NCBI GenBank assembly: GCA_913058265.1
Contig: CAJXPQ010000003.1
Location: 248,001-312,000, forward strand
DNA: 64,000 nucleotides
Direction of reading: 5' to 3'
DNA from: an uncultured Oligoflexia bacterium
GTDB taxonomy: Bacteria > Bdellovibrionota > Bacteriovoracia > Bacteriovoracales > Bacteriovoracaceae
Below the pieces are notes generated by a model that saw nothing but the letters and a program-made list of their open reading frames with translations, was not told the DNA's origin and made no database searches. Numbering within the stretch: position 1 is the first letter of the stretch; the number at the start of each line of letters is the position of its first letter. A program made the translations under genes and the position numbers. This document shows positions 1-64,000 of this stretch, in pieces.

Positions 1-228
1 AAGAAATTTTATGGGACAAATGATGGACTAGCAGCTTTATTAAAAGTTCACACTCTTGGAAATATGATCGTTCTAGATAATTTAAGTCATACACCATACT
101 CTTTTAATAAAGGAATTAATTATGACTCTTGGTTATTATCAAGATCTAATGCGAATTGGTTTTCACAGTTTAGAGATCATTTAAATACAAATAGAGAATC
201 AAGAATAAGTACTAATTACAAGAGGTAG
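1..228 (+). CDS. C-terminal end of a protein of unknown function (partial)
   Basis: Open from the first base of the window to a TAG at 226-228, giving the last 75 residues of a protein whose start lies outside. The fragment is rich in Asn, Ser and aromatic residues (for example SWLLSRSNANWF) and has no motif I recognise. The next gene starts one base after its stop and its Shine-Dalgarno (AGAGGT) lies in this gene's last codons, so the two are probably co-transcribed. That would fit an exported protein in the same unit, but this is inference. Confidence 0.6.
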   Translation, partial: KKFYGTNDGLAALLKVHTLGNMIVLDNLSHTPYSFNKGINYDSWLLSRSNANWFSQFRDHLNTNRESRISTNYKR

Positions 229-229
229 T

Positions 230-931
230 ATGAAAATTATATGTTTAGCTTTATTTATGAGTTTAATACTTTCCTGTGGAGAGCTTGCACCTGTTGAGTC
301 TGAAGATGGAACAAGCCAAATAGGTCAACTTAGAGCGTTCACTTCTGATGATAAGTATTCAGATGAAGAAGTGGTCTATGCCACAAAAATTTGTGATGCC
401 TTAAGAAATAAAGAAACATACTTTGACCGTGTCATGGTTAATAGTGGAGGTGAGCTTGCTTTTGATCTAAGCGTTGCCGACTGTGGAGTTGAAGAGTCTT
501 CAGCTCAAACAGAATCTTTTACTTCAGCTGTTATAACGAGTGGTTCAAGCCTTAGACTTTCTACTGATAACACAAATGCTATGAAAGATATTGTGACCTC
601 TAGTTCTAAAATTATGAGCGATATTTGTAGTGGAATTACTGGTAAGAATAGATACTTTGGTGGCAAATCAATTATGTCTTGGTCCTACCTTGTGGACGAT
701 AGTAACTCTAAATGTAGTGGTTCTGATAATTATTGTTTACTGGTTGAAACTGGTTATAGTACAGATGGAGAAGACTACAAAATTCTCGATAAAGAGATTT
801 ATAATATTGCTGATAGCGGTGAGCAGGTTAGAGGTATCGTTTCTTATCGATCTTACCAGACTGCTCAGAGATGTACTGGTAAGGATACTTACCTTAAAGA
901 GCAAACCTTCAAAGGCTCAGTTTCAAACTAA
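230..931 (+). CDS. Lipoprotein of unknown function, copy 1 of a tandem pair
   Basis: A 233-residue protein with a lipoprotein signal peptide: basic start MKII, hydrophobic core, and lipobox LILSC, so Cys16 would be lipidated. The mature part is Ser/Asp/Thr-rich with several Cys. It aligns along its length with the gene 100 bases downstream: shared blocks include TSQIGQ(L/V)RAF, DDKYxDEEVV, NKExYF, KNRY(F/Y)GxKSIMSW, and a C-terminal TAQxCTGxDTYLKEQ. AGAGGT sits 3-8 bases before the ATG. The family is not recognised and no catalytic motif is visible. Location should be the outer or inner membrane surface. Confidence 0.85.
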   Translation: MKIICLALFMSLILSCGELAPVESEDGTSQIGQLRAFTSDDKYSDEEVVYATKICDALRNKETYFDRVMVNSGGELAFDLSVADCGVEESSAQTESFTSAVITSGSSLRLSTDNTNAMKDIVTSSSKIMSDICSGITGKNRYFGGKSIMSWSYLVDDSNSKCSGSDNYCLLVETGYSTDGEDYKILDKEIYNIADSGEQVRGIVSYRSYQTAQRCTGKDTYLKEQTFKGSVSN

Positions 932-1030
932 GCCTATGTCAATTTATTGGCGTATTATTCAATGTGTGAATTGGACAATCTGAGTCAAAATCTCTATCCT
1001 TTTAATAAGTAATCATTATTAAGAGGTATT

Positions 1031-1720
1031 ATGAAATATTTAATCCTAGTTTTATTTATAAGTTTGTTATCTGGATGTGGACCTGTTGAAGAAGATGAGC
1101 AGGAAGAAGGGGCAATTCAAATAGGCCAAGTTAGAGCTTTTAAAGCTGATGATAAATATACTGATGAAGAAGTCGTTATTGCTTCTAAAATTTGTGAGGC
1201 CTTAGAAAATAAAGAAATGTACTTCAATAGTGTCATCGTTAATCGAGGTATTGAATTATCATATGATTTAGACGTAACAAAGTGCGGAGCTACTTCAGCT
1301 CAAAAAAGTTCTTTCTCTTCGGTAGTGGCGAGTAGTGGATCCAGTTTAAGTCTTTCAACAAATACTTTGGGCGCCTTTAAAAACATTGTCACCCCAAGTT
1401 CAAAGGTTGTTAGTGATATCTGTAAGGGAATTAAGAGTAAGAATAGGTACTATGGAAATAAGTCTATAATGTCTTGGTATTTTCTTGTTGATAAAAGTAG
1501 CTCTCAGTGTAAAGGGGAGAATAATTACTGTCTATTTGTAGAAACAGGTTTTAGCTCCGATGGAAAGGATTATAAGACTCAGGCCATAGAGGCGTATAAT
1601 ATTACAAACAGTAGTAGTGAGATAATAGGCCTAGTAACAGCAAGAGCGTTTCAAACTGCTCAGGGGTGTACTGGTAGTGATACATACCTCAAGGAACAAG
1701 TCTTTAAAGGTACTCTTTAA
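1031..1720 (+). CDS. Lipoprotein of unknown function, copy 2 of a tandem pair
   Basis: A 229-residue lipoprotein with signal MKYLILVLFISLLSGC (lipobox LLSGC). It is a clear paralogue of the preceding gene, with the same order of conserved blocks and the same conserved Cys positions in the C-terminal half, but many substitutions between them, so the duplication is not recent. The same SD type (AGAGGT) precedes the ATG. No family or enzymatic motif is recognised. The roughly 140-base gap after it has no obvious terminator. Confidence 0.85.
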   Translation: MKYLILVLFISLLSGCGPVEEDEQEEGAIQIGQVRAFKADDKYTDEEVVIASKICEALENKEMYFNSVIVNRGIELSYDLDVTKCGATSAQKSSFSSVVASSGSSLSLSTNTLGAFKNIVTPSSKVVSDICKGIKSKNRYYGNKSIMSWYFLVDKSSSQCKGENNYCLFVETGFSSDGKDYKTQAIEAYNITNSSSEIIGLVTARAFQTAQGCTGSDTYLKEQVFKGTL

Positions 1721-1861
1721 GAATGTATCGTTCAATTGTGCTTTGTGTCTTTTTTTTAGCTGTCTTAATATTTCCTTAATTCCCTAGTAACTTCTTTTCA
1801 TTCTCCGACCAAAGAGGTCTACTTTGTACCTAAATAAATTTATAAACATAGGGAGATTTAA

Positions 1862-2350
1862 ATGAAGTTAGTCGTTTTATTATCATTAGTATTGAGTTTT
1901 CAAGCATTTGCTAGCAATGTTGTAGTAACACCTTCAAAACCAGTAAATTGTTCACAACAAAACGCTCATCACGTTAATTGGATTAATAATGTTCAAACAA
2001 CTGAGGATGCAAATAAGCTTACTGTTACTTTCAACACTAATTATGGTAGTTGCATAAATGGTGAAATATCTTATTACAACCTTATGAATGATTCATCATT
2101 AACATTTTGGCACCAAGGTATTAACTGGCCATGGAGCTATAGTCCTTACTCTTTCTTAAGATTAGATAATGCAACCGATGGAAATGTAACAATTGAATTC
2201 AACAAAAATATTATTTTCAATAAAAGTTCAATTAGAAACTACGATATGCAATTTTCAGCAAAGAAAAATAGTTTCAGACAAGCTAACTTTATGTGGAATA
2301 TTAAACTTGTAAAAGTTTCTGCAGAGAAAACAATTCTTTCTGTAAAATAA
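1862..2350 (+). CDS. Small exported protein of unknown function
   Basis: A 162-residue protein with a cleavable signal peptide (MKLVVLLSLVLSFQAFA, then SNVVV). The mature part has two Cys about 40 residues apart and alternating hydrophobic/polar residues suggesting a beta-rich domain. GGGAG lies 7-11 bases before the ATG. It stands alone with a strong terminator directly behind it. I do not recognise the family. The two Cys could form a disulfide in the periplasm or outside the cell. Confidence 0.8.
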   Translation: MKLVVLLSLVLSFQAFASNVVVTPSKPVNCSQQNAHHVNWINNVQTTEDANKLTVTFNTNYGSCINGEISYYNLMNDSSLTFWHQGINWPWSYSPYSFLRLDNATDGNVTIEFNKNIIFNKSSIRNYDMQFSAKKNSFRQANFMWNIKLVKVSAEKTILSVK

Positions 2351-2380
2351 TTAGAGTAATAAATAGTAGATTTTTTGATG

Positions 2381-2407
2381 GGGGCTTAGTTTTAAGCCCC
2401 TTTTTTT
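2381..2407 (+). terminator. Rho-independent terminator
   Basis: Stem GGGGCTTA / TAAGCCCC with a 4-base loop, followed by seven T. It lies 31 bases after the stop of the small exported protein and touches the stop of the opposing gene. Confidence 0.85.
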
Positions 2408-4019
2408 ATCTCATCTGCCACATGAGTTGAGAAATATACGGTCGTCTTTCTTCTTTAGTTGCTACCATTAATAATTTAGTGATTTTTAAATGATCAGGAT
2501 CCGTAAAGAGTAGTATTAAGAGCTCTTGAATATAGTTTGTATTAAGAGTTATATAATTATCTGTTCCAACACCCAGTTTGACACCCTTTTTCTCCCACCA
2601 TGAAAATGGATGATCTTTATAATCTGCAAATGAGCTTGTCAGTCTTTTGTTAGATGAAGGTAGCGCGATCAGGGCAACACCTTTAGTTAGCATTCTGTTT
2701 AGAACGTCATGCTGGTAGTGTTCAACCTCTCTTGCTGTATGAAATTTCGTTTTAACAAAAATTGTTTTTTCTTCAGTAGAAAGTAGATCCCCAGCAAAGA
2801 GTTTGTCTTTTATTGAAGTGTGTTCCCGCCAATTCATTTCACTAATTTCACGCCACTCTTGGCTATTTGCTCTGATGGCATTTCCATTCTCGTTCCATTC
2901 AATACATCTTTGGTAGAGTGAGTGATAATAAAAATTAGGGTTGATACCAAGGCTAAGTCCATGCTCAAGACAGTCAATATGCCAGATATTCATTGAGTTA
3001 TCTACCGCCTGAACTCCGTGCTTCAGGGTATGCCAAGTTTCACCGTGATGGGAACGAATAGAGAAACCTTTATAATGTAATTTTCTAAGGCCCATCTTCA
3101 TATCTTGAAAGTGTCCCTTTCGATAAAGCTCTTTTTCATTTCCAACTGTATCCACATCTGTAAGGTAAGGTCCTAGTTGAGGATTACGTTCCAGAATACT
3201 TAGAATTTGATCTATCTGATAATCAAAGTGCTCTTTCTTTGAAGAGAAGTTTTTTCCATCAAAGAAATTAGCTTCTTTTCTAAAACAGGGGGAGAGAACG
3301 AAGTTGAATTCAGGAACTTTCTTTTTAAACTCCATAAAGCCATCATAGAGTCCAAGCACAACGTCTTCTTCTGTGAGCTTATCATGCCCTGGTATTTGCT
3401 CTGACTCATTATTTGTCGCCCTTGAAAATGTAAACTTCAACCTTATAAAGCCAACGTTATAAGAGTGATAAAGTTCGCTGGCCATATGGTAGGCTGCCTC
3501 TGTATGAGAATCTCTATCAGTCAAAATAAGTTTAGGTAATAAAAGAATTTCAAGGTAGCGATCGAATTGTTCGTCTTCTTTTAAACGAAGTAACTCATCT
3601 ACATCTTCAATAGATTCTATCTGTACATCATCGCCATATGTTTCACGAATTTTCTTCCAATAAAGGTCAGCATTAGGACCTTCAAGTAAAGGCTTTAATC
3701 TCGGGTAAACAAAATCTGCAGTTAGAGATCCGGTTAAATGAATATGTTCTTCTCTATAGGGAAGTGGAAAGTTTTTGAAAAACAATTTAAGCGCATCAGA
3801 TAATGGGTGAGTCAGAAGAGTTTGAATTTCAACTTCATCTTGCTGAAAGCCTGCAAGAAGTTTTCTAAACTCTTTTATGGATTTTTGGACTTTTGGATTC
3901 TCGTTAGCAAATTCTGATTTTTCAGCTAATTGTAGCGTCTCCTTCATTGAAATACCGTTTGTCTCTGAAATGATATTTGTCAGACACAGCTGAAGTTTTT
4001 TCGTTAATTTTGAATTCAT
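2406..4019 (-). CDS. Adenosine deaminase-family metal-dependent deaminase
   Basis: A 537-residue cytosolic protein with the metal-site motifs of the adenosine/AMP deaminase superfamily in order: HIHLTGS at about 92-98, HHGET at 324-328, EHGLSLG at 352-358, PSSN at 454-457 and GTDN at 485-488. These correspond to the HxHLxG, HAGE, HG, PxSN and (S/T)D(D/N) motifs that bind zinc and the purine. It is longer than classic adenosine deaminases (about 340 residues), with an extra N-terminal region and insertions; the final Asp pair reads DN rather than DD. The substrate could be adenosine, AMP or another purine. It appears monocistronic. Confidence 0.8.
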   Translation of the reverse strand: MNSKLTKKLQLCLTNIISETNGISMKETLQLAEKSEFANENPKVQKSIKEFRKLLAGFQQDEVEIQTLLTHPLSDALKLFFKNFPLPYREEHIHLTGSLTADFVYPRLKPLLEGPNADLYWKKIRETYGDDVQIESIEDVDELLRLKEDEQFDRYLEILLLPKLILTDRDSHTEAAYHMASELYHSYNVGFIRLKFTFSRATNNESEQIPGHDKLTEEDVVLGLYDGFMEFKKKVPEFNFVLSPCFRKEANFFDGKNFSSKKEHFDYQIDQILSILERNPQLGPYLTDVDTVGNEKELYRKGHFQDMKMGLRKLHYKGFSIRSHHGETWHTLKHGVQAVDNSMNIWHIDCLEHGLSLGINPNFYYHSLYQRCIEWNENGNAIRANSQEWREISEMNWREHTSIKDKLFAGDLLSTEEKTIFVKTKFHTAREVEHYQHDVLNRMLTKGVALIALPSSNKRLTSSFADYKDHPFSWWEKKGVKLGVGTDNYITLNTNYIQELLILLFTDPDHLKITKLLMVATKEERRPYISQLMWQMR

Positions 4020-4138
4020 ATGATTTAACCTAATTTAAAAACTTTTAATTACTTACATCGCTATTCAATCGTTTTTTTTAAATGAATAATGATGACCTAC
4101 CAAAAACTTTACGGATGAAGCCTGTGGCCATGGAAGGT

Positions 4139-4768
4139 CTATTTTACCTTAATCAACTGAGTATATAACTCTTTGTTCCAATTGTCATTTCCATCTAGAA
4201 AATTTGCTACAGATTCTATTGAGTCATTACCCCAAAAGCATTCATTCTCAACTTTAAATGTAGGGACTCCAAAGATATCACTCTCGATTGCAGATTTTAT
4301 ATTCTGTTTTAATTCACTCTTTGCTTCTCTTTCAAAGGAGCGTTCAAGTATATCCACATTAATATTTGCACTGGCAAAGAGGCTTTTAATAAGCTCAGGA
4401 TCATCAAGAACCATACCTTTTCCCCACACAGAGTCATAGATAAGCTCCATGACCTTTACTTGCTCATTTCCGGCCGCTGCAAGAGTAGCGCACCTATTTA
4501 TAGCAAGTGGGTTAAAGGGAAACTCACTAGGTGGGCTAAAGGGGATATTGAGTTTGTGCGCCATTCGAAAGCATTTTTTGAGCTCGGAATTCCGCTTTAC
4601 TGTAATCTCACCAGGTCCAGGGAACTCAAAGTGCTTAAATAGCCTTCCCATGAGGACTGGGTGGTATTCAATCTCTAGATCCCTTGTGGATAGGGCTTTA
4701 TGCATGTTTTTCCAAGCAAAATAGGAAAAAGGCGAGAGAAAGTCGAAGTAAAATTGCATTTTTTTCAT
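4139..4768 (-). CDS. HCCA isomerase / DsbA-fold (GST kappa-like) oxidoreductase
   Basis: About 209 residues. The start MKKMQFYFDFLSPFSYFAW is the usual opening of 2-hydroxychromene-2-carboxylate isomerases and kappa-class GSTs, where Ser replaces the CxxC cysteine. The C-terminal FGVPTFKVENECFWGNDSIE carries the cis-Pro (VPTF) and the W/G-x-D/N-R/S-like end of the family. An upstream ATG at 4801 would add 11 residues (MINFWKIRDLH) that fit the family less well; the chosen ATG has AGAGA upstream. The real substrate is unknown; many members act in glutathione-dependent reactions. Confidence 0.8.
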   Translation of the reverse strand: MKKMQFYFDFLSPFSYFAWKNMHKALSTRDLEIEYHPVLMGRLFKHFEFPGPGEITVKRNSELKKCFRMAHKLNIPFSPPSEFPFNPLAINRCATLAAAGNEQVKVMELIYDSVWGKGMVLDDPELIKSLFASANINVDILERSFEREAKSELKQNIKSAIESDIFGVPTFKVENECFWGNDSIESVANFLDGNDNWNKELYTQLIKVK

Positions 4769-4984
4769 GTGTAAGTCTCTAATTTTCCAAAAGTTTATCA
4801 TTTATTTATAATCCGTAATTGTATCAAATGTAAATCTCTGCTATTATCTTGCGATGCACCATTGGGACGTCAGTTCCAGCATATAATTTTTTAACTTGTG
4901 GTTGTACGTAAGTCTGATTTGACCGTTTTTAGTAAACAAGTTAAAGATCTCTAACGAAGCTTCGCTTCTATCACGGTAATTCCT

Positions 4985-5734
4985 ATGAAATTAATCAAAA
5001 AATCTCAAAGTATTATGCTTATGTTATGTCTCGCGTTCCTTGTATCTTGTGGCGGTAGTGCACCTATGGTGGACAACGTAGAAGTTCAAACAAGGGATCA
5101 AGATGGAGATGTCCTGGTAACCCTAACAGCTGACCTTGCTATCGGAAATCTAGCGCTTCCATTTGCAAGCTTTCCTATTATTTTAAAGAATGGTAAAGAG
5201 GCGGGGACGGTTACACTTGGAACAAGCCCATCAGGTCAGTCACAAATCGTGATTGATATCAATGTTTCTGACAGTATTAATTTTGAAATGGCACAAGTTA
5301 GACTTCCAAACGGAGCATTAATGCCAATTATTATGAGTAACTCTGCTATTGAAATACCACTTGGTAAAGTAAAACTAGTATTGAGTCTGATAAATGGCCA
5401 ACAATCTCTTGGTATTATTATCCCAATAAAATCATTTGATAAGATTGGTGAGAAAGTTGGAACAACAAGTTTAATGCCGATATTTAATAAGAATGGTGTT
5501 TTAGGTGCGGCTGGAGTTTATACATCTAGTGAAGCCGGTAAAAACGGATTTGCTCTTGTAACTGACTTATCTGGTGTCCTTCCTAATATCTTCCCTGTTG
5601 GTCAAGTTGCTCAACAAAGAGAAGAAGCAGATGTCTCATCTGAACTTATGGCACCAAGTAGATCAGAGAAAAAGTCTATTGATAAAGCTCTATTAAAAAT
5701 GCATAAGAAAAAAGTGAAACTCAAATTAAATTAG
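4985..5734 (+). CDS. Lipoprotein of unknown function
   Basis: A 249-residue protein with a lipoprotein signal (MKLIKKSQSIMLMLCLAFLVSC, lipobox FLVSC). The mature part is rich in Ile, Val and Gly without Cys, probably a beta-sandwich, and ends in a strongly basic tail (KKSIDKALLKMHKKKVKLK). No SD of normal strength is visible; the 25 bases before the ATG contain a 10-base perfect palindrome (CGAAGCTTCG, 4955-4964). A strong terminator follows. The family is not recognised. Confidence 0.8.
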   Translation: MKLIKKSQSIMLMLCLAFLVSCGGSAPMVDNVEVQTRDQDGDVLVTLTADLAIGNLALPFASFPIILKNGKEAGTVTLGTSPSGQSQIVIDINVSDSINFEMAQVRLPNGALMPIIMSNSAIEIPLGKVKLVLSLINGQQSLGIIIPIKSFDKIGEKVGTTSLMPIFNKNGVLGAAGVYTSSEAGKNGFALVTDLSGVLPNIFPVGQVAQQREEADVSSELMAPSRSEKKSIDKALLKMHKKKVKLKLN

Positions 5735-5764
5735 TATCTTAGGTCCCATTTAAATTCCGAAAAG

Positions 5765-5799
5765 AGGAGGTTCATGCAATATGAGCCTCCTTTTTTTTT
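5765..5799 (+). terminator. Rho-independent terminator
   Basis: Eleven-base stem (AGGAGGTTCAT with ATGAGCCTCCT, one G-T pair), 5-base loop, nine T. It ends the lipoprotein unit and lies just upstream of the next gene, which argues against starting that gene at the ATG inside the hairpin (5781). Confidence 0.9.
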
Positions 5800-5807
5800 G
5801 TCTAAAT

Positions 5808-6518
5808 ATGTACTATTATAATAATGTGATCATCTCTGTTAAGAAAATATTAATATTTATATCAATGCTTTTAATAGTAAACACGGCTTATGGAAAAGCC
5901 TTTAGAATAACTCCATACATCAGTCTTTACTCAACAACCTTAACTGGTACTGATGATGCCTTGAATGCAGACGGTAAATTAGTTTCAAATTCAAACCTTC
6001 TTACTGGACTGAAGATGTCATATTCACTATCACAGGCCTTCAATCTCGTTTTTGATTACTCTACTGGGGTAGTTGCCTACGATAATACCCAAGAGGTAAT
6101 ATCAGGGGATGACTCTTATACTAGGAGTAAAATTTCTCTTGGGACTAGATGGATTTTGCATCCGCGAGTCGTTTTTAAGTTTCTTTTTAATATCGATGAA
6201 GAAATTGGCTTTATCATAGATACTGCTAACGACAATAAAGCACTGCTGGAAGCAGAGTCTATAAATTACTTCTCAATATACTATGACCAAATCGTATTTA
6301 TGGGAGGAGGAATGTATTCAGGATTCTTTATCGGATATTCGCCAAATTCATCTTCAGATACATATTTTGCGAGGACATCAACTGAGTATGGGCTTTTCTT
6401 CGTGCTTCAAGGTTTTAGAACTTCTTATAAAATTGAGAATAAAACTAAAGAGTCAGATGACTTAAAATTTACAGAAGACGATTCAGCACTTGAGCTAAGC
6501 TATACCTTCAGATTCTAA
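5808..6518 (+). CDS. Predicted outer-membrane beta-barrel protein
   Basis: About 236 residues. A hydrophobic N-terminal segment (VKKILIFISMLLIVNTAYG) ends in a signal-peptidase-like AYG-KA site. The rest alternates polar and aromatic residues as in transmembrane beta strands and closes with LELSYTFRF, a barrel-type C-terminal Phe. The start is uncertain: the ATG at 5781 lies inside the terminator hairpin, the ATG at 5808 and a GTG at 5826 are better, and none has a clear SD. Family not recognised; a small barrel or surface protein is likely. Confidence 0.65.
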   Translation: MYYYNNVIISVKKILIFISMLLIVNTAYGKAFRITPYISLYSTTLTGTDDALNADGKLVSNSNLLTGLKMSYSLSQAFNLVFDYSTGVVAYDNTQEVISGDDSYTRSKISLGTRWILHPRVVFKFLFNIDEEIGFIIDTANDNKALLEAESINYFSIYYDQIVFMGGGMYSGFFIGYSPNSSSDTYFARTSTEYGLFFVLQGFRTSYKIENKTKESDDLKFTEDDSALELSYTFRF

Positions 6519-6899
6519 TTACCCATTATTTATACATGTTCTTAATTGATCTCTTGATGCTCGCATAACTTGTAATTCATCAATATAGAAAAATTCATAT
6601 GGAGAGCCCTTAATCTGATCAATAACTGAATTGATTTGTTGAAGAGTTTGTTCAATAACCAATGATAGCGGCATAACCTGATTGTAAATATAGCTTTGTA
6701 GGTCTGTTGACATATTATTAAATTCTGCAACGGTGACATTAAGGTCTTCAAAGTTGTGACTCGCAAATCCATCTCTTATAGCTTTTGTCCCTATACTTGC
6801 ATATCCAGCAACAATAGCATCCCTGCAGTCAATACTCTTAGTTTCTGCAAAGGTAGTTAGCGAAGTAATTAGTAACGCAGTTGTAATGATAGTTTTCAT
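6519..6899 (-). CDS. Small exported protein of unknown function
   Basis: 126 residues with a signal peptide (MKTIITTALLITSLTTFA, cleavage before ETKS). Two Cys remain in the mature protein, one near each end (DCRDA and RTCINN), suggesting a disulfide that closes a helical domain. The SD GGGAG precedes the ATG. Its stop directly abuts the stop of the opposing barrel gene. Family not recognised. Confidence 0.7.
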   Translation of the reverse strand: MKTIITTALLITSLTTFAETKSIDCRDAIVAGYASIGTKAIRDGFASHNFEDLNVTVAEFNNMSTDLQSYIYNQVMPLSLVIEQTLQQINSVIDQIKGSPYEFFYIDELQVMRASRDQLRTCINNG

Positions 6900-6949
6900 A
6901 TATATAAATCTCCCTGATTTTTCAAAAGTCGTTCAGTAGATAATTTATA

Positions 6950-6977
6950 AAAAAAAAGCCACTTAATGATAAGTGGC
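6950..6977 (-). terminator. Rho-independent terminator after rpsU
   Basis: Stem GCCACTTA / TAAGTGGC with a 4-base loop and, read on the minus strand, a run of eight or more T. It lies about 30 bases after the rpsU stop. Confidence 0.85.
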
Positions 6978-7009
6978 CGTGTATATATTACAATTTTAAC
7001 TATTCGAAA

Positions 7010-7249
7010 TTATATCTTAGAACGAGTTCCTCTCGCTTTAGATTGAGTCTTACGACGTCTTTTTTCGGCGTTTTCTCTTTTCTCTTTAGCTTTAATCGAC
7101 GGCTTATCGTAGGCCTCGCGCTCTCTATAGTTCTTTACGATCCCATATGAGTCACACATTCTTTTAAACTTTCTTAGAGCCTTTTCAACTGGGAAACCGT
7201 CTCCAACTTTAATTTTAAAATTATCACTACTTTTCTTACCTTCACCCAA
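7010..7249 (-). CDS. rpsU: Ribosomal protein bS21
   Basis: 79 residues, very basic. The core VEKALRKFKRMCDSYGIVKNYREREAY..PS followed by the Lys/Arg-rich helix matches bS21, a 30S subunit protein that helps initiation on mRNA near the anti-Shine-Dalgarno. The C-terminal tail (RRRKTQSKARGTRSK) is a basic extension that contacts rRNA. The start is TTG with AGGAG about 8 bases upstream. It has about 10 more N-terminal residues than the E. coli protein. It is monocistronic with its own terminator. Confidence 0.92.
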   Translation of the reverse strand: MGEGKKSSDNFKIKVGDGFPVEKALRKFKRMCDSYGIVKNYREREAYDKPSIKAKEKRENAEKRRRKTQSKARGTRSKI

Positions 7250-7307
7250 AACTTATTCTCCTATTTTTTAGTAAATTCATTATATCAAGTATTCGACTTT
7301 GTTCAAG

Positions 7308-7784
7308 TTATTTTATTGGTATTATTGCCTGAATTTTAACTACGTCCTTCGCTCCAACTCCTAAGTATTTAAGGTCCTTTAACTTATAGTCACTGGACAT
7401 TTTTATAGTAAATACCGCCATTAACTGGGAAGAGTTCGCTTCGAATTTAAAACGAATTGGCTTCTTGATCTTATTCATCTCCAAGAATCCTGTTCCGTTG
7501 CCCCTTGAAGCCTTAACATCAGTCACAGTTATTCTCGAACCGCTGATTCTTTTCTGTAGGTGATCATCTCTGAGCTCAATTCCTGTCTCAAGGTCTTTAA
7601 CCTTAACCGAGAGCTTTTTTGCAGTATATGAACTTCCACTCTTGGTGATTGATCCTTTAATTGTAGAAGTTTTAGCCTGAAAAGAGCCTGCAGGAGACAA
7701 CTTAACAGTTACACTTACACCAGATTTCGCTCCAAGTGATGTGAAACTAAAACTTAATAAACAAAATAGTAAAAAACTCTTCAT
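7308..7784 (-). CDS. YceI-like exported protein
   Basis: About 158 residues with a signal peptide (MKSFLLFCLLSFSFTSLGA). The segment GSFQAKTSTIKGSI..L.VKVKDLETGIELRDDHLQKRI is typical of YceI-like domains, eight-stranded lipocalin-type folds that bind isoprenoid or fatty lipids in the periplasm. Only about the length of one such domain remains after cleavage. The chosen ATG has AAAGG upstream; an upstream start (7838) would put 18 residues before the signal peptide. The ligand is unknown. Confidence 0.8.
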   Translation of the reverse strand: MKSFLLFCLLSFSFTSLGAKSGVSVTVKLSPAGSFQAKTSTIKGSITKSGSSYTAKKLSVKVKDLETGIELRDDHLQKRISGSRITVTDVKASRGNGTGFLEMNKIKKPIRFKFEANSSQLMAVFTIKMSSDYKLKDLKYLGVGAKDVVKIQAIIPIK

Positions 7785-7842
7785 AAATAACCTTTTATTC
7801 TGCAAGTATATATCACATATTTTATCGGTAGAATCCACTAAA

Positions 7843-8739
7843 TTATAAGTTAATTAACTCTAATAAGTAGGGGTAGTGGTCTGAGGGGTGTTTGAACTTC
7901 TCTTTTATGTCTTTTGGGAAGACGTTGCGAAAACCACCGTCGAAGTCTAGAACCTGAGTATTTGCTCCAATATGACGCTTAAGCTGCTTACTGAGAAGGA
8001 AGTAATCTAGCTGCATATGCACTGTTTCACGATTTTTAACGAAATAGAGGTAAGTGGTCCTCTCGTAATGCTCTTTGTCCAAAAGCTCTAATGCATCTGT
8101 TAATCCAAGCTTTTTGGAGAACTGAGCTAGCTCAGGCTCAGTTTGATTTTTATAGATAATTCCGTTTAAATCACCACATAAAATATGATGATGATTTGAC
8201 GCGCAGTTCTTCTTAATAATACGCTCAATCTGGTCTACTTCCAATTTCCTCTGGCTTCTTCCTTCAAAGTCTTTTCCCCGTAAGTTCAGTTTTGACTTGA
8301 GATGAGTGAGGTAGAAAAATATCTTTTTATCATCAATTGTAAGCAACAGCTCATGAAGTCCTCTAGCAAACACTTTTTGAGAGTGAAACTTTGATTTGAA
8401 GCTCAATTTAGACTCTCGCTTTACCAGTATAGCAATATCAATTCCACGATCAGAGTTAGAGTTAAAATGGAGGACTTCATACATATCATTGAGAAAGTGT
8501 TGGTTTAGGTTATTGAGAGTCTCTTTTCCCCCAACTTCAGTTAGGAGAAATATATCAGGCGAGACTGATGAAACTAAGTCAGATATCGCGATGACTTTAT
8601 CTAGATCTTTGTTGTTTTTAAAGCTGGTAGTGAGTAATTGCCATTTTGGCTCTGATAACTGGGAAAGGTCTTCTCCCTTGTAGTGATCCATGAAGATAAA
8701 TAAGTCTTGTAGATTCCATAATAGAACCTTTAGATCCAT
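7843..8739 (-). CDS. Endonuclease/exonuclease/phosphatase (EEP) family protein
   Basis: 298 residues with the EEP fold markers: LLWNLQDLF at the start (metal-binding Asn), LLTEVGG (metal Glu), YLTHLKSKL, LCGDLNGI (D-x-N), and HPSDHYPYL (the final D-H pair). No signal peptide is visible, so it is likely cytosolic. EEP proteins cleave phosphodiester bonds in nucleic acids, phospholipids or inositol phosphates; the substrate cannot be read here. A 33-codon hydrophobic ORF ends 3 bases before it and probably shares its transcript. Confidence 0.85.
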   Translation of the reverse strand: MDLKVLLWNLQDLFIFMDHYKGEDLSQLSEPKWQLLTTSFKNNKDLDKVIAISDLVSSVSPDIFLLTEVGGKETLNNLNQHFLNDMYEVLHFNSNSDRGIDIAILVKRESKLSFKSKFHSQKVFARGLHELLLTIDDKKIFFYLTHLKSKLNLRGKDFEGRSQRKLEVDQIERIIKKNCASNHHHILCGDLNGIIYKNQTEPELAQFSKKLGLTDALELLDKEHYERTTYLYFVKNRETVHMQLDYFLLSKQLKRHIGANTQVLDFDGGFRNVFPKDIKEKFKHPSDHYPYLLELINL

Positions 8740-8742
8740 AAT

Positions 8743-8844
8743 TTAAAGCACAAGCCCTAAGGGTGCAGCTATACCAAAGGCAATAGCTCCTAAAATTGCT
8801 GCTCCGACCAAAATGACTGCTATAGGCTTAAATATAATACTCAT
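8743..8844 (-). CDS. 33-residue single-span hydrophobic peptide (small ORF)
   Basis: ATG at 8842-8844, stop TAA at 8743-8745. The peptide starts MSIIFKPIAVILVGAAILG and continues Ala/Gly/Leu-rich to a C-terminal PLGLVL: one transmembrane helix with a single Lys near the N-terminus. AAGGA lies about 7 bases before the ATG. It ends 3 bases before the EEP protein's ATG, which suggests translational coupling. The glycine-zipper-like spacing resembles small membrane regulators or type-I-toxin-like peptides, but no antitoxin RNA was identified. Function unknown. Confidence 0.55.
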   Translation of the reverse strand: MSIIFKPIAVILVGAAILGAIAFGIAAPLGLVL

Positions 8845-8928
8845 AATCGAGTCCTTGTCTAAATACTGTTCTTGGTATTATTTTAACAGTATCTTATAAT
8901 TTGTCCAAATGAAATCGAGGAGATTCCA

Positions 8929-9534
8929 TTGTATTTTACTAAATTAATCATTTTTTGCTTATTTCTCACAAGCTTTAGTGTTTCGGCCACCACTGAAAAA
9001 ATCCTCATGTTAGGTGATTCTTTAACGGAAGGCTATGGTGTTTCAGAGGAGCATGCTTACCCTAAAGTTCTAGAAGGCTTAATTGTAGAAAGTGGTAAAG
9101 ACTATCAAGTTATAAATGGTGGGGTCAGTGGATCAACCACTGCTTCAGGTACAAGTCGCCTAAGGTGGTTTTTAAAAGCAAAGCCTAAGTTAGTTCTAAT
9201 TGCTCTTGGTGCTAACGATGGATTAAGAGGTGTAAAGCTATCTCAAAGTAAGAAGAATCTTAAAAATATAATCGAGCTTGCTACAAAGAATAATATAAAA
9301 GTTGTTCTTGCAGGTATGAGAATACCTCCTAATTACGGAGAAGATTATACTAAGCAATTTCAAAAACTATATATCGATTTAGCTCGTGAATATAAAGTTA
9401 AGCGGATACCGTTCTTATTAAAGGGTGTTGCGGCGATTAAGGAATTGAATATTGAAGATGGAATTCATCCAAATCGAAAAGGTCATAAAATTATGGCAAA
9501 CACTGTATATAAATATATAAAGGAATACCTGTGA
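8929..9534 (+). CDS. SGNH/GDSL-family esterase, TesA-like
   Basis: 201 residues with a signal peptide (MYFTKLIIFCLFLTSFSVSA), so periplasmic. All four SGNH blocks are present: GDSLTEG (Ser31), NGGVSGST (Gly around 65), GANDG (Asn96) and DGIHPN (Asp177, His180). This is the length and layout of E. coli TesA (thioesterase I / lysophospholipase / arylesterase). The start is TTG, supported by GAGGAG 6 bases upstream. Its last four bases overlap the GTG of an ABC ATPase, the same neighbour as tesA has in enterobacteria, so the three genes are one operon. Confidence 0.88.
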   Translation: MYFTKLIIFCLFLTSFSVSATTEKILMLGDSLTEGYGVSEEHAYPKVLEGLIVESGKDYQVINGGVSGSTTASGTSRLRWFLKAKPKLVLIALGANDGLRGVKLSQSKKNLKNIIELATKNNIKVVLAGMRIPPNYGEDYTKQFQKLYIDLAREYKVKRIPFLLKGVAAIKELNIEDGIHPNRKGHKIMANTVYKYIKEYL

Positions 9535-10196
9535 TCGAATTTAACAATGTAACCAAATCTTTTAAGCAAGGAAGCCGAGATATTCCCGTTTTGAGTGATG
9601 TAAGCTTTAAACTTAAAGAGAGTGGTATTGTTGCAATTGTAGGGAAGTCGGGAAGTGGAAAGTCTACTTTCTTATCACTGCTTTCTGGGTTAGATGGTCC
9701 AACATCGGGAGATATCTTAGTCGACAATCAAAAGATAACAGGGCTATCTGAAAAAGAGCTAACTATATTTAGAGCTAAAAAAATTGGAATCGTTTTTCAG
9801 AATTTTCACCTCATAGATCACTTCACCGCCTTAGAGAATGTGTTGCTTCCACTGGAAATATTGGAAGGAGAAAATGCAATGGAGCGTGCAAAGGATATTC
9901 TAAATCTTGTTGGCCTTGAGGGGCGCTTTGATCACTTCCCATCTCAGCTTTCTGGTGGAGAAAAGCAGCGGGTGGCAATCGCTCGTGCTTATGTAACAAA
10001 TCCTCATTTCATTTTAGCAGATGAACCAAGTGGTAATCTTGATCCTGAAACAGGAGATGTCGTCATGGAGCTTTTATTTAAAACTGCGAAAGAATTAAAA
10101 CAAACTGTCATCTTAGTTACTCATGATCACGAGCTCGCTGCTAAATGTGATGAATGTTATGAAATTAAAAATCATAAAATTGTGAAGCGTGCATGA
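9531..10196 (+). CDS. ABC transporter ATP-binding protein, YbbA/LolD-type
   Basis: 221 residues with Walker A GKSGSGKST (38-46), Q-loop (VFQN), signature LSGGEKQ (140-146), Walker B FILADEP with Glu165, and H-loop (VTHDHE). Length and sequence place it in the MacB/LolD/YbbA group, whose partners are FtsX-type permeases. GTG start, 4-base overlap with the upstream esterase and 4-base overlap with the downstream permease, so the three are translated in series. It probably powers mechanotransmission across the membrane instead of classical substrate transport. Confidence 0.9.
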   Translation: MIEFNNVTKSFKQGSRDIPVLSDVSFKLKESGIVAIVGKSGSGKSTFLSLLSGLDGPTSGDILVDNQKITGLSEKELTIFRAKKIGIVFQNFHLIDHFTALENVLLPLEILEGENAMERAKDILNLVGLEGRFDHFPSQLSGGEKQRVAIARAYVTNPHFILADEPSGNLDPETGDVVMELLFKTAKELKQTVILVTHDHELAAKCDECYEIKNHKIVKRA

Positions 10197-12757
10197 TAGC
10201 TTTTAAAATTGCAAAAAGAGAAATATTAAATAATAAGAAGCATTGGCTCTTTTTTACTATTAACTTAGTGATTGGCTTGCTTGGATTTACTTTTATACTA
10301 TTATTTCGAGAAAATATATCCATGGCCTTAGAGTCAAGGGCAATAACTTTACTTTCTAGTGATGTTGCTATTACTGGTCGACGTTCTATGGATGACGTTG
10401 AGAGAAGTAAAGTCCAAGCCTATATGAATGATAAGATTGAAGCGCAGACAAGTCTCACAGAGCTTTATTCTATGGGGAAATCGATTAAAGGTGAAACATC
10501 GAAGTCACGGCTAGTCTTTATTAAATCTTTAAGCGGAGAGTATCCTCTTAGGGGAAATATTCTTTTAGAAAATGAACAAGAAGTAAATAAAAGCAAAATT
10601 CAAGAGCTTAACTCTGAGCCTTTTGTCTGGATCAGTCCAGAGGTTAGGCATCAATTTAAAATAGATATTGGAGATAAACTAAAGCTTGGTAAACAAAACT
10701 TTACGGTAAAGAATATAATTAAGTCTGATTCGACCTCTTCTATGCGCGGGGTTAGCCTTGCACCAAAAGTCTATATTGGTCTAGAGAGCTTAAAACTGAC
10801 TAAGCTGATTTCAGTTGGTACTGTTTCTTGGTACTCTGATTTTTTTAATTTAAAAAAGAATATTGATATTGAGCAAGTTCAATTAGATCTTCAAAATATT
10901 ATTACAGACCCTGCTATCAAGGTTAAGTCTCCAAGTGAGTCTAGTAGGCAGTTTGGTCGTGTTTTGGGATACCTTACAGATTATCTAGGGTTGATTGGAA
11001 TTGTTGCTTTACTTATATCTACAGTGGGATCGACTTATTTATTTCAAAGTTATTTATTTGATAGAATAAAACAAATTGGTATTTTAAAGTCTCTAGGCCT
11101 TGGTCAATTCCAAATTATTACTATCTTTTCTTCTCTACTAATATTCTGGGGAGCAGTTGCCTCAATCTTAACTGTCTTGGGGACAAGTGTTCTTATGCCA
11201 CTTGCCTTAAATTATTTGAAGTTTTGGATCGCAGGTGATTTTGATTTTTATATTTCAGGATCTTTGGTTTCGGTCATTCTCCTTGTTGGGATCGGAGTTA
11301 ACCTTTCAATTTGTTTTCCTATCATCTATAGAGTCTTTAGAAATAAAACAGCAGACTTATTAGTGGAAAATATAAGTGGTAGTTTTTATAAAAAAGATAT
11401 TATTCTCTATTTACCTGCCCTTGTATTGCTTTGGTTACTGTCAGTTTGGCAAGCACACTCATTTATTATTGGTAGTTTGTTTATGGCAGCAATTCTCTCA
11501 ATCTTTATGGTGACTCTTTTTTGTCTACCATATATTTTAAACTTAATTAGTAAGTCCTTAATTGGGAAGAAGTTAGCTTCTCCATTTAACCTTAGTTTTG
11601 GGCACGCTCTTAGAATTTTTTCTCGTAATAAGGTTTCATCTATCCTTACAATTCTTTGTTTAGTTATAGGAGTCACTATCCTTACTGTCATAGGTCAGCT
11701 GGATAAGAATCTAAAAGCACAACTTATGGGAGATAAAACACCTAAGCCTTCACTGTTTTTATTCGATATACAAGATGAGCAGGGTGCAAGCTTGAAGGAG
11801 TTTGCAGCTAAGAATGATATTCCGCTTATACGGCCAACTCCGATGGTTAGAGCGCGCTTACTTAAGAAAAATGGCGAAAAAATCCAGCGAATGAATGAAG
11901 AGGATGGATTTCAGACAAGAGAGCAGGAACGTAAGCGTCGGTTTAATAATCGAGGAGTGAACCTTACTTATGCAGATGGACTTAATGACTCTGAGACCTT
12001 AATTGAGGGGAGAGATTTTTCTGGTGACTATTCTGGTGAAGGTAATGCTGAGATCAGTATCGAAAAACGCTACGCTAAGAGGCTTGGTGTTGGCATAGGA
12101 GACACACTTACTTATGATGTTTTGGGTGTGGAGGTTACAGGCGAGATTGTAAACCTACGATCTGTTAATTGGACAAGCTTTGTACCTAACTTTTTTATTG
12201 TTTTTCAAAACGGTGTTTTAAATGATGCACCTAAGACTTTTTTAAGCGTTGTCTCAAAAGTCACGTTTGAAAGGCAGCTTGAAATTCAAGATCAAATTAT
12301 AGAAGAATTTAGTAATGTCTCAATTATTAATGTTTCAGAGATTATTGGTAAAATCTTAGAACTTTTTAAGGTTATGGCGCTTGCTATTGGGATTATGAGC
12401 TTTTGTTGTATCTTGGTAGGTTTATTTGTTTTATTTTCTATTTTACAGAATCAAATCCATAAAAAACAATATGATCTAGTACTTCAAAAAGTTCTAGGTA
12501 TGGGGGAGAAGAGTATCTTCCTTGGGATTTTATATGAATACGTTATGATTGTCGTTATCACCTGTATTGTTGGGACTGTTATCGGAACAGCTTTATCTCT
12601 TGCGGTAAGTAAGGTCTTCTTGGATGGACTCTATGTATTTAATGGTGAGTTTACTCTAGGACTTTCTGTCTCATTAGTCCTACTGATGGTCTTGATTACA
12701 AGCTACACATTTAAGAAAAGTTATAAAAAGAATGTTAAAGAACTTCTTATTCAGTGA
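10193..12757 (+). CDS. FtsX-type ABC permease, YbbP-like
   Basis: 854 residues. One transmembrane helix near the N-terminus, a large periplasmic domain, then two FtsX-like membrane blocks (about residues 255-395 and 710-850) separated by a second soluble domain and extra helices (about 400-500). This two-FtsX-domain architecture of about 800-850 residues is that of YbbP. With the esterase and ATPase it rebuilds the tesA-ybbA-ybbP cluster in one direction. The role is unproven; members are proposed to move hydrophobic compounds or lipids out of the inner membrane. Confidence 0.85.
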   Translation: MIAFKIAKREILNNKKHWLFFTINLVIGLLGFTFILLFRENISMALESRAITLLSSDVAITGRRSMDDVERSKVQAYMNDKIEAQTSLTELYSMGKSIKGETSKSRLVFIKSLSGEYPLRGNILLENEQEVNKSKIQELNSEPFVWISPEVRHQFKIDIGDKLKLGKQNFTVKNIIKSDSTSSMRGVSLAPKVYIGLESLKLTKLISVGTVSWYSDFFNLKKNIDIEQVQLDLQNIITDPAIKVKSPSESSRQFGRVLGYLTDYLGLIGIVALLISTVGSTYLFQSYLFDRIKQIGILKSLGLGQFQIITIFSSLLIFWGAVASILTVLGTSVLMPLALNYLKFWIAGDFDFYISGSLVSVILLVGIGVNLSICFPIIYRVFRNKTADLLVENISGSFYKKDIILYLPALVLLWLLSVWQAHSFIIGSLFMAAILSIFMVTLFCLPYILNLISKSLIGKKLASPFNLSFGHALRIFSRNKVSSILTILCLVIGVTILTVIGQLDKNLKAQLMGDKTPKPSLFLFDIQDEQGASLKEFAAKNDIPLIRPTPMVRARLLKKNGEKIQRMNEEDGFQTREQERKRRFNNRGVNLTYADGLNDSETLIEGRDFSGDYSGEGNAEISIEKRYAKRLGVGIGDTLTYDVLGVEVTGEIVNLRSVNWTSFVPNFFIVFQNGVLNDAPKTFLSVVSKVTFERQLEIQDQIIEEFSNVSIINVSEIIGKILELFKVMALAIGIMSFCCILVGLFVLFSILQNQIHKKQYDLVLQKVLGMGEKSIFLGILYEYVMIVVITCIVGTVIGTALSLAVSKVFLDGLYVFNGEFTLGLSVSLVLLMVLITSYTFKKSYKKNVKELLIQ

Positions 12758-12763
12758 TGAAAC

Positions 12764-13132
12764 TTACATCAGGTAGGTTCTGAGAATATCTAGAAAGTCA
12801 TCAGGTGTGAACGGCTTTTCCACGAATTTAACGTTTTGAATACTTAGTGATTTTCTCATACCGTGATCAATACACGCGGAAAGCATTACCATTGGGGTAC
12901 TGGTATTTAGGTTCTCTTTGGTTCTTACAGCAATCACAAAAGCTGCTCCTGTCATGAAGGGCATTTTGTGGTCAGTTATAATAATATCGAATTTCTTTTG
13001 TTGAGTCGCTATAAAGGCGTCTAGCCCATTGTTCGCCTTTGTTATATCAGTGGCGGGATACCTTGCATCAATTAAATTTGATACTGTATCCAAAACACTT
13101 GGTTCGTCATCAACAATTAAAATGTTATGCAT
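12764..13132 (-). CDS. Single-domain response regulator (CheY-like receiver)
   Basis: 122 residues, receiver domain only. Acidic pair D8-D9 (LIVDDEP), phospho-acceptor D54 (IITDHKMP), Ser85 (MLSAC) and Lys106 (VEKPF) are all in place, so it should be phosphorylatable. No output domain or partner kinase lies nearby, so it acts by protein contact or in a phosphorelay. Convergent with the ABC permease (6-base gap) and divergent from dedA. Confidence 0.88.
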   Translation of the reverse strand: MHNILIVDDEPSVLDTVSNLIDARYPATDITKANNGLDAFIATQQKKFDIIITDHKMPFMTGAAFVIAVRTKENLNTSTPMVMLSACIDHGMRKSLSIQNVKFVEKPFTPDDFLDILRTYLM

Positions 13133-13172
13133 ATACTGTCCTCTTTTTTTTATCTGTTAATAGTTATCTCTT

Positions 13173-13181
13173 TGATATAAT
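13173..13181 (+). promoter_or_regulatory. Extended -10 promoter upstream of the DedA gene
   Basis: TGATATAAT is a TG-extended -10 with the exact TATAAT hexamer (13176-13181), about 30 bases before the DedA start. The -35 (CTGTTA/TCTGTT near 13153) is weak, as is usual for extended -10 promoters. Confidence 0.45.
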
Positions 13182-13209
13182 ATGATGTCTAGAGAAGAAA
13201 GGATTGTTG

Positions 13210-13872
13210 ATGCCAGATATAGCTGTTGTTGATTTTTTTGCAAGTTATGCTTATCAACCACTATTAGTTTATTCATTTATTATATTATTCATGACAGCAA
13301 GCTCCTTTGGGCTTCCTATTCCAGAAGAGATGACCCTTGTTTCGGCGGGACTTGTCGCATATATGGCAAGACATCCTTTGGATTTTCCACCACCGACGCC
13401 TGATGCTCAAGGAGTAAACCTTACCTTCCTGGCCATATTATGCTTTTTTACAGTGCTCGGCTCTGATTTACTGGTTTATTTTATTGGAAAATTCTTTGGT
13501 AAAAAACTAATGAAGACGAAGTTCTTTAATAGCAAAACTGGACAAAAAAACTTTGCAAAAATAGATAAAGCTTATAAAAAGTATGGATACTTTGCCCCAG
13601 GGCTTTTCCGCTTTACGCCTGGTGTGAGATTTCCTGGTCATATGAGCTGTGGCCTAATGGGGATGCCCCTTAGACAGTTTATATTAGTTGATGGGCTTGC
13701 AGCCTTGGTTTCAGTACCTACACAGGTAATCTTAGTTGCTTTTTATGGTGAAATTATTTTAAGTAAGTTTAAAGAGTTCAAAATCATTATCTTTGGAATT
13801 ATCGCTTCACTGGTCATCCTTTGGGTTTTACATAGACTTTATAAATACCTAATTGATAGGCGAGTCAACTAG
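13210..13872 (+). CDS. DedA-family membrane protein
   Basis: 220 residues. The markers PIPEEMTLVSAG, DLLVYFIGKFFGKK and GLFRFTPGVRFPGHMSCG are those of DedA/VTT-domain proteins, which include undecaprenyl-phosphate and phospholipid flippases working with the proton gradient. Four to five hydrophobic segments. The ATG at 13210 has AAAGGA 7 bases upstream; two TTG codons before it are too close to the SD. It stands alone between a receiver gene and the ExbB operon. Confidence 0.88.
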   Translation: MPDIAVVDFFASYAYQPLLVYSFIILFMTASSFGLPIPEEMTLVSAGLVAYMARHPLDFPPPTPDAQGVNLTFLAILCFFTVLGSDLLVYFIGKFFGKKLMKTKFFNSKTGQKNFAKIDKAYKKYGYFAPGLFRFTPGVRFPGHMSCGLMGMPLRQFILVDGLAALVSVPTQVILVAFYGEIILSKFKEFKIIIFGIIASLVILWVLHRLYKYLIDRRVN

Positions 13873-13879
13873 TCAGTCT

Positions 13880-13913
13880 AACTTCGATTTACACGAACGC
13901 AACTTCGGTTTAC
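13880..13913 (+). promoter_or_regulatory. Direct repeat upstream of the ExbB operon
   Basis: AACTTCGATTTAC (13880-13892) and AACTTCGGTTTAC (13901-13913) repeat with 12 of 13 bases the same, 21 bases apart (two helical turns), 36 bases before the ExbB-like ATG. An AT-rich -10-like stretch (TACTATTAAAT) follows. This is the geometry of an activator or repressor bound twice on one DNA face. Confidence 0.4.
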
Positions 13914-13948
13914 TATTAAATAACTAATTATTTAAAAAGGAATCTTTT

Positions 13949-14476
13949 ATGCGTTTATTTCAATATATTGAGCAAGGTGGACCAGTCATGTATATCTTGG
14001 TTCTTTTAAACATCGTTGGTTTTGCATTATTATTCTGGAAAACTTTCTCTGTTTATGATGCAAGAAAAAACTTTGAAGCCACTGTTAATACTATGAAATC
14101 AAATATGAAATCTTTTATCAACTTGGAGGATTCCAACGTTGGTGTAAGTATCTTAAAAGATGAAGTTCAAATGACCGTTCATAAGCTTGAGTCGGGTCTT
14201 AATACTGTTAAAATTATTGCAAGCATAGCACCCTTATTAGGATTACTTGGAACCGTTATCGGTATTCTTTCTGCTTTTAAAGTTATTGCAGATGCAGGGT
14301 TAAGCAATCCTTCTCTTTTTGCTGGCGGTATTGCGATGGCACTTCTTACAACTGTTGGCGGCCTTATTGTCGCTATCCCGCACTTCGTTGGTTATAACTA
14401 TTTAGTTAGTGCTCTTGATGATTACGAAATTCAGCTTGAGAAAAGATTGGTTAAAGATCTTTATGGTAATCAGTAA
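13949..14476 (+). CDS. MotA/TolQ/ExbB-family proton channel protein
   Basis: 175 residues with one N-terminal helix, a cytoplasmic segment and the family's conserved second and third helices: IASIAPLLGLLGTVIGIL and ALLTTVGGLIVAIPHFVGYNYL. TolQ/ExbB proteins form a pentameric inner-membrane stator that, with ExbD/TolR, turns proton flow into envelope work. It is on the short side for the family. The last base of its stop overlaps the ATG of the ExbD partner. AAAGGAATC precedes the ATG. Confidence 0.92.
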   Translation: MRLFQYIEQGGPVMYILVLLNIVGFALLFWKTFSVYDARKNFEATVNTMKSNMKSFINLEDSNVGVSILKDEVQMTVHKLESGLNTVKIIASIAPLLGLLGTVIGILSAFKVIADAGLSNPSLFAGGIAMALLTTVGGLIVAIPHFVGYNYLVSALDDYEIQLEKRLVKDLYGNQ

Positions 14477-14880
14477 TGGCAAGAAAAAATAGAAGAGAAC
14501 ATTTAGTTCCGGAATTAACTCCACTGATTGATGTTGTCTTTTTATTACTAATATTTTTTATGGTTTCATCTGTGTTCAAGAATGAAGAACTTTCACTACT
14601 TTTAAACCTTCCAAAAACAGAAGCGGGTAAGAGTGAAGAGGTTCAGAAAGCAGTTGTGACTATTGAACTCACAAATGAGCTTATTGCTTATGAAGGTGCT
14701 CAGCTTAAGCTTGAAGAACTTTCAGAAAAGGTTTCACCACTAGAAAAGAAAACACTCATCAACCTAAGAGTTGATGGTGAAGTTAAGTACGATCGATTAG
14801 TTAAGGTTCTCGATTTACTACAAAAAAAGAAATTAGAAAATCTATCACTGATCACAGTTAAAATAGGTTCTGAAAAATGA
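14476..14880 (+). CDS. ExbD/TolR-family biopolymer transport protein
   Basis: 134 residues. The N-terminal helix ELTPLIDVVFLLLIFFMVSS holds the invariant Asp that carries protons in ExbD/TolR; a periplasmic domain follows. The overlaps TAATG upstream and ATGA downstream tie its translation to the ExbB and FecR-domain genes. No TonB or TolA gene is in the operon, so the energy-transducing partner is either encoded elsewhere or is the FecR-domain protein itself. Confidence 0.92.
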   Translation: MARKNRREHLVPELTPLIDVVFLLLIFFMVSSVFKNEELSLLLNLPKTEAGKSEEVQKAVVTIELTNELIAYEGAQLKLEELSEKVSPLEKKTLINLRVDGEVKYDRLVKVLDLLQKKKLENLSLITVKIGSEK

Positions 14881-16712
14881 AGCTTTATCTTATTGCCTTA
14901 ATTTGTTTGTCATTTACTACTCAAACTCTTGCTGCTCAATCAGCTAAGGTGATTCTTGTTAAGGGCAAGGTGACTCAACTTCCACCGGGATCAATGAAAG
15001 CAAGTATCGTTAAGAAAGGCGACAGAATTAAGGAAGATACTTCTTTAGTCACTGGTGGTAAATCATTTATAAAGTTGCAGTTTGCTGATAAATCAACCAT
15101 GAATATGGGCCCTAAAAGTAAAACAATCTTGGCCAAGATGCCAAAAGATAAAGCAAACATGGTTAATCTTTTAGCTGGAATAATTAAAGCTGAAGTTAAC
15201 AAAAATACTAAAAAGAAAACAAGTACTAAAATGTTGATTAAAACTAAAACCGCAATCATGGGTGTTCGAGGTACAAAGTTTCAAACCACTTTTAATCCAA
15301 TTAATAATAATACATCTCTTGTTACTGTCGAAGGTAATGTCGCCATGGTTAAGACTGATGGAGATGCTGTTAAGGAAGCCATTAAAGAGTCTAATGAATA
15401 TTTTAGAGAGATAGAAGTTTCCGGCCAAGAAATTACGAAGCCATCACCTGTCATTAGTGAAGTTGAAGCATTAGATAAAGTCTTTGAAGAATCTGCTGAG
15501 GTTGTAGAAGTTCCTGCTGGAAGATATGCAGGTGTAACTAAAGCAATTGCTAAAGAAACGCCAAAAATTATTGCTCCAGTTAAAATTGCACCTAAGCAGT
15601 ACAATGCTCTTGCAAAATCTATGGGGTCATCTAAAAAAGCAGAAGAGGTAATGAAGGTTACTGCTGAAGATAAAAAAATGGATGCTGAAATTACTAAGAG
15701 TCTTGGAGACGCTGCTCCTAGGTCTGGTGGATTTGTTGACTTTAACTCAGGACTTTATGTTGCACCTGCAGAGACTGCAAAGCTAAATAAAAAAACGGGG
15801 ACTTTTCAAGAGCCTACTCTTGGAAATATTAATGAAAAAACAGGTGACTATATTCCACCTAAAGGTGTCAAAATCGACGCGAAAAAAGGTTTTGTCATTG
15901 ATCAAAAAGCCTCTGAAGAAATTGCTATGGCTGATAAAGAAAAGCTTTCTCAGCAAATTAAAGTCCTTAATAAAGGTGTTGAAAAGCAGATCGTAGTAAA
16001 TAAAATGGAGAGTAAATCTAAATCATCAAACTCTTTTGGGTGGCTACCAGATAATCATATTGTATCTTTTCACTTCAGACCTTATTCAGAAGTTATAACA
16101 GTCGAAAATAAGGACAGTGGATCAGATGCTGATTTTTATACGGAAGAAGCATATTGGGTTTATTTAGAGCTAAAGCAAGAGTGGAATAGTAAGTGGTCTT
16201 CTCGAATTCGAGTTGGTGGGCAAACCTATAAAATAGACGCTAGTGATGTGAATTTATCTTCTGATAATTCTGATGGCGACGATAGTTACTTCTCCATTGG
16301 AGCTGGATATAAAGTTTCAAACAAAGTTTCTGTTTTTGTTGATATGGTTGATCGTGTTGAGTCTTATGTTGTACCTGCCGGTGGTGACGGAGTTCGAATT
16401 GAATCTCGTTCAATATCCACTATTGATATTACTGGTGAATATTATTTTACAGACTGGAAAAATCTTAAACTTTGGGGAACTGCTGCTGTAAATCTTCTTA
16501 CTGGTAAGGATGATATGGCACCATCATTTGAAGGACAGCAAAAGACCGATTTCTTAGGTTTATCAACGTCTGCTAATGGGTACTACGCTTGGAAACCAAA
16601 CTTAGGCTTAAATACTTCTCTTTGGTATCAAAGGATAACAGCAGAAAATGATAACTTTGCATTTACAAGAAATTCATTTGGTTTGGGACTAGAACTCGTC
16701 TACGATATCTAG
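14877..16712 (+). CDS. FecR-domain protein with a predicted C-terminal outer-membrane barrel
   Basis: 611 residues. Signal peptide MKLYLIALICLSFTTQTLA, then a FecR-type domain (about 20-160) with the hallmark KTKTAIMGVRGTKFQTTF and VEGNVAM. A Lys/Glu-rich linker (about 200-380) has no clear domain. The last 230 residues alternate like beta strands (for example WYQRITAENDNFAF) and end GLGLELVYDI, consistent with a barrel. It overlaps the ExbD gene by 4 bases. This chain may span periplasm and outer membrane and be the object moved or sensed by the ExbBD motor; that is inference. Confidence 0.75.
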   Translation: MKLYLIALICLSFTTQTLAAQSAKVILVKGKVTQLPPGSMKASIVKKGDRIKEDTSLVTGGKSFIKLQFADKSTMNMGPKSKTILAKMPKDKANMVNLLAGIIKAEVNKNTKKKTSTKMLIKTKTAIMGVRGTKFQTTFNPINNNTSLVTVEGNVAMVKTDGDAVKEAIKESNEYFREIEVSGQEITKPSPVISEVEALDKVFEESAEVVEVPAGRYAGVTKAIAKETPKIIAPVKIAPKQYNALAKSMGSSKKAEEVMKVTAEDKKMDAEITKSLGDAAPRSGGFVDFNSGLYVAPAETAKLNKKTGTFQEPTLGNINEKTGDYIPPKGVKIDAKKGFVIDQKASEEIAMADKEKLSQQIKVLNKGVEKQIVVNKMESKSKSSNSFGWLPDNHIVSFHFRPYSEVITVENKDSGSDADFYTEEAYWVYLELKQEWNSKWSSRIRVGGQTYKIDASDVNLSSDNSDGDDSYFSIGAGYKVSNKVSVFVDMVDRVESYVVPAGGDGVRIESRSISTIDITGEYYFTDWKNLKLWGTAAVNLLTGKDDMAPSFEGQQKTDFLGLSTSANGYYAWKPNLGLNTSLWYQRITAENDNFAFTRNSFGLGLELVYDI

Positions 16713-16724
16713 TTTCCTTATAAA

Positions 16725-18545
16725 TTATAAAATCTTCTCTACAACAACCTCTTCTCCTAGATTTAATCTTCCGTAATCAAGAAGATCCTGGGAGATAGTT
16801 ATATTATCATCTTCAGTTATTTTAGCTAGTTTTCCCTGTGCTGACTTAAGTCCGCCATACCACCATCTTTTGTCACGAAGGTAAATGAGATCACCTTCAT
16901 CAATATCTAAGTCTGCTGCTTGATTTCTTCCTAATGTGATTAAATCATTACCATCATTTTTTGCGAGGAGAGTTCTTATGGGTTTTGATTCACGTAAATT
17001 TACTTTCCCTCCCTTAAATATTTCCATTCCTTTGTGAATTGAATCTACCACGAGACCATCTATATTTTCTTTAGGCTTTGTAAACTTTGATACTACGACA
17101 GCAATAATTCCACATGTGATAAGTGAATAGAGTGCTCGCATATATTTAAAACCACCCTCGTCGCTCACTCCATGTGCTACGGGAGCAATGATGGAAGGTT
17201 CAATTAATGAGAAGAGCACCATTCCAGAGCCTGCTAGTAATGTGTAGAAGGCGGCCTTGGGAGTGAAATTTTTCCAAAAAGCTCCAAGGATAATCACTGT
17301 GACCATTGGGGGAGTAATAGAGGCGGTAAACATTGCATGAGCTGTATATATAGAGCCAAAAGAATTGAATACTGGTACTAGGATGACACCTACTATTGCC
17401 GAGAAGATGGCTATAAGTTTTGCAATTCCTAGGTAGTGCTTATCATCGGCCTCTGGCTTTATATAAACTTTATAAATATCATTCACTCCAATTGCAGAAA
17501 TTGCATTAATTAGAGTATCTACGGTACTCATTAATGCAGCAGTGAGTGCGGCCATAATAAAGCCAAATACACCTGGCATGGCCACGATGTTTGCAACTGT
17601 GACAAAGATATCTTTTGGATTCGTGTCTGCTGGTAGTAAGCCGTTTGTCACCATGGCCCTACCTAGCCATCCACCGTTTGCAATTGCAATCATAGCAATT
17701 GGCATTAAGCATATAACAACAAAGCTGACGGCCTTCCTCCCTTCTTTAACTGATTTTAAAGAAAGGAATCTCATCATAACTCCTTGATTCATAAAGTAAA
17801 AAGCTGTCGTGTTTGCAACAGCATCCTGCCAGAATAACCCTATGAATGGGAATTTATGATGAGTATTAAAAGGTGGTTGAGGTAGCCGGTGAGCTAAATC
17901 TAATCCTGATAAGAAATTATCAAAACCTCCGAGGTAGTAGATACCTAAACCAAAGAGTAAAAAACCAGCAATAACTAAAATAAATGCCTGCAAGAGATCT
18001 GTGAAAATGACAGCAGTCTGCCCACCAAAGTGAAGATAGATACCACTGATCACTGCAATAATAATGACAGTTGGCATAAGTGGGACACCAAGAATTTTTG
18101 TCAATGCTACACCTAGAGTAAGAAGGTTGATTCCAACATAACCTATAAGATAGAGGAGAATGATTATCGTCGCCATTAATCTAACATTTTTGTTAAACCT
18201 TCGTTCAAAGTATTCAGGTATAGATCCTGTTCTTGAGTAGTAAATAATTGGTAGCCAGCCAAAAATAAAGAAAGGGAGGACAATCCAGTCGTTAAGGTAA
18301 CCAGTTGAGCTTGAGAGGCCGTAAGTAAAACCAGCTGTTGAATATTTTATAAAGCTATAGCTACCAACAACTGTGGCGACACAACTTGCAGCTATAAGCC
18401 ACCATGAAAATCGTTGACCACCAAAAAAGAAGTCTTTAGTTGTTGTTGTAAATCTTCCAAAGTAACTTCCAAAAAGCATAATTGCTAAGAAGTACATAAC
18501 GATAACTACATAATCAGTAGTAGTACCTAATTGTTGAACTTCCAT
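16725..18545 (-). CDS. Sodium:solute symporter (SSS family) with C-terminal extension
   Basis: 606 residues. About 13 hydrophobic helices cover residues 10-475; typical SSS features are the unwound first helix with FFFGGQRFSWW, a conserved GG-x-x-AV segment (HFGGQTAVIFTDLLQAFIL) and the later STVDTLINAISAI helix carrying Na2-site Ser/Thr. The last 120 residues are soluble and end with repeats of IDEGD/ITEDD-type turns, an unusual cytoplasmic extension. The substrate cannot be told from sequence. It overlaps by one base the small membrane protein upstream, so they are probably co-translated. Confidence 0.88.
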   Translation of the reverse strand: MEVQQLGTTTDYVVIVMYFLAIMLFGSYFGRFTTTTKDFFFGGQRFSWWLIAASCVATVVGSYSFIKYSTAGFTYGLSSSTGYLNDWIVLPFFIFGWLPIIYYSRTGSIPEYFERRFNKNVRLMATIIILLYLIGYVGINLLTLGVALTKILGVPLMPTVIIIAVISGIYLHFGGQTAVIFTDLLQAFILVIAGFLLFGLGIYYLGGFDNFLSGLDLAHRLPQPPFNTHHKFPFIGLFWQDAVANTTAFYFMNQGVMMRFLSLKSVKEGRKAVSFVVICLMPIAMIAIANGGWLGRAMVTNGLLPADTNPKDIFVTVANIVAMPGVFGFIMAALTAALMSTVDTLINAISAIGVNDIYKVYIKPEADDKHYLGIAKLIAIFSAIVGVILVPVFNSFGSIYTAHAMFTASITPPMVTVIILGAFWKNFTPKAAFYTLLAGSGMVLFSLIEPSIIAPVAHGVSDEGGFKYMRALYSLITCGIIAVVVSKFTKPKENIDGLVVDSIHKGMEIFKGGKVNLRESKPIRTLLAKNDGNDLITLGRNQAADLDIDEGDLIYLRDKRWWYGGLKSAQGKLAKITEDDNITISQDLLDYGRLNLGEEVVVEKIL

Positions 18546-18748
18546 TATTTGCTCCCTGTTTTAATCGCCCAGTATGTCCATACAAGGTTTAGAAAAAAAT
18601 AAAAAACAAAAGCGGCCACAGGATAAAGTACAATTTTATTTCCTTGTGCCTTAATTAAATCTTTATCCGTCTTTTTATAATAAAGAACAAAAGCACTTAT
18701 AAAGATAATTCCGCCAACAATATGTTGGTAGAGAAATGTGTCCCACAT
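18545..18748 (-). CDS. Small two-helix membrane protein paired with the symporter
   Basis: 67 residues with two hydrophobic spans (IVGGIIFISAFVLYY and LYPVAAFVFYFFLNLVWTYWA) and a Lys/Asp-rich loop between them. The SD AGGAG precedes the ATG. Its stop overlaps the symporter start by one base. Some SSS transporters have small accessory subunits, but this is not one of the DUF4212 type that I can recognise. Accessory role is inferred from coupling. Confidence 0.7.
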   Translation of the reverse strand: MWDTFLYQHIVGGIIFISAFVLYYKKTDKDLIKAQGNKIVLYPVAAFVFYFFLNLVWTYWAIKTGSK

Positions 18749-18932
18749 ATATAACTCCTGTATAAATTTTCTAAGATAATCAAATGGAGTATTCCATAAA
18801 ATTAAAAAAAAGAAAAAATAAAAGTAGTGTCAATTAGTCTTCTAAATAATGCTGCGCAAGGTGCGTTTTGATTCTTTCGACAAAAAGAAACCATGTACAT
18901 TTTATATAATCAGTAATTTAACCGTGTTTTAT

Positions 18933-18949
18933 TTGGCACAGTGATTGCG
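18933..18949 (+). promoter_or_regulatory. Sigma-54 (RpoN) promoter
   Basis: TTGGCACAGTGATTGCG matches the RpoN consensus YTGGCACN5TTGCW almost perfectly, with GG at -24 and GC at -12 separated by exactly 10 bases (GG 18935-18936, GC 18947-18948). Transcription would start near 18960, about 50 bases before the ATG of the cysteine-rich repeat protein. Upstream DNA should hold an enhancer-binding protein site; none was identified by eye. Confidence 0.75.
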
Positions 18950-19011
18950 TTTAGAACGAAGAATAAAAAGTTAAATTTCTATTAGGGAAATCGGGACAAA
19001 GGGGGAACGCT

Positions 19012-20727
19012 ATGCGTTGTTTTAGGAAGTTTTTATTATTATCATTAAGTTTTCTCATCACATTATCTCTGGGCGCTTATGCTCAAACAAGTGAAGATGA
19101 AGATGTTTCAAGATTATTAGACATTAGAGAACAAGATCAACTTGTTATGTACGGTGAGTATGTAGAAGTAGAAATCTCCTCTAAAAAAGATGTTGAGCTA
19201 AGTTTAATAAATGAAGTAAAGCCATTCGGTTTAGAAATTGAAATGGTTGATTCAAAAACAGCAATTATTTATGGACAAGTAGAGTTCCAAGACAAGCTAT
19301 GTTTTCTTGTAACTGCAAAAGTTAAAAGAGGAAATGTTACAGCTGAAAGACTATGTCTTTATAGCGAAGAAAATGAAAATATCGATTATCCTCAAATTTC
19401 AACAAATAGATACTTAGAAGAAGTTAAAGCTAATCAATATACAAGCATTACTGTTAGTGTTGAAGATCAAGGTGTTGCAGTTGATACATCAGTGATTGGG
19501 CAGCTTCCTGTAGGTCTCTCAGTTTCGAGTACTAATGGCAACGAAGTTGTTCTAACAGGTACAATTAATGAAGCCGGAATGCATGAAATCGTAGTAAAAG
19601 CTGCTGAAGCATACTCTGAAGTCGTTACTTTTAAGCAATTTGTAATTGAAGTAACTGAGCAAGATAGAACTTATCAATGTGCTCCTGGATATTACTGGGA
19701 TGACTATTTAAACTACTGTGTTCAAGCAGGTGGTAGAACTTGTGGACCAGGAACATTTTGGGACACAACGACTCAGACATGTATGGCATACAACACTCAT
19801 AGATCTTGTCGAATTGGAACATACTATGATCACTACCTAGGTCGATGTGTGAGATCTGGTGCTCAAAGATGTCCATTAAATTATGAGTGGGATGGTTACT
19901 ACAATAGATGTGTACGCCTTCCATACACTTGTTCTTTTTCTCAGAGATATGATTACAGACTTCAAAGATGTGTAAGTATTTTTAGAACAAGAACTTGTTC
20001 AATCGGTACTTGGTGGAACTCTTACAGAAGAAGCTGTGTGAGAAATATCAGTACTTGTTCTTCTGGTAGATACTGGAATGGTAGAAGATGTGAAAGCCAT
20101 GTTAGAACTTGTAGTGTCGGAAGATACTTTGATCCATCAAGAAGAAGATGTGTATCAAGATCAATTAATAGAACATGTAGAATTGGATCAACTTGGGATT
20201 ACGGTAGAGGTAATTGTCATAGAAGACCAGTAATTATAAATAGAACTTGTAGAAATGGAAGTCGATGGTCATCAAGAAATAGAAGTTGTGTTAGACATGA
20301 TGATGGTAGAATAAATAGAAGACCTCATAGACCTCACCGTCCAACAACAAGACCGAACAGACCGACTAGACCAGATCGTCCAACAACTAGGCCTAATAGA
20401 CCTAGATCAGATCGACCAACAACAAGACCAAACAGACCTAGACCTGATCGTCCAACAACTCGTCCGAACAGACCGAATAGACCTGATCGTCCAACAACAA
20501 GACCGAACAGACCGACTAGACCAGATCGTCCAACAACAAGACCGGACAGACCGACTAGACCTGATCGTCCAACAACACGTCCGAACAGACCGACTAGACC
20601 TGATCGTCCAACAACAAGGCCAAACAGACCGACTAGACCTGATCGTCCAACAACAAGGCCGAACAGACCTAATAGACCGGACAGACCTACTAGACCAGAT
20701 CGACCAAGACGTAATAGAAATGATTAG
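19012..20727 (+). CDS. Exported cysteine-module protein with Arg/Pro-rich repeat tail
   Basis: 571 residues. Signal peptide (about 1-25, ending GAYAQ); two putative Ig/cadherin-like beta domains (about 40-215); ten short modules of the form C-x2-G-x2-(W/Y)(D/N)-x5-6-C from about 222 to 440, each probably closed by a disulfide; then about 120 residues made only of Arg, Pro, Thr, Asn and Asp, repeating DRPTTRPNRPTRP. The modules grow richer in Arg towards the C-terminus. The protein would be very basic and extended, fit to bind acidic polymers, cell walls or DNA. Its promoter is sigma-54 type. No homologous family is recognised. Confidence 0.85.
   Translation: MRCFRKFLLLSLSFLITLSLGAYAQTSEDEDVSRLLDIREQDQLVMYGEYVEVEISSKKDVELSLINEVKPFGLEIEMVDSKTAIIYGQVEFQDKLCFLVTAKVKRGNVTAERLCLYSEENENIDYPQISTNRYLEEVKANQYTSITVSVEDQGVAVDTSVIGQLPVGLSVSSTNGNEVVLTGTINEAGMHEIVVKAAEAYSEVVTFKQFVIEVTEQDRTYQCAPGYYWDDYLNYCVQAGGRTCGPGTFWDTTTQTCMAYNTHRSCRIGTYYDHYLGRCVRSGAQRCPLNYEWDGYYNRCVRLPYTCSFSQRYDYRLQRCVSIFRTRTCSIGTWWNSYRRSCVRNISTCSSGRYWNGRRCESHVRTCSVGRYFDPSRRRCVSRSINRTCRIGSTWDYGRGNCHRRPVIINRTCRNGSRWSSRNRSCVRHDDGRINRRPHRPHRPTTRPNRPTRPDRPTTRPNRPRSDRPTTRPNRPRPDRPTTRPNRPNRPDRPTTRPNRPTRPDRPTTRPDRPTRPDRPTTRPNRPTRPDRPTTRPNRPTRPDRPTTRPNRPNRPDRPTRPDRPRRNRND
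20331..20705 (+). repeat. In-gene tandem repeats of about 39 bases coding (DRPTTRPNRPTRP)n
   Basis: About eight imperfect copies of a 13-codon unit encode the Arg/Pro tail. Copies vary at synonymous positions (aca/act, cgt/aga, ccg/cct) and in whether Asn, Thr or Asp sits between prolines, so the array is old but still close enough for recombination to change the copy number. Confidence 0.85.
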
Positions 20728-20749
20728 AGTGAGTTAATAATACTATAGG

Positions 20750-20778
20750 GCCCCTTATGAATTAAGGGGCTTTTTTTT
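20750..20778 (+). terminator. Rho-independent terminator
   Basis: Stem GCCCCTTA / TAAGGGGC with a 5-base loop and eight T, 22 bases after the repeat protein's stop and directly before the end of the opposing peptidase gene. Confidence 0.9.
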
Positions 20779-20780
20779 AT

Positions 20781-21875
20781 CTAGTTAGCTTCGAACCATT
20801 GTATAAATCTATAGTTTTCCTCTGGAGGATACCTTGGTTCTGTGTCAGTTTCATTCTTTGGTTTCCTTAGTACATATTGAAAAAGATTTTTAGCATCTAC
20901 CCAGCCATCATTGTTCTCATCCTGCCAATCTTTCCCCCAGGAATTGAAAACTTTGAATTCTAACTTGCAAATATTTTCTGAATTACAACGCTTTCTATGA
21001 CCATTGATAAGTATTGCGTGATCTCCACAGGTTCTTTTTCCAACACTGTCTTTGGGTGAGTTACATACGGCCAGTTCCGGAGTAATATTTTTATTTAAAA
21101 GCACAAGAGTTAGGTCTATCTTACTTTGTATCGTAGGATACTTAAGAGTCGAGGCATACTTACTTTTAAAAGGTTTGATTTTTATATGGTTCTTCGGGTC
21201 TCTACATTGTAATTGAAAAAATAAGACATCAGAAAAAATTTTAAATTCTACTCCTTTAGTATTTTCTAAAATTAGTTCAATCTGAGCGAGAGATCCTTTT
21301 ATATTTTTAAAATCCTCTTTGATACCCTTTGCAATCTCTGGAATACAGTCAGCACAATCTTTTGCAGCATTAAATTGTTCCTTTAATCGGATAAGACCTT
21401 GCTCTTGATTTTCCATATAAGTGTATGCTCCCGAGTTAGGGTTACCTTGAGTAATACGTCTATAGATCATTTGATCAAACGGTGCACAGCTTTCTTTGTA
21501 AAATTTATAAGGGGTTCCTTCTTTCTTTAATGAATCCAAAATCATACTTGTATGGCCTCCTCCGACGCTATTTTCTTGCAATGGGATTCCGTCATGTGTA
21601 ATTTTGTATAAGTGAAGAGCGTTTATTTCATCGCTTCCTAAGTCACAATGATCTGTTGTCTTACAAAGATTCTCTAAGCGTTTGATAAATGTAAAATTAT
21701 AACAGATGCCTATTCCATCTTGTGATCTGTATCTACCTAGATCGATTTCTTTACCAGGAACAACTTTTTTATAAATACTAGAATTTAGCTGTTTGTAAGC
21801 AAGGTATTCAATACTATTTGCAAAACTTGATGTCATATAGAGAAAGAGAAATACTACCTTAGAGAATTTAATCAT
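20781..21875 (-). CDS. Exported papain-like (C1-type) cysteine peptidase
   Basis: About 364 residues with a signal peptide (MIKFSKVVFLFLYMTSSFA). The papain catalytic set is visible: SQDGIGICYNF (Gln ahead of Cys58), CGDHAILINGH (His286) and FNSWGKDW (Asn311). About 225 residues separate Cys and His, more than in papain, with an inserted Lys-rich and Cys-rich helical region. An EF-hand-like DENNDGWVDAKNL follows the Asn motif and could bind calcium. The start used here gives an ATGA overlap with the DUF333 gene upstream; a longer ORF begins at 21896. A role in prey or extracellular protein degradation is inferred. Confidence 0.78.
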   Translation of the reverse strand: MIKFSKVVFLFLYMTSSFANSIEYLAYKQLNSSIYKKVVPGKEIDLGRYRSQDGIGICYNFTFIKRLENLCKTTDHCDLGSDEINALHLYKITHDGIPLQENSVGGGHTSMILDSLKKEGTPYKFYKESCAPFDQMIYRRITQGNPNSGAYTYMENQEQGLIRLKEQFNAAKDCADCIPEIAKGIKEDFKNIKGSLAQIELILENTKGVEFKIFSDVLFFQLQCRDPKNHIKIKPFKSKYASTLKYPTIQSKIDLTLVLLNKNITPELAVCNSPKDSVGKRTCGDHAILINGHRKRCNSENICKLEFKVFNSWGKDWQDENNDGWVDAKNLFQYVLRKPKNETDTEPRYPPEENYRFIQWFEAN

Positions 21876-22228
21876 TTTGTTTTCTCCAAGTCCCATGAAG
21901 ATACCATTGATCCATCACTGAAAGTACAATAGTCATATTCATTTTTTTTATTATCTTTTAGAATAATGGAATAGCCGCCTTTGGCCTGGCAAACTTTACT
22001 GGCCGGGTGCCCAGCTATTTTTGTTTGTTTTACTATAAGCTTTATCTTTGTAGATAATAAGGCCATGCATTTATCATTGAGATCAATACATTTTTGATTT
22101 ACTTTAAATCCTTGGAAAGGCTTGATCTGAATTTCTTGCTGTAAGTCCCCATTGTTAAGAGTGAGTAGGCTTGCTGTTGCATGGGTAGTAGTCATTGAAA
22201 TGAGAATGATGCTAAGATAGAGTTTCAT
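21872..22228 (-). CDS. Exported DUF333-like small protein
   Basis: 118 residues with a signal peptide (MKLYLSIILISMTTTHATA). The C-terminal half HPASKVCQAKGGYSII..YDYCTFSDGSMVSSW matches the DUF333 pattern (N/H-PAS-x2-C-x3-GG ... C-x-F/P-DG-S-x3-W). DUF333 proteins are small periplasmic or outer-membrane-linked proteins; some annotated members are called hemolysin-like without proof. It overlaps the papain-like gene by 4 bases (ATGA). Papain-like enzymes often have small inhibitors or chaperones next to them, so that role is possible. Confidence 0.75.
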   Translation of the reverse strand: MKLYLSIILISMTTTHATASLLTLNNGDLQQEIQIKPFQGFKVNQKCIDLNDKCMALLSTKIKLIVKQTKIAGHPASKVCQAKGGYSIILKDNKKNEYDYCTFSDGSMVSSWDLEKTK

Positions 22229-22295
22229 AATATATCATCGGGTACTTGAGTCGAATGCTTTAGTAACTTTTGGTATCTAATAAAGAGGTAAGTCT

Positions 22296-23978
22296 ATGAA
22301 ATTCGAAACATTCGTTAATCAGTTAAAGACATTTTTAGAAGATGACCCTAACTTTTGTCTTTTCAGTGGTATTCATAAAAACCTAGGAGATCTTCCAGAT
22401 CCAGGAAAGAATAAACGTATTACCAATACTGGAAAAATAATATCCTTTCTAAACTTATTTAAAAAAATTGATATTGAATCGTTAAGTGTTGATCAAAAGA
22501 TCGATTTGAAATTATACAAACTCTTATTAGATCAAAAATTTTTAAGTTATGAACTAGACCTTGATGGAGTTCCTCATAATATGAGAATGCCAACTGCATC
22601 TGATGCTATCTCTGGTCCGTTGTTTATGCTTTTTATAAATGATCCAAGGGAGGCAAAACTCAGACTTGTAAATATAATATCGAGATTAGAAAAGGTGGAT
22701 GGATATATTTCGAGTTATATGAGAAATATAAAAGATCCGGTTGAACGTTGGGTTATAATGGAACTGGATAAGCTTTCTGGATTATCCGATTTCTTTGAGA
22801 ATATTTATTCATGGGCACAAGATATTGGTTTTAAAAGTACTGATCGCCTTAGAAAGGCCATAACTAGTGCAAATTCTAGTTTACTTCGTTATGAAATCCA
22901 TTTGAAAAACACTACAAAATCAAAAAATATCTTTATAGGTGAAGAGCAAATGCATAAGGTTCTTATGAGTCGAGGGATAACTCTTTCTCCGGAACAAATT
23001 CATCAGGTTGCTAAAGATTTTATGAAAGAGAACCTTCGCTCTGTTGAAGAGCTGAGGTTAAAACTCGCTCAAAAGTATGATCTAACTGAGGAAACATCTG
23101 CTGAAGACTTACAGAAAATTTTAGTGAACAAATTTGCTGTATCAAGAAAAGGTGAAGGATTTAACTTTATCTTACAGCGCTATCAATCTGAAAGAGAGAA
23201 AATTTTGTCTTTCATTAAAGAGAGAAATTTATTTCCTATTATGGAAAATCAGGATATGCACATCATGCAAACCCCAAGTTTTATGGCGCCATCTATTCCT
23301 GCTGGAGCGATGATGCCGCCGTTAGCTTTGCGAGAGGGAGTTAAAAAGAGTTTAGTTTATCTAACTCTGACTGAAGAGCTTATTCCTGAGCACACCGAAA
23401 TAAGTATTCCAGGCATGATGATTCATGAAGGAATTCCAGGTCATCATTTACAATTAGCCTGGGCCGCATCTAACAACTCTTTTATTCGTAGAATTTTTGA
23501 GTCTAATGATCTTTTTGAAGGTTGGACCACTATGCTTGAAGATTATATGCTTGATATAGGCTATGCTAATGAACTTGCTGATGAAGTTCGTTTCAGTGGC
23601 AAAAGAGATATCTCTAGAATTGGTGCTAGAGTCTCAATCGACTTGTATTTTATGTCTGGAGATAAGAAGTATTTAGATATCGGAGTTGATTGTGATTTAA
23701 GTTCAGAGGACCCTTTTGTCTGTGCTGGGAATTTACTTCAAAAAATTACTGGTTTTGTTGATGCAAGAGTTCAAGCAGAGCTAAACTGGTATTCTCAAGA
23801 GAGGGGATACCCTTTATCCTATCTAACTGGAAATCACCTTGTCTGGAAACTTAAAGAAAAATTTAAATCACAATTTAATGGTGAGGATATAGATTGTGAT
23901 AGAGAGTTCCACAAAAGATTTCTAGAGGCAGGAAATATGCCTCTATCAATCTTAGAAGAAGTGGTATTAAGAAGGTAG
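22296..23978 (+). CDS. DUF885-family zinc peptidase
   Basis: 560 residues, no signal peptide, so cytosolic unless a non-classical route is used. The DUF885 zinc motif HEGIPGHH (residues 377-384) follows MMI, with a later Glu-rich segment (FEGWTTMLEDYML) that supplies the third ligand, and the family's C-terminal block (VDARVQAELNWYSQERGYPLSYLTGN). DUF885 proteins are M32/thimet-like peptidases of mostly unknown substrate. AGAGGT precedes the ATG; the gene is divergent from the DUF333 pair and convergent with the phosphatase. Confidence 0.85.
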   Translation: MKFETFVNQLKTFLEDDPNFCLFSGIHKNLGDLPDPGKNKRITNTGKIISFLNLFKKIDIESLSVDQKIDLKLYKLLLDQKFLSYELDLDGVPHNMRMPTASDAISGPLFMLFINDPREAKLRLVNIISRLEKVDGYISSYMRNIKDPVERWVIMELDKLSGLSDFFENIYSWAQDIGFKSTDRLRKAITSANSSLLRYEIHLKNTTKSKNIFIGEEQMHKVLMSRGITLSPEQIHQVAKDFMKENLRSVEELRLKLAQKYDLTEETSAEDLQKILVNKFAVSRKGEGFNFILQRYQSEREKILSFIKERNLFPIMENQDMHIMQTPSFMAPSIPAGAMMPPLALREGVKKSLVYLTLTEELIPEHTEISIPGMMIHEGIPGHHLQLAWAASNNSFIRRIFESNDLFEGWTTMLEDYMLDIGYANELADEVRFSGKRDISRIGARVSIDLYFMSGDKKYLDIGVDCDLSSEDPFVCAGNLLQKITGFVDARVQAELNWYSQERGYPLSYLTGNHLVWKLKEKFKSQFNGEDIDCDREFHKRFLEAGNMPLSILEEVVLRR

Positions 23979-23984
23979 TGAAGC

Positions 23985-24896
23985 CTACTTAAACCCCATT
24001 CCGCGAAGTGCGCCGTAGTGCTCTAGTGTTTTTACGCCTGTTTCTTCATGAACTCTATAGAAGTAGTATTTCATGTAAGGAGATTTTTGATCCCTATGAA
24101 GAGTGAAAATCATATAACCTAATTTAGCTTGCGCCCATACAGGTGGTTTCCCTTTAATATAACGAAATTCTCCTGCTCCACCAGAAACAAACCATTGAGT
24201 ACCATCTTTCATACCGTAGTCTTCTTGATTGTGTTCATGACCGGCAATGTATGTGTCAACACGTCCTTTAACTGCAGCGTTTAAAAACTTCTTCACGAAG
24301 AGAAAAGCGTTGCCATGCTTACCCGAAGAGTAGCGAGGGTGATGTCCAAAGGCCAGCGTGAAAGAACACTTAGAAGTGTAGTCTTTTTGGATCCTATCCA
24401 TCCAGTTTTTTTGTTCAACATAACGAGAGTTTGTGTCGAATGTTATAAAACAAATATCTTCATAGATATCCATATAATACATACTTGGCATTTTAATTGT
24501 TTCATACTTTTTTGCTATTTCGAGCCAAGCTTCCGGCTCAAGTTTGTAGTCATGATTTCCAACAGACATGTAAAACGGAACACCCTTATCCATAATTGGC
24601 TTATAGTAGTCATAGAAGCGAGATTTAAATTCAGGATCATCTGCAGATTTTATTCCGTCCGGATAGATTATATCACCCGTATGTCTAATTTGGTCACAGT
24701 TCTCTTCAAGTAAGGCTTTTGCAACAAGTGCTTGACCACTAGACTTCTTACCTGAGTCTCCTATAACACAAACTTTATGACCATCTGGAAGTGCCGCATG
24801 ATTTATAATTAAACCTGGATTTGGATCGTCTGGTATATTAAAACATGAGGTCATTAAGAAACTTGTGCTAATTAATAAGATTAAAATATTGTTCAT
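23985..24896 (-). CDS. Calcineurin-like metallophosphatase lipoprotein
   Basis: About 303 residues with lipoprotein signal MNNILILLISTSFLMTSC (lipobox LMTSC). Metallophosphoesterase motifs run in order: VIGDSG, HTGDIIYPDG (GD-x-x), SVGNHDY (GNHD), FGHHPRYS and AGHEHNQE (GHxH). The arrangement resembles purple-acid-phosphatase-like proteins. The start has GGAGGG upstream; the ORF reaches 24995 but that would bury the signal peptide. Probable role: phosphate release from organic phosphates on the cell surface or in the periplasm. Confidence 0.85.
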   Translation of the reverse strand: MNNILILLISTSFLMTSCFNIPDDPNPGLIINHAALPDGHKVCVIGDSGKKSSGQALVAKALLEENCDQIRHTGDIIYPDGIKSADDPEFKSRFYDYYKPIMDKGVPFYMSVGNHDYKLEPEAWLEIAKKYETIKMPSMYYMDIYEDICFITFDTNSRYVEQKNWMDRIQKDYTSKCSFTLAFGHHPRYSSGKHGNAFLFVKKFLNAAVKGRVDTYIAGHEHNQEDYGMKDGTQWFVSGGAGEFRYIKGKPPVWAQAKLGYMIFTLHRDQKSPYMKYYFYRVHEETGVKTLEHYGALRGMGFK

Positions 24897-25103
24897 GGGT
24901 AAACCCTCCGTGACTAAATTCGAAAAGATTATTTCAATTGTTGTGCGATAAATCAAAGAAAAACTTAGTTGTACATTAATATTGTTTATGCGCATTGCGT
25001 TTCAAATAACCCCAAAATTTGAGTTTACACTATATTTTTAAGACGTTAGAATCTTAGCGTTTTAGTACAATATAAATAATATAAATACAAATAGGTGGTA
25101 TTA

Positions 25104-27338
25104 ATGGAATCTAATGTTCTTTATTTAATCCCTGCATTGGGATTATTTGGTTTGGTGGTTATGTTAGTTAAGTCTGCATGGGTAAATAAGCAAGAAACTG
25201 GTAATGAAACCATGGTCGAGCTCTCTACTTACATTGCAGAAGGAGCTATGGCATTTTTAAAAGCAGAATGGAAAGTTTTAACTTACTTTTCAATCATTGC
25301 AGCAATTCTTTTAGGATGGTCTGGTACTTTGGTTGAAACTTCATCTCCATACATTGCGGTTTCATTTATTATTGGAGCTGTTCTATCTGCATATGCAGGT
25401 TACTTAGGGATGAACATTGCAACTAAAGCAAATGTTCGAACGACTCAAGCTGCAAGAACGAGTTTAAAGAAAGCCTTAAAGGTAGCCTTTACTGGTGGAA
25501 CTGTTATGGGACTTGGAGTTGCTGGTCTTGCTGTTCTAGGACTTGGAGTTCTATTCATTATTCTTTATAAATATGTTGTTGTTGCTAGTGGTGGAACTGC
25601 TAACGGTATTGAGATGGAAAGAGCTATCGAGATTCTTGCTGGTTTTTCATTAGGTGCTGAATCAATCGCACTTTTCGCTAGAGTTGGTGGTGGTATCTAT
25701 ACTAAAGCTGCTGATGTTGGAGCAGACCTTGTTGGTAAGGTTGAAGCTGGGATACCAGAAGACGACGTTAGGAATCCTGCTACTATTGCTGATAATGTTG
25801 GTGATAATGTTGGTGATGTTGCCGGTATGGGAGCTGACTTATTTGGATCATACGTTGCGACAATTCTTGCGACAATGGTTCTGGGAAGAGAAATAGTTGT
25901 TATGGATAATTTTAACGGATTATCGCCAATACTTCTTCCAATGGTTATTGCTGCTACAGGTATTCTTTTCTCTATCATCGGATGCTCAATGGTTCGAATT
26001 TCGAGTGAAGAAGGTGATGTTCAAAAAGCCTTAAATATTGGTAACTGGACTTCAATTATAATTAGTGTTGTTGCTTGTTACTTTATTGTAAACTGGATGC
26101 TTCCAGAAAATATGATGTTAAGAGGCTATGCATTTTCAAAAATGGATGTCTTTTGGGCAATCGTTGTTGGTTCAATTGTTGGTGCTCTTATGAGTATCGT
26201 AACTGAATACTATACAGCAATCGGTAAGAGACCTGTTGATTCAATTATTCAGCAATCTGATACTGGTGCCGCTACAAATATTATTGGTGGTTTATCTGTA
26301 GGGATGGAATCAACTTTCTTACCTACAATAATCTTAGCTGCTGGTATCTATATGTCTCATTACTTTGCCGGTCTATACGGAGTTGCAATTGCAGCTGCAG
26401 GTATGATGTCAACGACTGCTATGCAACTTGCGATCGATGCTTTCGGTCCAATTGCAGATAATGCTGGTGGTATCGCAGAGATGAGTAAACTACCTAAAGA
26501 AGTTAGAGCTAGAACAGATGTTTTAGATGCTGTTGGAAATACAACAGCTGCAACTGGTAAAGGTTTTGCAATTGCTTCTGCTGCACTTACAGCACTTGCA
26601 TTATTTGCAGCTTTTGTTGGTCTTGCAGGAATAGATTCAATTGATATTTATAAAGCAGACGTACTTGCAGGTTTATTTGTTGGGGGAATGATTCCATTTA
26701 TTTTCTCTTCATTATGTATTGCTGCCGTTGGTAGAGCTGCTATGGCCATGGTTCAGGAAGTTAGACGTCAGTTTAAAGAAATTCCAGGAATCATGGAGTA
26801 TAAAGCAAAACCTGAATATGATAAGTGTGTTGCTATTTCAACTGAAGCAAGTTTAAGAGAAATGATGCTTCCAGGTGCGATTGCATTAATAACTCCGGTT
26901 ATAGTTGGATTTGCCTTTGGACCTGAAGTTCTTGGTGGACTTCTAGCTGGTGTTACTGTGACTGGTGTTCTTATGGGTATATTCCAAAACAACGCTGGTG
27001 GTGCTTGGGATAATGCTAAGAAGTCATTCGAAGCTGGTGTCGAAATTAACGGAAAGATGGAATACAAAGGTTCTGAAGCTCATAAAGCATCAGTTACTGG
27101 AGATACTGTTGGTGACCCGTTCAAGGATACTTCAGGACCTTCTATGAATATCTTAATTAAGCTTATGTCGATCGTATCTTTAATTATCGCTCCACATATC
27201 TCAGTTAAGAGTCACGGACATAGTCATGGTGGTGGTAATCATCATGGTCATGATCATGGTTATATACCTGCTGACAAAAAAATCGAAGTTGTTCTAACAA
27301 AAGAAGAAGTTAAAACTATTAGAACAGCATCAAAATAA
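25104..27338 (+). CDS. hppA: Membrane-bound ion-pumping pyrophosphatase
   Basis: 744 residues, about 16 membrane helices. It hydrolyses pyrophosphate and pumps H+ (or Na+). Family motifs: [35 protein letters not shown] and [17 protein letters not shown]; these hold the Mg-PPi site (given here only as markers). The [10 protein letters not shown] segment has Ala where K+-independent enzymes have Lys, so it should need K+. The helix-6 site reads LFGSY where Na+-pumping types have Glu, favouring proton transport. AGGTGG lies 5 bases before the ATG. Oddly it ends in a His-rich tail (about 704-720). Confidence 0.93.
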
Positions 27339-27367
27339 TTTAAGATAATGTAATTTTTATATTGTTG

Positions 27368-27392
27368 AGGCCCTCTTTGAGGGCCTTTTTTT
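27368..27392 (+). terminator. Rho-independent terminator after hppA
   Basis: Stem AGGCCCTC / GAGGGCCT with a 3-base loop and seven T, 30 bases after the pyrophosphatase stop. Confidence 0.92.
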
Positions 27393-27439
27393 GTCATATC
27401 TAGGAAAAGTCGCTAGTATCTCAACCTCAAAGGATACAT

Positions 27440-28459
27440 ATGAAATCAATAGCTCTTTTAGTCTTACTCTTAAGCAGTCATCTTTATGCCGAATGTGTTC
27501 ATGAAAAAATCTTTAGTGGTTTTGAATTACAAATGCAAAAAAAGGATCATAAGGTCTTTGTTGAAAAAGATAATGGTATCTATGAAGAGCTTCTTTATAA
27601 TAAAATAAATTCACTTCAATTCTATAGAGCGCAATTAGTTAAAAAGAACGATCATTCCGAAGGTGACTTTACACGCTATAATCAAAAGTATGTTGAATAC
27701 TATCGTTATCAAAACATTATCGATTTTATGAATTCCACCAGAACTAATTTTACAAGCCTTGGATATGAAATATCGGTAATTGGTAAAAGTTTAAAGGGGA
27801 GAGATCTCTACGCAGTTAAGCCTAAAAATTTCGATTCAAATAAAAAAACAATTGTGATGTTCGGAAGACACCATGGTAATGAGGGGACTGCTAATTGGAT
27901 TATAGAGGGCTTTATTAACGAATTTCTAAGCGCAACAGAAGACTTCCACGAAAACTACCAACTTCTTTTATATCCAATGGTGAACCCTGACGGTGCAGAG
28001 GCAATGAGTCGTTATAATGAAAATGGACGAGACCTTAATCGAAGCTGGGGATTTGATATTACTGATACCTATGACGAAGCAAAGGTTATTCATAAAAACT
28101 TGAAGCCTTATATGAAATATAAAAGCAATATGCCAATTTTTCTAGATATGCATGGATCATTTACTGAAGACTTTATCTATCGTGTAAAAAAGAATTATGT
28201 GGATATATCTTTCTTTAATCGCCAACAAGAGTTTATCGATGAGCTTGCTGGTTACGATATTTGGCAAAATGGAGTATCTAAACTATCAAATGGTCACCCA
28301 AAAATGGCCAGATTAGTGATGGTAAATTCCTATGGGCTAAACGCTCTTACCCATGAAACTCCAAGAGATATTAAGCTAAATTCGCGGTCAAGACGTTCAA
28401 AGTCAGATCTTTATAAGCAAGGTATTGCCATCTTTCAATCGATTACGAATATCTACTAG
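27440..28459 (+). CDS. Exported M14-family zinc carboxypeptidase
   Basis: 339 residues with signal peptide MKSIALLVLLLSSHLYA. M14 signature: zinc ligands H145 and E148 in RHHGNEG, substrate-binding NPDG (182-185) and GRDLNR (196-201), third zinc ligand His in LDMHGS (H238), and catalytic Glu in THETP near 313. The family removes C-terminal residues or cleaves gamma-D-Glu bonds in peptidoglycan peptides. Periplasmic or secreted. It has its own leader after the hppA terminator. Confidence 0.88.
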   Translation: MKSIALLVLLLSSHLYAECVHEKIFSGFELQMQKKDHKVFVEKDNGIYEELLYNKINSLQFYRAQLVKKNDHSEGDFTRYNQKYVEYYRYQNIIDFMNSTRTNFTSLGYEISVIGKSLKGRDLYAVKPKNFDSNKKTIVMFGRHHGNEGTANWIIEGFINEFLSATEDFHENYQLLLYPMVNPDGAEAMSRYNENGRDLNRSWGFDITDTYDEAKVIHKNLKPYMKYKSNMPIFLDMHGSFTEDFIYRVKKNYVDISFFNRQQEFIDELAGYDIWQNGVSKLSNGHPKMARLVMVNSYGLNALTHETPRDIKLNSRSRRSKSDLYKQGIAIFQSITNIY

Positions 28460-28500
28460 CCCGTAAGTAATTAAATTTATTGAGTATAGAACTTGTATTA

Positions 28501-28557
28501 AAACAAACGTTTGAATCGTACGATAATAGTGTTATGGTTTTAAACGAACGTTTGAAT
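28501..28557 (+). promoter_or_regulatory. Paired operator boxes and promoter of the efflux operon
   Basis: AAACAAACGTTTGAAT (28501-28516) and AAACGAACGTTTGAAT (28542-28557) match at 15 of 16 bases, 41 bases apart (about four helical turns). The first contains the perfect palindrome CAAACGTTTG. A promoter can be read between them: TTGAAT (28511-28516), 16-base spacer, TATGGT (28533-28538), so a repressor on either box would block it. The TetR-family gene closing this operon is the natural ligand. Confidence 0.65.
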
Positions 28558-28570
28558 TAAGCGAGGCAAT

Positions 28571-30064
28571 ATGAATATCAGACAACGCTCACTACTACTT
28601 ATCTTTGTTATGTCCATTACATCCTCTTATGGCGCAGAGATCACCGAGAACTCATTACTAAAATTAGCAAAGAAATCAAATCCGACGTTGGCAGAAATTG
28701 AGGCCAGTTTTTTAGACTCTTCAGTTAGAGCTGATGAGCTGAGTGATAAGTTTGGCTACGAAGCTTATGCTGGATACAATAATGAGCAGACGAAAGAGAA
28801 GTCTACGATTTCATTTCAACCAATATTTAGATCAGTAAATCAATATAAATTAGGTGTGAGAAAATCCACTAAGTATGGTGTTCTTATTGATTTGAATACA
28901 TCAATTGATGCTAGATCTGGTGACTCTGAGTCGGGTAGTGATTATAAGGACCTCCATACTACAGTTTACGAACTTGGATTCCAATTTGATTTATGGAAAG
29001 ACTTTATGGGAAGAATTTCAAAAAATCAGTTTGATAATTTATATGATCTCAAAGCTAAAGATGAGTTACAAAAAGAAATCTCAGCCTATGCTTTCGAGTC
29101 TAATGTGAGAAAGCTTTATTGGACCATTGTTGCTAATAATGAAAAATTAGAGATTATGAAGCGACTTAACAAGACAGCTAAGAATCAGGCCGCTGATGCT
29201 GTTAAAAGAAAGAGAAGCTCAGTCGCTGATAAGGCAGAGGTCGCAAGGTTTAAATCTCTCGTACATCAAAGAAAAGGACAGTTGCTTTCTTTAGAATATG
29301 AGAGAGAAATGCTTTTTAAAAATCTTAGAGAACTTTTTCCAAACTTAAACGGGCAAGAGTTGAAGTTAGGAAAATATAATCTTAACAAGGCCTTCTTTGA
29401 AGTTCTTTCTTGCTCAGCTAAAATTGAAAGTACGAAAGAAGTTCCCTTTGAGAGTACAAAATATGATGATATTACAAAGATTCTTAATAGAGTAAAGAAT
29501 AGACAAGGGAAAATCGATAGTACTTATGATGATGTAGATTTGAAGTTTGCTTTAACCTTAAAAAAGGTTGGTGTTTCTTCTGACGCTAAAAGCACAAGCT
29601 ACACTGAAGGTTCTTATCAAGGATCACTTGATGATATTGATGAAAATGATCGTTCTGCCATGAGTGCAGGAATCATGCTTACAGTACCATTTGGAGAAAG
29701 CAAAGGATCAACCGCTACTATTAAAGAGAAGCTAACAGAGAAAAGATTTGAAGCTTCAATTGATTCAATGGATGCAAAGGTTTCCTCTTCTCATACTCAA
29801 GTTCAAAAATCAGTTAAGTTACTCTCTCAAGTTATCAAAGAGCAAAAGTCGAATTCAACTCAATTTGATATCCGCTTAAAAGAAATGAATAAGCAGTACC
29901 GACAAGCAAGGATTCCTGAGTACGTTCTGATTCAGGATCAAGACGCATTACTACAAAGTGATCTCAATGTTATTGATACCCAACTTATGATCGTTAATAC
30001 AATCTTAGACTATCTCGCAGTATTCAATGAATATGACTGTGCATTTAATAGGAAGTCATTATGA
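28571..30064 (+). CDS. TolC-like outer-membrane efflux protein
   Basis: 497 residues with a signal peptide (ending SSYGA). Two long heptad-rich helical regions (about 165-235 and 390-470) and strand-like blocks between, as expected for TolC/OEP protomers of the outer-membrane channel. The ending RQARIPEYVLIQDQDALLQSDLNVIDTQL is the typical OEP closing helix. It overlaps the RND pump start by 4 bases. GCGAGG serves as SD. Sequence identity to named channels cannot be judged by eye. Confidence 0.8.
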   Translation: MNIRQRSLLLIFVMSITSSYGAEITENSLLKLAKKSNPTLAEIEASFLDSSVRADELSDKFGYEAYAGYNNEQTKEKSTISFQPIFRSVNQYKLGVRKSTKYGVLIDLNTSIDARSGDSESGSDYKDLHTTVYELGFQFDLWKDFMGRISKNQFDNLYDLKAKDELQKEISAYAFESNVRKLYWTIVANNEKLEIMKRLNKTAKNQAADAVKRKRSSVADKAEVARFKSLVHQRKGQLLSLEYEREMLFKNLRELFPNLNGQELKLGKYNLNKAFFEVLSCSAKIESTKEVPFESTKYDDITKILNRVKNRQGKIDSTYDDVDLKFALTLKKVGVSSDAKSTSYTEGSYQGSLDDIDENDRSAMSAGIMLTVPFGESKGSTATIKEKLTEKRFEASIDSMDAKVSSSHTQVQKSVKLLSQVIKEQKSNSTQFDIRLKEMNKQYRQARIPEYVLIQDQDALLQSDLNVIDTQLMIVNTILDYLAVFNEYDCAFNRKSL

Positions 30065-33000
30065 ACCAAATTATAAAGTTTTTTTTAGAGAACCATAAGC
30101 TTACAATTATCCTCTCATTAATGATGGTAATATTTGGAGTCATGGGATTATTCAAATTAAATGCTGAGTCCTATCCCATGGTAAACTTTGCGATGGTGCA
30201 AGTTGAGACTCGTTATGAAGGTGCCACCGCCAAGGATATAGAAACGAAAATCACAAAGCCAATCGAAGATAAAATTCGAGAAGTTTCTGGTCTTAAAGAT
30301 GTTAAGTCCGTTTCAAAATCTGGTCTTTCAAGAATTTTTGTTCGTGTAGATATGGATAATGAGGACGAGGAAGAAGTTCTCGATGAATTACAAAAAGCTG
30401 TTAAAGCCGTGAATACTCTTCCTGCTGACCTGCGAGACGATCCCACCTATTTAGAGATAAATTCAGAAGAATTTCCCGCAATTGAAATTGCAATCGTAGG
30501 TGATAACACTGATCGAGCAAGAGATATTATGGCCGATCACCTCAAAGAAGAGCTGGAAGACTCTAAACGTGTTAAAAGTGCGAGGGCGGTTGGATTTTTA
30601 AAGCGTCAATTTAATATAAGAATTGATGAAGAAAAATTAGCTTCTTATCATATTGGAATTGAGGAAGTCTTAAACAAAGTGAGTCTTAGAAACCTTGATA
30701 TTCCAGGTGGTAATCTTAAAACTAGTAATTCAAAAGAATTAATAAGAATTGAGGGAAAGGTAAACTCTGCTGAGGAGTTAGGTGAGTTAGTTGTTAGGTC
30801 AAATTTTTCTGGAAAAAAAGTCTTACTTTCTGATATCGCAAAAGTTTTAGATGGCGAAGAGGATGCAAAAGTTTTAGCCTCTTTTAACGGAAGACCAGCG
30901 ACACTTCTTGTCGTTAGCAAAAAAGCAGGGGCAGATACATTAGCTCTTGTTGATGAAGTAAACACTATTCTTAATCGCTTTAAAGAGCAGTATAAAGACC
31001 AATTTGAAATCATTACCTATAATAATGAAGCTGATAAAGTTAAAGCAAAACTTGCAATCTTAAGTTCAAATGCCATTTCTGGTCTGATCTTAGTTGTTGT
31101 TTTTCTCTTCATTTTCCTCCCCGGAAAAGTAGGTCTGATGGCCTCGCTTTCACTGCCTTTAGCAGTTATGGCAACTATCGGATTTATGCCTGTTATGGGG
31201 ATGAACCTTGATGCGATTACTATCCTAGCTCTTGTTATTGCTTTAGGTATGTTGGTCGACAATTCTGTTGTTATATCTGAAAACTTTGCACGACTTCGTG
31301 ATGAACATAATATGTCAGCGATGGATGCATCTTTTTTATCAGCAAAACAGCTTTGGCTTCCTATTTCGTCTACAGCTTTTACTACCATTGCTGCCTTTGT
31401 TCCTATGCTTGTAACAAAAGGTATCATGGGGCAATTCATCAAGTGGATTCCAATCGTTGTAACGTTGGCCTTACTGATCTCATTGTTTGAGAGTTTTTTC
31501 TTACTTCCCATGAGATTACGTTTTGCAGGAAATACTAAGAACAAAAAAGGTGAAGTTAAGCGAGATTGGTTTTATAAATTTATTCTTAAGTTTGAAGTTT
31601 TGATGGATAAGCTTATTAATCGTAGATATTTTGTTTTCCTTGGCTTTGGTATTTTACTAGTTGGATCTTTACTATTAATGAGTAAGGGGAATAAATTTAT
31701 TCTTTTCCCAGCTGAGCAGACTGAAATCTATCTTGGCCGTCTTGAGATGCCTAGAGGTACTCCACTGGAGCAAACTAAGCTTGAGCTAGTTAAAATACAA
31801 AAAGACCTAGATGATAAACTTGGTTCTTGGCAAAGAGGTATTGTTGTGAGGTCTGGTCTTTCTAAGATGGGGCCGAATGATGCGAAAGGATCTAATGGTG
31901 ATAATCATGGACTTATTACGATCTACGCATCGAATGATGCAAAATATAATGTAGATTATTTAGACTTCTTAAAGAAGGCAAGATTAGTTAAGTCTGATTT
32001 CGCTAAAACTCTGACCTTTGAATTCATGCAAAATGGTCCGCCGGTAGGTGAACCTATAAATGCAACCTTTAGATCCAATAACCTTGAAAGTCTGGACGCT
32101 ATTCTGAATAAGGTCATTGCTGACATGGGGAATATCCCTGGTGTTAGAGATTTGAAGACAGATGATATTTTAGGAGAAAAAGAGATTAAAGTTCGTATTG
32201 ATTATGCTAAAGCAGATCAATTGGGTTTAAGTGTTAGTGCTATTGGAAATGCTATTAGAACAGCTTTGTCTGGTACGATGATTTCTAAAGTTGTTTTAGA
32301 GAATAAAGAAGTTGATTTACAGGTAAGGTATAAAGATACATCTCGTAGAACAGCAGAAAATATTCAAAACATCAAAGTCATGGACCGTCTTGGTAATCTT
32401 GTCCCAGTAAGTACAGTTGCTAGTCTTGAGGTGACTAATGGTCAGTATGAAATTAAGCGATACGACTTCAAACGCTCTAAAACTCTAACCGGGGATATTG
32501 ATGAGGCGGTTATAACTTCTTCAGTTGCGAATCAGAAGCTTACAGAAATCTATGGAAAATATGCTGCAGATTATCCTGATGTCTCGTTAGCATTTGGCGG
32601 AGAGGCAGAATCAACAAAAGAATCTATGCAGTCTTTGGGTGAGGCCCTTATTTTGGCATTACTTGGTATATTCGCACTTCTTGTATTCCTATTTGCTTCT
32701 TACCTGAGACCTATCATTATTATGTCTACTATTCCTTTAGGTTTAGTTGGCTTTAGTGTTGCCTTTTTCTTTCACGGTAGACCCATCTCATTTTTGGCGA
32801 TGATTGGTGTTATTGGTCTTGCAGGTATTATCGTTAATGCAGGTATCGTACTCATTTCTTTTATTGATCAAATGCGTGCAGAAGGAAAGATGGAATTACA
32901 TGAAATTCTAGTTAAGGCTTCTGGGATGAGACTTCGAGCAGTTCTTGTAACTTCACTAACAACAGTATCAGGACTTATTCCTACCGCCTATGGGATTGGT

Positions 33001-33240
33001 GGCTCTGACGCCATGCTTGTTCCTATGACTATGGCCATGGCCTGGGGATTAACTTCGGGGACAATACTTACTTTAATTTGGGTTCCATGTGCTTATGCTA
33101 TTTTAGAAGACTTTATTCGTCTTCTTAAGAAATATAAAGTTTTAGGTGATGAGAGTAATGATAAAGTTAATGAGGCGGTAGTAGAGCAGACTCCATTGGA
33201 CTCAACTCCAAGTGAAGAGGTTAGAGAGGTTTTATCGTGA
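30061..33240 (+). CDS. RND-family efflux pump (AcrB-type)
   Basis: 1059 residues, the usual AcrB size. An N-terminal helix, porter domain with the RIDEEKLASYHIGIEEVL-like element, helix 4 with GMLVDNSVVISEN carrying the proton-relay Asp (the second position is Asn, as in many homologues), and the C-terminal helix block with VIGLAGIIVNAGIVLISF. The inner-membrane trimer would export lipophilic compounds, using proton import. It overlaps both neighbours by 4 bases. A periplasmic adaptor gene (HlyD/AcrA type), normal for such pumps, is absent from the operon. Confidence 0.92.
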   Translation: MNQIIKFFLENHKLTIILSLMMVIFGVMGLFKLNAESYPMVNFAMVQVETRYEGATAKDIETKITKPIEDKIREVSGLKDVKSVSKSGLSRIFVRVDMDNEDEEEVLDELQKAVKAVNTLPADLRDDPTYLEINSEEFPAIEIAIVGDNTDRARDIMADHLKEELEDSKRVKSARAVGFLKRQFNIRIDEEKLASYHIGIEEVLNKVSLRNLDIPGGNLKTSNSKELIRIEGKVNSAEELGELVVRSNFSGKKVLLSDIAKVLDGEEDAKVLASFNGRPATLLVVSKKAGADTLALVDEVNTILNRFKEQYKDQFEIITYNNEADKVKAKLAILSSNAISGLILVVVFLFIFLPGKVGLMASLSLPLAVMATIGFMPVMGMNLDAITILALVIALGMLVDNSVVISENFARLRDEHNMSAMDASFLSAKQLWLPISSTAFTTIAAFVPMLVTKGIMGQFIKWIPIVVTLALLISLFESFFLLPMRLRFAGNTKNKKGEVKRDWFYKFILKFEVLMDKLINRRYFVFLGFGILLVGSLLLMSKGNKFILFPAEQTEIYLGRLEMPRGTPLEQTKLELVKIQKDLDDKLGSWQRGIVVRSGLSKMGPNDAKGSNGDNHGLITIYASNDAKYNVDYLDFLKKARLVKSDFAKTLTFEFMQNGPPVGEPINATFRSNNLESLDAILNKVIADMGNIPGVRDLKTDDILGEKEIKVRIDYAKADQLGLSVSAIGNAIRTALSGTMISKVVLENKEVDLQVRYKDTSRRTAENIQNIKVMDRLGNLVPVSTVASLEVTNGQYEIKRYDFKRSKTLTGDIDEAVITSSVANQKLTEIYGKYAADYPDVSLAFGGEAESTKESMQSLGEALILALLGIFALLVFLFASYLRPIIIMSTIPLGLVGFSVAFFFHGRPISFLAMIGVIGLAGIIVNAGIVLISFIDQMRAEGKMELHEILVKASGMRLRAVLVTSLTTVSGLIPTAYGIGGSDAMLVPMTMAMAWGLTSGTILTLIWVPCAYAILEDFIRLLKKYKVLGDESNDKVNEAVVEQTPLDSTPSEEVREVLS

Positions 33241-33839
33241 CTGAAAATACGAAAGATAAAATTTTAGGTTTTGCTCATAAGCTTTTTGCCGAAAAAGGGT
33301 TTACTGGCGTAAGTGTAAGAGAAATTGCCAAAATATGTGGCTGTAATATTGCGGCCATAAACTATCATTTTACTAATAAAGAAAATTTATACCTACAAAC
33401 TATGCAGCATAGTATTGAGAGAACAGAAGTTGATATCAAAGCTATCTTTGATTCACTTGAAGAAAAAGATATAGATCTATTTGCTTTGAAAGTTTTTGAT
33501 CACTTTCTTAATAATGGTGAAGATTTAAGAACTGGTTTTAAACTGATCCTGTCCAACTCAGATATCCCTTCTAAAATGCCCCTGAATATTTCACGATTTA
33601 AAGGGCCTCCCGGAGGAGAATACTTTGATATCTGTCTAAGGGAACAATTTCCGAACATAATTGATTCAGATATTGACTGGGCAGTTAGGACTATCTTTAC
33701 TCAGGTGATTCATAAGTCGCTTATTTTATGTAATAAAGAACTTTGTTCTAAATTATTATCAGAAGATAAGCCCGAAGAACTTATGAGAAGTGATATTTCT
33801 AGAGTCATAAAAATGGTTAAGCAGGAGCTTAACTCTTAA
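33237..33839 (+). CDS. TetR-family transcriptional regulator of the efflux operon
   Basis: 200 residues. N-terminal HTH (KILGFAHKLFAEKGFTGVSVREIAKICGCNIAAINYHFTNKENLY) is a textbook TetR DNA-binding domain, closest in style to the CecR/YbiH group because of the NIAAI(N/T)YHF recognition helix; the C-terminal half is a ligand-binding helical domain. GTG start inside the pump's end (4-base overlap). Being the last gene of the operon it likely represses, it would give negative feedback through the paired boxes at 28501-28557. Confidence 0.9.
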   Translation: MTENTKDKILGFAHKLFAEKGFTGVSVREIAKICGCNIAAINYHFTNKENLYLQTMQHSIERTEVDIKAIFDSLEEKDIDLFALKVFDHFLNNGEDLRTGFKLILSNSDIPSKMPLNISRFKGPPGGEYFDICLREQFPNIIDSDIDWAVRTIFTQVIHKSLILCNKELCSKLLSEDKPEELMRSDISRVIKMVKQELNS

Positions 33840-33874
33840 CCTGATCGGAATACTTTTTTGTTGAACTAATCAAA

Positions 33875-33911
33875 TTCCCTCTTTAGTATTATTAAAGAGG
33901 GGAAATTTATG
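33875..33911 (+). promoter_or_regulatory. Hairpin that sequesters the ribosome-binding site of the MFS-PlsC gene
   Basis: CCCTCTTTA (33877-33885) pairs perfectly with TAAAGAGGG (33893-33901) around a 7-base loop; two more pairs extend the stem. The right arm is the SD (AGAGGGG, 33897-33902) of the ATG at 33909. No T-run follows, so it is not a classic terminator; it can hide the SD in mRNA. Confidence 0.5.
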
Positions 33912-35789
33912 GAATATCAAAAACATCTTATAAAAGATAAGCGCTTTTGGCCTATTTTTTTGACACAATTCTTTGGTGCATTTAATGACAATGTTTTTAA
34001 GAATGCTCTTGTTATTCTTATAACATTTAAATCTTACAGTCTCGCAGGACTTGCACCAGAGCAGATGGTTGCTATTTGTGGAGGAATTTTTGTTCTTCCC
34101 TTCTTCTTATTTTCAGCAATGGCGGGACAGATTTGTGATAAGTTCCCTAAGCATAAACTTATCTTCTACATAAAATTATGGGAACTTGTTATCATGTTTG
34201 TGGGTGCATACGGCTTTATGAGCGAGAACGTAAATGTACTAATTATTACATTATTCTTTATGGGACTGCAGTCCGCCTTCTTTGGCCCAATTAAATACTC
34301 GATTTTACCTGAATTAATTGACGGTAATGAACTTTTACAGGGAAATGCATTAGTATCCTCAGGAACTTTTGTTTCAATCCTATTAGGAACAATACTAGGT
34401 GGAGCACTAATAGGACTTGAGGAGGTAGGTCGATCTTATACTGCTATCTCTATTATCATTTTTGCAGCTATAGGTACGTTCTTTGGAATGAAAGTTCAGC
34501 CGCTTGAGCCCGCTGATAAGAATATGAAAATCTCTTATGGACTCTTTGCTCCAATTTTGAAAATTTTAAAGGTGACGACAAAAATCAAAACTGTTTTTTT
34601 AGCAGTACTGGGGATTTCATGGTTTTGGTTTTTAGGCGCCGCTCTACTCTCGATGTTTCCTGCCTACGGAAGAAATGTCCTTGGAGGTAATGAAAGTGTA
34701 GTTACGCTCTTCCTTGCGATGTTTAGTATTGGTGTCGCTGTAGGAAGCATGCTATGTGAGAAGTTTAGTCGACAAAGGTTAGAGTTGGGACTTGTACCTT
34801 TTGGAACTATTGGGATGACTATTTTTATCTTTGACTTATTTTTAGTTGGGACGCCTGAGTTTAATTTAGTTGATATTGGTATTAAAGAATTTCTTTCATA
34901 CTCTATTCATTGGAGAATATTGATCGATCTATTTGGTCTCTCTGTCTTTTCCGGTTTTTTTATTGTTCCACTTTATACATTTATTCAACATAGAACGCCA
35001 AACGGTGAGAGGTCTCAAGTTATTGCTGGGTTAAATATCATTAATGCTTTGTTTATGGTTTCCTCCGCTGTTGCTCTCACAGTTTTATATTCATTTAAAT
35101 TTACTATTCCTCAAATATTTGGAATCTGGGCTGTTTTAAACTTGCTCGTTTCGATCTATATCTACACCGTTGTTCCTGAGTTTTTACTACGTTTCGTCGC
35201 GATGATTATTACGAGACTTATGTATAGACTCAAGGTTCATGGTGTTGAAAATATTCCTGAAGAGGGAGCTTGTATTCTTACTTGTAATCATGTCTCTTTT
35301 GTTGATTGGTTAGTCGTAGCAGCAGGTATTAAGCGACCTGTTCGCTTCGTGATGTATTATAAATTTATGAAAATTCCTTTAATTCATAATATCTTTAGGG
35401 GAGGAAAGGTTATTCCTATCGCAGGTAAGAATGAGGACCTTGAAATTTTTAATCAGGCGCAACTTGATATTGAACAGGCGCTTAAGAGTGGAGATATTCT
35501 TTGTATTTTCCCTGAAGGTGAAATTACTCATGACGGCGAACTAAGTGAATATAAAAAAGGAATTGAGCATATGCTTGCAAAGGTTCCTGTTCCTGTCATT
35601 CCCATGACTCTTAATGGTTTGTGGGGAAGCTTCTTTAGTCGTGCACATGGTGGCAAGGCGGTAAGTAGTCCTAAGGTACTTCTAAAAATGTGGTTAAGAC
35701 GTATTGATTTAAACGTTTATCCCGCTATCCAGGCTCAGGATGTCTCAGCAAAAAAACTAGAAGAGTTTACGAAGTCTAAGCTTTCGTAG
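33909..35789 (+). CDS. MFS transporter (LplT-like) fused to a PlsC-type acyltransferase
   Basis: 626 residues. Residues 1-430 form an MFS transporter like lysophospholipid flippase LplT (opening FWPIFLTQFFGAFNDNVFKNAL is typical). The last 190 residues are a PlsC domain with NHVSFVD (H-x4-D near 450), RFVMYYKF and the PEGEI block (FPEGEITHDGE). In E. coli the two parts are separate (lplT, aas); here the acyl-ACP synthetase domain of Aas is missing. It should import lysophospholipid and reacylate it in the inner membrane, with acyl groups supplied in trans. Confidence 0.88.
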   Translation: MEYQKHLIKDKRFWPIFLTQFFGAFNDNVFKNALVILITFKSYSLAGLAPEQMVAICGGIFVLPFFLFSAMAGQICDKFPKHKLIFYIKLWELVIMFVGAYGFMSENVNVLIITLFFMGLQSAFFGPIKYSILPELIDGNELLQGNALVSSGTFVSILLGTILGGALIGLEEVGRSYTAISIIIFAAIGTFFGMKVQPLEPADKNMKISYGLFAPILKILKVTTKIKTVFLAVLGISWFWFLGAALLSMFPAYGRNVLGGNESVVTLFLAMFSIGVAVGSMLCEKFSRQRLELGLVPFGTIGMTIFIFDLFLVGTPEFNLVDIGIKEFLSYSIHWRILIDLFGLSVFSGFFIVPLYTFIQHRTPNGERSQVIAGLNIINALFMVSSAVALTVLYSFKFTIPQIFGIWAVLNLLVSIYIYTVVPEFLLRFVAMIITRLMYRLKVHGVENIPEEGACILTCNHVSFVDWLVVAAGIKRPVRFVMYYKFMKIPLIHNIFRGGKVIPIAGKNEDLEIFNQAQLDIEQALKSGDILCIFPEGEITHDGELSEYKKGIEHMLAKVPVPVIPMTLNGLWGSFFSRAHGGKAVSSPKVLLKMWLRRIDLNVYPAIQAQDVSAKKLEEFTKSKLS

Positions 35790-36414
35790 AGACTTTTGAG
35801 TATTTATCAAAAAAGTAAAAAATGAATATGGCGAGTCCAAAGCCAGCTACAACGTCATAGATATAGTGCTGCTTTGTAGTCAGTGTCGAAATCGATATAA
35901 GAGTTGATATAAAGATTGAGATCCAAAACTTAGTTTTATTTTCTCTATACCATCCAAATGCAAAACAATAGCATATTCCTACATGTAGTGAAGGAAGGCA
36001 ATTACTAGGTTTATCAATCATTCGGACTGCCTTAAATAGAAGAGTTGTGATATCTGTAAATGGCGGTAGAGGATAGAATTCCCTTGGGTAATTTACTGGA
36101 AAGCTCAAAAAGATTGCACAAGAAAGTACCGTGAGAACCATAAAAGCAAAGAGTGTCTTGTTCATATTGTCTTCGTCTTTATATCCAATAATGCACCATA
36201 CAAGGTAGGCCGGATATAAAACAATATATATATAGATACTCCATCTCAGCATTGGGATAGCTTTTTCGAACTCTGGAATGGGCAAAAATACCCCAGAGTG
36301 GTAGCTAATGGCACCACATACTCCATATAGGGCCATAAAGATACCCGCTATTAGAGGCATTACAGCGTACTTATTCTTGTGAAAAACAATCTTTTTTAGT
36401 GTAATTTTTTCCAT
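35776..36414 (-). CDS. PAP2-superfamily phosphatase
   Basis: 212 residues, about six membrane helices. PAP2 motifs: KPSNCLPSLHVG (the P-S-x-H block, here PSLH) and TKQHYIYDVVAG (the H-x3-D block with catalytic His); the first motif K-x6-R-P may be RMIDKPS. The PSLHV variant is like that of inositolphosphotransferase/PAP2_3 proteins. It would remove phosphate from a lipid phosphate in the membrane. The stop overlaps by 14 bases the end of the opposing MFS-PlsC gene. Confidence 0.82.
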   Translation of the reverse strand: MEKITLKKIVFHKNKYAVMPLIAGIFMALYGVCGAISYHSGVFLPIPEFEKAIPMLRWSIYIYIVLYPAYLVWCIIGYKDEDNMNKTLFAFMVLTVLSCAIFLSFPVNYPREFYPLPPFTDITTLLFKAVRMIDKPSNCLPSLHVGICYCFAFGWYRENKTKFWISIFISTLISISTLTTKQHYIYDVVAGFGLAIFIFYFFDKYSKVSTKA

Positions 36415-36542
36415 AATTTCGGAATCTTAATGCTTTGCATCCTATAATAATTACTCACAGACTACTATTTTGTCACTATTATTGCATAATGTCTCGGTAT
36501 ATCAAAATGGAATTTGATTAGAAAACTTACTATGGAGAATCC

Positions 36543-37673
36543 ATGTTTAAACGTACTACATTAAATTTAAAGCCTATTCTACTTACTGCCTTAGTTTGTG
36601 GTGTATCTGCTTGTAGTCAAGATGAGGATATTAATAAAGATAAAACTTCACCAATAACCAAGACATCAACAAAACCTGAAGCGATGAGTGCTCCACAAGA
36701 AATTGAGGCCAGCGCTAAAGTAAGCAAACTTGATGATTCCCAACAAGAGATAATCGCAGCTAACGTGCCAGCTCCAAAAATTGAGAGGCAAATAGCAGCT
36801 CAAGAAAAAGTGTCTAAGCCTAAATTGCAAAAGCCAAATAAAGTCGTAAAAAAGAAAACTATTAAGATTGAGAAAGCTGATAAGGTTTCTACAATCATGT
36901 CTGCGGTAAATAAAACTGAAGTAGATTTAAAAAGTAAGGAAAGTAAAATCGTAAAGGCGATTACACAAACATTAGATGTCTCATATGAAACAGATATGCA
37001 AGAAAATGATAATAAGCAAAGAGCTGATTCTACGATTTGGTATTTCTTTCGTTACAAATTTTCGAGTGAGTACACTGGGCGATTTTGGGCTAATATTGGT
37101 AAAAATCTTCATGAGTCTTATGAAACGACTCTAAAAGATACTAAACTGACACTTTCAAAGAAAGGAATTCAACTTACTGAGAATTTAAAGCTTTCTCCGT
37201 CGGCAACTTTAGTTCTTCCAACAAGTGAGAAAAGTAAACGAAATGAAGAATTAAACTTTGGAGTAGAGGTGAATCCATCTCTCTCTTATAAAATTTTAGA
37301 CGAGTTAAGACTTAGTTACCTTCCAAGAGGGGTTAAGAATTTTCATGAATATAAAACAAGTAGAACTAACAGCTTAAATACTGAGTACAAGTTAATTCAA
37401 TTTGTGGTTTTAAACTATGCTTTTGTTCCAAGGTGGTATTTCGAACCTACACTTATTTATTCAAATACTTGGTCTTATGAAGGAACAAGAAGAGATCCAA
37501 GTTTTATGTCTGTTCTAGAAGTTGGTCACGACTATAATAAAAATTTAGTTCTAGCTGCAGGTTTAACGACTTCAGGTTCTGTTTATAAAGCAGAAGAGGG
37601 ACTTGATAGTAATATTGAAGTTTATGACGCTGAGTCAGCAAGTATATATGGAAAGTTTGCATTAACATTTTAA
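36543..37673 (+). CDS. Exported lipoprotein with predicted beta-barrel C-terminus
   Basis: 376 residues. Signal MFKRTTLNLKPILLTALVCGVSAC with lipobox VSAC. Residues 30-150 are Lys/Ala/Glu/Pro-rich and disordered; from about 155 the chain alternates as in beta strands and ends IYGKFALTF, a barrel-type C-terminus. A lipid anchor plus an apparent barrel is unusual. It sits 19 bases before the zinc-protease gene, so they are probably one unit; GGAG precedes the ATG. Family not recognised. Confidence 0.7.
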   Translation: MFKRTTLNLKPILLTALVCGVSACSQDEDINKDKTSPITKTSTKPEAMSAPQEIEASAKVSKLDDSQQEIIAANVPAPKIERQIAAQEKVSKPKLQKPNKVVKKKTIKIEKADKVSTIMSAVNKTEVDLKSKESKIVKAITQTLDVSYETDMQENDNKQRADSTIWYFFRYKFSSEYTGRFWANIGKNLHESYETTLKDTKLTLSKKGIQLTENLKLSPSATLVLPTSEKSKRNEELNFGVEVNPSLSYKILDELRLSYLPRGVKNFHEYKTSRTNSLNTEYKLIQFVVLNYAFVPRWYFEPTLIYSNTWSYEGTRRDPSFMSVLEVGHDYNKNLVLAAGLTTSGSVYKAEEGLDSNIEVYDAESASIYGKFALTF

Positions 37674-37692
37674 TGCGCATTAGGAGAATGGA

Positions 37693-40600
37693 ATGAAGAA
37701 ATTTAACAACATTGTCGTTTTAGCCTTAGGAAGTCTTTTACTTGCGAGTTGTGCAAAAGAAAAAGAATACGACAAGGTTTATAAGAAAGCTGAAACGCTG
37801 AAAATATCTGATGTTCTTACTAAAAATGCAGATGGAACACCTACTAAGTATTTATATGTTCCAATGACACTTGGTACTCCTAGGGAAGTGGCAGAAGCTA
37901 ATCCTTATTTTCAGGGTGATGAAAAGATTGTTAAACTTCAATTTACTGAAGCTGGTCTTGAGGTCCTTGAACTTGAGAAGGATGGACGTTTTGCAAACAA
38001 TGATTTAAATAACACTCCGGTTTTAACTGTCCCTGTAGATTATAAGCAATATAAATGTGCAGAGGATGAGTTCGGAGATTGTACAAATAAAGAGGAAGAG
38101 GATTCAGATTTAACATGGGATCAAAAAGAGTATTTCTATCCTGATTATGCAGCTTTAGAAGTTAAAGAGTTAAATATGCTTGATCTCTCAAATGTTGAAG
38201 GAAGTGGTTGTGTAACACCTAAAGGTGTAAAACTTGTAGACTACGAATTTTCTAAAGATGGTGTCCTAAATATTGAACTTGAAAAAACATATAAATTAAG
38301 AAACACATGGAGTTGTATTCGTAGAAACTATTTTATGGGAAAGCTTTCTTTCAATAGTTTTAAGGTGAGATTTTTCTATTCAATGGTTGCCTTAGATAAA
38401 CTTGCAACTAAAGGATATGAAAAATCAGAGTATGCCATCGAGAACCATAGTACTTTTGGATTTTTTAAAGACGAAATTGAAACATTAAATGATGATTTTG
38501 ATTCAAATAGAAAAGAGGTTACTTACCTTGCCAATAGATGGGATCCAAATAAAAAGGTTCTTACTTACTATTTAAGTAAATCATTTAATTCTGAACAAAA
38601 TAAGCCTATTTTAGAGGCCACAATGAGATCTCAGGAAGTAATGAATGCAAACTTAGCATCAGCAGGTGTAGGCTTCAAAATTCAATTTCTTCAACAGTCA
38701 GAATCAGACAATATTAGTCCGGGTGACCTAAGGTATAACACTGTTGTTCTTATTGATGATCCACTTGCAAATGGACTTCTTGGTTATGCTCCAACAGTTA
38801 CAAATCCTGAAACAGGTGAGATTGTTCAAGGTCATATAAATATGTATGGTGGAGTTTTGTCTTCTGGAACTCGTTGGGTTTATGAAGGCGCTGTTGATAT
38901 TATGGAAGAGCAGGTTCTTAAAATTGGATCGAAAACAGTTGAAGTTAATTTTGATAACAAAATTTATTCTGAATCTAAACTTCCAGCTGTTTTGAGAAAG
39001 TACAAGACAACTTTAGATGAAACTGAAGTTGCGAAGCCAGTTACAGAAGTAAACGAATCCTCAGCAAAAACACATCAAAATATTTTTGAACAAGATCATA
39101 GTAAAATAATCTCTCTTAGTATGTTTGATGCAGGGAAAGATGCTGCTCAAAGGCAATTTGAAACAAGCTTTGATAATAAAGCTTATTTTGAAAAAATTAT
39201 GAATAGAGATTTTGACGGAATGGAGGAGATGAATAAACGTGTGGCGATGGCCGAAGCCGATGAGTATGGTTATAAACTACACTCAAAGCATGCACCTGAA
39301 TTCTTTCCAATTGCAGGTACTCGTAAGGTAGTTTATCCAGGTCTTTTAAAGATAGCTAATATTTTAGATAATCGTGGAATCTTAAAAAGATGGGTTCATT
39401 TAAATGATACTCAGAAGAAAAAGGTTAGAGAGATTATTCTAGTTAATCGATATACTTCAACTTTTGTTCACGAGATGGGACATAGTTTAGGTTTAAGACA
39501 TAACTTTGCTGGATCTACTGATGCTGCAAATTTTTATACTGATGTTGAAGCTCAGTTGTTAGATATGGAAGCTGCACCAGCTTACTCATCTGTTATGGAT
39601 TATGCTGTCAGTGAATATAACGAATTAGGGGCATTTGGAAAGTATGATGTTGCTGCATTAAGATTCAACTATACAGGTACTTTAGGAGCTAACGATGGTA
39701 CTGCCGTTGAAGTTCCAAAAGGTTCAAACATTAATAAATATAGAGAACTTTATAATGGAGAAGTCAAAAAGTTTGTTTTAGAGCAAGCTAAGCAAGCAGG
39801 TCTTCCTGCTGATTGGACTTATGAGCAGGTTATTGGATATCTAAAGGAAAACGTAATCAATAATGAAGAGTACTCTGAAGAAGTTAGAAACTATTGGAGA
39901 GGAATCTCGGATATGGATAATAAATTCGTTGCTAGCTATAAATTTTGTACAGATGAAAATGCAGGTCTCTCAGCTACTTGTAACAGACATGACGAAGGAA
40001 CAAATCTATTTGAAATAGCAAAGTTTAGAACTCAACGATATAAAGAAATGTACAAGTACAGAAACTTTAGAGATGACAGATTACGATTTAAAAGTACTGA
40101 TCTTGATAGCTATTTAACTGGTAGATTTCGTGAATTTGGTAAAGTTAGAGATGTCATGGAATTGTATGACTTATATGCAAATATTCTCGGGCAAGATGTA
40201 TTAGAAAGAGATGCATGTAAGGAAGAAGATATTGCAGGAGATATCGTCTGTGAATTAAATGAATCAGTTAAGGTTGTCGGAAATATGTTTTTAGATATTT
40301 TAAAAACGCCAGAACTTACCTGTGCTGTTGGAGAAGCTGCTACCTCTGAAGTTCCGGCCAAAGTAACTTCACTTGTTAAGATCGTTGATATAATGGATGA
40401 GCGTGATATGAGTACATTATTGCGTGATAATAACAAGTTTCTTACTACCTGTTTTGACCCTATCGTTAAGAACTACTTTAAAGAGAAGGGGCAAAGCGTA
40501 ATCGGAGAAGTAGGGAAATTTTTAAATAGTCACAGAGATAGTAATCCAAACTATAAGTATGCCGATGATATTTATGTTAGAGGTATCTGGACTGATAAAG

Positions 40601-41589
40601 CTATGGCGATGAGATTCTTATTTGAAAGAAGACACTCCATAGGAACAACTGATGAAAGTCAGCTTGCTTTAATTGATCACCCTTATATCAAGAAAGAGTT
40701 TAAGCAAGTAATGAGGCATATGGTTTTAGGAAAGAAACTTGAGAATCCACTTCCTTTTTTGACAGAGTCTGGTGAAAAGTTTTTTATTCCATACATACTT
40801 GAAGCTAATACCACAACGGACCAAATTGAAGATAATCTTGGTTGGGTAAAAAATTACTTTGGAATGGAAGAGGTAGGTGAAGGTAATCTTTTAAAAACTC
40901 TTCTTGCTCAAGTGAAGAATGCTTATATTGGTGTTCAAGGTGAAGGTAAAGTTAAGCAATTTATTACGAATAATTATGTAACAGTTAGACAGTGGGTGGG
41001 TTACATACCTGAGGATCTGAAAATTCCAGGTTACTTGTTTCACTATGCTGAAGGTAATGGTATGAGATCTTCAATGTCGTACCAAGCTTCTAAGGTAAAT
41101 TCTCTTTCTAATGAAATGTTAACTTTGATGAAAGAGATGGATAAATTTAAAGACGTGCCAAAAGAGAGTTTTGAAAAAATAATTTCTCATAAAATAAAGC
41201 CTGTTGCACCAGATAGCTACACAGACTTTGAAAAATCATTTTTTGGACTTCAAGTAAATCAGCAGCAGGCAATTATTGGCTTGTTAGAAAGAGACGGCAT
41301 AACACTTGCGGCATTTGAAAACTTTGCTGCAAATAAAGAAGACGCTAAAACAATGTTTACTGCTTACACAAAAATGCGTGAAACTAGTAGCTCTGTATTT
41401 TTAGAGAAAATTTTGGCCGATAAGAAAGAAATCGTTGCAAATGGACCAATAGGCTCAACAGATGTAGAGAAAGAACTTTTAACTTATGAGTTAGATTTCT
41501 TAACAGATCTATCTGCTGGTAATTACACAAAAGAGGTTATTGAATATTATGAAGGGCAATTATCATTACTCCCTCAGCATATTGAATAA
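37693..41589 (+). CDS. Large zinc-metalloprotease lipoprotein
   Basis: 1298 residues. Lipoprotein signal (MKKFNNIVVLALGSLLLASC). Zinc motif H593-E-M-G-H597-SLGLRHNF belongs to the HExxHxxGxxH metzincin-like group with the extended GLRHNFAGS seen in DUF4953/DUF5117-type proteins. The third ligand would be His603. A long N-terminal domain (1-450) and a long helical C-terminal domain have no recognised motif. It is surface-anchored and large enough to carry substrate-binding domains. A predatory role (digesting prey protein) is plausible but only inferred. Confidence 0.87.
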   Translation: MKKFNNIVVLALGSLLLASCAKEKEYDKVYKKAETLKISDVLTKNADGTPTKYLYVPMTLGTPREVAEANPYFQGDEKIVKLQFTEAGLEVLELEKDGRFANNDLNNTPVLTVPVDYKQYKCAEDEFGDCTNKEEEDSDLTWDQKEYFYPDYAALEVKELNMLDLSNVEGSGCVTPKGVKLVDYEFSKDGVLNIELEKTYKLRNTWSCIRRNYFMGKLSFNSFKVRFFYSMVALDKLATKGYEKSEYAIENHSTFGFFKDEIETLNDDFDSNRKEVTYLANRWDPNKKVLTYYLSKSFNSEQNKPILEATMRSQEVMNANLASAGVGFKIQFLQQSESDNISPGDLRYNTVVLIDDPLANGLLGYAPTVTNPETGEIVQGHINMYGGVLSSGTRWVYEGAVDIMEEQVLKIGSKTVEVNFDNKIYSESKLPAVLRKYKTTLDETEVAKPVTEVNESSAKTHQNIFEQDHSKIISLSMFDAGKDAAQRQFETSFDNKAYFEKIMNRDFDGMEEMNKRVAMAEADEYGYKLHSKHAPEFFPIAGTRKVVYPGLLKIANILDNRGILKRWVHLNDTQKKKVREIILVNRYTSTFVHEMGHSLGLRHNFAGSTDAANFYTDVEAQLLDMEAAPAYSSVMDYAVSEYNELGAFGKYDVAALRFNYTGTLGANDGTAVEVPKGSNINKYRELYNGEVKKFVLEQAKQAGLPADWTYEQVIGYLKENVINNEEYSEEVRNYWRGISDMDNKFVASYKFCTDENAGLSATCNRHDEGTNLFEIAKFRTQRYKEMYKYRNFRDDRLRFKSTDLDSYLTGRFREFGKVRDVMELYDLYANILGQDVLERDACKEEDIAGDIVCELNESVKVVGNMFLDILKTPELTCAVGEAATSEVPAKVTSLVKIVDIMDERDMSTLLRDNNKFLTTCFDPIVKNYFKEKGQSVIGEVGKFLNSHRDSNPNYKYADDIYVRGIWTDKAMAMRFLFERRHSIGTTDESQLALIDHPYIKKEFKQVMRHMVLGKKLENPLPFLTESGEKFFIPYILEANTTTDQIEDNLGWVKNYFGMEEVGEGNLLKTLLAQVKNAYIGVQGEGKVKQFITNNYVTVRQWVGYIPEDLKIPGYLFHYAEGNGMRSSMSYQASKVNSLSNEMLTLMKEMDKFKDVPKESFEKIISHKIKPVAPDSYTDFEKSFFGLQVNQQQAIIGLLERDGITLAAFENFAANKEDAKTMFTAYTKMRETSSSVFLEKILADKKEIVANGPIGSTDVEKELLTYELDFLTDLSAGNYTKEVIEYYEGQLSLLPQHIE

Positions 41590-41612
41590 TTAAGATTAAA
41601 TAGAATTATATT

Positions 41613-41635
41613 GGCCAGATCAATTTGATCTGGCC
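41613..41635. promoter_or_regulatory. 23-base perfect palindrome between the zinc protease and the CDF gene
   Basis: Arms GGCCAGATCAA and TTGATCTGGCC around a single T. It begins 24 bases after the protease stop and ends 30 bases before the CDF start. No T-run follows, so it is either an operator or a hairpin with a structural role in mRNA. Confidence 0.5.
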
Positions 41636-41665
41636 GAATACTTTCTCCTCATTCATAATACAAAT

Positions 41666-42793
41666 ATGAACTATTCCGAAAAAAAATCCCTTTCAACTCG
41701 AGTCACAATTATTGGTGCTTTTCTTGATTTAATACTTGGTCTCGGGAAAATCATAGTCGGTTCACTCTACTTATCACAAGCGTTGATCGTTGATGGGATC
41801 CATTCACTTTCTGATATTCTGACTGATGTCTTCGTTATTCTGATTACTTTTATTTCACATGAGAAACCTGATGATGATCATCCCTATGGCCATGCTAGGT
41901 TTGAAACTCTAGGTACCATTGTTATCGGTTTTATCCTTATTGTTGTTGCTGTTTTTCTTGCCATTGAAAATATAGAATCATTTATTGCTAAAAAAGAATC
42001 AGTTATCCCTGGAACACCTACAATAATCATTACTATTATTTCTATTTTTTCTAAAGAATGGATCTATCGTAAAACCTTAGCTGTAGGTGAGCTTATACAG
42101 TCTGAGCTACTTATTGCTAATGCTTGGCATTCGAGAACAGATGCTATTTCTTCTATTCTAGTTTTAGTCAGCTTAGTTGTTTCTATGGCAGGTTTTCCTC
42201 AAGTTGATATATTTACCGCCATCGTACTTTCATTGTTCATTGGTAAAGTTGGTTGGGACTTCGTTTGGAAAAGTATCAAGGAGCTTGTAGATACAAGTCT
42301 TGATCAAGCTCAAATACAAGAAGTAAAAGAAGTCATACTATCTGTAGATGGTGTTAAAGGTATGCATAATCTTAGAAGCCGAAAAATGGGAAGTAAGGCG
42401 ATCTTGGATGTAAACGTAGAAGTTTCACCCTATATAACGGTCTCTGAAGGGCATGAAATATCCACATGGGTCGCAAATACAGTGATAAAAAGCTTCCCCA
42501 ATATTATGGATATTACTGTGCACACTGATGTTGATGATGATAGGGGCGAAAGTGACATTTTTGAGCCACACTCTTACGAACTTCTGCCACTTAGGTCAGA
42601 GGTCATTGAGACTATTCAGGGGATAGTTGAAGCAAGTGAATTCAAGCATATCTCCAATTTTGACTTACATTACTATAATGGAAAGATTCGTCTTTACCTG
42701 ACTGTTGATGCCACTTCAAAAAATGCGGATATTGAAAATAAGCTTCTTGCTATAGAATATATCTCAGAAGTACATTTTTTCCAGAAATTATAG
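41666..42793 (+). CDS. Cation diffusion facilitator (CDF) metal transporter
   Basis: 375 residues. Membrane metal site: GIHSLSDILTD in helix 2 (H/D-x3-D) and NAWHSRTDAISS in helix 5 (H-x3-D); the loop HPYGHARFE is the CDF His-rich motif. The C-terminal cytoplasmic domain is about 180 residues, roughly twice the usual length, with a possible second ACT-like half. Export of Zn, Fe or Mn is likely; H-x3-D points to Zn/Fe, but the metal is not certain. The palindrome upstream may control it. Confidence 0.85.
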   Translation: MNYSEKKSLSTRVTIIGAFLDLILGLGKIIVGSLYLSQALIVDGIHSLSDILTDVFVILITFISHEKPDDDHPYGHARFETLGTIVIGFILIVVAVFLAIENIESFIAKKESVIPGTPTIIITIISIFSKEWIYRKTLAVGELIQSELLIANAWHSRTDAISSILVLVSLVVSMAGFPQVDIFTAIVLSLFIGKVGWDFVWKSIKELVDTSLDQAQIQEVKEVILSVDGVKGMHNLRSRKMGSKAILDVNVEVSPYITVSEGHEISTWVANTVIKSFPNIMDITVHTDVDDDRGESDIFEPHSYELLPLRSEVIETIQGIVEASEFKHISNFDLHYYNGKIRLYLTVDATSKNADIENKLLAIEYISEVHFFQKL

Positions 42794-42796
42794 TTT

Positions 42797-43387
42797 TTAA
42801 AAAATTGATTTCGCTGCAAGTAATCTTAAAATATCTATTTGGGTAACGAGTCCAGTCATAACCTTTTCATCATTTAGTATTGGTAGGCATCCAATGTTTT
42901 CAGCACACATAATCTTTGCTAAGTCATTTATAGATGTATCTTCAGTGGCCACAATAATCTTTTTGACCATAATTTCCTTAGTTTCTTGGCCTTCCTTAAA
43001 TAGTAAATCTTTTGGTGAAATTATACCGATGACTATATCTTGCTTAATAATTGGAATATGATGAATATTTCTATTTTCCATCATATTTATAATCTCTCTA
43101 CGAGTATTCTGTTCTGTGGCAGTCACAAGATTTTTTGTCATTAGTTCTCTTGCATATGAGATTTTCTGATGGGTTTTGAAGATTTCTTCTTGTTTAGCAT
43201 AGTGCGATATCGATTTGATATCATGCTTACTCTTGTTTGCGTCTTTATCCTTATATTGCTCATTCGTTATATTGTCTGTATCAGGGTTTATTTGGCTACT
43301 TCTACGAGTTCTATTTATCATGATACCTTTGTAATCAGGTAACTCAAATGACTTGTATTGACCAAACTCTGAAATATGAAAAGGCAT
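42797..43387 (-). CDS. CBS-pair domain protein
   Basis: 196 residues. The last 120 hold two CBS motifs: MTKNLVTATEQNTRREIINMMENRNIHHIPII..IGIISPKDLL and IMVKKIIVATEDTSINDLAKIMCAENIGCLPIL..MTGLVTQIDIL. CBS pairs bind adenosyl nucleotides. The N-terminal 70 residues are basic and disordered with no motif. Stand-alone CBS proteins often report energy charge to a partner; the partner here is unknown. Convergent with the CDF gene. Confidence 0.85.
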   Translation of the reverse strand: MPFHISEFGQYKSFELPDYKGIMINRTRRSSQINPDTDNITNEQYKDKDANKSKHDIKSISHYAKQEEIFKTHQKISYARELMTKNLVTATEQNTRREIINMMENRNIHHIPIIKQDIVIGIISPKDLLFKEGQETKEIMVKKIIVATEDTSINDLAKIMCAENIGCLPILNDEKVMTGLVTQIDILRLLAAKSIF

Positions 43388-43482
43388 AGCAATCTCCTAA
43401 ATATATAGATAATGTCTACTAATTAGTATTGTAACTTATAATTATTGATTTAGACTGATAAATATCAATAAAGGGTGAGAAG

Positions 43483-44913
43483 ATGAGTAAAGCGATATTT
43501 TGGTTTCGAAGAGATTTACGTTGGGAAGATAATATTGCCTTGGCCCGTGCATGTCATGATTGTGAAAGTGTTTTTCCTATCTTTATCTTTGATGAAAATA
43601 TTTTAAATAAACTGGATAAATCAGATCATAGAGTGAACTTTATTTTACAAACTATTCATAGATTAAATGATAAGTTTCCAATATCGGTATACTTTGGTAA
43701 ACCGATTGATGTCATCGAAAAGATTATTAAGCAACATGATGTTCAGCAGATATACTGTAATAAAGACTATGAAGACTATAGTCTGAAGCGAGATTCTCGT
43801 GTTGAGAAAATGTTAACTAAGTACCAAGTTAAGTTACATAGCTTTCATGACCATCTTACTCATGAGCCAACTTCTCTGACCACTCTCCAGGGGACTCCAT
43901 ACAAGGTCTACACACCATTTAAGAATAAGTGGCTTGAGTTAACCTCAAATAATATGGCCCGGATTGGTGAGTTTAAATTAAAGCCCAAGAAAATGTCTCA
44001 AGACCTATTGAAAGGTTGCATGAAGAATCCACAACTAAAGGACATTGGTTTTACTTCTGCTAGTATCCCACTTCCAGAGCTAGATCCAAAAAAGATGTTT
44101 AAGAACTTTAAGCCTTCTATTAATAGCTATAAGGATCAACGAGACCTACCATCCCTAGACTCCACTTCTAAACTTTCTGTACACTTGAGGTTTGGAACTA
44201 TATCCCAAAGACTGATGTTCCGTTATCTCTATGAAAATGATTTACAAGGCTCAACTTGGGCCAGTGAGTTGATATGGAGAGAGTTCTTTTCCTATTCACT
44301 TTTTCATTTTCCACACTCTGAGAAAAGTGAGTTTAATCTTAAGTATACAGATATTCCTTGGGACAAAAATACAAAAAATCATAAGGCCTTCGTTACAGGA
44401 CAAACTGGTTATCCTATTATCGATGCAGGCATAAGAGAGCTCCTGGGCACTGGATATATGCATAATCGTGTCCGAATGGTTGTGGCCTCTTTTTATACTA
44501 AAAATTTATTACTTGATTGGCGAGTAGGTGAGAAGTTCTTCGCTAAGTATCTCTATGATTTTGATAAAACTGCAAATGTGGGGAATTGGCAATGGGCCAG
44601 CTCAACCGGATGTGATGCTCAACCATACTTTCGCGTTTTTAATCCAGAGTCTCAAGCACTGCGATTTGATAAAGAAGCGATTTACATTAAAAAGTGGTGT
44701 CCTGAATTACGAGATCTTCCAGCAAAGCTAGCTATATCTCCATATAATATAAAGCCAATTGATGAAGCTTTGTATGACTTTAAGGTTGGTAAAAACTATC
44801 CAGAACCTTTAGTTGATTTAAAGGGGACGCGGGTTCGAGCTATTGCTCATTTTTCCGAATATGTGTCGAGGAAAGATGCTCTTGATCATGGTTCCCCAAA
44901 AAAGAAATCCTAA
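43483..44913 (+). CDS. phrB: CPD photolyase, class I
   Basis: 476 residues, the length of E. coli PhrB (472). N-terminal photolyase domain (FWFRRDLRWEDNIAL) for the antenna chromophore; C-terminal FAD-binding domain with WASELIWREF, the active-site turn GTGYMHNRVRMVVASF, and NWQWASSTGCDAQPYFRVFNP, which holds the tryptophans of the electron chain. It repairs cyclobutane pyrimidine dimers using blue light. The end overlaps by 74 bases the end of the opposing NadD-like gene. Confidence 0.92.
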   Translation: MSKAIFWFRRDLRWEDNIALARACHDCESVFPIFIFDENILNKLDKSDHRVNFILQTIHRLNDKFPISVYFGKPIDVIEKIIKQHDVQQIYCNKDYEDYSLKRDSRVEKMLTKYQVKLHSFHDHLTHEPTSLTTLQGTPYKVYTPFKNKWLELTSNNMARIGEFKLKPKKMSQDLLKGCMKNPQLKDIGFTSASIPLPELDPKKMFKNFKPSINSYKDQRDLPSLDSTSKLSVHLRFGTISQRLMFRYLYENDLQGSTWASELIWREFFSYSLFHFPHSEKSEFNLKYTDIPWDKNTKNHKAFVTGQTGYPIIDAGIRELLGTGYMHNRVRMVVASFYTKNLLLDWRVGEKFFAKYLYDFDKTANVGNWQWASSTGCDAQPYFRVFNPESQALRFDKEAIYIKKWCPELRDLPAKLAISPYNIKPIDEALYDFKVGKNYPEPLVDLKGTRVRAIAHFSEYVSRKDALDHGSPKKKS

Positions 44914-45403
44914 GGGCGGGAACAACACTCTCTAAATGTTTGATTTGTTTATTTTTTACCTCGTCGTTATCCAATCTAGATGCGACGTAGATGCTACTTA
45001 AAAGAGTCAAAAGCTCTTTCGATTTATACCATTTATCGATGCTCATGAAGCTATCGAAGCCCATGAGTAATGAGAGCTTCATCTTTGGGTACTTTTGTTG
45101 AACTTCAACGATCCAATTGTAAGTAGGATTTGGCTTATTCTCCTTAGAAAAACCTAAGTAAATACCCGCACTATGCTCTTTTGCAATCTCTTGTAATTGA
45201 CTCTCACTTGTAAGCTTTTCATTAAAGTCAGTCACCTCTTTGAAGGGATTGTGATCTGGGATAATAATAATAATAGTTGTCTTTGATGCAAGCTTAATAC
45301 AGTTTGTATGTCCTTTGTGCCAAGGATTGAAACTGCCTCCGAAAAATATAATTTCTGCTTCGTTCTCTAGTTTATTTTCTACAATATATTTAATAAGGCT
45401 CAT
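44840..45403 (-). CDS. NadD-like nucleotidyltransferase
   Basis: 187 residues. Nucleotidyltransferase motif GGSFNPWHKGH (T/HxGH type), MGFDSFMSIDKWYKSKELLTLL (the family's G-x-D-x7-W block), and C-terminal LSSTHIR (ISSTxIR). This is the pattern of nicotinate mononucleotide adenylyltransferase, which makes deamido-NAD, but a related nucleotide substrate cannot be excluded. It overlaps sfsA by 4 bases and so is translated after it; its 3' end lies inside phrB on the other strand. The symbol nadD is withheld because no second copy can be ruled out. Confidence 0.78.
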   Translation of the reverse strand: MSLIKYIVENKLENEAEIIFFGGSFNPWHKGHTNCIKLASKTTIIIIIPDHNPFKEVTDFNEKLTSESQLQEIAKEHSAGIYLGFSKENKPNPTYNWIVEVQQKYPKMKLSLLMGFDSFMSIDKWYKSKELLTLLSSIYVASRLDNDEVKNKQIKHLESVVPALRISFLGNHDQEHLSSTHIRKNEQ

Positions 45404-46098
45404 AGCTCGACCTTTATCTTTCTAACGACACTGATACTCTCTGGCGTCAAGCTAGATTGGTAGGCGAGTATTTCTACGCCACCTTTATCAGCTTCTCTTA
45501 ATAGTTTTCCATACTCTGGATCAATATGATCCGCAGGCTTAAAGACACTGACATCCTCTCTATTTACTATATAGAGCATGGCGGCACCGAGACCACTCTC
45601 TTTAATTTTTAGGAGATCTTTTAAATGCTTCTGACCTCTTGTCGTAACTGAGTCTGGGAAAAGAACTATCTCTCCATCGCCCTTAAGTGTAACATTTTTA
45701 ACTTCTACATAAGTATCTTTTAGGCCTTCTTGCTGAAGAAGAAAGTCAATTCTTGAATCATATATTTTTTGCTCAGGAATGATAGTTGAGTAATCACTAA
45801 GTTCTTTAATCACTTTGTTCTCAAGAGCTTCTTTTACGAGTTTATTAGTCATTGAGGTATTAACAGATATAAGGGTCTCGCCATTATTAGTCATCTCTAG
45901 GGTATATTTGAGTTTTCTTTTAGGATTGTTATTTGGAGTAAGCCAGGCTTCTTGACCCGGCTCCCAGCAAGTAGTCATGCTGCCGGTATTTGGCACATGT
46001 GCTACTACTAAGGTTCCATCTGGGAGCTCTATATCTGATAAAAATCGCTTATAACGCTTATGTATAATTGCCTTGATCAGTTTTGTTTTAAATTCCAT
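45400..46098 (-). CDS. sfsA: SfsA family nuclease-like protein
   Basis: 232 residues. The full SfsA pattern is present: opening KRYKRFLSDIELPDG, HVPNTGSM, the nuclease-like centre DSRIDFLL..YVEVKNVTL (D-x11-E-x-K) and FPDSVTTRGQKHL. SfsA was named for sugar fermentation stimulation; the fold predicts a PD-(D/E)xK nuclease or DNA-binding protein. It heads a two-gene unit with the NadD-like gene. Confidence 0.9.
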   Translation of the reverse strand: MEFKTKLIKAIIHKRYKRFLSDIELPDGTLVVAHVPNTGSMTTCWEPGQEAWLTPNNNPKRKLKYTLEMTNNGETLISVNTSMTNKLVKEALENKVIKELSDYSTIIPEQKIYDSRIDFLLQQEGLKDTYVEVKNVTLKGDGEIVLFPDSVTTRGQKHLKDLLKIKESGLGAAMLYIVNREDVSVFKPADHIDPEYGKLLREADKGGVEILAYQSSLTPESISVVRKIKVEL

Positions 46099-46148
46099 AG
46101 CAGTAATATAACAAAGTATTACTTAATCGAAAATAGCTGAAATCCGAT

Positions 46149-46547
46149 CTAGATTTTAAATTTCGCCATTCTTACAAAGGCCGCATCTGCATTAAGCTTG
46201 ATCTCTTTAATTACACTTTGATCAATAACGATCTCGAAATCTGTCATTTTATCCTCAAGTTGTATTTTTTGTATCTCTTTATTATTGATATTAATTGTTA
46301 GAGTTGAATCCTCACTGATGGCCTGAGCTCTTATTGTAAGTTTTCTAAACTGGTCTTGGTTAACTTCTCTAATAAGATCTTTGGTTGAGATATTTAGCTC
46401 ATCACCGTCGTATAAGTAGCTATTAATTTTATGAATTGCTTGATGTCCTGTATGGGCCTGGCCCATATGCATAGGTATTAGAAGCATAAAACTTAGTACG
46501 GTTTGTAAAAGTAAGATGTTTAAAAATGATTTCTTTGTATTTTGCAT
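46149..46547 (-). CDS. Small exported protein of unknown function
   Basis: 132 residues. A hydrophobic N-terminal segment (FLNILLLQTVLSFMLLIPMHMGQAHTG) with a signal-peptidase-like end (GQAHT). The mature part has no Cys; it looks beta-rich (IRAQAISEDSTLTININNK). No SD of good strength except a GGGGAAATT 5' of the ATG. It stands apart from sfsA. Family not recognised. Confidence 0.65.
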   Translation of the reverse strand: MQNTKKSFLNILLLQTVLSFMLLIPMHMGQAHTGHQAIHKINSYLYDGDELNISTKDLIREVNQDQFRKLTIRAQAISEDSTLTININNKEIQKIQLEDKMTDFEIVIDQSVIKEIKLNADAAFVRMAKFKI

Positions 46548-46740
46548 AATTTCCCCATTGTCTTGAACATTCCCTGTTATATAAATGTATAAGCAACTAT
46601 TATGCCAAAATAGTATAAGCTAATATTGCATTAAGAAGTATTTTGGTCTATGTTAAGTACCTGTTAATACATAGAGAATTATGGTGAATTACTTTATGCC
46701 TAATATTGGCAAAGCCTCTTAAACAGTGTGTTTTGGCCCT

Positions 46741-46779
46741 AGTGTCACAATGTACCCGAGTTAAAAGCTAAAGTGTCAC
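46741..46779 (+). promoter_or_regulatory. Direct repeat upstream of citrate synthase
   Basis: AGTGTCAC occurs at 46741-46748 and again at 46772-46779, 31 bases apart (three helical turns), 58 bases before the gltA ATG. The spacing suggests a regulator bound twice on one face. Confidence 0.35.
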
Positions 46780-46836
46780 CACAAGCTTCCGATAAGATAC
46801 AAAATAGAGAATTTGAATATTGCATAAGGAGTTAAT

Positions 46837-48093
46837 ATGTCTAAGTCAGCAAAGCTGGAGTTAGGTGAAGTAGTTATTGAGTTACCAATCATAGAAGGAA
46901 CTGAGGGTGAAAGGGCGGTTGATATCTCTAAGTTGAGAGCAGAGACTGGTTTTATTACCTACGATAACGGGCTTGGTAATACCGGCGCTTGTTTATCGAA
47001 CATAACCTTCATCGATGGTGAGAAAGGAATTTTAAAACATAGAGGCTATGATATTGAGGACCTCTGTGAAAATTCGAGTTTCTTAGAAGTCTCATACTTA
47101 CTCTATAATAATAGATTGCCATCTAAAGATGAACTGGCTCAACTCAAGGCTCAAATAAAAGAGAAAAGTACAATTCCTGATGGTATCAACTCTCTAATAA
47201 AGTCATTCCCAAAAGAGGCACACCCTATGGGAATAGTCTCTGCTGCAATGGTTGCTTTATCCGGACATTATCCGCATTTACTAGATCCTGACTTATCAGA
47301 TGAGCAAAAATCTGAGATCTTCCCTCTGATGCTAGGTCATTTAAAATCGATCTCAGCAGCTGTCTATAGACACGGTAAGGGCTTTGACCTTATTCAATCA
47401 GATTCGAGCTTAGATTATACTTCAGACTTCCTCTATATGATGAATGGTGAGAAGCCTAACGAGGATGTAGCAAAGTCACTAGATGTTCTACTCATTCTCC
47501 ACGCTGATCATGAGCAAAATTGTTCCGCTTCTACAGTTAGAGTTGTTGGTTCATCGAAAGCTAATTTGTTTGCTTCAATCTCTTCTGGAATTGATGCGCT
47601 CTGGGGACCACTTCATGGTGGTGCCAATCAAGCAGTACTTGAAATGCTAGAGGCGATTCAAAGCGATGGTGGCGGCTATGAAAAATTTATTTCTAAAGCA
47701 AAAGATAAAGAAGACCCCTTTAGACTTATGGGGTTTGGACATAGAGTTTATAAAAACTTTGATCCAAGGGCTAAAGTTATTAAAGGCTACTGTGATACAA
47801 TCTTAGAGAAACTGAATGTACAAGATCCTATGTTCGATATTGCTAAAGGTCTTGAGAGTACTGCTCTTAGTGATGAGTACTTCGCCAAAAGAAAACTATT
47901 CCCTAACGTGGATTTCTATTCGGGAATAATCTATAAGGCACTTGGTATTCCTACAAATATGTTTACTGTTATGTTTGCTCTAGGAAGACAACCTGGCTGG
48001 ATAGCTCAATGGAAAGAGATGATTGAGTCTGATGGTGCAAGAATCACTAGACCAAGGCAGATTTATCAGGGTAAGACTGACGAAAAACTATAA
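46837..48093 (+). CDS. gltA: Citrate synthase
   Basis: 418 residues. Catalytic His in HADHEQN and in GPLHGGANQ, and the Asp region in GFGHRVYKNFDPRAKV are present, together with PGWIAQWKEM. The N-terminal strand domain (LELGEVVIELPIIEGTEG) and the length mark the hexameric type II form of Gram-negative bacteria, which NADH can inhibit. It makes citrate from oxaloacetate and acetyl-CoA. AAGGAG is 5 bases before the ATG; a terminator follows. Confidence 0.95.
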   Translation: MSKSAKLELGEVVIELPIIEGTEGERAVDISKLRAETGFITYDNGLGNTGACLSNITFIDGEKGILKHRGYDIEDLCENSSFLEVSYLLYNNRLPSKDELAQLKAQIKEKSTIPDGINSLIKSFPKEAHPMGIVSAAMVALSGHYPHLLDPDLSDEQKSEIFPLMLGHLKSISAAVYRHGKGFDLIQSDSSLDYTSDFLYMMNGEKPNEDVAKSLDVLLILHADHEQNCSASTVRVVGSSKANLFASISSGIDALWGPLHGGANQAVLEMLEAIQSDGGGYEKFISKAKDKEDPFRLMGFGHRVYKNFDPRAKVIKGYCDTILEKLNVQDPMFDIAKGLESTALSDEYFAKRKLFPNVDFYSGIIYKALGIPTNMFTVMFALGRQPGWIAQWKEMIESDGARITRPRQIYQGKTDEKL

Positions 48094-48118
48094 AGTAATT
48101 ATATTAAATACAAAAAAA

Positions 48119-48149
48119 GCCCCCAACAATAATTTGGGGGCTTTTTTTT
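48119..48149 (+). terminator. Rho-independent terminator after gltA
   Basis: Stem GCCCCCAA / TTGGGGGC, 7-base loop, eight T; an A-run in front makes it usable on both strands. Confidence 0.92.
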
Positions 48150-48273
48150 GTAAAAAGAGAAAAACTATATTTTACTCTCAAGTGAGAGTATCAGAGCTTT
48201 TAGGTGTATCGGCGAACGACTTAAGTATATCTTTATAGTTAATTAATAAGGATTTACTACTTAGGAGAACAAA

Positions 48274-48534
48274 ATGAAATTACGATTTTTAGGATTATTA
48301 ATGCTTGTGAGTTTTTCTTAATTTGCGAGCTCGTGTGATGATGATTACAGCCAAACATGTTTTGAAGCAGAGATTGTGAAGATTGAACAGACTGCTTCTG
48401 CATGGATTTACACACAGTGTACTAATCTTATTGAGAATAATGCTATTTATGAAGTGGGCTCTAGAGAGTTCAAGGATTTTGTTTCAGACTGTCAATATAG
48501 TGTTTATGAGGCAAAATTAAAAATAAATCGATAA
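48274..48534 (+). pseudogene. Lipoprotein gene interrupted by a stop in the signal peptide
   Basis: AGGAG precedes the ATG at 48274. The reading frame gives MKLRFLGLLMLVSFS, then TAA at 48319-48321, then continues open for 70 codons as FASSCDDDYSQTCFE and on to a TAA at 48532. FASSC is a lipobox, so the intact protein (about 86 residues, five Cys in the mature part) would be a small lipoprotein. One base change (TAA from TTA, CAA or GAA) explains the loss. Everything else of the gene is intact, so the lesion is recent or a base-call error. Confidence 0.75.
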
Positions 48535-48571
48535 GAGAGAAACACTGCAAGTTAGAGGAAGTAAGGATAGG

Positions 48572-49516
48572 TTATTTAAGGATATTTGTATGTAATAATT
48601 TCTTTATGCACTGAAGTGGCTTTTTGAAGTTACCTTTATTAAAGTGTTCTTCGAATTCAACCCATCGATTTAAAGCATTACTCATATTAAGTTCATCATC
48701 AGGATGTATCAAGTGGCAAAACTGATCTGCAATAATAAAGAGTGCATTTATTTGTGAAATTGAAGTAGGAGACTTTCTATTTGTAGAAAGTTGCTCCATA
48801 GAAAACTCATGATGGTTAGAAATAATATCTGAAATTTCAAATGGAATGGATGTGCTTGTTTGAAGGTGAGTAACCATAGTTTCTATATGAGATTTGTATA
48901 TTTCTTGTTCATCCCAATTTAAAAAATTAATATCATTTTCGTTTCGGCTTAGTTCCAGTAATATATTATCCGTTAAACTTAAATCGTGAAGAATTCCGGC
49001 ATAGGAGAGTTTCGTTGTTACATCTTGGGCTTTCCAATCCATCTCTTTCGCAATAAGGCACGATATAAATGATACTAAAACAGAGTGTTGACTAAGGTAA
49101 TTACCAGTTTTAAAAATGCTATCAATATATGTCGATAAGGCCTTATCTTTACGTATTTCTTCTAAGCACTCCAATGAGATGGCCTGAATATTTTTTGCTA
49201 CAAGTGGAGAGATGCCAAGTATGTCAATTAACTCTTTAATTAGTTCTGCTCTTCGAATTGCTCCAACATCAACTCTATTCAGCAACAAATATTCCACTAA
49301 TTTGGTGTAGTCTTGGACCTGGCAATAGAAATTAGTAATTTCTTTTGCCAGGTAGTTTGATGTTAAGGCTTCAAGTGTGTCTTCACTCTCATTATAAATT
49401 TTGATATACTTTATACTTGATAATTTTATGTATAGATCTACAGGTACTTCGTTAATGGACTCTAGTAAGTTGTAACTAACTCTTGACCATGAATATTTAT
49501 TTTTAATTTGAACCAT
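48572..49516 (-). CDS. HD-domain (HDOD/HD-GYP-like) protein
   Basis: 314 residues. The second half has an HD-type set: QHSVLVSFISCLIAKEM (first His), YAGILHDLSL (the HD pair), SHIETMVTHL and ISNHHEF, in the order of HD-GYP phosphodiesterases, but GYP itself is not there. The N-terminal 130 residues are of unknown type. It could be a degenerate cyclic-di-GMP phosphodiesterase or a nucleotide-sensing regulator. Monocistronic on the minus strand. Confidence 0.7.
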   Translation of the reverse strand: MVQIKNKYSWSRVSYNLLESINEVPVDLYIKLSSIKYIKIYNESEDTLEALTSNYLAKEITNFYCQVQDYTKLVEYLLLNRVDVGAIRRAELIKELIDILGISPLVAKNIQAISLECLEEIRKDKALSTYIDSIFKTGNYLSQHSVLVSFISCLIAKEMDWKAQDVTTKLSYAGILHDLSLTDNILLELSRNENDINFLNWDEQEIYKSHIETMVTHLQTSTSIPFEISDIISNHHEFSMEQLSTNRKSPTSISQINALFIIADQFCHLIHPDDELNMSNALNRWVEFEEHFNKGNFKKPLQCIKKLLHTNILK

Positions 49517-49689
49517 TTTATTTGCCTTGTTAATGCGATATTATTTTAGCATAAAGTACTAATGGAATATATCTAATTAAGTTTTAGGCATAGTACTATT
49601 AATATTTTCTTAATATAGATTTAGTCTGAAACCCTGAGCTGTTTTAATAGTTTCTCTTGCTTCATATCAATAGAATTCTAGATTACTGG

Positions 49690-50670
49690 CTACTTAAACT
49701 GAACTTTACGAACGATATAATAGATTAACAATGTAGATGTAACAATCAGAATTGATTTTATATAGTCAAAGTAGCCAAGCTCGAGAATTACAAGTGCAGT
49801 CATATATTGAGCGATAATTATGAAATAAATCCAATTTTTTAATATCTTTTTACTGACCCTAGTTAAGATATAGCTACCTAATGGGGCAAATATAACAACA
49901 ACCGGTATTGAATAGGCCAAGTAATGAGAAACTTTTAGAATAGATTGACTTGAAGCAACATATGTAAAGTTCATAATAGTGAGGAAAGTAGATACGAACG
50001 CCATCTGTATCACTGATGTTGCAGTCGCTGACTTCATATCTTTACCCAATCTGGTGGCAAGATAGATAAAGAGTAAAAAATCAGCACCACTACCAATTAT
50101 TGAGCTTATAAGCGCTCCTGAAATAGAGACGGCACTAATTATTAAAATCTCTGTGAAATTTTTGGAGAGAACTCTCTTTTCCTCAGTGGTAGTAATTCTC
50201 TCTTTTATATAGAAGAGAATAATTCCATTTCCAAACCAGAAGGATGCAAATATTAGTTTTAAGTTACTTAAGGCCATATACTCCTTTAAAAAAGGACTTA
50301 ACAAACATGTGAGTAAAGCTATGGGTATTGTGAACTTTAATACATCAAACTTAATCTTATCTTTAAAGTGAATATATAAGAAAATACTTGCGGAAGTCAT
50401 ACCAAAGCTTTGAATTGCTAGGCTATAAATACTCGCAAGTTCCGCTAGCTCTGTTAAAAGATATGACATAACGGGAAATGCCACAATACCTCCACCTAGA
50501 GGAGAGGATCCGGCAACTAAAGATCCCATCAGCATAGTCGGGATAATGAGTAAATATTTTGAAATTTCCCATAAATCTATTTGAGTAAGCAGGTAGCAAG
50601 ATATCAATAAGGAGAAAATAATAAATATAATCAAGGGAAGATTTTTCTTTTTAGTACTCTGAAATCTCAT
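49690..50670 (-). CDS. TauE/SafE (TSUP) family permease
   Basis: About 326 residues, eight to nine helices. LIIPTMLMGSLVAGSSPLGGGIVAFPVM is the typical TSUP repeat (G-x2-G-x5-GGG-x2-P), and a second half repeat SGALISSIIGSGADFLLFIYL follows. These permeases carry sulfite, sulfoacetate or other organic anions. The chosen ATG has AAGGA 4 bases upstream; a TTG at 50700 and an ATG at 50682 also lie in frame. Confidence 0.85.
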   Translation of the reverse strand: MRFQSTKKKNLPLIIFIIFSLLISCYLLTQIDLWEISKYLLIIPTMLMGSLVAGSSPLGGGIVAFPVMSYLLTELAELASIYSLAIQSFGMTSASIFLYIHFKDKIKFDVLKFTIPIALLTCLLSPFLKEYMALSNLKLIFASFWFGNGIILFYIKERITTTEEKRVLSKNFTEILIISAVSISGALISSIIGSGADFLLFIYLATRLGKDMKSATATSVIQMAFVSTFLTIMNFTYVASSQSILKVSHYLAYSIPVVVIFAPLGSYILTRVSKKILKNWIYFIIIAQYMTALVILELGYFDYIKSILIVTSTLLIYYIVRKVQFK

Positions 50671-50756
50671 ATATTCCTTCATTATGTAAATTTTACCCAA
50701 AGTCTTTACTATCTAAAGTATTTATAATATTTTAGCTAAAAATGATGGAGAATCCT

Positions 50757-51065
50757 ATGAAAACTGTAATGCTTTTATTATCGCTTATGATATTATCTTC
50801 AACAGCTTTTGCTCAGTATGTTAATACTTCTTGGCAATATCATCCTGTGAAATGTCCAGCTCAAACAGTTTGCCCAAATGGGAGTGTTATTACATGTCAA
50901 ACTGTTGGTTTCAATTACGGAAATGCTCCGAGAAATTATAACAATATGTGTCGTTCAAGAGTCGTTCCTGGGTATTCAGTGCACTGTCAGGGTTATGCTG
51001 ATCAAGTAGATATTTACGGACGTATTATTTTTGTTTCAGCAAATATCCCAGTTACTTGTTACTAG
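50757..51065 (+). CDS. Small exported cysteine-rich protein
   Basis: About 102 residues with signal peptide MKTVMLLLSLMILSSTAFA. The mature part has six Cys (KCPAQTVCPNG, TCQTVG, MCRSR, HCQGY, final TCY), probably three disulfides. GGAGA is 9 bases before the chosen ATG; upstream ATGs at 50742 and 50745 exist. It overlaps by 14 bases the end of the opposing pseudogene. Family not recognised. Confidence 0.75.
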   Translation: MKTVMLLLSLMILSSTAFAQYVNTSWQYHPVKCPAQTVCPNGSVITCQTVGFNYGNAPRNYNNMCRSRVVPGYSVHCQGYADQVDIYGRIIFVSANIPVTCY

Positions 51066-51776
51066 TGTCATTCTTTAGAAAGACTAAGTAATTTAGTTTT
51101 CCTGCGTCTTGATTCTTCTTGAATAGTGGAAGTAGTATTTGGTATTTTTCTTTATGCTTATGCTTATGCTTATGCTTATGCTTTATATTTAAGTAATGAG
51201 ATATTGAAAATTTACTAAGCCCCTCAGTAAGTAACTCCATTACAAATTTATTATTTCCTGTGAGATTTATTTGGTAAGCTAAGTTACTTAATACGATTGC
51301 ATCAACTTTTTTCTAAATTTAGTGAAGTGATCAAGGACTTTAAGCTACCAAAAGATGTAACTTCAGAAAAACGAAGTCTGTTTTTAATCATTGTCTTCTG
51401 GTGAGAGTAGTCACCCTTGATGATCCCAACTTTCAACTTCGTTATCTTTATATCATGATCTTTTTTTTATATAAATTAAGGGATAAGTTCTGTAGTAATG
51501 GGTAAGGAGTAATAATTGAATTTGAAATTAAGTCTTCGTTTGAGATCTTACCTGCAAGTGCGTCAAATGATCCGTCTTTTATACGCTGGTTAATCTCTTC
51601 TTCTGGTAAATATTCAAAAGTAATCGAGATTCCTGCTTCTTTGTATATTACCCCAATGACTTCCCGGTTATACCTTTCAAGTAACTCCGATTGAACTGTT
51701 TTTGGGGCAAGAATAGTAAAAGAATATACCTCAGTAATTAGGATGAAAAGTAGAGCAGGTACGAGTAAACTCTCAT
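51052..51776 (-). pseudogene. Periplasmic solute-binding-protein gene with frameshifts
   Basis: Three reading frames joined in order give one protein: LLVPALLFILITEVYSFTIL..ELLERYNREVIGVIYKEAG..IKDGSFDALAGKI, then KVGIIKGDYSHQKTMIKNRL, then KVDAIVLSNLAYQINLTGNN and on to the stop at 51052. This resembles a family-3-type solute-binding protein (LAGKI, KVGIIKG and DAIV are at the expected spacings). Frame changes fall near 51770, at a T8 run (51461-51468) and at a T6 run (51307-51312). It begins right after bfr. Homopolymer slips could be natural or sequencing error. Confidence 0.7.
51152..51181. repeat. Five tandem copies of TTATGC
   Basis: Perfect hexamer repeat inside the solute-binding-protein pseudogene; on the minus strand it reads Lys-His repeats (KHKHKHKHKHK). 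Units of six keep the frame, so copy-number change would only lengthen this stretch. Confidence 0.95.
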
Positions 51777-51777
51777 A

Positions 51778-52260
51778 TTAATTCACTGTATCTGGCTCCA
51801 TTTGTGCCATGATAAAGTTTTGCTCACCAACTTTCTCGTATAAACCAAGTTGAGTCTCTAACCAGTCTAAATGCTCTTCTTCTGATGCAAGGATTGATGC
51901 GAATAAGTCTCTTGAAACAAAATCACCCTCATCTTCACATGTTTTAATATGAACTTTTAGAGCAGGAACTGCTGCATTTTCAACTGCTAAATCAGACTCC
52001 ATAACTTCTTTTACATTCTGTCCAATACGGATTTTATGAAGTTTTTGAACATTTGGAAGTCCTTCAAGAAAAAGGATTCTTTTAATTAATTGGTCAGCAT
52101 GCTTCATTTCATCAATAGAAGCCTCATACTCTAGCTTACCAAGTTTTTCTAGGCCCCAATCTTGAAGCATTCTTGCATGTAAAAAATATTGATTAATTGC
52201 TGTTAATTCTTTTGCTAATATATCATTAAGTGCATCTATAACTACTTGACTACCTTTCAT
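51778..52260 (-). CDS. bfr: Bacterioferritin
   Basis: 160 residues. All ferroxidase ligands of bacterioferritin are present: E18, E51, H54, E94, E127 and H130; Met52 is the haem ligand. It forms a 24-mer shell that oxidises and stores iron. It lies 85 bases after the stop of bfd, which releases iron from it, and probably shares the bfd promoter/operator. Confidence 0.95.
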   Translation of the reverse strand: MKGSQVVIDALNDILAKELTAINQYFLHARMLQDWGLEKLGKLEYEASIDEMKHADQLIKRILFLEGLPNVQKLHKIRIGQNVKEVMESDLAVENAAVPALKVHIKTCEDEGDFVSRDLFASILASEEEHLDWLETQLGLYEKVGEQNFIMAQMEPDTVN

Positions 52261-52345
52261 ACTTTATCTCCAGTTTAAATTTTCAAATCATTGTAATTCA
52301 ATCGAGGTGGATTTAACAAGGGCCTGTAGTTAGAATAGAGTGAAT

Positions 52346-52534
52346 TTATTTGGAATTATCTTTATTATGAGGCGAAGTAGGAGAGTTTTGTAAATACTGA
52401 AGAGCATCTTGAATACAAGCACCACAGTCTGAACCAAGTCCAAGATTTTTACACATATCGTTAAAGCTTTTAGAAGTTTTGTTAGCTTCTTCAAGTTGTT
52501 TATCTGAAATGGCCTTACATATGCAAACGTACAT
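52346..52534 (-). CDS. bfd: Bacterioferritin-associated ferredoxin, Bfd-type [2Fe-2S]
   Basis: 62 residues. Cys4, Cys6, Cys37 and Cys40 form the C-x-C...C-x2-C cluster site of Bfd-like proteins, with a further Cys28. The partner of bacterioferritin: it passes electrons that reduce and free stored iron. GGGAG is 6-10 bases before the ATG. It is first in the unit with bfr and has its own operator 30 bases upstream. Confidence 0.9.
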   Translation of the reverse strand: MYVCICKAISDKQLEEANKTSKSFNDMCKNLGLGSDCGACIQDALQYLQNSPTSPHNKDNSK

Positions 52535-52555
52535 TATAGTTCTCCCAACCTTGAT

Positions 52556-52585
52556 ACTATATCATTGTTCGGCATACCGAACAAT
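52556..52585 (-). promoter_or_regulatory. Promoter and palindromic operator of bfd-bfr
   Basis: Arms ATTGTTCGG and CCGAACAAT (52564-52585) around CATA form a perfect 9-base inverted repeat. On the minus strand TTGTTC (52584-52579), a 17-base spacer and TATAGT (52561-52556) make a normal promoter, so the palindrome covers the -35 and the spacer. A repressor there would shut the iron-storage genes. It does not match the Fur box I know. Confidence 0.75.
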
Positions 52586-52638
52586 AGTGTTTAGGGGGAA
52601 ATTATAATATTTATAGTAAAACAAATAATTATAGGTAC

Positions 52639-53403
52639 TTACAGAGAACTGCTTCTATTTGGGCCAGATGTCCTTGTTTTAACATGAAAAACCTTGTTAA
52701 CCGCCATTCCACTTTGACTTCTAATATGGACCAGGTAGTGACCACTCTGGTTTATTTTTTCAAGGTCAATTATCGCTTGTTATGGCAGCTGTGATCTACA
52801 ACAGTTTCCACTACAGGCGATAATTGTATTGAACCTTTGGCAGAACAATAAAAACATTTTGGCTCCGAGTGATTTCAATTTGATCATCCTTTAGCTTCAT
52901 ACAATTTGTTTGATAAATACCGGTAAGAATAACTCTAGCACTTTGATTAGAATATATAAGTTCTGAAATAAAAGCACTCGATATTGGAGCATAGATATTA
53001 TTATCAATACTCTGTTTAACAGCTGCGTCTATATTAAAGGTTTTAGTGGCATTATTATCATTATAAACAACTGTATACTTTCCTGCTGGAAGCTCTCCAA
53101 GAGAAATTATTTGAGTGTAATTTACGGGAAAGCTAAACTCTGAAACATCACAGCCTGTAAGATCCTACTTCTTTACTTTGAAGTTTGCCTTATACTGAAA
53201 CTCACCCTTCTTATCTAAGGATACAAGAGCTGGTTTATAACAGGCACTGGGGAGTTGAGCGTGTAATGTGACTTCAACATTATCGTTAAAATCAAAACCA
53301 TCTTTGATCACAAAAAGCTCTTCTAGGTTTATATCTATCAAGTTTCTATCTTCAGAGAATACAGGGCCTCGAGAAGTAAGCTTAAGATTATTAGGTGTTT
53401 CAT
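52639..53403 (-). pseudogene. Secreted-protein gene with frameshifts and stops
   Basis: Begins MKHLIILSLLLEALYSL (signal peptide, ATG 53401-53403, SD GAAGGGA). The frame must shift within about the first 20 codons, then reads PVFSEDRNLIDINLEELFV and on to KVKK followed by TAG (53165-53167); the same frame continues open (DLTGCDVSEFSFPVNY...QNVFIVLPKVQYNY) to TAG at 52811. After another shift it runs to 52639, with TAA at 52780. Beta-rich with Cys; family not recognised. It lies 63 bases after the transglutaminase-like pseudogene and was probably in its operon. Confidence 0.65.
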
Positions 53404-53466
53404 TATTTTTTCCCTTCAATATTTAATTTTTTTATTTTGTGAAATTTCAAAAAGACTGTTTACGAT

Positions 53467-54623
53467 CTAGGCAATTGGTTGCCCTTGTTTAGCTGACTTA
53501 ACTGCCAACTCTGTAATTTCTACTGTGAGAGAATCGCTTCCCCCCAGTTTGGAGTTCCCATTATATAGTAATCATAATATGAGACAGCACTTGCATTATC
53601 TTCAGGCCTCCAGAGAAAGTCTGGGTGCTAATGATTGTACCATTCTCCGCCAATAATTTTAGAGTTTTTATCTAGTTCAAGGTCATAAAAGTAAGAGGCG
53701 GTATTGGAGTGATCAAAATCTTTTGAGTCAAACTCTCTATGTGTAGGTGAAGTTTCATCTCTATATTCAACAACCATAACAATACCAACAATGTACTTTG
53801 CTTTTTTAGATCGATGCTTTTAAAAATTATCATCTGTATATTGATCAATTTCAATAATGGCATCTTCTTGTTTTAGTACATTCTGTTTTGTTAGTGGATT
53901 AAAGTATTTATACTGATAGCTAATAATAGGTTGATTCCAGACCTCATAGTCAAGTGTTGCATCCATAACAAAACTTGCTGTTGCCCAGCCGTGACAGGTA
54001 TCCATCCAGTTTTCTACTTCTCCGTTTCTATCATGATTTTGCTTTCCCTGATTCCACATATGTTTAGTTAATGGAAAAATATCCTTTCCAATAAGTAAGT
54101 CATATTTTTCAGAAGGTGAAAGGTTTGCAATCATTTCATCATTATAATTAAAAACATACGGATTCTTCAAAATATAGTTTTTTGCATCTTTCAACTATGA
54201 TTTTCTGAGAAGTCATCAATAGCATATCTGGCGCCTAATACTCCTTTGTATATGGCCAATAATCGTCAGACCATGGATCGATTGATACTCGTCCCTTGGT
54301 TAGTAGACTTTGATCAATTTTGAAAATGTCTCTCTGTATAGTCTGGTATGGGATGAGATTTTCCACTTTATCATTTAAAGCAAGTTCCGAGTAAAGCGCT
54401 TTCTGTTTTGGTTGAGTAATTCTTCTTCGAATCAGTTCTCTTTTCTTTTTGGAGACTATATTAATAATTTTGTCGAAGTTATTTTTTTTGTTGTCGTTTG
54501 CCACTAGTAAGATACGGGATCAAGCTCAAAGCTCTTGAGGTGCTTCTCGATGACTTGCTTAGTAAATCCCCATGAGTTGAAATTAACGGTAGCAGTAATG
54601 ACTATGGACAAAAATAATTTAAT
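53467..54623 (-). pseudogene. Transglutaminase-elicitor-like secreted enzyme, heavily decayed
   Basis: Joined frames give a full-length protein of about 385 residues: signal-like KLFLSIVITATVNFNSWG; IDPWSDDYWPYTK and GVLGARYAIDD; MDTCHGWATASFVMDAT; IIGGEWYNH then HPDFLWRPEDNASAVSYYDYY; end TVEITELAVKSAKQGQPIA. CHGWA plus GGEW and HPDF.W is the pattern I associate with bacterial relatives of the Phytophthora transglutaminase elicitor. Lesions: the first codon reads ATT after a good SD (AGGAGAGG), TAG at 54504, shifts near 54240, 54195 and 53530, TAA at 53820 and TAG at 53628. It cannot be expressed as one chain. Confidence 0.7.
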
Positions 54624-54737
54624 ATACCTCTCCTTAGCATATACATAGCAACTTACTCGAGGATTATTAATAATATGGAACATTGTTAAACCTGATTCTA
54701 GTCATGTTTTCTCTTGATGCTGTGCAGTGCAAGAAAA

Positions 54738-54744
54738 GGGGGGG
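54738..54744. repeat. G7 tract between decayed and intact genes
   Basis: Seven G in an AT-rich leader, about 75 bases before the Rsm22-like start. A G8 tract at 58007-58014 lies on the other side of the next three genes. Confidence 0.4.
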
Positions 54745-54818
54745 CTACCTTTAATTATTTAAATTATTGCCGCTATCGTTTATCATAAGCTTTATTTTGA
54801 TCAAATCTGGAGGTGATA

Positions 54819-55847
54819 TTGAAGCTAGAAACAATATCAAAGAATTTATTGTACTCATTCAATTCTGAAGCAGAGTTGATTAAAGCGATTATACAAATCA
54901 GTGAAAACTTTACGACTAATCGAGCTAAGCTTGAGACTTACCTTAAAGAAGAGAAGTTCGTATCTGCTTATAGTGTTTTTTACCTCTCAACAAATTTAAA
55001 GAAACTCACTGCTTGTATGGATAAAATTAAATTATCTTTAGACTTGTTTAGTGATTATGAATTCTTTGATATCGGTGCTGGTCCTGGAACTTTTTCCCTT
55101 GCGCTTTTAGCTGAAAATTCAGACCTCAAAATTTCTTCTTTTGAAACAGCTGATTTAATGAACACTCAGGCACTAAAATTTGTAAGGGCCATTTATCCTA
55201 ATGCTAACTACACACAATATGACAGGCTTAATAATGTGCCTAGCAAAGAGGCAAAAAGGTTTGGTATTTTTGGTCACTCGGCAAATGAAATGTCTGAGGA
55301 CACTATATTAAATATTATTACCAAATTAGATCTCGATGAAGTTCTCTTTATTGAACCAGGGACTAAAGAGTTTTTTAGAAAGTCATTATGCTTAAGAGAT
55401 AAGTTACTCAAAAAATTTAATATGAATTATCCATGTTTGTCCGCCAACTCTTGTGCCATGAGTGACGATCCCACAAATTGGTGCCATCAATACTTATCAA
55501 TTAAACAAGACCATGATGTTGAAAGGCTAACTCAATTAGCACGTAAAGACAGAAGAAGTTTGCCAATTACATTACATCATTACTCTAAGAATGAGATTAA
55601 ATCAAAGTCTGAGGAGAGTAGGATCGTAAGAAAATACTCTGAGACAAAATTTAGCTTTGAGTATCAAGTTTGTCAGACACATGATGATGAAAATAAACTT
55701 AATGACCTTCAGTTGCTTAAACGTCCCTATTCTAAGAAAGAGTTAAAAGTGCTACAATTAATGCTATCGGGAGACTCTTTTGAATACAACCTTGAGAAGT
55801 CACTTGAAAATGGTAAGGAGCGGGGAAAAATCATTGGATTTAGCTAG
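54819..55847 (+). CDS. Rsm22-like methyltransferase-fold protein with Fe-S-type cysteines
   Basis: 342 residues. SAM-fold motif I is FDIGAGPGTFSLALL (about 80-95) and FGHSANEMSE follows. Then NYPCLSANSCAMSDDPTNWCHQYL carries C-x5-C-x9-C, and a fourth Cys is near the end (YQVCQT); these fit the Cys ligands of Rsm22/METTL17 proteins, which bind a 4Fe-4S cluster and help build the ribosomal small subunit. TTG start with GGAGG 5 bases upstream; a GTG at 54813 is inside the SD. Its end overlaps the start of the next gene. Confidence 0.75.
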   Translation: MKLETISKNLLYSFNSEAELIKAIIQISENFTTNRAKLETYLKEEKFVSAYSVFYLSTNLKKLTACMDKIKLSLDLFSDYEFFDIGAGPGTFSLALLAENSDLKISSFETADLMNTQALKFVRAIYPNANYTQYDRLNNVPSKEAKRFGIFGHSANEMSEDTILNIITKLDLDEVLFIEPGTKEFFRKSLCLRDKLLKKFNMNYPCLSANSCAMSDDPTNWCHQYLSIKQDHDVERLTQLARKDRRSLPITLHHYSKNEIKSKSEESRIVRKYSETKFSFEYQVCQTHDDENKLNDLQLLKRPYSKKELKVLQLMLSGDSFEYNLEKSLENGKERGKIIGFS

Positions 55848-56202
55848 GAAAAGAATTTTAATTGTTGATGATGAACAAGATCTAAGAGAGACTTTGGCCG
55901 ATTTTTTACAGATGTCAGGGGCTTATGCTGTCTGTGCTAGTGATGGTAATGAGGCATTTAATATAATTAATAAGGGCGGTATTGATCTAGTAGTATGTGA
56001 TATCAAAATGCCGGAGTGTTCTGGCATTGAACTGCTTCATAAAGTTCGCGCTTCAAATGAAAAGACCCCACCTATTATAATGATGAGTGGATTTACTGAT
56101 TTTTCAGAAAAAGATGTTCTAGATCTTGGTGCAAAGGCAATGTTTATGAAGCCGCAGACTCTTACCAAGCTCAAAGAGTTAATCTTAGAAGTTCTAAGCT
56201 AA
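55834..56202 (+). CDS. Single-domain response regulator
   Basis: About 122 residues, receiver domain only: LIVDDEQ acidic pair, phospho-acceptor Asp in VVCDIKMP, Ser/Thr in MMSGF and Lys in MFMKPQ. No output domain. The TTG at 55834 has GGGGA 7 bases upstream; an ATG at 55810 is also in frame. It overlaps the Rsm22-like gene by 14 bases, so it is translated from the same mRNA; no kinase is nearby. Confidence 0.82.
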   Translation: MDLARKRILIVDDEQDLRETLADFLQMSGAYAVCASDGNEAFNIINKGGIDLVVCDIKMPECSGIELLHKVRASNEKTPPIIMMSGFTDFSEKDVLDLGAKAMFMKPQTLTKLKELILEVLS

Positions 56203-57912
56203 TTAAAGTCCAATATCATTGTCACCAAATTGCTCTTTATCTTTTCCGTTACTACGTGGATTCTTTAAAGTGAGTGGCTTTTCCACTACCTTTTTAGCTT
56301 TTTCAATACCTTCTTCAAAATATTTTTCAGTTAAATCTTTTTGTGCGACTTTTGCTTCATTAAATAAGTGGACTGTTTGAGTAGGAAAAGCAAATCCAAT
56401 TTCTAGCTCTTTTGCTAACCTTAAAATATCAATTAGAAGTCTATGTCTCTCGGCCAATTCTCTAGCGTAATCTTCTGTTTCCCAAGATACTTTTAACTCA
56501 ATGTTAAGTGAACTGTCTCCAAAATTTGAAAAATAGACAAAGAAACTGTCTTTCTTAGTCCATCTATGCTCAAGAATGATTTGTCTTACACCTTCACAAA
56601 AAGCTTCAATCTTAGCTGGAGGTGTATCGTACTCTACACCAAGGGTAGTCACTAGACGTCTAAACCTTCTTTTTCCTTTATTATCAATAGATCGATTCAT
56701 AAGTTCACCATTGGAAATGGTAATCACAGAGTCATTAAAGGTGCGAATTCTTGTAGATCTAAAACCAACCTCGTCTACAACTCCTTCGATATCACCAGCA
56801 GTGATGATATCGCCAATGTCAAAAGGTCTATCAAGAACTAACATAATTGATCCAAAGAAATTTGCGAGTGTGTCTTTGGCAGCAAAGGCAAAAGCAAGAC
56901 CACCAATTCCAAGTCCTGCTATTAAGCTCGTGATATCAATTGTAAAAGATTTTAAGACTACTAAGGCACCAATAACGTAAGTCACAACAAATGCAGTTTT
57001 AGTGATAAGAGGTATAAGAATATCATCAAACTTTGTCTCAGTCTCCTGCGCCTTCTGAGTAAAAAGGTAGGAAAGAAGATCTATAATTCTATGTGCTAAC
57101 CAAACACTCATAAAACTCATCAGAATAATGAGACTTCTATCTACGATGGCATTAAGCTCAATGGAGAAATCTAATAAAGGGATAAACTTCATCACTGTGA
57201 AAAAAAAAATCATTTTTGACAGTGGCCTTATCGCTTTTTGTAATCTGTAGTTCGAACTTTCTTGTATGAGTTTTGAATAATGATTTAGTAAGTAAGATAC
57301 AATCATTTGCACAAGCATCTGAAAAAAGAATGCAATTATTAAAATAATAAGTAGCGCAGGCCATTGCCAGTTTTCTAGTAGAAAACCTCTGTCAAGCATG
57401 GCATCTGAAAGCTTTCCCCTAATTTGATCAGAGACAAGTTTAACCGTTGTTATGCCTTCAATGTTTTTATTATTTTGTAAAATGTCTAAGTAGTCATCAA
57501 GAGATGAAAAAGTGTCAGGAGTAAATAGCCAATAATTTCCAAACTTAGAAATAGAAATCTCTAGTTTTTTATTGTTAGCAACTCTTTTGTCAAAGTACCA
57601 TATAGCATGGATATTCAATGGAATTTGATCATATTTAACTAACTTAATTTTATCAATAACTCTAATGAGTTGATCAGCATATTGATTTGCTACAGAATCG
57701 GATATTTTCCTTTGTGGATTTATATTAAATGTTGAAATCGCCTTGGTGTAATTATTCTCAGTAATTCCTTGGTCATTTTTAATTTTAACCATCGCCTTCA
57801 TGAAAGTTTTCATTGTTGCTTGTGGACTGGATAAGCTCTCTTGTGCTTGATCTTCCGCTGAAGCTATATGGGTGAAAGAGATAAGTAGTATTGCTAATAA
57901 TATATGTTTCAT
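56203..57912 (-). CDS. MscS-family mechanosensitive channel
   Basis: 569 residues with a signal peptide (MKHILLAILLISFTHIASA) and a periplasmic domain of about 170 residues. Then about four membrane helices; the pore helix TSLIAGLGIGGLAFAFAAKDTLANFFGS has the Gly/Ala pattern of MscS TM3, followed by the beta domain (FDIGDIITAGDIEGVVDEVGFRSTRIRTFNDSVITISNGELM). It would open under hypo-osmotic shock. The domain before the channel is larger than in E. coli MscS. Its stop touches the receiver gene's stop. Confidence 0.9.
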   Translation of the reverse strand: MKHILLAILLISFTHIASAEDQAQESLSSPQATMKTFMKAMVKIKNDQGITENNYTKAISTFNINPQRKISDSVANQYADQLIRVIDKIKLVKYDQIPLNIHAIWYFDKRVANNKKLEISISKFGNYWLFTPDTFSSLDDYLDILQNNKNIEGITTVKLVSDQIRGKLSDAMLDRGFLLENWQWPALLIILIIAFFFQMLVQMIVSYLLNHYSKLIQESSNYRLQKAIRPLSKMIFFFTVMKFIPLLDFSIELNAIVDRSLIILMSFMSVWLAHRIIDLLSYLFTQKAQETETKFDDILIPLITKTAFVVTYVIGALVVLKSFTIDITSLIAGLGIGGLAFAFAAKDTLANFFGSIMLVLDRPFDIGDIITAGDIEGVVDEVGFRSTRIRTFNDSVITISNGELMNRSIDNKGKRRFRRLVTTLGVEYDTPPAKIEAFCEGVRQIILEHRWTKKDSFFVYFSNFGDSSLNIELKVSWETEDYARELAERHRLLIDILRLAKELEIGFAFPTQTVHLFNEAKVAQKDLTEKYFEEGIEKAKKVVEKPLTLKNPRSNGKDKEQFGDNDIGL

Positions 57913-58006
57913 AATATTTCCTTTATTTAATACTAGTTATATCAGTCTATTATGTCATTTATTTAATAACCTAATTATAAGATCTCTGTCTAAAAGATTA
58001 CTTGCA

Positions 58007-58014
58007 GGGGGGGG
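58007..58014. repeat. G8 tract
   Basis: Eight G in a region of about 155 bases without genes between the MscS start and the XRE pseudogene. No promoter or ORF was seen around it. Such a tract is rare in this AT-rich DNA and prone to slippage. Confidence 0.4.
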
Positions 58015-58067
58015 ACGATAGGATTCACTTTGAATTAAGAGGCGACGAAATTATTCTTAACTAAAAT

Positions 58068-58406
58068 TTATACTAACACTGTGTGATTAAGTATAAGCTC
58101 GGATGATAGTATTTTAAGAGGGGACTTTTTTTTCCCCATTTTAAATTTATGAGGCTGGTCTTTCTTAGGTCTAATTGTTACTAACCCTGAGTCGAATGTT
58201 TCATCTGGGTTTATATTTATAATATTACAAAACTTATACCATTGGACCATATTAGGAACTAGCTGTGCGCTTTCAATTTTAGATATTGTTCCCTGGGAGA
58301 TTCCCATCGTCTTACTTAGTTTTTATTGGTTTAAGCCTCTTGCCTTACGAGCTGTTCGGAATATGATTGCCACTTTTTCAATCGTCTTTAAATTTTTAGA
58401 TGGCAT
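58068..58406 (-). pseudogene. XRE-family regulator with one in-frame stop
   Basis: AGGGAT precedes ATG at 58404-58406. The frame reads MPSKNLKTIEKVAIIFRTAR then KARGLNQ, TAA at 58323-58325, then KLSKTMGISQGTISKIESAQLVPNMVQWYKF and on to the stop at 58068. Joined across the stop it is an unbroken XRE helix-turn-helix (LNQ-x-KLSKTMGISQGTISKIE) with a C-terminal basic tail; about 112 codons. A restart at MGISQG (58307) would lack the first helices. One base change (for example CAA or AAA to TAA) would restore it. Confidence 0.75.
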
Positions 58407-58461
58407 ATTAAGATCCCTTTATTAAAAATTAAGATTTGCTTAACATTTTACAAGAAGAAAC

Positions 58462-59205
58462 TTAGAAGTATAGTCGAATACCCATACCAGTACCTTTAAT
58501 CTGTCTCTCTTGAGTGATTGAGTCGGAAAGTGTTTTGAACTCTAGGTTTTCTTCGAACTGATAAGCGAAAATTCTAACAAAAGAAATATCTACAAATGCT
58601 CCCCATTGAGAGCGAGTTGATTCCATCTCTGCGGTACCGTCGTCATTTTCTGCATTGTTATATACTCGATATCTGCCGTCAAAACCAAGGAAAGGCAAAA
58701 GGTATAGACTTATATCACCACCATAAAAAGACTGAGTGAATTTTTCGATACTGCCCCCCTCAAATCTTCTCTGGCCGTAGGTCAAAATAAGGTGAGTAGA
58801 CTGATGGTTTGACCCAATTAGTCGCAGATTTAATGAGCCTTCTTTTTGCAGATAGATATCATCGTAGTTCTCGTATCTACCTACTAGTCCTAAAAAGCCA
58901 AAATAGGCTCCAAACTCACCTGAGAGTCCGTTAGTTTCCTCGTTTGTATTATCAGAAGTGTCAGCATCAAAAGCGGAACGAGCATAGTCGAGATAAAACT
59001 CGGTAAAAACAGCATCACTCTCTAGATTCATAGATAGCCACTGATCTTGAAGTCCCATTTTTTCTTTTTGATAGAACCAACTTGATAGAGACCATCTTTT
59101 AAACTCTTTCTTCTCTAATTTGCTATCCACGTATTCCCAGACAGTTTTTGTTTGGGCGAAACTTGAAAATGAGAAACAAATTGAGAGTAGGAATAATAAC
59201 TTCAT
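58462..59205 (-). CDS. Predicted outer-membrane beta-barrel protein
   Basis: 247 residues with signal peptide MKLLFLLSICFSFSSFA. The mature chain alternates aromatic/polar residues as in amphipathic strands and ends GTGMGIRLYF, a barrel C-terminal Phe. It overlaps the LRR gene by 4 bases and is the last gene of the pgsA-serB-LRR unit. Family not recognised. Confidence 0.7.
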   Translation of the reverse strand: MKLLFLLSICFSFSSFAQTKTVWEYVDSKLEKKEFKRWSLSSWFYQKEKMGLQDQWLSMNLESDAVFTEFYLDYARSAFDADTSDNTNEETNGLSGEFGAYFGFLGLVGRYENYDDIYLQKEGSLNLRLIGSNHQSTHLILTYGQRRFEGGSIEKFTQSFYGGDISLYLLPFLGFDGRYRVYNNAENDDGTAEMESTRSQWGAFVDISFVRIFAYQFEENLEFKTLSDSITQERQIKGTGMGIRLYF

Positions 59206-59825
59206 AATTCTCCAAACCAGTAACCAAGTTGATCTTGGATGTATTCTTTCATCTGTGGTGTAAATAAATTACCATCTAATGAGAGTAGGGACAATGAAGA
59301 GCAAGATTTGATCGCCTCAATTGGTAATTCAGTTAATTTATTGCGACTTAAATAAATTTCTTTAATATTAGTGAAGCCTAGTATGACGCTTGGAAAGACT
59401 TCAAAATTATTTTGGCTTAGGTGTAGATTTTTTAATTGATCTAGATGTTCTAAGTTTTTAGGTAATAAAGTTAAGTTATTCTGAGCAAGCATAAGTGTTG
59501 TTATACTCGTTGTTATTGGTAGCTCAAGGTTGATTTGTCTAATATTACACTTATTAAGATTTAAAGTTATGAGATTAGGAAGACTGAAAAACACTGAGTT
59601 TATTACCTCTATCGATGGGCAGTTAATATATAAAGTTTTAAGTTTTTTTAATTCTATGAAATCATCAGGAATTTCGCTTATTAAGTCTCCTGAAATATAG
59701 AGAGTCGTAAGGTTTTTCAGTAGAAATAACTCTGCTGGCAATTGGGACTTTTTAATTTTAAGCATTAGAGTTGTTGCGTTTTCGATATCGTTAAGCGCTT
59801 TGCGTAAGCTCTTGTATTGCGCCAT
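59202..59825 (-). CDS. Leucine-rich-repeat protein
   Basis: 207 residues, no signal peptide. About seven LRR units with the pattern LxxLxxLxLxxNxLxxLP, such as LKNLTTLYISGDLISEIP, ITTLMLAQNNLTLLPKNL and LKNLHLSQNNFEVFPSVI. A solenoid that binds other proteins; the partner is unknown. It overlaps SerB by one base and the barrel gene by 4, so it is part of their operon. Confidence 0.85.
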   Translation of the reverse strand: MAQYKSLRKALNDIENATTLMLKIKKSQLPAELFLLKNLTTLYISGDLISEIPDDFIELKKLKTLYINCPSIEVINSVFFSLPNLITLNLNKCNIRQINLELPITTSITTLMLAQNNLTLLPKNLEHLDQLKNLHLSQNNFEVFPSVILGFTNIKEIYLSRNKLTELPIEAIKSCSSLSLLSLDGNLFTPQMKEYIQDQLGYWFGEL

Positions 59826-61003
59826 TAGATATCCTTAGAGCCTGGGATTCCCAGGAAGTAAAGAATACTTGTCATGGGTCCATGACTCATATGTTGTTTC
59901 GCATTTTCTTTAACAATTTCTTTGGCATGAAAAGCGATACCAAGGCCTGCTTTGGCCAGCATAGGTAGGTCATTAGCACCATCACCAATGGCAACAACTT
60001 GCTCAAGGTTTATATTTTCTTGTTGAGATATAAGCTCAACTAACATCGCTTTTTTATCGGCATTAACAATAGAACCTTTTACTAGTCCTGTAAGCTCACC
60101 ATTTATAATTTCAAGTTCATTAGCAAAGGCATAATCTAAACCAAGTTTTTCTTTAAAGTAATTAGCAAAATAAGTAAAACCACCTGAGATGATAGCGACT
60201 TTATAGCCTAGCTTCTTTACGGTATGAATAAACTCTTCAACACCTTCTGTTAGTTGAATCGTCTGAAGAATTTCATTGAGCTTTTCAGATTTAAGACCCT
60301 TTAATAGTGAGACTCGCTTAATAAGAGATTGATCGAAGTCAAATTCACCATTCATAGCTTGCTCAGTTATTTTGTGAACTTCACCGTAGACTCCGTGTGC
60401 TCGTGCGATTTCATCAATAACTTCAGACTGGATAAGAGTCGAGTCCATATCAAAGACAATCAGTCTTTTATTTCTTCTCCAAACATTATCTTTGAGCAGT
60501 GCTAGGTCTGTCTTGTGCAGATTGGAAATTTCAATCAGCTCTTTTTTTACTTTGTCCCAATTCACATCAGTTTTCTTTGCAACAGTTGAAATATCTAGAG
60601 ATGTTAAGTGATCATCAGTAATGTTATCGATCCTCTGAATATTTATATCATTCTGAGCAAGGACAGATGCAATTGAAGATAAGAAAGTCGGAGTGATACC
60701 ATTGAGTGAAACACAGCTGAGAATATACTTTTCTCCGGACTTACTTTTACGTTTCTCTGTTTCAATTAATTTAAAGTCTAATTCTATTTTATTTTTCTTG
60801 GCAATAAATATGAGTTCTTTAACAATCTCTTCATCCTTAGTCTTACTTTCTAAGATAAAACTGAGAGAGAGGAGACCATGTGTAATTGATTGGCCAATAT
60901 CAATTAAAGTTGATTCTGATTTGGAGATTGCAGACATAAGTTCTGCTGTGATCCCGGGGTGATCAGGGCCGCTAATAGTAAAGAGTGTAAGTTCTTTACT
61001 CAT
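59825..61003 (-). CDS. serB: Phosphoserine phosphatase with N-terminal ACT-like domains
   Basis: 392 residues. The HAD core starts at about 180: IVFDMDSTL (nucleophile D185, acid D187), then IISGGFTYF and GDGANDLPML in the last third. The front 170 residues contain two ACT-like regulatory domains (for example FTISGPDHPGITAELM), as in the long SerB of many bacteria, allowing control by serine. It makes serine from phosphoserine. It abuts pgsA (stop and start adjacent). Confidence 0.92.
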   Translation of the reverse strand: MSKELTLFTISGPDHPGITAELMSAISKSESTLIDIGQSITHGLLSLSFILESKTKDEEIVKELIFIAKKNKIELDFKLIETEKRKSKSGEKYILSCVSLNGITPTFLSSIASVLAQNDINIQRIDNITDDHLTSLDISTVAKKTDVNWDKVKKELIEISNLHKTDLALLKDNVWRRNKRLIVFDMDSTLIQSEVIDEIARAHGVYGEVHKITEQAMNGEFDFDQSLIKRVSLLKGLKSEKLNEILQTIQLTEGVEEFIHTVKKLGYKVAIISGGFTYFANYFKEKLGLDYAFANELEIINGELTGLVKGSIVNADKKAMLVELISQQENINLEQVVAIGDGANDLPMLAKAGLGIAFHAKEIVKENAKQHMSHGPMTSILYFLGIPGSKDI

Positions 61004-61660
61004 TTAGTTAACACCTTCGGAGTCGTGATTTTTTTTAGATTTCTTTTGCTGACGTAAAATCTTTAACTTTGTAATCATATTAAAAGTGTAATGGATCGCT
61101 GACCATAATGAAAGAATACAAGCGACATAAATGAGAGCATGTCCTATAACGGGGAATGGAATACCATTCCAAACTTCATTTGCCATTAAACATGGTATAC
61201 CGACCATTTGCATTGCGGTTTTCCATTTACCTATTTGATTAACTGGAACCTGCACTCCCTCGTTCATTGCTAATAATCTTAGAGAAGTCATATACATTTC
61301 TCTCAAAACTAAGATGATAACTATAAAGGCGTTTATCCTTTCTAAGTGCTGCAACATAATGAGGCAGGATACGGTCAGAAATTTATCAGCAATGGGATCC
61401 AAAAAAGAGCCAAGGACAGTTACAATATTTCTTTTTCTTGCGATATAACCATCTAAAAAGTCAGTAATAGAGGCAATGGTAAATATCCAAGCTGCTGCCC
61501 AGCCGAGCAGACTTTTGTATTCAGAGATAAAGGAGAAGTCTTTTGATGCAAAATATAAACAAAATAAAACAATTGGTATCAATAAAACTCGCAATATAGT
61601 TAACCGATTTGGTAGGTTATCTATCTGGAGGTCATCTATGTTTGCATTCGGAGTATTCAT
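61004..61660 (-). CDS. pgsA: CDP-diacylglycerol-glycerol-3-phosphate 3-phosphatidyltransferase
   Basis: 218 residues, about six helices. The CDP-alcohol transferase motif is exact: D67-x2-D70-G71-x2-A74-R75-x8-G84-x3-D88-x3-D92. It makes phosphatidylglycerol phosphate, the first step to PG and cardiolipin. The N-terminal NLPNRLTILRVLLIP is typical of PgsA. It is first of the four-gene minus-strand unit; the C-terminus is basic (RQQKKSKKN). Confidence 0.9.
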   Translation of the reverse strand: MNTPNANIDDLQIDNLPNRLTILRVLLIPIVLFCLYFASKDFSFISEYKSLLGWAAAWIFTIASITDFLDGYIARKRNIVTVLGSFLDPIADKFLTVSCLIMLQHLERINAFIVIILVLREMYMTSLRLLAMNEGVQVPVNQIGKWKTAMQMVGIPCLMANEVWNGIPFPVIGHALIYVACILSLWSAIHYTFNMITKLKILRQQKKSKKNHDSEGVN

Positions 61661-61791
61661 AAAGATAAAATAACATAATCAAAAAAGTAATGCATTTATT
61701 TTCCCTGCCATATCGTGTCATTAATAATTTACCTACTTATAGATTTATCAACTTGTCACTATAATGGAGTGAACCAAAAGGAAGTATAGAT

Positions 61792-62514
61792 ATGGGCAGG
61801 CATTTGAATTTAGTACAGAGTGATTTTGAGAATTTGGAAAAGAGAATTTTACCTAGATTTCCATTTTGTTACCTAACTTTTAAATCATCAAAAGAGGCGA
61901 CACATACTTTCGAAGTTAAGGATATTTCTTATACTGGCATGCAGCTTGGATTGCGTAATGGTACCCACAAAATGGAGAAGGATGAGACTATTCATGGTTT
62001 TGTTCATTGGGGCGGTAGAGAACTAGAAATCAATGGAAATATTAAGTGGAAAACTGATATGAGGTTAGGTGTCGAGTTCTCTCATGGGCAAGCACATAAA
62101 AATGAAATAGATTCTTTCTTGGTCATGAATAGAGTCGCGAAAGAGTTAAAGCCACTACATAAAATGGATCACGGTATAGAAACACCTTCTAATCTTAGAG
62201 TTTGGTTGCGTGCGGATGGACCTGTTGAGATATTTATTTGGCAACACAACCATGGAGACTTGGCACGAATACAAATTCTTATGATGGAGAATTTTATTGA
62301 GTGGGAAGATGGTAAAGGTCTGCAATCGGCGAGAGTGATATCAAAAAGAGATATTGATACCCCTTTAATCTCTGAAGACGAATATGTTTTTAAGATTGAT
62401 GACTCAATGGATCCACATAAGCTCAGCCTGGCCCAGACTTTAGTTAATAATATTGATGAAAGCTATTTGGATCAAAGCGTTATGGATTTTATGCAGAGAA
62501 AATTAAAAGCCTGA
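61792..62514 (+). CDS. PilZ-domain protein, predicted c-di-GMP binder
   Basis: 240 residues. A PilZ domain covers about 15-100: EKRILPRFPF gives the R-x3-R-like arginines and DISYTGMQL the (D/N)-x-S-x2-G motif, both of which hold c-di-GMP. The rest (about 105-240) is of unknown type. It could link c-di-GMP level to a target protein. AAAGGAAG is the SD. Neighbouring HD-domain and receiver genes are further upstream and not linked. Confidence 0.8.
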   Translation: MGRHLNLVQSDFENLEKRILPRFPFCYLTFKSSKEATHTFEVKDISYTGMQLGLRNGTHKMEKDETIHGFVHWGGRELEINGNIKWKTDMRLGVEFSHGQAHKNEIDSFLVMNRVAKELKPLHKMDHGIETPSNLRVWLRADGPVEIFIWQHNHGDLARIQILMMENFIEWEDGKGLQSARVISKRDIDTPLISEDEYVFKIDDSMDPHKLSLAQTLVNNIDESYLDQSVMDFMQRKLKA

Positions 62515-62598
62515 TAAATCGTTAACATTTGTGCATTAAGATTGATGTTTTGTTCTGCCTTGCTAGAATAAAGATAATCATTAATCAAAGGATAATTT

Positions 62599-63552
62599 GT
62601 GAATAGAAATTTAGCATTAGAGTTTGTACGTGTGACTGAAATGGCAGCGATTGCATCTGCTCGCCAGATGGGACGCGGAGATGAGAAAGAAGCCGATCGT
62701 GCAGCTGTTGATGCTATGAGAACAATGCTTGAATCAGTTGAGTGTAATGCAACTGTCGTTATTGGAGAGGGTGAGCGAGACGAAGCTCCAATGCTATTCA
62801 TTGGAGAGAAAGTTGGTTCAGGTTCAGGTCCAGAACTCGAAATAGCAGTTGATCCACTAGAAGGAACAACTATCTGTGCTCGTGGTGGCTATAATTCAAT
62901 CTCAGTAATGGCGATTGGAGAAAAAGGAAACCTAATGCATGCTCCAGATACATATATGGATAAGATAGCTGTAGGTCCTGAGGCCAAAGGTCTCATTGAT
63001 ATTTTGGCAACGCCAACAGAAAACTTAAAAAGAATCGCTGAAGCAAAAAAGTGTCGTATTCAAGATCTTACGGCCGTAGTCCTTGATAGGCCTCGCCATG
63101 TTGATCTCATTGCTGAGCTAAGAGAAACAGGTTGTAGGATACAGTTAATTGGAGATGGTGATGTTTCGGCCGCTATTGCAACAGCATTGCCAGACTCTGG
63201 AGTCGATGTACTTTTCGGTATTGGGGCAGCACCTGAGGGAGTTATCTCTGCTGCGGCACTCAGATGTTTGGGGGGAGACTTTCAAGGTATTTTAAAACCT
63301 AGAAACGAAGATGAGATTATCAGAGCTAAGAAAATGGGCATTGCAGATATTAATAAGGTTTTTCAGTTAGAAGAACTAGCTTCTGGAAATGTTATGTTTG
63401 TCGCAACAGGTGTTACTGGTGGTAATTTACTTGAAGGGGTTAAATTTAAGCCATGGGGAGCGACAACTCACTCCCTAGTTATGAGAAGTGCATCGGGAAC
63501 GATTAGGCATATAAGTGCTGAGCACCATTTTGATACTAAACCACGTTATTAG
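62599..63552 (+). CDS. glpX: Fructose-1,6-bisphosphatase, class II
   Basis: 317 residues. GlpX motifs: VIGEGERDEAPMLFIGE, VDPLEGTTICARG (the D-P-x-(E/D)-G-T metal and Li-sensitive site), IGDGDVSAAIATA and GIGAAPEGVISAAALRCLGG. It dephosphorylates fructose-1,6-bisphosphate in gluconeogenesis. GTG start with AAAGGATAA upstream. It lies 18 bases before a START-like gene. Confidence 0.95.
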   Translation: MNRNLALEFVRVTEMAAIASARQMGRGDEKEADRAAVDAMRTMLESVECNATVVIGEGERDEAPMLFIGEKVGSGSGPELEIAVDPLEGTTICARGGYNSISVMAIGEKGNLMHAPDTYMDKIAVGPEAKGLIDILATPTENLKRIAEAKKCRIQDLTAVVLDRPRHVDLIAELRETGCRIQLIGDGDVSAAIATALPDSGVDVLFGIGAAPEGVISAAALRCLGGDFQGILKPRNEDEIIRAKKMGIADINKVFQLEELASGNVMFVATGVTGGNLLEGVKFKPWGATTHSLVMRSASGTIRHISAEHHFDTKPRY

Positions 63553-63569
63553 AATAAAAGGATTTATTT

Positions 63570-63998
63570 ATGGCAAGTGCAACTAAAGTTGTAGTAATGA
63601 ATGCACCAAAAGATTCGGTGATGAGTGTTCTTACAAATTATGACGGTTATTCAGAATTTATGGATGGAGTCACAGCTGTTAGTGTTATTAGTCGTGATGG
63701 TAACATTGCGAAAGTCGAATATCGTATTAATCTGATCAAAAAATTCAGTTATATTCTTAATCTCGTTGAAGAAGAAAATAAACTCTCTTGGACATTTGAT
63801 GAGGGAGATCTTTTTAGTGTTAATAGCGGCTCATGGGAATTAAAAGATTTAGGGGATGGTACCACTGAAGTTACATACAATGTTGAAGTAGATATACGAG
63901 TAAAAATGATGGGGAAGGGAATGATTGTTAAGAAATTAACAGAGGTTCAATTACCTTCACTTTTAAGAGCTGTTGACGAAAGAGCACAGGCCATATAA
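63570..63998 (+). CDS. START/SRPBCC-fold protein (Coq10 / polyketide-cyclase-like)
   Basis: 142 residues, complete in the window. The start MASATKVVVMNAPKDSVMSVLTNYDGYSEFMDGVTAV is the usual opening of the Coq10/SRPBCC lipid-pocket family, with the central VEYRINLIKKFSYILNL and C-terminal long helix (LTEVQLPSLLRAVDERA). It may bind a quinone or another lipid. It follows glpX by 18 bases with AAAGGAT as SD, so they are probably one unit. Confidence 0.82.
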   Translation: MASATKVVVMNAPKDSVMSVLTNYDGYSEFMDGVTAVSVISRDGNIAKVEYRINLIKKFSYILNLVEEENKLSWTFDEGDLFSVNSGSWELKDLGDGTTEVTYNVEVDIRVKMMGKGMIVKKLTEVQLPSLLRAVDERAQAI

Positions 63999-64000
63999 CC

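Follow-up and report, generated by a model that had tools for sequence, protein, structure and literature searches.

The gene at 19012-20727 (+) of the window, by which we mean the whole 64-kb stretch of DNA that was analysed, encodes a 571-aa exported protein with orthologues in relatives, and it is preceded by a -24/-12 promoter element that has been conserved along with the gene family throughout the phylum. Judging from the sequence comparisons, control of the gene by sigma-54 is strongly supported, and export of a product with disulfides is predicted with near certainty. The explanation that we lean towards as a whole is that of a stand-alone sigma-54 unit for a multivalent scaffold or adhesin that is exported and inducible.

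Promoter element and its conservation with the gene family

The promoter TGGCACAGTGATTGC is located at 18934-18948 (+), where its GG (18935-18936) and GC (18947-18948) are spaced ten bases apart (GG-N10-GC), and 10/10 positions of the TGGCAC-N5-TTGC core are matched, the optional W after the core being a G. According to the first-pass annotation, a near-perfect -24/-12 element lies 63 bases ahead of the gene, and this is indeed what is present, with 63 bases separating the element from the ATG at 19012. It is the one 10/10 core match in the window, and ten are found in the 3.23-Mb genome, in which the pattern with at most one mismatch is matched 154 times, compared with 32 times for the reversed pattern. 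At sigma-54 promoters the transcript starts about 12 nt downstream of the -12 GC, a geometry from which the start for this gene is predicted at 18959-18961 (+). A G-rich Shine-Dalgarno-like element, GGGGGA, follows at 19001-19006 (+), and GGGGG before the start is enriched in the family (17/32 members vs 28/373 control ORFs); such an element is unusual, and may point to translational control or to extra-strong initiation. Past the gene, an intrinsic terminator composed of an 11-pair stem and then a T run (20747-20773, +) shows the gene to be a single, monocistronic transcription unit. Elsewhere in the window, a second sigma-54-like site, TGGCATAATAGTTGCT (9/10; 46592-46607, -), was observed before an ORF with a signal-peptide-like N-terminus (46152-46547, -).

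For the assessment of conservation, one rule was applied to all genes, with a span that ran from 160 nt ahead of the first start codon to 60 nt past it, and the 260 control genes were drawn from the same genome stretches as the family members. A GG-N10-GC element scoring at least 8/10 was found in 22/26 family members and in 9/260 other genes (p = 6e-22, a value that overstates independence, as family members share ancestry and the samples are non-independent), while a score of at least 9 was reached by 15/26 members and 2/260 other genes. An earlier count with chosen starts had given 23/32 members vs 1/133 controls, the one control being a truncated family member. No promoter was found within 110 bp in seven members, and two others (L187 and L197) show a weak match within this distance, implying that sigma-54 control is not universal in the family. 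When the 200 bp upstream of the gene were compared among close relatives, only three blocks could be aligned, namely a palindrome, the -24/-12 element, and the Shine-Dalgarno sequence. Moreover, the -24/-12 site is retained though the gene neighbourhoods differ across the phylum, which suggests that the promoter travels with the gene.

It is this conservation with the gene family that lifts the promoter match beyond chance. One could suppose that the match arose by coincidence within 64 kb and that a housekeeping promoter transcribes the gene, given that weak matches abound in the window (29 sites vs 20 expected at up to two mismatches); yet no sigma-70-like site was found upstream of the gene on the + strand, and both the phylum-wide conservation and the footprint alignment of the upstream regions speak against such a coincidence, which we consider extremely improbable. 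The sigma-54 promoter that we favour shares with known ones the GG-N10-GC core in its TGGCAC-N5-TTGC form, a palindrome approximately 70-80 bp upstream of the -24 element, and a genome that encodes both RpoN and GAFTGA activators. It differs from them in that its target lies outside the classical nitrogen, flagellar, and pilus genes, and in that, over a whole phylum, the promoter keeps to one family of exported proteins.

Candidate activator site and the sigma-54 complement of the genome

The palindrome is imperfect in the window (CAAGGTGCGTTTTG, 18857-18870, +), where it represents a candidate activator site, and its consensus among relatives reads CAAGGTGCACYTTG. Variants of CAAGGTGCACYTTG or GCACGGTGCAC stand 67-81 bp ahead of the -24 element at the window gene and in six relatives, whereas the palindrome of G032 is weaker and lies about 120 bp before it; shuffling of the individual upstream regions gave p = 0.0005-0.03 per gene. 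Enhancer-binding proteins usually sit at such a distance upstream of the -24 element, and we regard the palindrome as a probable, still putative, activator site. A different reading, in which it would serve as the terminator of the preceding gene, appears unlikely. The window sequence, GCGC-AAG-GTGCG followed by TTTTGATT, was classed as terminator-like, and several relatives have the palindrome just past a FecR/barrel gene; nevertheless, the T run is absent in most relatives, the distance to the -24 element is constant at 67-81 bp, and the palindrome is also present in G014, at an unrelated locus. Outside the close-relative family the palindrome was not found. By counting, its use as a genome-wide regulon motif was rejected, as 32 matches were obtained vs 38 for the reversed motif at two mismatches, and the one perfect match in the genome lies inside a coding gene.

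The genome encodes RpoN (PF04552, E 5.7e-61; G000:C15:8259-8735) along with nine high-scoring Sigma54_activat proteins, six of which have a GAFTGA or GSFTGA loop. Together with the conserved -24/-12 element and the conserved upstream palindrome, this inventory strongly supports the sigma-54 control that had been claimed for the gene. By co-occurrence, L094 (G000:C2:38033), one of the six GAFTGA activators, came into question as the specific activator, being absent from G002, a genome that lacks the gene; this candidate was rejected, as the L094 family occurs in 120/129 genomes of the order.

The sigma-54-like sites of the genome were also surveyed, the sites listed being the first 100 of 154 promoter-like sites. 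Among the matches listed, 13/16 intergenic sites that were inspected stand before exported proteins, a count that leaves out a 16S rRNA match and relies on simple rules for the assignment of export and of start codons. The genes behind these other sigma-54-like promoters are mostly ones for exported proteins and lipoproteins. The 13/16 count fits the view of sigma-54 as a controller of the bacterial exterior (PMC3162934). In addition, one sigma-54-like site is situated just past a GAFTGA-type activator gene and before a 119-aa ORF (G000:C5:97018-98770), an arrangement that may represent a local circuit.

Protein architecture and likeness to known domains

The protein starts with a Sec signal peptide (19012-19083, +), recognised by eye and as an N-terminal helix in the model, with cleavage predicted after AYA. 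Two Ig-like domains follow, the first at aa 36-120 (19117-19371, +) with a Cys97-Cys115 pair that is present in 29/29 members, and the second at aa 127-216 (19390-19659, +). Ten Cys beta-hairpin modules of the form C-x2-[GN]-x2-[YWF]-[DSN]-x5-C then occupy aa 223-426 (19678-20289, +), nine of them spaced C-x12-C and one C-x10-C, and the protein ends in an Arg/Pro/Thr-rich tail (20308-20724, +) that is encoded by a 39-bp tandem repeat (20328-20678, 9.2 copies according to TRF). The exported protein with ten disulfide-like modules that the first-pass annotation described was therefore recovered from the ORF, signal peptide included. No membrane or wall anchor was found in the protein.

AlphaFold2 prediction with 29 sequences reached a mean pLDDT of 84.6, compared with 66.3 with eight sequences, and placed two beta-sandwich domains ahead of one beta-hairpin per Cys pair. 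An Ig-like beta-sandwich fold was obtained for both head domains, mostly with pLDDT >90. Foldseek matched structures of the tandem Ig and cadherin type as well as the adhesin SraP, with E down to 5e-9, while whole-query TM-scores were low because the head alone matches. For the second domain, the He_PIG match remains weak, with 16.4 bits vs a Pfam cut-off of 24, and SraP (4m03) was matched weakly as well. The head thus shares the tandem Ig-like fold with He_PIG and SraP-type cadherin-like Ig adhesins, but it has two copies only, the first carrying a disulfide, and neither an LPXTG motif nor a Ser-rich stalk.

Over 259 modules, the hairpin consensus is C-x2-G-x2-[YWF]-D-x5-C-V, with an aromatic residue at +6 in nearly all, and the Cys scaffold is invariant across the family, whose proteins have about 7 to 15 modules. 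Searches by sequence and profile found no solved structure of such a hairpin array. The Pfam profile CBM_14 (PF01607) matches all 29 members, and the lead protein scores 38-40 bits (40.3) vs the whole-protein cut-off of 22.1, a high value that is probably the sum over many repeats; its match covers profile positions 25-53 of 53 only. The C-x12-C pair of the modules corresponds to Cys450-Cys463 of human chitotriosidase, a disulfide that is conserved in CBM14 domains (PMC4844120). Accordingly, the hairpins are similar to the C-terminal half of the CBM14/peritrophin-A profile with its conserved disulfide, sharing the C-x12-C hairpin, the glycine at +3, the aromatic residue at +6, and the aspartate at +7, whereas they are bacterial, form about ten tandem half-domains, and contain two Cys per module instead of six, so that no full-length CBM14 domain with its six conserved Cys was found.

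These matches could be taken to mean that the array is a chitin-binding one of the CBM14/peritrophin type, which in the sea would attach the cell to particles of chitin or the surfaces of eukaryotes. All 29 members match the profile, the lead protein clears the cut-off, and the equivalent disulfide is the conserved one. In CBM14, however, an exposed ligand Trp is located two residues past the last Cys (Trp465 of CHIT1; PMC4844120), and the modules have W at this position in 1.5% and any aromatic residue in 6% of the 259 cases, such that sugar binding is not implied by their residues. With the partial profile match, two Cys per module, and no CBM14 structure found by profile search, we regard chitin binding as very doubtful. 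Membership in CBM14 was rejected, four of the six Cys and the ligand Trp being missing from the hairpins.

The tail of the window protein consists of 33% R and 29% P and carries a net charge of +34, so the repeat and the strong basicity reported by the first-pass annotation are there. As a functional feature the basicity is not supported, as orthologues have neutral or acidic tails. All measured members have Pro-rich tails, composed of R/P/T in the window, M/P in G028, K/P/G in G100, and S/T/G in G014, and their charge ranges from +79 to -12; this variation between orthologues makes a fixed charge-based function unlikely, and DNA or peptidoglycan binding by charge is accordingly an unlikely conserved role of the tail. 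TonB and other envelope proteins possess Pro-rich spacer tails with X-Pro repeats. With TonB-type spacers the tail has in common its extended X-Pro repeats, fast evolution, and low complexity; here, by contrast, it is C-terminal, comes without a TonB domain, and has a wholly species-dependent composition (RP, MP, KKPGP, STG). Six further exported proteins from the same bacterial family also show closely similar RPNRPTTRP repeats; at least two of these proteins (L009 and L010) have another C-terminal domain, and the repeats may be convergent or may reflect shared repeat DNA.

Distribution, neighbourhood and possible role

Homologous module arrays, for which the first-pass annotation had proposed a search, were found in relatives: a hairpin-array profile matched 33/369 genomes from across the phylum, which belong to at least 12 families, after an earlier profile search had found 13/129 genomes of the order. 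Searching with the window protein itself returned orthologues in the same bacterial family, and a contig scan with the single protein returned one relative only, Halobacteriovoraceae bacterium SI075_bin7 (MAG). A search for plasmid carriage of the gene gave no match. Titles and abstracts of the literature on Bdellovibrio with RpoN, sigma-54, or peritrophin contain no description of the family, which, as far as these titles and abstracts go, appears to be undescribed.

In seven Halobacteriovoraceae-type genomes the gene comes after genes for a lipase, an ABC transporter, DedA, ExbB, and ExbD, and mostly a FecR/beta-barrel gene. A sodium:solute symporter gene (16725-18545, -) stands between the FecR/barrel gene and the cysteine-hairpin gene in the window genome only, among those compared. 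In the rest of the phylum the gene has unrelated neighbours, without ExbB/ExbD. In three genomes of three families (L106, L210, and L216), a large membrane protein (FSG..SLVYESIWIRVLSLGVG), the same in all three, comes behind the gene; it resembles a fused spermidine-synthase-type protein, and this recurrence suggests transfer of the gene pair.

This neighbourhood bears on where the protein acts. Sigma-54 control might be real while the product is a periplasmic, cell-wall-associated scaffold and not a surface adhesin; the hairpins would then bind the cell's own peptidoglycan, and the Pro-rich tail would span the periplasm like TonB-type spacers, perhaps acting with the neighbouring ExbB/ExbD/FecR-barrel genes. 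Consistent with this are the ExbB-ExbD genes upstream in the seven related genomes, the X-Pro repeats of the tails, and the finding of no outer-membrane anchor or secretion signal in the protein besides Sec. G002, of the same genus, cuts both ways, as the FecR/barrel gene and the cysteine-hairpin gene are absent from it together while the ExbB-ExbD block remains, i.e., these two genes persist without the hairpin gene. Furthermore, G016 and G074 have the hairpin gene without the FecR/barrel gene, and outside one family the gene occurs in unrelated neighbourhoods that lack ExbB/ExbD. A periplasmic scaffold is hence, to our mind, a somewhat unlikely reading.

For the inducible scaffold or adhesin that we favour, we surmise the following course of events. 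A bacterial enhancer-binding protein would occupy the palindrome about 75 bp upstream, contact the closed sigma-54 polymerase at 18934-18948 by looping, and, upon its signal, open the complex by ATP hydrolysis, whereupon transcription would begin near 18960 and the G-rich Shine-Dalgarno would give strong translation. After crossing the inner membrane via Sec, the protein would reach an oxidising compartment in which its Cys pairs are predicted to form disulfides, one in the first Ig-like domain and ten stapling the ten beta-hairpins. The product would consist of a head of two Ig-like domains, some ten aromatic-rich hairpins in a row, and a fast-changing Pro-rich tail that may act as an extended spacer.

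The first-pass annotation had seen in the protein a structural or adhesive coat protein. Its export and its modular extracytoplasmic design are well founded, and on the basis of this architecture a structural or adhesive role is plausible and is the reading that we prefer, whereas the attachment to prey that the same annotation proposed would be a speculative use of the protein. Whether it acts in the envelope or on the extracellular surface as a multivalent protein of this structural or adhesive kind we judge to be evenly balanced, and a repeating polymer, for example a glycan, is a quite tentative candidate for its ligand. It is possible, though we hold this with less than even confidence, that tandem disulfide half-CBM14 hairpins form a phylum-wide exported family which is defined, on the regulatory side, by a sigma-54 promoter of its own and whose promoter and gene are mobile as a unit, and that a common Bdellovibrio-like signal to an enhancer-binding protein switches on a dedicated protein of the surface or matrix, perhaps while the predator is free-living or attaching.

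A family of proteins that appears undescribed and has a definite structure would in this way be tied to one regulator across a largely uncultured, partly predatory phylum, which points to a role of sigma-54 there in the control of exported proteins. The regulon is directly testable in a culturable relative, and the activity of the promoter could report the timing of cell-surface remodelling.
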